A stretch of DNA of 20,548 nt from a virus: positions 1-20,548 of IMG/VR virus record IMGVR_UViG_3300048103_001146. One strand, 5' to 3'. A program made the position numbers and the translations under genes. The notes under the pieces were generated by a model. The model ran no database searches. It was not told the origin of the DNA and saw nothing but the letters and a program-made list of their open reading frames with translations. Below are positions 1-20,548 of the stretch, in pieces (within the stretch, counting starts at the first letter, position 1; each line of letters starts with the position of its first letter).

Positions 1-1
1 T

Positions 2-1438
2 GCATTCATAGATCAAAATGATTTTTTTGATAAAAATACAATCGTTAACAGAACAATTTTTTGCGTACTAAGGCAAGCTCTTGAATCCGGAGATGCGCTC
101 GACGAAGTACTGCTTGCGCAAAGAGTCCAGTCTTTAAATATATCCTTTGAGGATAATATAAATATAGCAGACTACATTAAAGCCCTTTCAATGAGGCAGA
201 TATCAAAGGATGGTGTGGTTAAAGCTGCACAGGAGCTAAAGAAGATAACTGTTCGTCGCGAAATACACAACTCCTCTCTCGAGGTTGCAAAAAATATGAA
301 GAATATGGCTGCAAGCTCGACATTTGATGATATTGTTAGCGAAGCAGATAAAATATATAACGACAAAGTAAATCTATACGAAATTGGGTCAAGTAAGCCT
401 GAGAACTTATTTGATGACATGGAAGATTTTATTGAAGAAAGGGGTAATAACCCAGTCGATCAATTTGGACTAATGGGCCCACACGAACGAGTGAATGAAC
501 TATATGGCTCTCTTCTTCGTCCTGGAAACATCACAGTTGTTGTTGCTCGCGCAGGTGTTGGTAAAACCCAATTCTGCATGGACTTTTGTACAAAAGTTTC
601 ATCAATAAATAATAATGTCCCAATCCTGCATTTTGATAATGGAGAAATGAGTAAGGAAGAATTGATTGTTCGTCAGTGCTCTGCTCTTTCTGGAGTGCCG
701 ATGCACCTTCTCGAAACTGGAAGGTGGAGGCAGGCAGGTCAAGAGATTGTTGATAAAGTTCGATCAACCTGGAAAAAAGTAAAAGATTTTAAATTTTATT
801 ATTATAATGTAGCGGGACATAGTATTGAGAGTATGCTTAATATCATTCGAAGATTTTATTACTCAGAGGTGGGTAGAGGAAACCCAATGATCTTTAGTTT
901 TGACTATATTAAAACAACATACGAGCGCCAAAATGGAGCAAGTAGTTGGGAGACAGTGGGGCGCATGGTTGATAAGTTTAAGCAATTGATTCAAAAAGAG
1001 TTGTGCTTTAACGGCGCTCCGACAGTTGCAATGCTAACAAGTGTCCAAAGTAATCGACTCGGTATAACAAATAACAGAAGCTCTGATAATGTAGTTGATG
1101 ACGAAAGCATAGTTTCTCTTTCAGATCAAATCACACAGTTTTGCTCTCACTTATTTTTGCTTCGACAGAAAACTATGGATGAAATTCAAGAAGAGCCAGA
1201 TGGCTTTGGAACTCATAAATTAATTTGTTTGAAATATCGCTGGCTTGGACAAGATGTTCATAGGGCATTGCAGCCTGTTGAAATGCCTGATGGAAGTAAA
1301 CGCAAAAATTACCTCAACCTCCACATGGAAAACTTCAGCATTCAAGAAAAAGGCGACCTCGTTGACATGATAGAACATATGGACTCAGAGGGAGTTGGTA
1401 TACTTGAAGATATGCGTGATGAAGTTCCTAATTTGTAA
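2..1438 (+). CDS. Replicative DNA helicase, DnaB/T4 gp41 type (5' truncated)
   Basis: Ring helicase that unwinds DNA at the phage fork. The frame is open from base 2, so the gene begins outside the window; the ATG at 191 is internal. The 63 codons before it (ending NIADYIKALS) continue into a helical region typical of the DnaB N-terminal domain. Numbering from base 2 (478 residues visible), the RecA-like domain has a Walker A ARAGVGKT at about 182-189, a Walker B strand MIFSFDY with Asp near 301, and an H3-like segment MLTSVQSNR near 344-352. The primase gene starts 2 bases after the stop, so the two fork enzymes are probably made together. T4 gp41 belongs to this superfamily. The family assignment is strong; assignment to gp41 rather than another phage DnaB is inference. 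Confidence 0.93.
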   Translation, partial: AFIDQNDFFDKNTIVNRTIFCVLRQALESGDALDEVLLAQRVQSLNISFEDNINIADYIKALSMRQISKDGVVKAAQELKKITVRREIHNSSLEVAKNMKNMAASSTFDDIVSEADKIYNDKVNLYEIGSSKPENLFDDMEDFIEERGNNPVDQFGLMGPHERVNELYGSLLRPGNITVVVARAGVGKTQFCMDFCTKVSSINNNVPILHFDNGEMSKEELIVRQCSALSGVPMHLLETGRWRQAGQEIVDKVRSTWKKVKDFKFYYYNVAGHSIESMLNIIRRFYYSEVGRGNPMIFSFDYIKTTYERQNGASSWETVGRMVDKFKQLIQKELCFNGAPTVAMLTSVQSNRLGITNNRSSDNVVDDESIVSLSDQITQFCSHLFLLRQKTMDEIQEEPDGFGTHKLICLKYRWLGQDVHRALQPVEMPDGSKRKNYLNLHMENFSIQEKGDLVDMIEHMDSEGVGILEDMRDEVPNL

Positions 1439-1440
1439 AT

Positions 1441-2475
1441 ATGAATCCTGAAAAAATTAAAGATTCTCTAACTAGGTTGGGTTACAAGTTAGCTGATAGA
1501 GGAGCTTACTGGCAGACCAATGCTATGTTTCGAAATGGAGATAATAAAACTGCGATTCAAATATACAAAAACACAGGTGTCTGGAAGGATCATGTTCAAA
1601 ACAGTTCGTTTTCTCCCTTTAAGAGATTAGTGGAGATAACATTAGGAACAAATGATAAAAATCAAGTCAAGGACTTTATAGAAGAAGATGATCTTGGAGC
1701 AAATTACAACAAATTAACATTCTCAGAAAAATTAGAAATGGAAGAAATATACCCAGAAGCCTGCCTAGATAGGTTATTACCTCACTACAAGTTTTATAAC
1801 GATAAAGGTATCTCAACAGAAACATTAAAATCACTCAAAGGTGGATACGCTACAACAGGAAAATTAAACAATCGATTCATCTTTCCTATCTATAATGAAC
1901 ATAACCAAATTCATGGCTTCTCTGGACGCGATATGAGTAGCTTGGATGGTCGACCCAAGTGGAAGCATGTGGGGCGCAAGAAAGGGTGGATTTACCCCCT
2001 CTACGCGAACGTAGAGACAGTTGATGCAATCAATGATACTCGAACAATCATTTTTGTGGAAAGTATTGGCGATCTACTCAACTTAAATGAACAAGGTTAT
2101 AAAAATGTACTTGTAACATTTGGTCTTGATATCTCAACCAAGCTAATCTGCGCAACACTATCTCTGAATGTAGATAATCTTGTTATTGGACTGAACAACG
2201 ACAAAACATCTTCTCGTAATAGAGGATTAGAAGCGAGCATAAAAAACTATTTAAAATTATTGAACTATTATAATCCTGAAAAAATTAAAATATGTTTACC
2301 CACACAAAAAGACTTTGGTGACATGAACAATGATGATTTTTCGGAGTGGTCAAATAAACTACAATCAATTGATGTCAAAAAGCAACAAACAATGATCATT
2401 GGAAAGATAAATGAAATATACAAATCCCTACCTAAAACTTTATTAAAAAACAAAAAAATTATAATCGATGAGTAA
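1441..2475 (+). CDS. DNA primase, DnaG/TOPRIM type
   Basis: Makes RNA primers for lagging-strand synthesis and should act with the helicase just upstream. The core motif FPIYNEHNQIHGFSGRD (148-164) matches the bacterial primase signature FPI...G.GF.GR. The TOPRIM acid is in FVESIGD (Glu207), and the second acidic motif is GLNNDKTSSRNRG (about 250-262, Asp254), where the usual DxD reads NxD. The N-terminus (20-60, with NGDNKTAIQIYKNTGVWKDH) looks like the CHC2 zinc-finger fold but has no cysteine ligands. At 344 residues it is shorter than cellular DnaG and apparently lacks a long helicase-binding tail. No Shine-Dalgarno sequence precedes the ATG. Its last 8 bases overlap the nuclease gene. 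Confidence 0.88.
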   Translation: MNPEKIKDSLTRLGYKLADRGAYWQTNAMFRNGDNKTAIQIYKNTGVWKDHVQNSSFSPFKRLVEITLGTNDKNQVKDFIEEDDLGANYNKLTFSEKLEMEEIYPEACLDRLLPHYKFYNDKGISTETLKSLKGGYATTGKLNNRFIFPIYNEHNQIHGFSGRDMSSLDGRPKWKHVGRKKGWIYPLYANVETVDAINDTRTIIFVESIGDLLNLNEQGYKNVLVTFGLDISTKLICATLSLNVDNLVIGLNNDKTSSRNRGLEASIKNYLKLLNYYNPEKIKICLPTQKDFGDMNNDDFSEWSNKLQSIDVKKQQTMIIGKINEIYKSLPKTLLKNKKIIIDE

Positions 2476-3544
2476 AATAACAAAATTATCTGCCAGTAGA
2501 ATAAAAACCGCACAAACATGTAGTTGGACTTATTGGTGCAATTATAAATTAAAACTGCCTGATGCAGGCAATGATGGATCAAGCCGAGGAACAATCTGCC
2601 ACAACATTTTCGAACTGCTCGGCGATCATCATCGTGACGAGTTTGATAAGATTGTAGAAGAGGGTACAATCTGGAACACTGAGACTGTTGCTACACAAGT
2701 CAAAAAAGAAGCAGAAGAGTTGACAGTAAATGATCCAGAAAATCTTGAACTCATTGATGAAATGATTGTTAATGGATTAAGATGTGATTTCTTTGGGGAC
2801 GAAAATGAAAAACCTAAGATTGCGGAATCAGAACGCTTTTTTGATCTTGAAATTGATCGACCAGAAGAAGGAATAAAATATGCAGTTCGTGGATACATCG
2901 ACAAACTATTCGTATACAAAGATAATTCAGTAATCATTCGAGACTTCAAAAGCAGCAAATCAGTATTCAAAGGAAAAGAAATAACTGACAATCTGCAAAA
3001 TTTAATATACTGTCTTGCGATAAAACATTTGATGCCCGAAACCGAACCTCAAAGTGAGTTTTTGTTTTTACGCTTTGATTTAGAAACTGATCTGCTAGGC
3101 AAAACAGGAAAAGGTAGGATGAAAATGGATAAAATTACAGCAGAAGAACTTGACGGCTTTGAACATCAACTCACACAATTCCAGAGCTATCTTGATAACT
3201 TTGACGAAGAAGCGGCGAAAAGTAATCTAGCAGCAAAACAAGACTACCCAAGAGATGGTACATTCGGAGGTCCACTTGCTTGCGGTAAAGACGGATACAA
3301 AATGTCCCGCGGACAACCTGTGCTTGATGATAATGGTGAGCCAATCAAGGCGTTCATTTGTCCATTTCGAAAGCCGCGAGAATATTGGGCGCTAAAAGAT
3401 GCGGACGGAAACGTTAAAAAAACAGCCTTTCCAGAAAATAAGCACGAACTTGAGCTTGAAGATGGGGACAAAATTGTTAGTATGAAATATGACGGTTGTC
3501 CACACTGGCAAAAGAAGCAAGTTCTAGATGATTTCCTCGACTAA
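2468..3544 (+). CDS. PD-(D/E)XK nuclease, Cas4/RecB-like
   Basis: Probable DNA exonuclease or endonuclease for phage recombination, end processing or host DNA breakdown. Motifs in order: SASRIKTAQTC at the N-terminus, RGTICH with His45, GYID with Asp145, the catalytic DFK triplet (Asp159, Lys161) in IIRDFKSSK, and a perfect QxxxY (Gln177 to Tyr181). This is the RecB/Cas4/AddB nuclease signature. One N-terminal Cys (18, possibly also 24) and three C-terminal Cys (272, 298, 344) resemble the 4Fe-4S ligand arrangement of Cas4 and AddB, though the C-terminal three are unusually far apart. It overlaps the primase gene by 8 bases and the Nudix gene by 17. There is no CRISPR context, so this is a phage replication or recombination nuclease, not a Cas4 in the strict sense. 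Confidence 0.85.
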   Translation: MSKITKLSASRIKTAQTCSWTYWCNYKLKLPDAGNDGSSRGTICHNIFELLGDHHRDEFDKIVEEGTIWNTETVATQVKKEAEELTVNDPENLELIDEMIVNGLRCDFFGDENEKPKIAESERFFDLEIDRPEEGIKYAVRGYIDKLFVYKDNSVIIRDFKSSKSVFKGKEITDNLQNLIYCLAIKHLMPETEPQSEFLFLRFDLETDLLGKTGKGRMKMDKITAEELDGFEHQLTQFQSYLDNFDEEAAKSNLAAKQDYPRDGTFGGPLACGKDGYKMSRGQPVLDDNGEPIKAFICPFRKPREYWALKDADGNVKKTAFPENKHELELEDGDKIVSMKYDGCPHWQKKQVLDDFLD

Positions 3545-3938
3545 AGAATACATCGCGGCAGGAATTGTCGCGCAGTTTAGAGATCTTGTATTACTTGGGC
3601 GGCGCAGCAAAAATTGCCACAGCTTTTCAGGCCACTGGTCTATGCCCTGCGGAATGATTGACTCTGGAGAGCATCCTGAATACGCAGCAAGAAGAGAGTT
3701 TCTTGAAGAGACTGGTGTTCGTGCAAACAAAGAAATAAAGTTTCTCGATGATTTCGAAGCAAAAGAAGGTAAATACTTCGCGCTATACTCGATGCAAATT
3801 GACGACCTCATTTTTCCAAGTAACGACGCAATTGATGCAATTGAACACGACGAATGGGGCTTTTTTAAAATAGCAAAAAACTCACTTCCTTTGCCAATGA
3901 CAAAAGAAACAAGAAATGCAATATTGAAGTTGAAATGA
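3528..3938 (+). CDS. Nudix hydrolase
   Basis: Hydrolyses a nucleoside diphosphate linked to another group X; the substrate cannot be read from sequence. The Nudix box is complete: G42-x5-E48-x7-R56-E57-F-L-E60-E61-T-G63-V64, the Mg-binding signature. The short length (136 residues) fits a single-domain MutT-like protein. It starts 17 bases inside the end of the nuclease gene, and its stop overlaps the next start (ATGA). Position at the head of a GDP-sugar cassette suggests an NDP-sugar or sugar-phosphate substrate. However, the enteric GDP-mannose hydrolase has a modified box, while this one is canonical, so dNTP cleaning or mRNA-cap-like substrates remain possible. Confidence 0.9.
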   Translation: MISSTKEYIAAGIVAQFRDLVLLGRRSKNCHSFSGHWSMPCGMIDSGEHPEYAARREFLEETGVRANKEIKFLDDFEAKEGKYFALYSMQIDDLIFPSNDAIDAIEHDEWGFFKIAKNSLPLPMTKETRNAILKLK

Positions 3939-4681
3939 ATCTTGCGCTATTGACATCTTATTTTTCTAAAAAGATTCACCCAAATGACCCAAAAGATAAT
4001 GCAGTCGTCGGACGAAACTTAGATGGCCACGTATCAAACAATGAAATCAATTATATCAAACCGTGGTACGATTCAGTCAACAAACTGCAATTAAATGGCT
4101 TTGTTTTTCATGACAATTTATCAGATCAATTTGTAGAACAATATACCACAAATAAAATAAAATTCATAAAAGTCGGTGATTTTGAATATAGTAATAATGA
4201 TTATAGATTTTTTTGTTTCAGAGATTTTTTGCAAGAAAATAAATTTGATGTTGTGTTTCACAATGATGCGTCAGATGTAACAGTTGTAAAAGACCCAATC
4301 GATCTAATCAAACAAAATCCCACAATAGATTATTTTGCGTGTCAAGACAGCATCAAACTCAATCAATTTCCATATCTCAAAGCTCATCAAGAATTTAACT
4401 TTGAAGACTTGGTTCTGTTTATGATCAATTATGATTCTTGGGATTTGATCAACATGGGTGTGGTCGGCGGCATATACAATAACATGCTTAAATTTTATGA
4501 CAAGTTCTGTGAAATCAGGGAATCCATGAAAAACCCTCAATTTAATGCGGACATGTGGATACTTCAATATCTTCTTCGATCACAGCTTCAACCTTGCAAA
4601 TTTATTATGGGAGAACCTGTTTGCAGCGAATTCAAACAACACCAAAATGAAAGAAAAGATGTATTCTTTATTCACAAATGA
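3935..4681 (+). CDS. Putative glycosyltransferase (GT-A-like)
   Basis: Probably transfers a sugar from a nucleotide donor. The fold order looks GT-A-like: an N-terminal strand LALLTSYFS, then a strand leading to an acidic motif, DVVFHNDASD (105-114), that resembles the metal-binding DxD site, followed by NMGVVGG and a later NADMWILQYLL. The ending FIHK resembles the closing His segment of some retaining transferases. No signal peptide or membrane segment is visible, so it should act in the cytoplasm. Its start and stop both overlap neighbours by 4 bases (ATGA), coupling it to the Nudix gene and to the second transferase. Donor and acceptor are unknown; GDP-fucose made by the genes downstream is the obvious candidate donor. 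Confidence 0.65.
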   Translation: MNLALLTSYFSKKIHPNDPKDNAVVGRNLDGHVSNNEINYIKPWYDSVNKLQLNGFVFHDNLSDQFVEQYTTNKIKFIKVGDFEYSNNDYRFFCFRDFLQENKFDVVFHNDASDVTVVKDPIDLIKQNPTIDYFACQDSIKLNQFPYLKAHQEFNFEDLVLFMINYDSWDLINMGVVGGIYNNMLKFYDKFCEIRESMKNPQFNADMWILQYLLRSQLQPCKFIMGEPVCSEFKQHQNERKDVFFIHK

Positions 4682-5295
4682 TTGAAATAATCTGCGTTAC
4701 ATATGGGCAAGGCTGGAACTTAAAATGTTTAATCAATAGCTTCAAATCGCAGACATCTAAAGATTGGTTCTTGAGAATCATCCATGATGGAGAGTGCGAC
4801 CAATTTGATATTCTTAAAGACGATTTATATAAAAACGACTATCTGTCAGATCAGGTATATCTAGAATCAACAAAACAAAGATTCAATGACTATGGCCACT
4901 CTTTAAGGCGTCACGGACTACTAAACCCAATTCAAGACTCGGATTTTATTTTAATAACAAATGGAGATAATTACTATCTACCAACTTTAGTAGAAAATAT
5001 TCAAGACGCAATCCACTTGACTCCTGATTCGGAATTCATATTCTTTGATTATATTCAAAAATTTGACCACAAAATACACAACATACCAAAAGATCGGTTT
5101 TTTTGTATGAATAATAAAATACAAGAAGGAATTATAGATATGGGCTCAGCAGTGGTTTCAACAAAAATAGCTCGATCGACAGGATTTAATCATACATCTT
5201 ATAATGGAGATTTTTTATACTTTAGAGACTGTCTATCAAATATACCTCAAGAAAATATATACAAAATTCCACAACCGCTTTTTGTTCATATATAA
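4678..5295 (+). CDS. Family 2-like glycosyltransferase
   Basis: Inverting GT-A transferase by fold. The start IEIICVTYGQGWNLKCLINS has the form of GT2 proteins (strand, then a helix contacting the nucleotide). HDGE near 36-39 matches the first Asp motif and TNGDNYYLP (94-102) the second, metal-binding one. The length of 205 residues is only the catalytic domain, with no membrane helices, so it is soluble. Translation is coupled to the preceding transferase through ATGA. A 35-base gap separates it from gmd. Two transferases in a row suggest that a short glycan, not a single sugar, is built. The acceptor (virion protein, DNA base or host envelope) is not known. Confidence 0.78.
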   Translation: MIEIICVTYGQGWNLKCLINSFKSQTSKDWFLRIIHDGECDQFDILKDDLYKNDYLSDQVYLESTKQRFNDYGHSLRRHGLLNPIQDSDFILITNGDNYYLPTLVENIQDAIHLTPDSEFIFFDYIQKFDHKIHNIPKDRFFCMNNKIQEGIIDMGSAVVSTKIARSTGFNHTSYNGDFLYFRDCLSNIPQENIYKIPQPLFVHI

Positions 5296-5330
5296 CTTTA
5301 ATTTCCCCCGTGTAATTCTATTATCTAACA

Positions 5331-6362
5331 ATGAAAAAAATAATAGTAACAGGAGTCACTGGCCAAGATGGAAGTCATATGGTCGATTATCTATTAAAGA
5401 ATACTGATCATGAAATTTATGGTTCGGTGAGAAGATTGAGCGTTAAAAATCACGAGAATATTTTGCATTTAGAAAATGAGCCGCGATTTCACTTGATTGA
5501 CATGGATCTAAATGATGCGCACAGTATGCGCGATGTGATACTTGATATTCAACCCGATTACTTTATCAATTTTGCGGCGCAATCATTTGTCGCAGGTAGT
5601 TGGAATTATCCAATTCAAACATGGGATACAGACGCAGATGCAGTACTACATATTCTTGAGTCAATTCGTCGATTTGTTCCTGATTGTAAATTTTATAATG
5701 CTGGATCAAGCGAAGAGTTTGGTGATGTCATAACAAACCCTCAAAACGAAGATCATCCCCTGCGACCACAAAGCCCTTACGGCGCAGCCAAATGCGCAGC
5801 TAGGCACCTTGTACGTGTCTACAGGGAGTCTTATAACCTCTACGCTGTTCAAGGCTGGCTGTTCAATCATGAAGGTAGTCGTCGCGGTCTTGATTTCGTG
5901 ACTCGTAAAATTTCTCACACAGTAGCAAGAATAAAAATTGCCCTAGAATCAAACAAAACAATCCCCATTTTGAAACTTGGCAACATTGAAGCTCAACGCG
6001 ACTGGAGTGATGCAGAAGATTTCATGGAAGGTGTTTGGTTGATGCTCAATCAAAAGGCCCCAAAAAATTATGTATTGGGTAGTGGCGAGATGCACACAGT
6101 GCGTGAATTTCTTGAAGAAGCTTTAAAATGCGCAGGTATCGAATTTGAATCGCGAGGTACAGAAGCTGATGAAAAATATTATACTGTTGATGGCGAACTA
6201 ATTTTTGAAGTTGATCCAAAATTTTATCGACCCGCAGAAGTGCACGAATTGTGCGGTGATCCATCGCTTGCAGAAAACGAAATGGGCTGGGTTCGCAAAA
6301 CAGATTTTTACGGATTGGTAAAAAAGATGTATCAAAGCGATTATGCTTTGTTGACTCAATGA
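5331..6362 (+). CDS. gmd: GDP-mannose 4,6-dehydratase
   Basis: Converts GDP-D-mannose to GDP-4-keto-6-deoxy-D-mannose, the first committed step to GDP-L-fucose. It is a short-chain dehydrogenase with an NADP-binding glycine motif TGVTGQDGS (7-15), an active-site AGSSEEFG with Ser126 and Glu128, and a YxxxK pair Tyr150/Lys154 in SPYGAAK. NHEGSRRGLDFVTRKI (179-194) is the Gmd family signature. The length of 343 residues is normal. The ATG at 5331 begins directly on the Rossmann strand, which supports this start. It has no Shine-Dalgarno sequence; a TATTAT hexamer lies at 5319-5324 but no good -35 is seen. The stop overlaps the fcl start by 4 bases. Confidence 0.96.
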   Translation: MKKIIVTGVTGQDGSHMVDYLLKNTDHEIYGSVRRLSVKNHENILHLENEPRFHLIDMDLNDAHSMRDVILDIQPDYFINFAAQSFVAGSWNYPIQTWDTDADAVLHILESIRRFVPDCKFYNAGSSEEFGDVITNPQNEDHPLRPQSPYGAAKCAARHLVRVYRESYNLYAVQGWLFNHEGSRRGLDFVTRKISHTVARIKIALESNKTIPILKLGNIEAQRDWSDAEDFMEGVWLMLNQKAPKNYVLGSGEMHTVREFLEEALKCAGIEFESRGTEADEKYYTVDGELIFEVDPKFYRPAEVHELCGDPSLAENEMGWVRKTDFYGLVKKMYQSDYALLTQ

Positions 6363-7315
6363 AGCGCAAATCAATCTTTCTAGCAGGTCACCGCGGAATG
6401 GTTGGGTCTGCAGTTCTCAATTATTTACAAAGCAATGGTTACGAAAATGTAATCACACGAACTCGTGGTGAACTCGATTTGATTAGTCAATCACAAGTTG
6501 ATAGTTTTTTCGCGAAAGAGCGTCCAGATGCAGTAATCATTTGCGCGGCAAAGGTTGGCGGCATTCTCGCAAACAATACATATCGCGCAGACTTTATCTA
6601 TCAAAATCTACAAATAGCAAGCAACCTAATACATGCTTCAAGTAAATATAATGTTCAAAAACTAATCAATCTTGGTAGTTCATGTATATATCCTCGAGAT
6701 GCAAAAATACCAATTGTAGAAGAAAGCCTCTTAACAGATGTATTAGAAAAAACAAATGAACCATATGCTATCGCAAAAATAGCTGCAATCAAATTGTGCG
6801 AAAGTTATTGCGAGCAATACAATAATAATTTTTATTCGATTATGCCGTGCAACATGTATGGGCCGCGAGATAATTTTGATTTGAAGAGTTCACATGTTTT
6901 ACCAGCACTAATAAGAAAAGTACATGAAGCAAAAGAAAGTGGCGCCAAAAATGTGGAAGTTTGGGGAAGTGGTAAACCATTGCGCGAATTTTTATATGTT
7001 GACGATCTGGCGCAAGCAATAACATATTGCCTTGAAAATGTTGACGCGGCAGACATATACAACAAAGGAATTTCGCACATCAATTGTGGATCCGAAGATG
7101 AAGTATCTATTCTTGAATTGACACATTTGATACAAAAGGTTGTGGGCTATCAAGGAGAGATCGTCTTTGACTCTAGCAAACCCGACGGAACCTACCGTAA
7201 AAAAATGGACAACACTCAATTATCAAACATAGGATTCATTGCAAAAACTGCTCTAGAACAAGGGCTCAAACAAACATATGCTTGGTATCTAGAAAATAAA
7301 CAAAAATTTGTGTAA
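6359..7315 (+). CDS. fcl: GDP-L-fucose synthase (epimerase/reductase)
   Basis: Epimerises at C3/C5 and reduces the 4-keto sugar made by Gmd, giving GDP-L-fucose with NADPH. Residues match the E. coli enzyme number for number: Ser107 and Cys109 in LGSSCIYP, Tyr136/Lys140 in PYAIAK, and His179 in KSSHV. The glycine motif AGHRGMVGS (9-17) binds NADP. The length of 318 is typical. It is coupled to gmd by an ATGA overlap, so both enzymes should be made in step. With gmd and the two transferases it forms a complete make-and-attach route that needs only host GDP-mannose. It is followed at once by an AATAAATA motif and the first structural-type gene, so the sugar cassette seems to end here. Confidence 0.96.
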   Translation: MKRKSIFLAGHRGMVGSAVLNYLQSNGYENVITRTRGELDLISQSQVDSFFAKERPDAVIICAAKVGGILANNTYRADFIYQNLQIASNLIHASSKYNVQKLINLGSSCIYPRDAKIPIVEESLLTDVLEKTNEPYAIAKIAAIKLCESYCEQYNNNFYSIMPCNMYGPRDNFDLKSSHVLPALIRKVHEAKESGAKNVEVWGSGKPLREFLYVDDLAQAITYCLENVDAADIYNKGISHINCGSEDEVSILELTHLIQKVVGYQGEIVFDSSKPDGTYRKKMDNTQLSNIGFIAKTALEQGLKQTYAWYLENKQKFV

Positions 7316-7321
7316 TAAATA
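7314..7321 (+). promoter_or_regulatory. T4-late-like motif AATAAATA
   Basis: AATAAATA overlaps the fcl stop codon and lies 3 bases before the ATG at 7325. It matches the relaxed NATAAATA form of the T4 late promoter (TATAAATA) reported in marine T4-like phages. The same motif recurs at 8378-8385. Because it is so near the ATG, transcription would begin about at the start codon, so a chance AT-rich start region is a real alternative. Confidence 0.35.
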
Positions 7322-7324
7322 ACT

Positions 7325-8377
7325 ATGAATAATCAAAACAACAACTTCTCAGACAGAGTATTAAATGCCTTGAAACAAAAAGTAGTTGCTCACAACATAA
7401 AATACACTCAAAAAATAACGCTTTCTCAATTACAAAAAGTATATCGCCGCGGATCAGAAATGTTTAGCGAATTTGGGCGACCAGGAAAAACACGCGGTCA
7501 ATGGGCCCTTGCTCGAGTAAATATGTTTTTAAAAATGGTTGGCGGATCGAACGTAAAAGATGCTTACCGTAAGGCTGACCAAGACATCGCAAAAGCAGGA
7601 ATTGTTTTTGATGACGGAGTTCGTGAAGAAGATAAGTTGTTCACAGAAGAAGATCTTATCGCAGCAAAGCTCGACATGAACAATAATCAATTGCAAGAAG
7701 ATCCAAGTTTCACAAATGAAATGTGGAGCACAATTTTTATTGAAACTGATGAGTTAGGTTTTGAGGAGTATATGGACGAAGAATCATGGGCTGCAGAAAA
7801 AAACAAAGGCAAAAAACTAAACAAGCCATTTCGCACTTCTGGTGGACCTAAGAAATTTTCAGTTTATGTAAAGAACGAAAAAGGTAATGTCGTAAAAGTT
7901 AATTTTGGTGATCCAAATATGGAAATAAAACGAGACGACCCAGCTCGCCGAAAAAGTTTTAGAGCTAGACACAATTGCGAAAATCCTGGACCAAAAACAA
8001 AAGCTCGTTACTGGAGCTGTAAAATGTGGAGCAAAAAAAGTGTTACTAAAATGACCAAGGGAGAAGAAGGCGATCAAGAGGATATTGAAGAAGCCTTCGA
8101 ATCAGATGAAAGTTCTGAAGCTAAAAATGGTTTGTGGGACAACATACGAAAAAAGAAAAAACGTATGGGTAAAAAATATAAAGCTGCAAAACCAGGCAGC
8201 AAAGATCGTCCCAGTAAAGAAGCTTGGAAAAAAGCTCAATCCGCAGACGAAGAAAAAGAATTCAAACCACACATGATGTACGATCCAAAAACAGGAAAAG
8301 CTGTAGAAGCAAAAACATACAAACAACATCTTGAACTAAAAGAAAAAGGTTTCACACACGAAAAACCTAACTCTTAA
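7325..8377 (+). CDS. Modular phage protein of unknown function, possibly virion-associated
   Basis: I recognise its parts as modules that recur in marine phage proteins but cannot assign a role. Module 1 (about 30-72) contains LSQLQKVYRRG and GRPGKTRGQWALARVNMFL. Module 2 (about 175-236) contains KFSVYVKNEKGNVVKVNFGD and a Cys/His part with RARHNCENPG and RYWSCKMWS; Cys218, Cys232 and His216 could bind a metal. Module 3 (270-350) is very basic (GLWDNIRKKKKRMGKKYK) and ends HMMYDPKTGKAV then KQHLELKEKGFTH. The linkers are acidic. No signal or membrane segment is seen. It leads the late-looking gene block, 9 bases after fcl. Strong charge patterning suits a scaffold, a DNA-binding internal head protein or a protease-processed protein; none is shown. 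Confidence 0.75.
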   Translation: MNNQNNNFSDRVLNALKQKVVAHNIKYTQKITLSQLQKVYRRGSEMFSEFGRPGKTRGQWALARVNMFLKMVGGSNVKDAYRKADQDIAKAGIVFDDGVREEDKLFTEEDLIAAKLDMNNNQLQEDPSFTNEMWSTIFIETDELGFEEYMDEESWAAEKNKGKKLNKPFRTSGGPKKFSVYVKNEKGNVVKVNFGDPNMEIKRDDPARRKSFRARHNCENPGPKTKARYWSCKMWSKKSVTKMTKGEEGDQEDIEEAFESDESSEAKNGLWDNIRKKKKRMGKKYKAAKPGSKDRPSKEAWKKAQSADEEKEFKPHMMYDPKTGKAVEAKTYKQHLELKEKGFTHEKPNS

Positions 8378-8385
8378 AATAAATA
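8378..8385 (+). promoter_or_regulatory. Second T4-late-like motif AATAAATA
   Basis: Same octamer and same placement as at 7314-7321: directly after the previous stop codon (TAA 8375-8377) and 4 bases before the ATG at 8390. Recurrence of an identical octamer at the same distance from two consecutive start codons favours a signal over chance, but the strict consensus T is an A here. Confidence 0.33.
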
Positions 8386-8389
8386 AGTT

Positions 8390-8872
8390 ATGCCTGTCGC
8401 ACAAAGCTTCAACAAAATATTACTGACAACTAGCAATGCCAGTGATTATAACATATTACTTAATGAAGTAAGTGGTAAATTATATGTTGACGATAACCCA
8501 GTTGCTATATCTGGGACCCTCAATGCAGGAAACTTAAGTGATTATAATTTCGATGGTAATTCCATCGAAGGTTTTGCTGCCACAGTAGTGGACGAGACAT
8601 CGACATCTTATACATTATCCGCTCCTGACGCAGGCAAAATGATCGTTATTAATAATAGTGAAAATGCTACGGTTAGTGTGCCGCAAGGATTGGCCGCGGG
8701 ATTTAATTGTAGCTTTTTACAAAAAGGTACTGGCTCTATTTCATTTTCCGCGAGTGGAACAACAATTAACAATCGCCAATCACATACTCAAACAGCAGGT
8801 CAATACGCTATGGCAACATTGATATGTTATGACACAAATACATTTATATTAGCAGGAGATACAACAACATAA
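8390..8872 (+). CDS. Virion/tail structural protein, small
   Basis: A 160-residue beta-rich protein with no Cys-rich or enzymatic motif. The second half, from TSYTLSAPDAGKMIVINN through VSVPQGLAAGFNCSFLQKG to the end, has the pattern of a small beta domain found at the ends of phage tail-fibre and other virion proteins (YTL...D.GK.I..N......V.VP). The first third, KILLTTSNASDYNILLNEVSGKLYVDD, looks like a virion attachment segment. No signal peptide. The stop codon overlaps the start of the next small frame (TAATG). The exact position in the virion cannot be stated; a baseplate or fibre part is inferred from the neighbours. Confidence 0.65.
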   Translation: MPVAQSFNKILLTTSNASDYNILLNEVSGKLYVDDNPVAISGTLNAGNLSDYNFDGNSIEGFAATVVDETSTSYTLSAPDAGKMIVINNSENATVSVPQGLAAGFNCSFLQKGTGSISFSASGTTINNRQSHTQTAGQYAMATLICYDTNTFILAGDTTT

Positions 8873-9015
8873 TGTTTATATATACTACATTTTCTGTAAT
8901 AACATCTATTATTACAGCTTCACAATCAACCGATCAAGCAATTGACGGCGTAATTCAAACACAAGCTGGAATCAATCTTATGATTGAGTCTGGTGATTAC
9001 TTAGAATTCAATTAA
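8872..9015 (+). CDS. Small 47-residue protein, unknown
   Basis: A short frame that exactly fills the space between two tail genes: its ATG shares one base with the preceding TAA (TAATG), and its TAA ends one base before the next ATG. The protein starts MFIYTTFSVITSIITAS, a Thr/Ser/Ile-rich stretch, then QAIDGVIQTQAGINLMIESG and a C-terminal DYLEFN. It has no charged N-terminus typical of a signal peptide. It may be a small virion subunit or an accessory to its neighbours. Support is positional (perfect packing and coupling), so it could also be a decayed piece of a neighbouring gene. Confidence 0.5.
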   Translation: MFIYTTFSVITSIITASQSTDQAIDGVIQTQAGINLMIESGDYLEFN

Positions 9016-9016
9016 T

Positions 9017-9559
9017 ATGGCAAATAGAAAAATATCTGAATTAACCGAACTCTCTGAAGAACCATCCTCTGATGATGTATTGATATTGAATGATATATCA
9101 GACGCAACAGGATCCGCGCAAGGAACAACAAAAAAAATAAGCGTATCTAATTTATTGTCCGCCCATACAATTACCGATGAAGATCTTAGAGGTACAGATA
9201 ATCCGCACATCGGAGCTTACCCCAATCAATCGTTAAGGGTTATCGATAATTCAAGCAAATCTGTTTTGGTTACAACAAGCCCAGACGGAAGCTTAACATT
9301 TAATGTTAAAGAAGATACTGCAAAAATTTACCTCAATACACCATCAGAAAAATTAACAGTTACATTTGGATTAGCTGTGAATGAAGATTCGGGCGAGCCA
9401 GATATTGAAATTGAATCAAATGGTAAAAAATACTCTGTTATCAGCGGAGACTCAGACACTAAAGGAGCAAACGGCTTACCAATTCGACAAGGCTTTCAAA
9501 ACCCCGACATCGGGGCAAATCCAGCACCAATCTTAATCTCAGGCGGTTCAATCGCTTAA
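9017..9559 (+). CDS. KISELTE-type tail/virion attachment protein
   Basis: The N-terminus MANRKISELTELSEEPSSDD, continuing into VLILNDISDATGSAQGTTKK and ISVSNLLS, is a pattern that opens many marine phage tail-fibre and baseplate-linked proteins. It is thought to be a docking segment (inference from recurrence). The rest, 180 residues in all, is acidic and beta-rich, ending PAPILISGGSIA without a receptor-like domain, so it is probably an adaptor or a short fibre base. It begins 1 base after the 47-residue gene and is followed after 28 bases by the beta-helix spike gene, which it may help attach. No enzymatic motif was found. Confidence 0.7.
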   Translation: MANRKISELTELSEEPSSDDVLILNDISDATGSAQGTTKKISVSNLLSAHTITDEDLRGTDNPHIGAYPNQSLRVIDNSSKSVLVTTSPDGSLTFNVKEDTAKIYLNTPSEKLTVTFGLAVNEDSGEPDIEIESNGKKYSVISGDSDTKGANGLPIRQGFQNPDIGANPAPILISGGSIA

Positions 9560-9587
9560 CACATTCTAACTTAGAGACACACACATT

Positions 9588-10409
9588 ATGGCAGATCATT
9601 ATTTCGCAGTAACAGGCTCAGGCTCAGGAACAGGGGCAGATGCCGATAATCCACAAACCTACAGTTCTACTAACTTAAACACCGCAGAAGCGGCAGCATC
9701 AGGCGGGGATACTATTTTCTTTTTGCCAGGAAGTTACGGAATGCCTCCAACATTTGACCCTCTCAAGGACGATATAACATACCAATCCACAGAGTTACAC
9801 GGTGCGGTTTTTACTGGAGCTTTAGCAGGAACACTAGTTTTAGGTTCAGCAAGTAGAAACGGATTATCTCTTATAGGCTTCAAGTTTGTTGATTGCGGTA
9901 GAATTAAACCCATAACTACCTTCAATTCAACCACAGGACATATAATAAAGCAGAATCTAATTATTCAAAATACTGCGACAAATTATGGTAATACAGGACT
10001 CTTAGAAGGGTACAGCCAAAATAGTGCGAATGCTTTCACGGACAATGTAGTAGTTGCTAACTTTGATGGCGGTGGAAGGTTATTCAGACATGTTGGTCCT
10101 TGGACGATTGATAGAAATTCTTTCAATATTACAACTACCAATGTCACTTCATTAACCGCAGACGGCACGAACCCTGGGGTTCCTACTGATATGAAGAACA
10201 ATATATGGAAGAGTAACGATGCGAGCGTGTTCCTAACTACAGTCGCTTTAAATGCTAACTCTACAAACTCTTGTTTTTATCAGATGGGGTCACACAACGC
10301 CGCCACAGGTACAAACATCGAAGCAGACCCACAATTTGTAGACCCCGCCGACGGCGACCTACGCCTCCGCCCAACCTCTCCTTGCATCGGTGCTGGAACC
10401 GCAAGCTAA
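9588..10409 (+). CDS. Beta-helix tail spike/adhesin
   Basis: Likely receptor-binding or glycan-binding spike. Residues about 18-52 (DADNPQTYSSTNLNTAEAA then GGDTIFFLPGSYG) match the opening of right-handed parallel beta-helix proteins of the pectate-lyase type. The middle has repeating Asn-rich turns (IKQNLIIQN, FTDNVVVANF, IDRNSFNITT, MKNNIWKSN) as in stacked coils. The end, DPQFVDPADGDLRLRPTSPC followed by IGAG, is the closing motif of choice-of-anchor/beta-helix surface proteins in bacteria. No catalytic site could be identified. At 273 residues it is compact and would be expected to trimerise. By eye its DNA is richer in G and C than its neighbours, consistent with exchange of host-range genes. 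No Shine-Dalgarno sequence is seen. Confidence 0.75.
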   Translation: MADHYFAVTGSGSGTGADADNPQTYSSTNLNTAEAAASGGDTIFFLPGSYGMPPTFDPLKDDITYQSTELHGAVFTGALAGTLVLGSASRNGLSLIGFKFVDCGRIKPITTFNSTTGHIIKQNLIIQNTATNYGNTGLLEGYSQNSANAFTDNVVVANFDGGGRLFRHVGPWTIDRNSFNITTTNVTSLTADGTNPGVPTDMKNNIWKSNDASVFLTTVALNANSTNSCFYQMGSHNAATGTNIEADPQFVDPADGDLRLRPTSPCIGAGTAS

Positions 10410-10412
10410 GTC

Positions 10413-10622
10413 ATGGCTTACAACAAGTTACATAAGAAGGATTTTGTTATCGCTATTAAGACTGGCGATACGGCAGGAGACGAAGATAAGTTTAAGAAGC
10501 AAGCAACAAAAGGAGAGCTGTTCTTTAATACCGGCGATAAGAAATTGTACATTGCCATTACTTCCTCTGGTTCTTCTGACGCTACTTTATACGAGACCGC
10601 TGCGTTTACTCTTGTTACCTAA
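10413..10622 (+). CDS. Small tail protein (69 residues)
   Basis: Starts 3 bases after the spike stop codon. The segment TKGELFFNTGDKKLYIAITS is a variant of the GELFFDT...LYIA motif found near the N-terminus of many phage tail-fibre proteins, and here it makes up most of the protein. It may be a free-standing capping or attachment subunit for the spike encoded just upstream, or the remnant of a longer fibre. It is the last plus-strand gene before the convergent switch. Confidence 0.62.
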   Translation: MAYNKLHKKDFVIAIKTGDTAGDEDKFKKQATKGELFFNTGDKKLYIAITSSGSSDATLYETAAFTLVT

Positions 10623-10632
10623 CGCACGAATA

Positions 10633-10651
10633 GGAAATGACTGTCATTTCT
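10633..10651 (+). terminator. Weak hairpin after the plus-strand tail genes
   Basis: The arms GAAATGA (10634-10640) and TCATTTC (10644-10650) pair around a 3-base loop, and TGTTT follows. It lies 10 bases after the stop of the 69-residue gene. The stem is A/T-rich and the T tract short, so it is at best a weak terminator or an RNA 3'-end stabiliser. Confidence 0.28.
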
Positions 10652-10668
10652 GTTTAAAAATTAGACAC

Positions 10669-10695
10669 AAAAAAGCCCTCCATTTCTGGAGGGCT
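10669..10695 (-). terminator. Rho-independent terminator of the outer-membrane protein gene
   Basis: Perfect 9-bp stem AGCCCTCCA (10674-10682) / TGGAGGGCT (10687-10695) with loop TTTC. On the minus strand it is followed by TTTTTT (complement of 10669-10674), as expected of an intrinsic terminator for transcripts coming from 11367. On the plus strand there is no T tract. It starts 27 bases after the stop of the barrel gene. Confidence 0.88.
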
Positions 10696-10722
10696 GTATG
10701 AACAATTATACTTAGAGTATGA

Positions 10723-11367
10723 TTAAAAACTTGCAGTCAATGCCGCGGCCACAATACAGTCACTTTCAATTGCATCAGAATTAACCTGATCTGCACTCAA
10801 AGATAATACAAGATTTTTGGCAAGATTTTTACTTGCGCTAATTCCAACAGAATAATAATCAATATTATCGCCACTGCTTAGATCTGTATTACCAAGTGTT
10901 CCGCGAACAGACAAATCAATACTATTGATTGAGATGTCGTGAGACACACCAGCCTCGAATGTATATTGACTTTCATCAACATTACGCGCTGCAGAAAGCG
11001 TTGGACTTAATAATGTATTGAAATCAGCAGACAATACAACATCAAGATTACTTGCTCCATCGAGTTGCTCAAAATGCTCAATTCCACCATAAACAGAAAG
11101 TAGTGAACCGAGACTCTTGCCAATTCCTCCAGACAGAATGTAAACATCTCCATCTGCACCTGCGCTATGTGCGGTTTGTGCGCCGACTGAAACATCAAAT
11201 CCACCCTTTGTGGTAGCATAAGATGCGGACGTTTGTAGAGAGTCTTCTGCGATTAGAGATCCGCGACGAAACACGTCCGAGCCGTAACCAGTGGATAAAG
11301 ATCCAGCAGAAGCTGCGTTAATAGAAAGAACTGCCAAGGCAGCGAGTGTTAGTAATTTATTTTTCAT
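10723..11367 (-). CDS. Secreted outer-membrane beta-barrel (TorF-like porin family)
   Basis: A 214-residue protein with a classic Sec signal peptide: MKNKLL, a hydrophobic core TLAALAVLSI, then the ASA|G cleavage site after residue 21. The mature part begins with GYGSDVFRRGSLIAEDS, like the SDY.FRG start of TorF-type putative porins, and continues as alternating amphipathic strands (SLQTSASYATTKGGFDVSVG, YYSVGISASKNLAKNLVLSL). It ends in Phe (TASF), the C-terminal signal read by the BAM machine. It should therefore sit in the host outer membrane. It has its own sigma70-like promoter and terminator, so it can be expressed apart from the tail genes. A plausible role is to alter the infected cell's surface or permeability, or to exclude other phages, as for the lambdoid PA-2 Lc porin; this is inference. 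Confidence 0.8.
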   Translation of the reverse strand: MKNKLLTLAALAVLSINAASAGSLSTGYGSDVFRRGSLIAEDSLQTSASYATTKGGFDVSVGAQTAHSAGADGDVYILSGGIGKSLGSLLSVYGGIEHFEQLDGASNLDVVLSADFNTLLSPTLSAARNVDESQYTFEAGVSHDISINSIDLSVRGTLGNTDLSSGDNIDYYSVGISASKNLAKNLVLSLSADQVNSDAIESDCIVAAALTASF

Positions 11368-11381
11368 AATTTGAACTGTAG

Positions 11382-11410
11382 ATTATATAGATTTATTATA
11401 GTTTCGTCAA
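11382..11410 (-). promoter_or_regulatory. Sigma70-like promoter of the outer-membrane protein gene
   Basis: Minus strand: TTGACG (11405-11410), a 17-base spacer, then a perfect TATAAT (11382-11387), 14 bases before the ATG. The -35 overlaps the hsp20 stop codon. The expected start of transcription leaves a leader of about 7 bases with no Shine-Dalgarno sequence. Confidence 0.75.
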
Positions 11411-11814
11411 GTAATTTCTATTCTTTTTGTTTTTTGTTGTTTTTTAGGCATGTTTATGTATAGTATGCCATCTTTGTTTGTGGCTTTGATTTTGTTTGTG
11501 TCGAGTTCGTTTTTGAGGGTGAATAGATTGGTCGACTCGCGCGGTTCAAATTGTTGATGTAGATATTTTTCTTCTTGTTGTTTCGGTGATTTGCACACCA
11601 CTTTTAGAACACCATTTTCACAAGATAAATTGATATCCTCTTTTGCGATGCCTGGGCATTCTAATTGTATTTCAATTTCCTTTTCTCTAGATACAATGTT
11701 CGCGCGACGTTTTGACTCAACTGTGTCAAACAGCGAATCAGTAAACAAATCTTCAAGTAGATTGCTCCATGCGTTAGTATTTTTATTGTATGAATTGTTG
11801 ATATAGTATGACAT
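11407..11814 (-). CDS. hsp20: Small heat-shock protein, Hsp20/alpha-crystallin
   Basis: ATP-independent holdase chaperone that keeps unfolded proteins soluble. It is 135 residues long from the chosen ATG. The alpha-crystallin domain spans about 37-125, with the strand VSREKEIEIQLECPGIAKED, the segment ENGVLKVVCK and the family signature ATNKDGILYINMP (111-123). The C-terminal I-x-I anchor is present as IEI (132-134), so oligomer assembly looks intact. A longer frame from a GTG at 11853 adds 13 residues but runs through the candidate promoter and a palindrome, so the ATG at 11814 is preferred. Hsp20 genes are common in marine T4-like phages, where they may assist virion assembly; the target here is unknown. 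It has no terminator of its own before the outer-membrane protein gene. Confidence 0.93.
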   Translation of the reverse strand: MSYYINNSYNKNTNAWSNLLEDLFTDSLFDTVESKRRANIVSREKEIEIQLECPGIAKEDINLSCENGVLKVVCKSPKQQEEKYLHQQFEPRESTNLFTLKNELDTNKIKATNKDGILYINMPKKQQKTKRIEIT

Positions 11815-11826
11815 TTTGTAATTTAT

Positions 11827-11855
11827 ATTTAATTGTTTGAGACTGTGTGTCACAA
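11827..11855 (-). promoter_or_regulatory. Candidate hsp20 promoter
   Basis: Minus strand: TTGTGA (11850-11855), 17-base spacer, TTAAAT (11827-11832), 12 bases before the ATG at 11814. Each box has 4 of 6 consensus bases, but the geometry is the same as in the stronger promoters of this window. A T4-late-like TATAAATT (11820-11827, one mismatch) overlaps it, so the gene could be read early, late or both. Confidence 0.4.
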
Positions 11856-11871
11856 AAACACTGTGTTTTTG
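11853..11871. repeat. 19-bp perfect inverted repeat upstream of hsp20
   Basis: CAAAAACAC (11853-11861), one central base, GTGTTTTTG (11863-11871). It overlaps the edge of the candidate -35 box of hsp20 by 3 bases, as an operator would. As RNA it could fold as an 8-bp hairpin with a CTG loop, but no T tract follows on either strand, so a terminator is unlikely. Confidence 0.5.
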
Positions 11872-11909
11872 ATATTCACGCTTATATATTTGCTAGTTTC
11901 GTGCCAAAT

Positions 11910-11932
11910 AAAAAACCCCATTTCTGGGGTTT
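11910..11932 (-). terminator. Rho-independent terminator of the tail/sulfotransferase operon
   Basis: Stem AAACCCCA (11913-11920) / TGGGGTTT (11925-11932) with loop TTTC. On the minus strand a run of T (complement of 11910-11915, then ATTT) follows. It lies 64 bases after the sulfotransferase stop and separates that operon from hsp20. The loop and inner pairs (CCATTTCTGG on the plus strand) are the same as in the terminator at 10669-10695. Confidence 0.88.
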
Positions 11933-11956
11933 AAAGTTTTAGGGTTTGTTGATTTT

Positions 11957-11964
11957 TATTTATA
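11957..11964 (-). promoter_or_regulatory. Exact T4 late promoter octamer TATAAATA
   Basis: TATAAATA on the minus strand, between the sulfotransferase stop and the terminator at 11910-11932. It would start a transcript that meets the terminator within about 40 bases, then hsp20 if read through. It matches the T4 late consensus exactly but may be chance in AT-rich DNA. Confidence 0.3.
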
Positions 11965-11996
11965 TCATGATTGACACAATCTTTGCGTTACAGCTT

Positions 11997-12551
11997 TTAA
12001 AATGTATAACCCAACAACTCAATGGTCTTGATTTCTTTTTCAGCAATGATGTCGATTGTTTGTTGTGTATACCACTGTTTGTAGGTTTCATCATATTGGT
12101 ATCCAGGCTGGTAAACTTGTGATTGATCGATCTTATGATCCAAAAGCTCTTCTAGTCTATTAATACATTCATCCCATTGCTCTACTTGTAGAACTTCATC
12201 AACATTAATGAGATACGGATCTAATGATTTTATATGTCGTGAGAAATGTTCGCTCATTATCCAATTTACAAACTCATTCGACTTTGCTTCAGATCGCTCT
12301 TTCAAATTCCAGTGCATTTCAAATAAAGATGCATATCTTTCCCATGGGTTGCGAGCAATAGATACCTTATGTATTTGATCAATATCAACATTTAATATTT
12401 CTCCTGCTCTAGTTAAAGCGGCAGGTGTCGCGTGCAAACTATAACCAAAGCATTTACCGTCATTCGCGTCATAAAATTTACCAAACATGTACCTCGTACC
12501 GGTTTTAGGTGCATTGAAAACAGCGACGTTATGTTGTGTTGATATAATCAT
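11997..12551 (-). CDS. PAPS-dependent sulfotransferase
   Basis: Transfers a sulfuryl group from PAPS to a sugar or other hydroxyl. The 5'-phosphosulfate loop is APKTGTRYM (Pro15-Lys16-Thr17-Gly18-Thr19). The 3'-phosphate site is ARNPWERYASLF (Arg67, Ser75). The end, YTQQTIDIIAEKEIKTIELL then GYTF, has the closing helix and GY.F form of this family. The 184-residue length is small but covers both cofactor motifs. There is no signal or membrane segment, so it is cytoplasmic and would use host PAPS. Its ATGA start overlaps the stop of the 422-residue tail gene, so it is translated with tail proteins. That suggests the acceptor is a tail component or a glycan on it, but a host surface sugar is equally open. 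Confidence 0.82.
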   Translation of the reverse strand: MIISTQHNVAVFNAPKTGTRYMFGKFYDANDGKCFGYSLHATPAALTRAGEILNVDIDQIHKVSIARNPWERYASLFEMHWNLKERSEAKSNEFVNWIMSEHFSRHIKSLDPYLINVDEVLQVEQWDECINRLEELLDHKIDQSQVYQPGYQYDETYKQWYTQQTIDIIAEKEIKTIELLGYTF

Positions 12552-13816
12552 GAGTAATATGTGGTTCTGTTATTAGAATTAGATCGATAATGATGACAAG
12601 GTTGTTCAATTATACTCAACATGTCTGTATCCCACCACGTTGCCTGACTAACTACAGTTTGATTTTTGTATGTTATCGTTTGTATGTCCGAGATATCACT
12701 CATATCTACACTTTGCATATTCATATCGGTATCAAAATATTGTATATCTATATCTCCATTAACATCGTAAAAATAAAAATATTCCATCAACCGACCTTCT
12801 GGTGATTGAAAATCACCATTAATTTGATGCCCGTTGACTGTGATGTACCAGTAGGCATTGTATGTAGTAGCTAGTTGAGCATCACTAGAGACAACCCATT
12901 GATTGTCGCTATCATCTTCAGCTAGTGAGTATGTCGCAGGGTCACCATTGTAAGTGGTGGCATCATCCAGTCGATCCGGATTAAATTCAAATTTGACTAA
13001 ATGTGAGCGATTCATAACGTCTATATCCAAATACCGTTCGTCTCTTCCTTCATACATATCCATCCACCTGGTGAACCCATAATTCTCTGAATTGATTGTG
13101 CTACTTATCGAGTATGATCCATCCCATCCATAATAAAAATATTGTGCATTATCGAAGTCGCCACTGTTAGGCCATATATCAGGATTTCCTGTGCCTTCAG
13201 ATGCGTTGCGAGGTGTTATATTGGTAAATGCCAGTCTAATTTTGTATGGTTTGTTTTTTGTACCACCTGTAAAATTTATCCTCCATCGTGTGTTATCATC
13301 TGTAACCTCCGGTATTTCAAATTTATCACTTGTACCATCTAACGGTACATTAACAACGCTGTATAGAATTGAGTCTACTGTTATTGTTGTTGCTGTCAGG
13401 GTTGTGTATCCAGGTGATACGCCGCCGCCAGTACTAGAGCTCCCGCTAGAGCCAGTAGCTTGAGTTACCCAAGTGTATTCAGAGCCATCCCAACCAAGCA
13501 CTTCTCCACTGGATGCGCCAGTAATATTTAAATGAGAATCCACATCAGAATCAGCGTAACTTGATCCTCCAGAACCGGATCCAATAGCTTCCCACGTGTT
13601 ATTTGTGTCAGTCTTACGATACATGACACCATCGTCATCTACGTACAGTGTCCCTACTGGACTATTATATATTAATTTCTCACCGGCATCTTCAGTACCC
13701 GCGTTATTTGGATCTCCATCAAAGCCTAGTAGGCTTCCGTCAGGCATGACAGTGCCACTTTTGTAGAGAATAACCCTGCGTTGCATTTCGAAATCTAATG
13801 AATCTGTTGTTGCCAT
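12548..13816 (-). CDS. Tail fibre/virion protein, 422 residues
   Basis: Likely distal tail or adhesin protein. N-terminal part (1-80): RRVILYKSGTVMPDGSLLGF then VGTLYVDDDGVMYRKTDTNN, a pattern seen at the start of phage fibre proteins. Then a Gly/Ser linker and a 32-residue module (86-117, SYADSDVDSHLNITGAS ...) that also occurs in the upstream 892-residue protein, then a second Gly/Ser linker (121-132). The C-terminal 280 residues are rich in aromatic and acidic residues (FYYGWDGSYS, MEYFYFYDVNGDIDIQYFDT) and unlike anything I recognise; this may be the binding domain. It starts 4 bases after the larger gene's stop and its own stop overlaps the sulfotransferase start. Confidence 0.72.
   Translation of the reverse strand: MATTDSLDFEMQRRVILYKSGTVMPDGSLLGFDGDPNNAGTEDAGEKLIYNSPVGTLYVDDDGVMYRKTDTNNTWEAIGSGSGGSSYADSDVDSHLNITGASSGEVLGWDGSEYTWVTQATGSSGSSSTGGGVSPGYTTLTATTITVDSILYSVVNVPLDGTSDKFEIPEVTDDNTRWRINFTGGTKNKPYKIRLAFTNITPRNASEGTGNPDIWPNSGDFDNAQYFYYGWDGSYSISSTINSENYGFTRWMDMYEGRDERYLDIDVMNRSHLVKFEFNPDRLDDATTYNGDPATYSLAEDDSDNQWVVSSDAQLATTYNAYWYITVNGHQINGDFQSPEGRLMEYFYFYDVNGDIDIQYFDTDMNMQSVDMSDISDIQTITYKNQTVVSQATWWDTDMLSIIEQPCHHYRSNSNNRTTYYS
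13466..13561 (-). repeat. Shared 32-residue module, copy in the 422-residue protein
   Basis: Encodes residues 86-117, flanked by Gly/Ser linkers. By hand count, 20 of 32 residues equal the copy at 15810-15905 with no gap. At DNA level the stretch at 13527-13546 equals that at 15871-15890 except for one base. Confidence 0.8.
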
Positions 13817-13820
13817 AATT

Positions 13821-16499
13821 TTATGCTGTTTCTTGAATTGTTATTGTTGTATCTACAGAGCTTGCGCTTGTTTTACTAAAATCTAATATGCGAACTGTCA
13901 CAGGTGCACTGTCAGTGCTAGCTAGACACCAACTATTTGTTGTTTGCGTTGTCGTATCGATTGCTTGTCTGCTAGTTACAGACGAATTTCCACTCCAACT
14001 CATTGTAACCTTAGAGTAGTCGACATGCAATACATTAATTGAAACTTCATTGGTTTGCGCGCTCAAATCTATAGTACGAGACACAAAGCCCCCAAATGTA
14101 TATTGATCTCCACTACTAATTGAAGTAACGGTTTTTCCTGCTAAATTTACAGCATTAATTGAAGAGTAATTATGATCCCCCTTCGAATCACTATCATGCA
14201 CACCCATACTGGCTGTAAATGTAGTAGCTGTTTCAGAGTGATTAAATGCTCCTAGTGTTCCATGCGGCGCGCCAAGAGTAGGAGCTTGAAGCAATCTTTG
14301 CCCACCAGTTGATATTACTATGTTGTAATTTTGTTGACTTGTTACATCATTTCCACCACTTCTCATTCTTGTCCCACTATTACTGGTAATACTTAAACTG
14401 GGAGCGGTATTTGCGATATTCACAATAGCTGTTTTACTGGACTGTGATCCATTTTCTCTTCTTTTTACTAATAACTTAAAATTAGCGTTAGATACATTGT
14501 ATCCGCCACCCTGCCTGGAAACACTTTTATTTGCTTGATAACTAGAAGCTTGAGTGATAGTTAATTCAGAGCCTAATGGATCAGAGTATGTATACTCTGG
14601 ATTATTCGACCCCTGATTAGTTACAGTCATGTTTACTGTAGCTTGTTCAGAGTCTTTTAAAGCTTGTTGTCCATCAGGATAAGTGATTGAAGCTGTAGCG
14701 ATAGTTGGAGTTTGATTATTTACCTTTACCTTTGTATCTCCGCTACTAAAAACTGGCCCGTTTTGAGCATTTGTTGTCGAGTGTTTTGCAGCAGCCTTAA
14801 AAGGTAAGTCTTGACCTCCTGCATTATTGCTTACATTTGTTCCAGAAATACTCATGTTTACTGTTGCAGATTTACTTGATACACTCACACTTGAAACAGT
14901 TTGACTTCCGCTCGCATTATTACTATCTCCAGAAAACACAACTGTATTCACATTATTGGTGTCAAAAGTTAAGGTAACAGGAACACTATCTCCATTTTTA
15001 AGTTCTGATTGCTGCACTCCATCAGTTGTTGGATATGTACCGACAGAAGCAGAAAGAATAACCGGTCCACTTAATACATCGACAGTTGTATTTGTAGAGG
15101 TAAATGTTTCACCTTCAGTACCTAATTCATTTTTTGCAGTAATTTTAAATTGTGCTGCAGTTTCTGTCGTTAAAGTAGTTCTTGCTTGAACGGTTATGGT
15201 TGCAGTATTACCATCCATAGAGAAATTTGTACTATCTGATATTGTTCCCGTTGCAAAATCATTTCCTCCTTCGAAAGAAATTTTATCAACATCACTAGAA
15301 TCAAATGTAATATCAAGAGTTATATCGTCTCCATCTTTATAGTGATCCTGCCCATGTGGATGAGAACTAGTAACTTCAACAGCTGTAGCTGAGGGTCCTA
15401 AACCAGCAACTTCTATATCTACATCCTTACTTAATCCTCCATAAGAATATGTGACTGTAACAGTTTCACCTCGATCATCTGTTAAATCAACATCTGCATA
15501 TCCCTCAAACCTTCTCACATAACCTCCACCAATTGAAGTGATAGTTGATGAGCTTATTGGAGATCCATTAATATAAGGAGTTCCCGTCCAGTTACTGGAT
15601 CCAGCTTCCCATTGAATGTAAATTCTAGCTGTTGGAGTGTCAATTAACGCACTCGACACAGGAAGGGCATCGTCTACCTCTGTTTGAGAAGTGTCTTTTG
15701 TTAAATTAGTAATTCCATTATTAAAATCAGCATTATCCCCACAGGTTATATTTGTCACAAAAATACCTGGAGAAGTTGCTGAAGAGCCTCCTGACCCTCC
15801 TGATGAAGTAATCCATTGATAATCGCTACCGTTCCAACTTAATATTTGATTGTCGCTCGCAGCAGTTATGTTTAAATGAGAATCTACATCTGTATTTGCA
15901 TAGCTTTGACTTAATCCATAAGATTCGCTAGGTGATTCAGAGGAAGTTGTATATACCGCCCCAGAGTCATGCACGCTAGCCAATATATTTAGTTTGTAGG
16001 ATGTACTTTCATTTGTATCTCCTAACGAAGGAAGTTCGTCAGAAAATTGAAATGTGACTTGGTAAACCCCAGTAGTTGAAGTTTCAGAGACGTCTGAAAT
16101 CATAACTGCAATGATAGGGTCATTATCGCCTCCAGATAATGTTGCAGTAACAGTTGGTTTTCCCACAAAAACCCTGTCGGCCAAAACAATGGTTTGTTCG
16201 TTACTTTCTGCTCCAGTAGTTAAATTAGAAGTTTCTAAAGAGTATATAGAATAATTTGATGTATTGCTCAACATCGATTCTACAGATTCTGTATTTGCTG
16301 CCAAGCTAGATACATCTTCATCAAACCCTGTATCTCTCACGGATAAACTAGAAATGTCTTGTCCTATTTTAACGGTGGATGTGATCTGCGTAAGATCGTC
16401 CCCCAAAACACTATTGATTATTAAGTTTCCCTCGGTTGCAGTCAATCGGATGTTATCCCCATCGACTGATAATTGTTCAGTTCGCAATATTTTAGCCAT
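13821..16499 (-). CDS. Large tail fibre protein with Ig-like repeats
   Basis: An 892-residue, Ser/Thr/Asp-rich, nearly Cys-free virion protein. The N-terminus MAKILRTEQLSVDGDNIRLT and a helical stretch to about residue 80 look like a virion anchor. Next comes a beta region (100-185), the 32-residue module shared with the next gene (199-230) and a GGSGGSS linker. Then follow at least three related Ig-like beta-sandwich units of about 100-120 residues (about 369-476, 478-596, 598-697), each opening with a strand followed by a K(D/N)(G/S) turn and T-rich strands, e.g. HYKDGDDITLDITFDSSDVD and ELKNGDSVPVTLTFDTNNVN. The C-terminus (700-892) is beta-rich. Ig-like domains in phage tails often bind surface glycans; this is inferred. 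It heads a three-gene coupled unit. AAGG lies only 1 base from the ATG. Confidence 0.78.
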   Translation of the reverse strand: MAKILRTEQLSVDGDNIRLTATEGNLIINSVLGDDLTQITSTVKIGQDISSLSVRDTGFDEDVSSLAANTESVESMLSNTSNYSIYSLETSNLTTGAESNEQTIVLADRVFVGKPTVTATLSGGDNDPIIAVMISDVSETSTTGVYQVTFQFSDELPSLGDTNESTSYKLNILASVHDSGAVYTTSSESPSESYGLSQSYANTDVDSHLNITAASDNQILSWNGSDYQWITSSGGSGGSSATSPGIFVTNITCGDNADFNNGITNLTKDTSQTEVDDALPVSSALIDTPTARIYIQWEAGSSNWTGTPYINGSPISSSTITSIGGGYVRRFEGYADVDLTDDRGETVTVTYSYGGLSKDVDIEVAGLGPSATAVEVTSSHPHGQDHYKDGDDITLDITFDSSDVDKISFEGGNDFATGTISDSTNFSMDGNTATITVQARTTLTTETAAQFKITAKNELGTEGETFTSTNTTVDVLSGPVILSASVGTYPTTDGVQQSELKNGDSVPVTLTFDTNNVNTVVFSGDSNNASGSQTVSSVSVSSKSATVNMSISGTNVSNNAGGQDLPFKAAAKHSTTNAQNGPVFSSGDTKVKVNNQTPTIATASITYPDGQQALKDSEQATVNMTVTNQGSNNPEYTYSDPLGSELTITQASSYQANKSVSRQGGGYNVSNANFKLLVKRRENGSQSSKTAIVNIANTAPSLSITSNSGTRMRSGGNDVTSQQNYNIVISTGGQRLLQAPTLGAPHGTLGAFNHSETATTFTASMGVHDSDSKGDHNYSSINAVNLAGKTVTSISSGDQYTFGGFVSRTIDLSAQTNEVSINVLHVDYSKVTMSWSGNSSVTSRQAIDTTTQTTNSWCLASTDSAPVTVRILDFSKTSASSVDTTITIQETA
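15810..15905 (-). repeat. Shared 32-residue module, copy in the 892-residue protein
   Basis: Encodes residues 199-230 (SYANTDVDSHLNITAAS ... WNGSDYQWI), just before a Gly/Ser linker. It is the partner of 13466-13561, in the same order relative to the linker, suggesting duplication of a fibre segment between adjacent genes. Confidence 0.8.
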
Positions 16500-16514
16500 A
16501 CCTTAATATACAAT

Positions 16515-16557
16515 AAAAAAGCGGGCAATGGGAACAATAAATTCTCCCAGAGCCCGC
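16515..16557 (-). terminator. Rho-independent terminator after nrdB
   Basis: Outer stem GCGGGC (16521-16526) / GCCCGC (16552-16557), a 2x2 internal loop, inner stem TGGGA (16529-16533) / TCCCA (16545-16549). On the minus strand TTTTTT (complement of 16515-16520) follows. It ends the ribonucleotide reductase transcript 31 bases past the nrdB stop and only 15 bases before the start codon of the 892-residue tail gene. Confidence 0.85.
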
Positions 16558-16588
16558 CTGTATACAGGGATTCAGTTAAGAAAGTTTT

Positions 16589-17602
16589 TTAAAAATCGTC
16601 TTCTAGAGATCCGCTTTGTTGGTATTCTCGAACTCGCCGCTCAAAAAAGTTTCCCATGGCCTGTACATCAACAACTTCGCTAAGCCAAGGAAACGGGTTT
16701 TTGTCGCTCGGGAAACGATAATCTAACCCAATACCTTCCAGTCTACGATTGCCTATAAAATGCATATAATCAACAAACATGTCTGCATTCAATCCAAGAA
16801 TACCTGTTGGTAAAACATCGTGTGCATATGCAATTTCAAGCTCAACCGCTTTTTTCATATGATCCACAAATTCCTGCTGAATCTCTTTTGTCCAGATTTC
16901 TGGATTTTGTTCTACAAGAGTATTAATTAGATAAGTTCCAAATGCAATATGCGAGCTTTCGTCACGCAAAGTATATTTAATTTGATCAGAGATACCTTGG
17001 AGTTTGTTTTGTCTACCCAACGCAAGCAGCATAGCGAAACCACTAAAAAAGAACGTTCCTTCGCAAACTATCCAGTATGTAAGAAAGTTTCTTAGAAGTT
17101 CTTGCTTTCCTTCGATTGTGTCGGGGGTAAAATCCTGACGACTAATATCGTTAGTTATATTCATCAAGAAGTCATCTTTAGCTTTGATACTTGGAATAGT
17201 TTCATAAGCTGCAAAGACTTCTTCAATATCAAGATCAAGGCTATCGCATATATAAACTACCGTAAGATTGTGAAGACTTTCTTCAAACGCTTGGCGCAGT
17301 ATATACTGACGACATTCAGCGTCCGTAATGTATTTAAAGGCAGATAACAAAAGATTATTACCAACCAAAGACTCAGATCCAGCAAAAAACCCAAGACAGC
17401 GTTTAACAAGTAATTTTTCATCGTCTGTAATTTCATCGTTTTTCCATTGTTTTATGTCGGCTTGCATACCTATCTCTGTGGGCATCCAATTGTTTGCGCA
17501 ACTTTTTAAGAATAAATCCCATGCAAATTTATGTTTATGAGGTAAGATGCGATTTACACCTGCGGTGTTCTCGGTAAGAAGTTTTCCTGTTTTAGTTTCC
17601 AT
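16589..17602 (-). CDS. nrdB: Class I ribonucleotide reductase small subunit (Tyr-less)
   Basis: Houses the dimetal cofactor that generates the radical used by NrdA to make dNTPs. It is 337 residues, normal length. All six metal ligands are present with the spacing of the Chlamydia class Ic protein: Glu77 (SESLVGNN), Glu108 and His111 (FEESLH), Glu181 (CEGTFFFSG), Glu215 and His218 (RDESSHIAFG). The residue that carries the tyrosyl radical in class Ia/Ib (four after His111) is Val115 (codon 17258-17260), where class Ic has Phe. This suggests a Tyr-independent cofactor such as Mn/Fe; the metal is not readable from sequence. The C-terminal SLEDDF tail should dock into NrdA. It has its own TTGACA promoter in the 52-base gap from nrdA. 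Confidence 0.95.
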   Translation of the reverse strand: METKTGKLLTENTAGVNRILPHKHKFAWDLFLKSCANNWMPTEIGMQADIKQWKNDEITDDEKLLVKRCLGFFAGSESLVGNNLLLSAFKYITDAECRQYILRQAFEESLHNLTVVYICDSLDLDIEEVFAAYETIPSIKAKDDFLMNITNDISRQDFTPDTIEGKQELLRNFLTYWIVCEGTFFFSGFAMLLALGRQNKLQGISDQIKYTLRDESSHIAFGTYLINTLVEQNPEIWTKEIQQEFVDHMKKAVELEIAYAHDVLPTGILGLNADMFVDYMHFIGNRRLEGIGLDYRFPSDKNPFPWLSEVVDVQAMGNFFERRVREYQQSGSLEDDF

Positions 17603-17608
17603 TTTTAT

Positions 17609-17637
17609 AATATATCAAATATGTATAACGTTGTCAA
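17609..17637 (-). promoter_or_regulatory. Sigma70-like promoter of nrdB
   Basis: Minus strand: perfect TTGACA (17632-17637), 17-base spacer, TATATT (17609-17614), then only 6 bases to the ATG. The predicted transcription start falls on or next to the start codon. It lies between the nrdA stop and nrdB. Confidence 0.68.
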
Positions 17638-17654
17638 ATTCAAAATAGATCAGT

Positions 17655-20096
17655 TTATTGACAACTCTCACAAGTTCCTCCATTTTTCATAGCTTCAATG
17701 CTGCAAGCTGTTGCTTCGGTTGATTTTTCATCAGTATTAGCTTTCTCAATTTTAGATGCCGCACGATTGCGAAGATAGTATGTAGTCTTCAGCCCAGCTT
17801 CCCAGCAATTCATATACACATCATTCAAATACTTTAATGAGGTAGATTTGTTGTAAAGGTTAAAACTGACTGCTTGATCAATCCATTTTTGGCGTGTCGC
17901 ATTACATTCAATAAGCTTGAACATATCGCGGTCAAATGCTGTTTTGTATTTTTCTTTTAATTCAGTTGGAATGTCGCCATTAAGCAAGGATAAATCACCA
18001 TCAACACTTTTCACAAGCTCGGCAACTTTACTGTTCCAAAGACCTACTGCTTTCATGTCATCAATAAAATGCTGGTTTGTTATAAAGAAGTTGCCGCTTT
18101 TATTTTCATACACAAAGAGAACCGAGAAATTTGGTTCAATACTTTGCTCGACACCATTGATATAACCAATTGTGGCGGTTGGAGCGATCGCCATAACATT
18201 ACTATTCCGCATTCCATGCTCGGCAACGTGGCTACGAAGCTCTTTCCATTCAGATGTAAGGGTTTCACCTCCTCCGACACCAGAAGCCTTTCTGTATTCT
18301 GTGAGAACGTTATACGAATCTATTGGAAAAATATTTTGACTCCATAGTGATCCTTGGTATGTTTCATATGAACCTTTTTCTTTTGCAAGATTCGAGCTTG
18401 CAGAAATAGCGTTGTACGAATAAAACTCAAACAAATGATCATTAAATTTCACAGCCTCATCACTGTCTATATTGATGTTCATTTTGTGCAACACATCATG
18501 CAATGCCATCATCCCCAGCCCAATGGGACGATTTCTTAAATTGCTATTGCTTGCTTCTTTCGTAGGATAAAAATTAAGATCAACAACACTGTCCAATGCT
18601 CGTATAGCAACATGTATTGTATTTTTTAATTTATCATAATCTAAAGTATTGTCATCTTTTAAATGATTGAGTAGATTGACTGATCCAAGATTACAAACTG
18701 CAGTTTCACCAATTTTTGTTTTTTCGCCTTTATCATATTCAGACGCTTTGGTGTGAAGTGTGATTTCGGTGCAAAGATTACTGCTATGTACAATACCTTC
18801 GTGTTGATTAGTATAACGAATATTGCATGGATCTTTGAATGTGCACCATGGATGAGATGTTTCGAACAATACCTTTAGCATTTTCTTCCAAAGCTCTTTT
18901 GCAGGAACTACTCGATAGTTTTTAATAATACCTTCTTCTGCTTGATTACATAGTTTATTATAACGAGAGTCAAAATCTTCAGCGAAACAATCGTGCAAAG
19001 TTTTACCATCTTCTCCAACTGTGTCTCGAGGATCAAAATAATACCAAGCATCTTCATTTTGAACTCGGCGCATAAATTCATCAGGAATCCAAGATGCTGT
19101 ATTCATATCGTGACAGCGTAGACGATCATCACCCGTATTTCTACGAAGATTAAGAAAGTCTTCGAAATCTAAATGCCAAGGTTCAAGATATGCACATCCA
19201 GCACCTGGACGCTTGCCACCTTGATTCACAGCAACTAAAAGATCGTTATAAATCTTCAACCATGGAACTAATCCGCTAGAGATACCATTTGTTCCCTTAA
19301 TGTGAGAGCCTGTAGAACGAAACGGAGTAACATCCAATCCAAGACCGCCTGCATACTTGCTTTTTCGCGCTTCTTGCCAAGCGCCATCAAAAATACCGTC
19401 AATACTATCATCAAATGTATTAAGGTAGCAACTACTAAGCTGAGATCTAGCAGTTCCACTATTAAAAAGAGTTGGAGTAGAAGAAGTATACAAAAATTGA
19501 CTAAAAAGATCATAATACTTAATCGCCCACTCTTCTTTATTCTCTTCGTTTAGAGCAAGTCCCATGGCAACCCTCATCCAAAAACTTTGTGGAGCTTCCA
19601 TGATTTTGTCGTCTTCACGAATAAAATAACGATCTGTGAGAATTTGAATACCAAGATACTTAAAAGAGTTGTCTCGACGAATTCGAAGTGCTTCAGATAA
19701 TTGAGTTAAATCATACTCAAGCATGCGCTCGTTCAGTTTTCCACTTTTAACCAATTTCTTGATTCCCTGAATAAAACTCTTTCGATACTGCAATCGAAAA
19801 GCGTCGCTGTCAACACCTTCCTTGAATACTTCTTTATATACTGTGTTGAGTAGAAGTCGAGCTGCGGCATAACTATAATTAGGCTCTTTCTCTATCTTTT
19901 CTCGTGCGCTTAATATAAGTGACGTGTCGATTTCTTTGGTTGTAATTTTATCGTACAGCTGAAGTTGTGCGTCTAATACAATCTCACTGACTGAAACGTC
20001 GGACACTCCTTCACACGCACGCTCTACATTAGTATTAATCTTCTCGACAATAAAATCCTGAAGACGACCATTTCTTTTTTTTACTTTTATATCCAT
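17655..20096 (-). CDS. nrdA: Class I ribonucleotide reductase large subunit
   Basis: Reduces ribonucleoside diphosphates to deoxy forms for phage DNA synthesis. It is 813 residues. An N-terminal ATP-cone (about 3-93, KVKKRNGRLQDFIVEKIN) gives allosteric activity control. Active-site residues: Cys223 (SSCYLNTFDD) and Cys468 (AVCNLGSVNL) form the redox pair, and Asn440, Cys442 (thiyl) and Glu444 lie in SNLCTEI. The radical-path Tyr773-Tyr774 pair is in TTYYLRN. The C-terminal tail has the reducing CESC (809-812). Everything needed for activity is visible. It is transcribed from a TTGACA promoter 12 bases before the ATG and followed by nrdB after 52 bases. The start at 20096 fits the beginning of the cone domain. 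A hydroperoxide or thioredoxin partner is not in the window. Confidence 0.97.
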   Translation of the reverse strand: MDIKVKKRNGRLQDFIVEKINTNVERACEGVSDVSVSEIVLDAQLQLYDKITTKEIDTSLILSAREKIEKEPNYSYAAARLLLNTVYKEVFKEGVDSDAFRLQYRKSFIQGIKKLVKSGKLNERMLEYDLTQLSEALRIRRDNSFKYLGIQILTDRYFIREDDKIMEAPQSFWMRVAMGLALNEENKEEWAIKYYDLFSQFLYTSSTPTLFNSGTARSQLSSCYLNTFDDSIDGIFDGAWQEARKSKYAGGLGLDVTPFRSTGSHIKGTNGISSGLVPWLKIYNDLLVAVNQGGKRPGAGCAYLEPWHLDFEDFLNLRRNTGDDRLRCHDMNTASWIPDEFMRRVQNEDAWYYFDPRDTVGEDGKTLHDCFAEDFDSRYNKLCNQAEEGIIKNYRVVPAKELWKKMLKVLFETSHPWCTFKDPCNIRYTNQHEGIVHSSNLCTEITLHTKASEYDKGEKTKIGETAVCNLGSVNLLNHLKDDNTLDYDKLKNTIHVAIRALDSVVDLNFYPTKEASNSNLRNRPIGLGMMALHDVLHKMNINIDSDEAVKFNDHLFEFYSYNAISASSNLAKEKGSYETYQGSLWSQNIFPIDSYNVLTEYRKASGVGGGETLTSEWKELRSHVAEHGMRNSNVMAIAPTATIGYINGVEQSIEPNFSVLFVYENKSGNFFITNQHFIDDMKAVGLWNSKVAELVKSVDGDLSLLNGDIPTELKEKYKTAFDRDMFKLIECNATRQKWIDQAVSFNLYNKSTSLKYLNDVYMNCWEAGLKTTYYLRNRAASKIEKANTDEKSTEATACSIEAMKNGGTCESCQ

Positions 20097-20108
20097 ATTA
20101 TGTTTTAA

Positions 20109-20137
20109 ATAGTAACATTTAGTTGGGGTTATGTCAA
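20109..20137 (-). promoter_or_regulatory. Sigma70-like promoter of nrdA
   Basis: Minus strand: perfect TTGACA (20132-20137), 17-base spacer, TACTAT (20109-20114), 12 bases before the ATG. The expected leader is about 5 bases. It is divergent from the plus-strand promoter at 20172-20200, with which it shares the 111-base gap. Confidence 0.72.
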
Positions 20138-20171
20138 TTGAAATTATCTGTGTGTTTATAACTTTTCAAGC

Positions 20172-20200
20172 TTGACAATGTCATTGCGTTTTGATAAAAT
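20172..20200 (+). promoter_or_regulatory. Sigma70-like promoter of the PHP-domain gene
   Basis: Plus strand: perfect TTGACA (20172-20177), 17-base spacer, TAAAAT (20195-20200), then 7 bases to the ATG at 20208. Transcription would begin at about the start codon. The in-frame ATG at 20178 lies inside the spacer, so it could not be used from this promoter. Confidence 0.72.
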
Positions 20201-20207
20201 AGTTGGC

Positions 20208-20548
20208 ATGTTACCTTTATTTAAAAGCCACTATTCAATCGGCAAGAGTATATTAACTCTGGATGATCCAATTACACATAAAGAAGGCGGATCAGACAGT
20301 GTTTTTAGTATTGCTGTAGAAAATAAATTAAAACAAGTGATTCTCGTTGAGGATTCTTTAACAGGATTTCTTCAAGCCAAGAAAAATGCGGACAATTTAA
20401 AATTAAAACTTATCTTTGGATTGCGCATTGACATGAGAGAGAATGCAAGTGTTGATCCAAAAGAAGAATCTGTAAAGAGTTCACACAAAATTGTATTGTT
20501 TGCGCGAGACGCCGAAGGATGCAGATTACTAAACACAATATATAGTGA
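20208..20548 (+). CDS. PHP-domain protein, DNA polymerase III alpha-like (3' truncated)
   Basis: The first 113 residues resemble the N-terminal PHP domain of DnaE-type polymerases: FKSHYSIG aligns with the opening HSxYS motif, VILVEDSLTGFLQAKKNA with the TDH..L.G segment, LKLIFGLRIDM with the IKPI.G motif, and HKIVLFARDAEGCRLLNTIY with the following LLA.N..G..NL segment. The usual metal-binding His residues are replaced (Lys in motif I, Ser after Asp in motif II), so the site looks inactive. Either this is a stand-alone phage PHP protein or the start of a full polymerase; the window ends before this can be told. An alternative ATG at 20178, in frame, would add 10 residues but lies within the promoter. 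No Shine-Dalgarno sequence before either. Confidence 0.75.
   Translation, partial: MLPLFKSHYSIGKSILTLDDPITHKEGGSDSVFSIAVENKLKQVILVEDSLTGFLQAKKNADNLKLKLIFGLRIDMRENASVDPKEESVKSSHKIVLFARDAEGCRLLNTIYS

Follow-up and report, generated by a model that had tools for sequence, protein, structure and literature searches.

Why would a virus carry a gene for an outer-membrane channel? The question is raised by a stretch of viral DNA of 20,548 nucleotides (IMG/VR record IMGVR_UViG_3300048103_001146, positions 1 to 20,548; hereafter the window, meaning the whole stretch), in which an initial annotation had marked an outer-membrane barrel gene with a signal peptide, a promoter and a terminator of its own, lying inside a late-gene region (Table 1). 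Phage outer-membrane proteins and TorF-type porins are both already known, and the barrel of the window is a variant of these; phage-own outer-membrane barrels have so far mostly been scattered annotations without function.

Table 1. The barrel gene, its predicted signals and its neighbouring genes in the window.
Feature	Position	Strand	Basis and remarks
TorF-like outer-membrane barrel gene	10723..11367	-	ORF, 12-stranded model, purifying selection, TorF profile match
Sec signal peptide, cleavage between ASA and G	11305..11367	-	Residues 1-21; sequence, low-confidence model helix 2-16, kept in relatives
Sigma-70-type promoter, TTGACG-N17-TATAAT	11382..11410	-	11/12 consensus matches; -35 box overlaps hsp20 stop codon
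Intrinsic terminator, AGCCCTCCAGAAATGGAGGGCT plus T run	10664..10695	-	Stem 10695-10674, 9 bp, GC-rich, then TTTTT
hsp20, directly upstream of barrel	11407..11853	-	Pfam HSP20, 6.5e-17; likely ATG at 11817
nrdB	16589..17602	-	Gene order shared with close relatives
nrdA	17655..20096	-	46% identity to an annotated phage nrdA by tblastn

Taken alone, the barrel protein matched no family in Pfam (E ≤ 0.1), NCBIfam (E ≤ 1) or PHROG, and its sequence found neither a PDB chain nor an annotated phage; our literature search likewise found no paper describing this phage barrel gene. IMG/VR was scanned with the barrel protein, with the products of the nearby hsp20 and nrdB genes and with growing alignments, which yielded about 40 distinct barrel relatives in IMG/VR contigs and an alignment of 39 rows (A4) spanning 26–97% identity to the window protein. 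Among the viral records searched, 28 of the 43 large related contigs carry the barrel, and pairwise dN/dS values of 0.04–0.15 (about 0.1; eleven pairs) indicate purifying selection on the gene. When five family members were compared with annotated phages by tblastn, nothing was found save one marginal partial match, while the phage barrel profile also retrieved a bacterial protein, L198 (E 4.5e-8). Two MAG contigs, labelled ‘Flavobacteriaceae’ (L127) and ‘Proteobacteria’ (L128), were considered as host copies of the gene and rejected; they do not identify the host, because their neighbours are phage-type genes. Beyond these two MAGs, a search of 398 genomes from the L128 phylum returned one clear (E 4.5e-8) and one weak match, and a single weak match came from the L127 phylum (198 genomes).

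The ORF encodes 214 amino acids with the C-terminal residues LTASF, and the mature protein of 193 residues has a pI of about 4.1, in line with the strong acidity of mature proteins throughout the family (pI 4.05–4.55). The Sec signal with its ASA and G site, first noticed in the window protein, proved to be conserved among the relatives. Our call relied on motif inspection for a small-x-small cleavage site: the window signal reads MKNKLLTLAALAVLSINAASA followed by G, with a hydrophobic peak at residues 3–25, a K or R occurs within the first six residues in all 39 aligned relatives, and 38 of the 39 have a small-x-A/G site at residues 18–24. The terminal Phe, which belongs to the BAM signal, is likewise found in the window protein and in every row of the alignment (39/39).

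Amphipathic strands had also been read from the sequence, and structure prediction returned the barrel fold that they implied. With alignment A4, AlphaFold2 gave a confident model (pLDDT 89.2, pTM 0.80) of 12 strands with short turns, outer connections of only 2–6 residues and a low-confidence signal region, whereas three near-identical sequences as input gave a pLDDT of only 27. Hydrophobic and polar residues alternate along the strands, and the best fold neighbours in the PDB are outer-membrane barrels, namely the copper transporter PcoB (E 1.8e-6, TMq 0.64), KdgM (TMq 0.61), NanC (TMq 0.59) and VhGalP. PcoB, KdgM and NanC are 12-stranded small channels whose folds align with the window barrel over nearly the full length, but their sequence identity to it is 8–13% and their substrate is not transferable. 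The viral models closest in fold are barrels of other phages, including the outer-membrane protein of Aeromonas phage phiAS5 (E1A206; TMq 0.64); this protein and those of Vibrio phage nt-1 (R9TIU5) and Synechococcus phage S-CBWM1 are likewise predicted outer-membrane barrels, at about 10% identity to ours. As far as sequence and model reach, the window gene is a real, conserved, phage-encoded outer-membrane barrel.

The TorF-like start pointed out in the initial annotation is right as family kinship, the window sequence itself lying below the TorF/Gcw_chp cut-off. Two relatives exceed the Gcw_chp (PF09694) cut-off of 24 bits, L109 with 30.4 bits (residues 24–207 on model positions 11–209 of 230) and L042 with 29.8 bits (best stretch partial), and six match TIGR02001, ‘TorF family putative porin’ (best E 1e-6). 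When A4 was compared with twelve bacterial TorF-like proteins, hhalign gave a probability of 97.6% (174 columns, E 3.1e-12). L198, one of these twelve, had been retrieved by the phage profile and is so not independent; the remaining eleven were either taken from a Pfam search made separately or far weaker matches. The barrel finds TorF through its relatives and through profile–profile comparison, while the window protein alone matches no porin family. Phage and bacterial proteins share the signal peptide, the C-terminal Phe and an SDYxxRG start, after which Q, G, Y-x-G, E and Y-G follow in identical order. The phage barrels differ in being shorter (about 193 mature residues), in their very short connections, in being acidic throughout (pI about 4.1) and in being phage-borne, often with a two-helix partner. 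On this sequence evidence the family is ultimately related to bacterial outer-membrane proteins. ‘Porin’ is a putative term even in the bacterial family; the torF of Shewanella is listed as the outer-membrane porin of a TMAO-reductase system (PMC5955497), which does not fix a substrate. A further phage-encoded barrel, the cyanophage outer-membrane-protein-like Phage_OMP (PF24653; phrog_417), was weakly matched by 9 of the 39 family members (best E 3.8e-4); the matches inspected were partial, at 17–20 bits (maximum 20.4) against a cut-off of 27, the window protein had none, and Phage_OMP is a 122-position domain, unlike the window barrel.

An analogy had been drawn with Lc, the porin of lambdoid phage PA-2. 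Lc, from a temperate coliphage, is a trimeric porin of OmpC type with 16 strands, and the likeness consists in a phage bringing its own outer-membrane channel. We consider the analogy weak: the window bears no sign of a lambdoid phage, and its barrel shows no OmpC-like 16-stranded fold or sequence, having instead 12 strands, a TorF-type sequence, the short outer connections described above and a place in a large marine phage group.

That the gene has its own promoter and a strong terminator was confirmed, and both signals are conserved in relatives. Chance alone would seldom give the 11/12 promoter score: after dinucleotide shuffling of the 75-bp leader of the barrel gene, 0.7% of the sequences reached it. 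In the branch with hsp20 ahead of the barrel, all 21 loci tested, the window among them, have a promoter score of 10–12/12 and a -10 box 8–16 nt before the ATG, despite differing spacers and changed flanks; barrel loci in other gene contexts are without the promoter and lie close behind another gene. Hairpins similar to that of the window occur at the same place in relatives of its barrel. The barrel gene is preceded by no Shine-Dalgarno motif, which is normal for this genome because such a motif is found upstream of only 1 of the 20 window genes examined, and translation initiation in the window seems to be independent of it. Promoter-like TTGACA-N17 sites, which resemble the barrel promoter, also lie just before nrdA (20137–20109, minus strand) and nrdB (17637–17609, minus strand), and the three sites are possibly one early promoter class.

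The placement inside a late-gene region is only partly right: structural-type and fibre-like genes do lie around the barrel in the window, but the gene in fact closes an nrdA-nrdB-hsp20 cluster. The late-region impression arises because fibre-like and other genes (11997–16499) intervene between nrdB and hsp20 and because genes of structural type run towards the barrel from the left. In L003 and L010 the gene order is simply nrdA-nrdB-hsp20-barrel, and Hsp20 occupies position -1 of the barrel in 18 compared neighbourhoods. Other relatives have the barrel behind or near an Endonuc_Holl-type (Holliday-junction-resolvase-like) nuclease, with a dUTPase, a nucleotide kinase, a DNA methyltransferase and a GMP-reductase-like protein as further neighbours (names read from translations, Endonuc_Holl excepted). 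This setting of nrdA/nrdB, hsp20 and nucleotide- and DNA-metabolism genes points to action during infection rather than exit.

Several other genes of these neighbourhoods may be recorded here. Two adjoining window genes (5331–6362 and 6359–7315, plus strand) encode a GDP-mannose 4,6-dehydratase and a GDP-fucose-synthase-like epimerase, with which the phage carries the beginning of a nucleotide-sugar (fucose) pathway. The fibre-like protein at 13821–16499 (minus strand; 892 aa) matches with residues 427–844 a PHROG labelled ‘tail sheath’, a label that shared repeat domains probably explain. In a close relative a subtilase gene (Peptidase_S8; L002:2018–3319, plus strand) has been inserted between nrdA and nrdB; its product has a linker of KPQP repeats and a hydrophobic segment at the C-terminus.

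Hints as to the host come from two exported-type proteins near the barrel. Thirteen neighbourhoods contain a member of a cluster represented by an exported DUF1549/DUF1553 protein, and a similar number contain a DUF1501 protein with a Tat-like start; examples are L110:6608–9007 (plus strand; DUF1549/DUF1553, PSCyt2/PSD1) and L124:8600–9940 (plus strand; DUF1501), and other relatives have corresponding genes close to the barrel. DUF1549/DUF1553 and DUF1501 proteins are typical of planctomycetes and verrucomicrobia (PVC bacteria), and their presence near the barrel thus hints at a PVC-type host. A DUF1553 search of 200 genomes of the L128 phylum gave no signal, and its controls gave none either; the DUF1501 protein had no match among annotated phages.

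What is new is a conserved two-helix partner that stands beside the barrel in most related contigs and never apart from it. A protein of ~80 amino acids with two predicted membrane helices is encoded directly 3' of the barrel, after a gap of 7–33 nt, in 23 of the 28 barrel-bearing large contigs and in the two MAG contigs, and among the 43 viral records searched it was never found without the barrel. Both of its ends are predicted to lie inside in most members, the loop is short and acidic, and the conserved motif GLLVVAQVVFG..NVIGNLQ..GFVG.GASLAG is seen in L098, L103, L104, L118 and others. The partner belongs to no Pfam or PHROG family. Homology to T4 Imm was rejected (hhalign probability 0.1%), the two proteins being alike only in size and two-helix build, and a spanin-like pairing of barrel and partner was rejected on topology, the periplasmic loop of the partner being too short. 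On the other side of the barrel, L223 (8776–8955, minus strand) encodes directly upstream a 59-aa membrane peptide without a Pfam match, with a GNVGEH motif near its end that can also be read ahead of the barrel in L123 and L128.

Five records, including the contigs of the window's closest relatives (L002 and L003), have the barrel without the partner. The barrel tree places two separate partner-less clades beside partner-bearing rows and needs two changes, which of them are losses depending on the root. A hairpin of the GCCACCCAGAAATGGGTGGC type with a T run follows the partner gene in the partner-bearing L118, L098 and L026, and a hairpin of this type stands directly after the barrel in the partner-less L110, L112 and L119 and in the window. 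This comparison of terminators points to partner loss in the window's lineage and suggests, as the simplest reading of the sequences, that the window unit derives from an ancestral promoter-barrel-partner-terminator unit. Since the lineage of the window lacks the partner, the barrel alone must be useful.

As to what that use would be, we favour, at slightly less than an even chance, a small TorF/Gcw_chp-type 12-stranded channel that alters uptake in the infected cell and has been retained across a large marine group of tailed phages. Host RNA polymerase would transcribe the gene from the sigma-70-type promoter early or midway in infection. Sec would export the product, and BAM would insert it into the outer membrane while the infected cell is still alive; there it would most likely form a narrow, acidic and probably cation-favouring channel. 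During the production of nucleotides and virions by the phage, such a channel would alter the uptake of solutes or the balance of the periplasm, and in most relatives it would be encoded together with the ~80-aa protein, whose two predicted helices would lie in the inner membrane. Many conserved polar and aromatic residues (D31, R35, Q45, H98, E100, R128, E138 and D162) are located in the outer strand halves of the model; the higher conservation of these halves is a trend only (p = 0.06), with inside and outside assigned by assuming the usual topology, and fits the mouth of a channel or a site for a ligand, not decoy loops that vary. Together with the acidic pI and the short connections, these residues suit a small selective channel better than a variable-loop decoy.

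The main and serious rival to the channel is superinfection exclusion, in which the barrel, with its partner where present, would occupy, mask or alter a phage receptor or the DNA-entry route; we regard this as rather unlikely, though well worth weighing. Early exclusion proteins that act at the outer membrane are established, as in phage T5, whose Llp jams the receptor FhuA and so excludes other phages (PMC9586334), and a two-layer unit of an outer-membrane barrel and an inner-membrane two-helix protein would suit such a role. The T4 record annotates Imm (83 aa), a small membrane protein acting at DNA entry, as immunity to superinfection, but the partner has no profile similarity to it. The conserved promoter of host sigma-70 type would also fit exclusion; the outer connections of the barrel, however, are very short and not hypervariable, and two lineages have kept the barrel without the partner.

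An auxiliary lysis unit, composed of an outer-membrane destabiliser and a holin-like peptide, appears improbable. The partner, with two predicted helices and both ends predicted inside, does resemble two-helix holins, and the peptide upstream of the barrel in L223 would be a second small component, but none of the neighbours, which are nucleotide- and DNA-metabolism genes, was recognised as a lysis gene, and the loop of the partner could not span the periplasm in a spanin-like manner. Far less probable still is a virion or assembly component, for instance a spike or a membrane-associated part of the baseplate. Structural-type genes do flank the barrel in the window, yet elsewhere it is linked to hsp20/nrd or nucleotide genes, its conserved Sec signal would export it from the cytoplasm, where virions assemble, and its own promoter and terminator and its TorF homology also speak against this. 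A neutral passenger from the host, of no benefit to the phage, would accord with the kinship to bacterial TorF-type genes but is strongly disfavoured by the purifying selection on the gene, as well as by its frequency in the large related contigs and its conserved promoter and terminator, and we give it hardly any credence.

Beyond the channel itself, barrel and partner may constitute a dedicated two-membrane phage unit (outer plus inner) that reshapes the cell envelope during infection, either as an exclusion system or as an uptake conduit, and that is widespread in largely undescribed large (up to ~200 kb) marine phages, with hosts that are maybe PVC-type and with a single-part version in the window's lineage; this broader proposal is tentative, and we would not yet call it likely. 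Retention of the barrel by many relatives, often together with the partner, suggests remodelling of the infected-cell surface, and the linked exported DUF1549/DUF1553 and DUF1501 proteins hint at unusual hosts and at a wider envelope-directed gene set. The family can be traced through about 40 related phage sequences in a poorly described marine group, and its two small genes make it testable why a virus would carry an outer-membrane channel.
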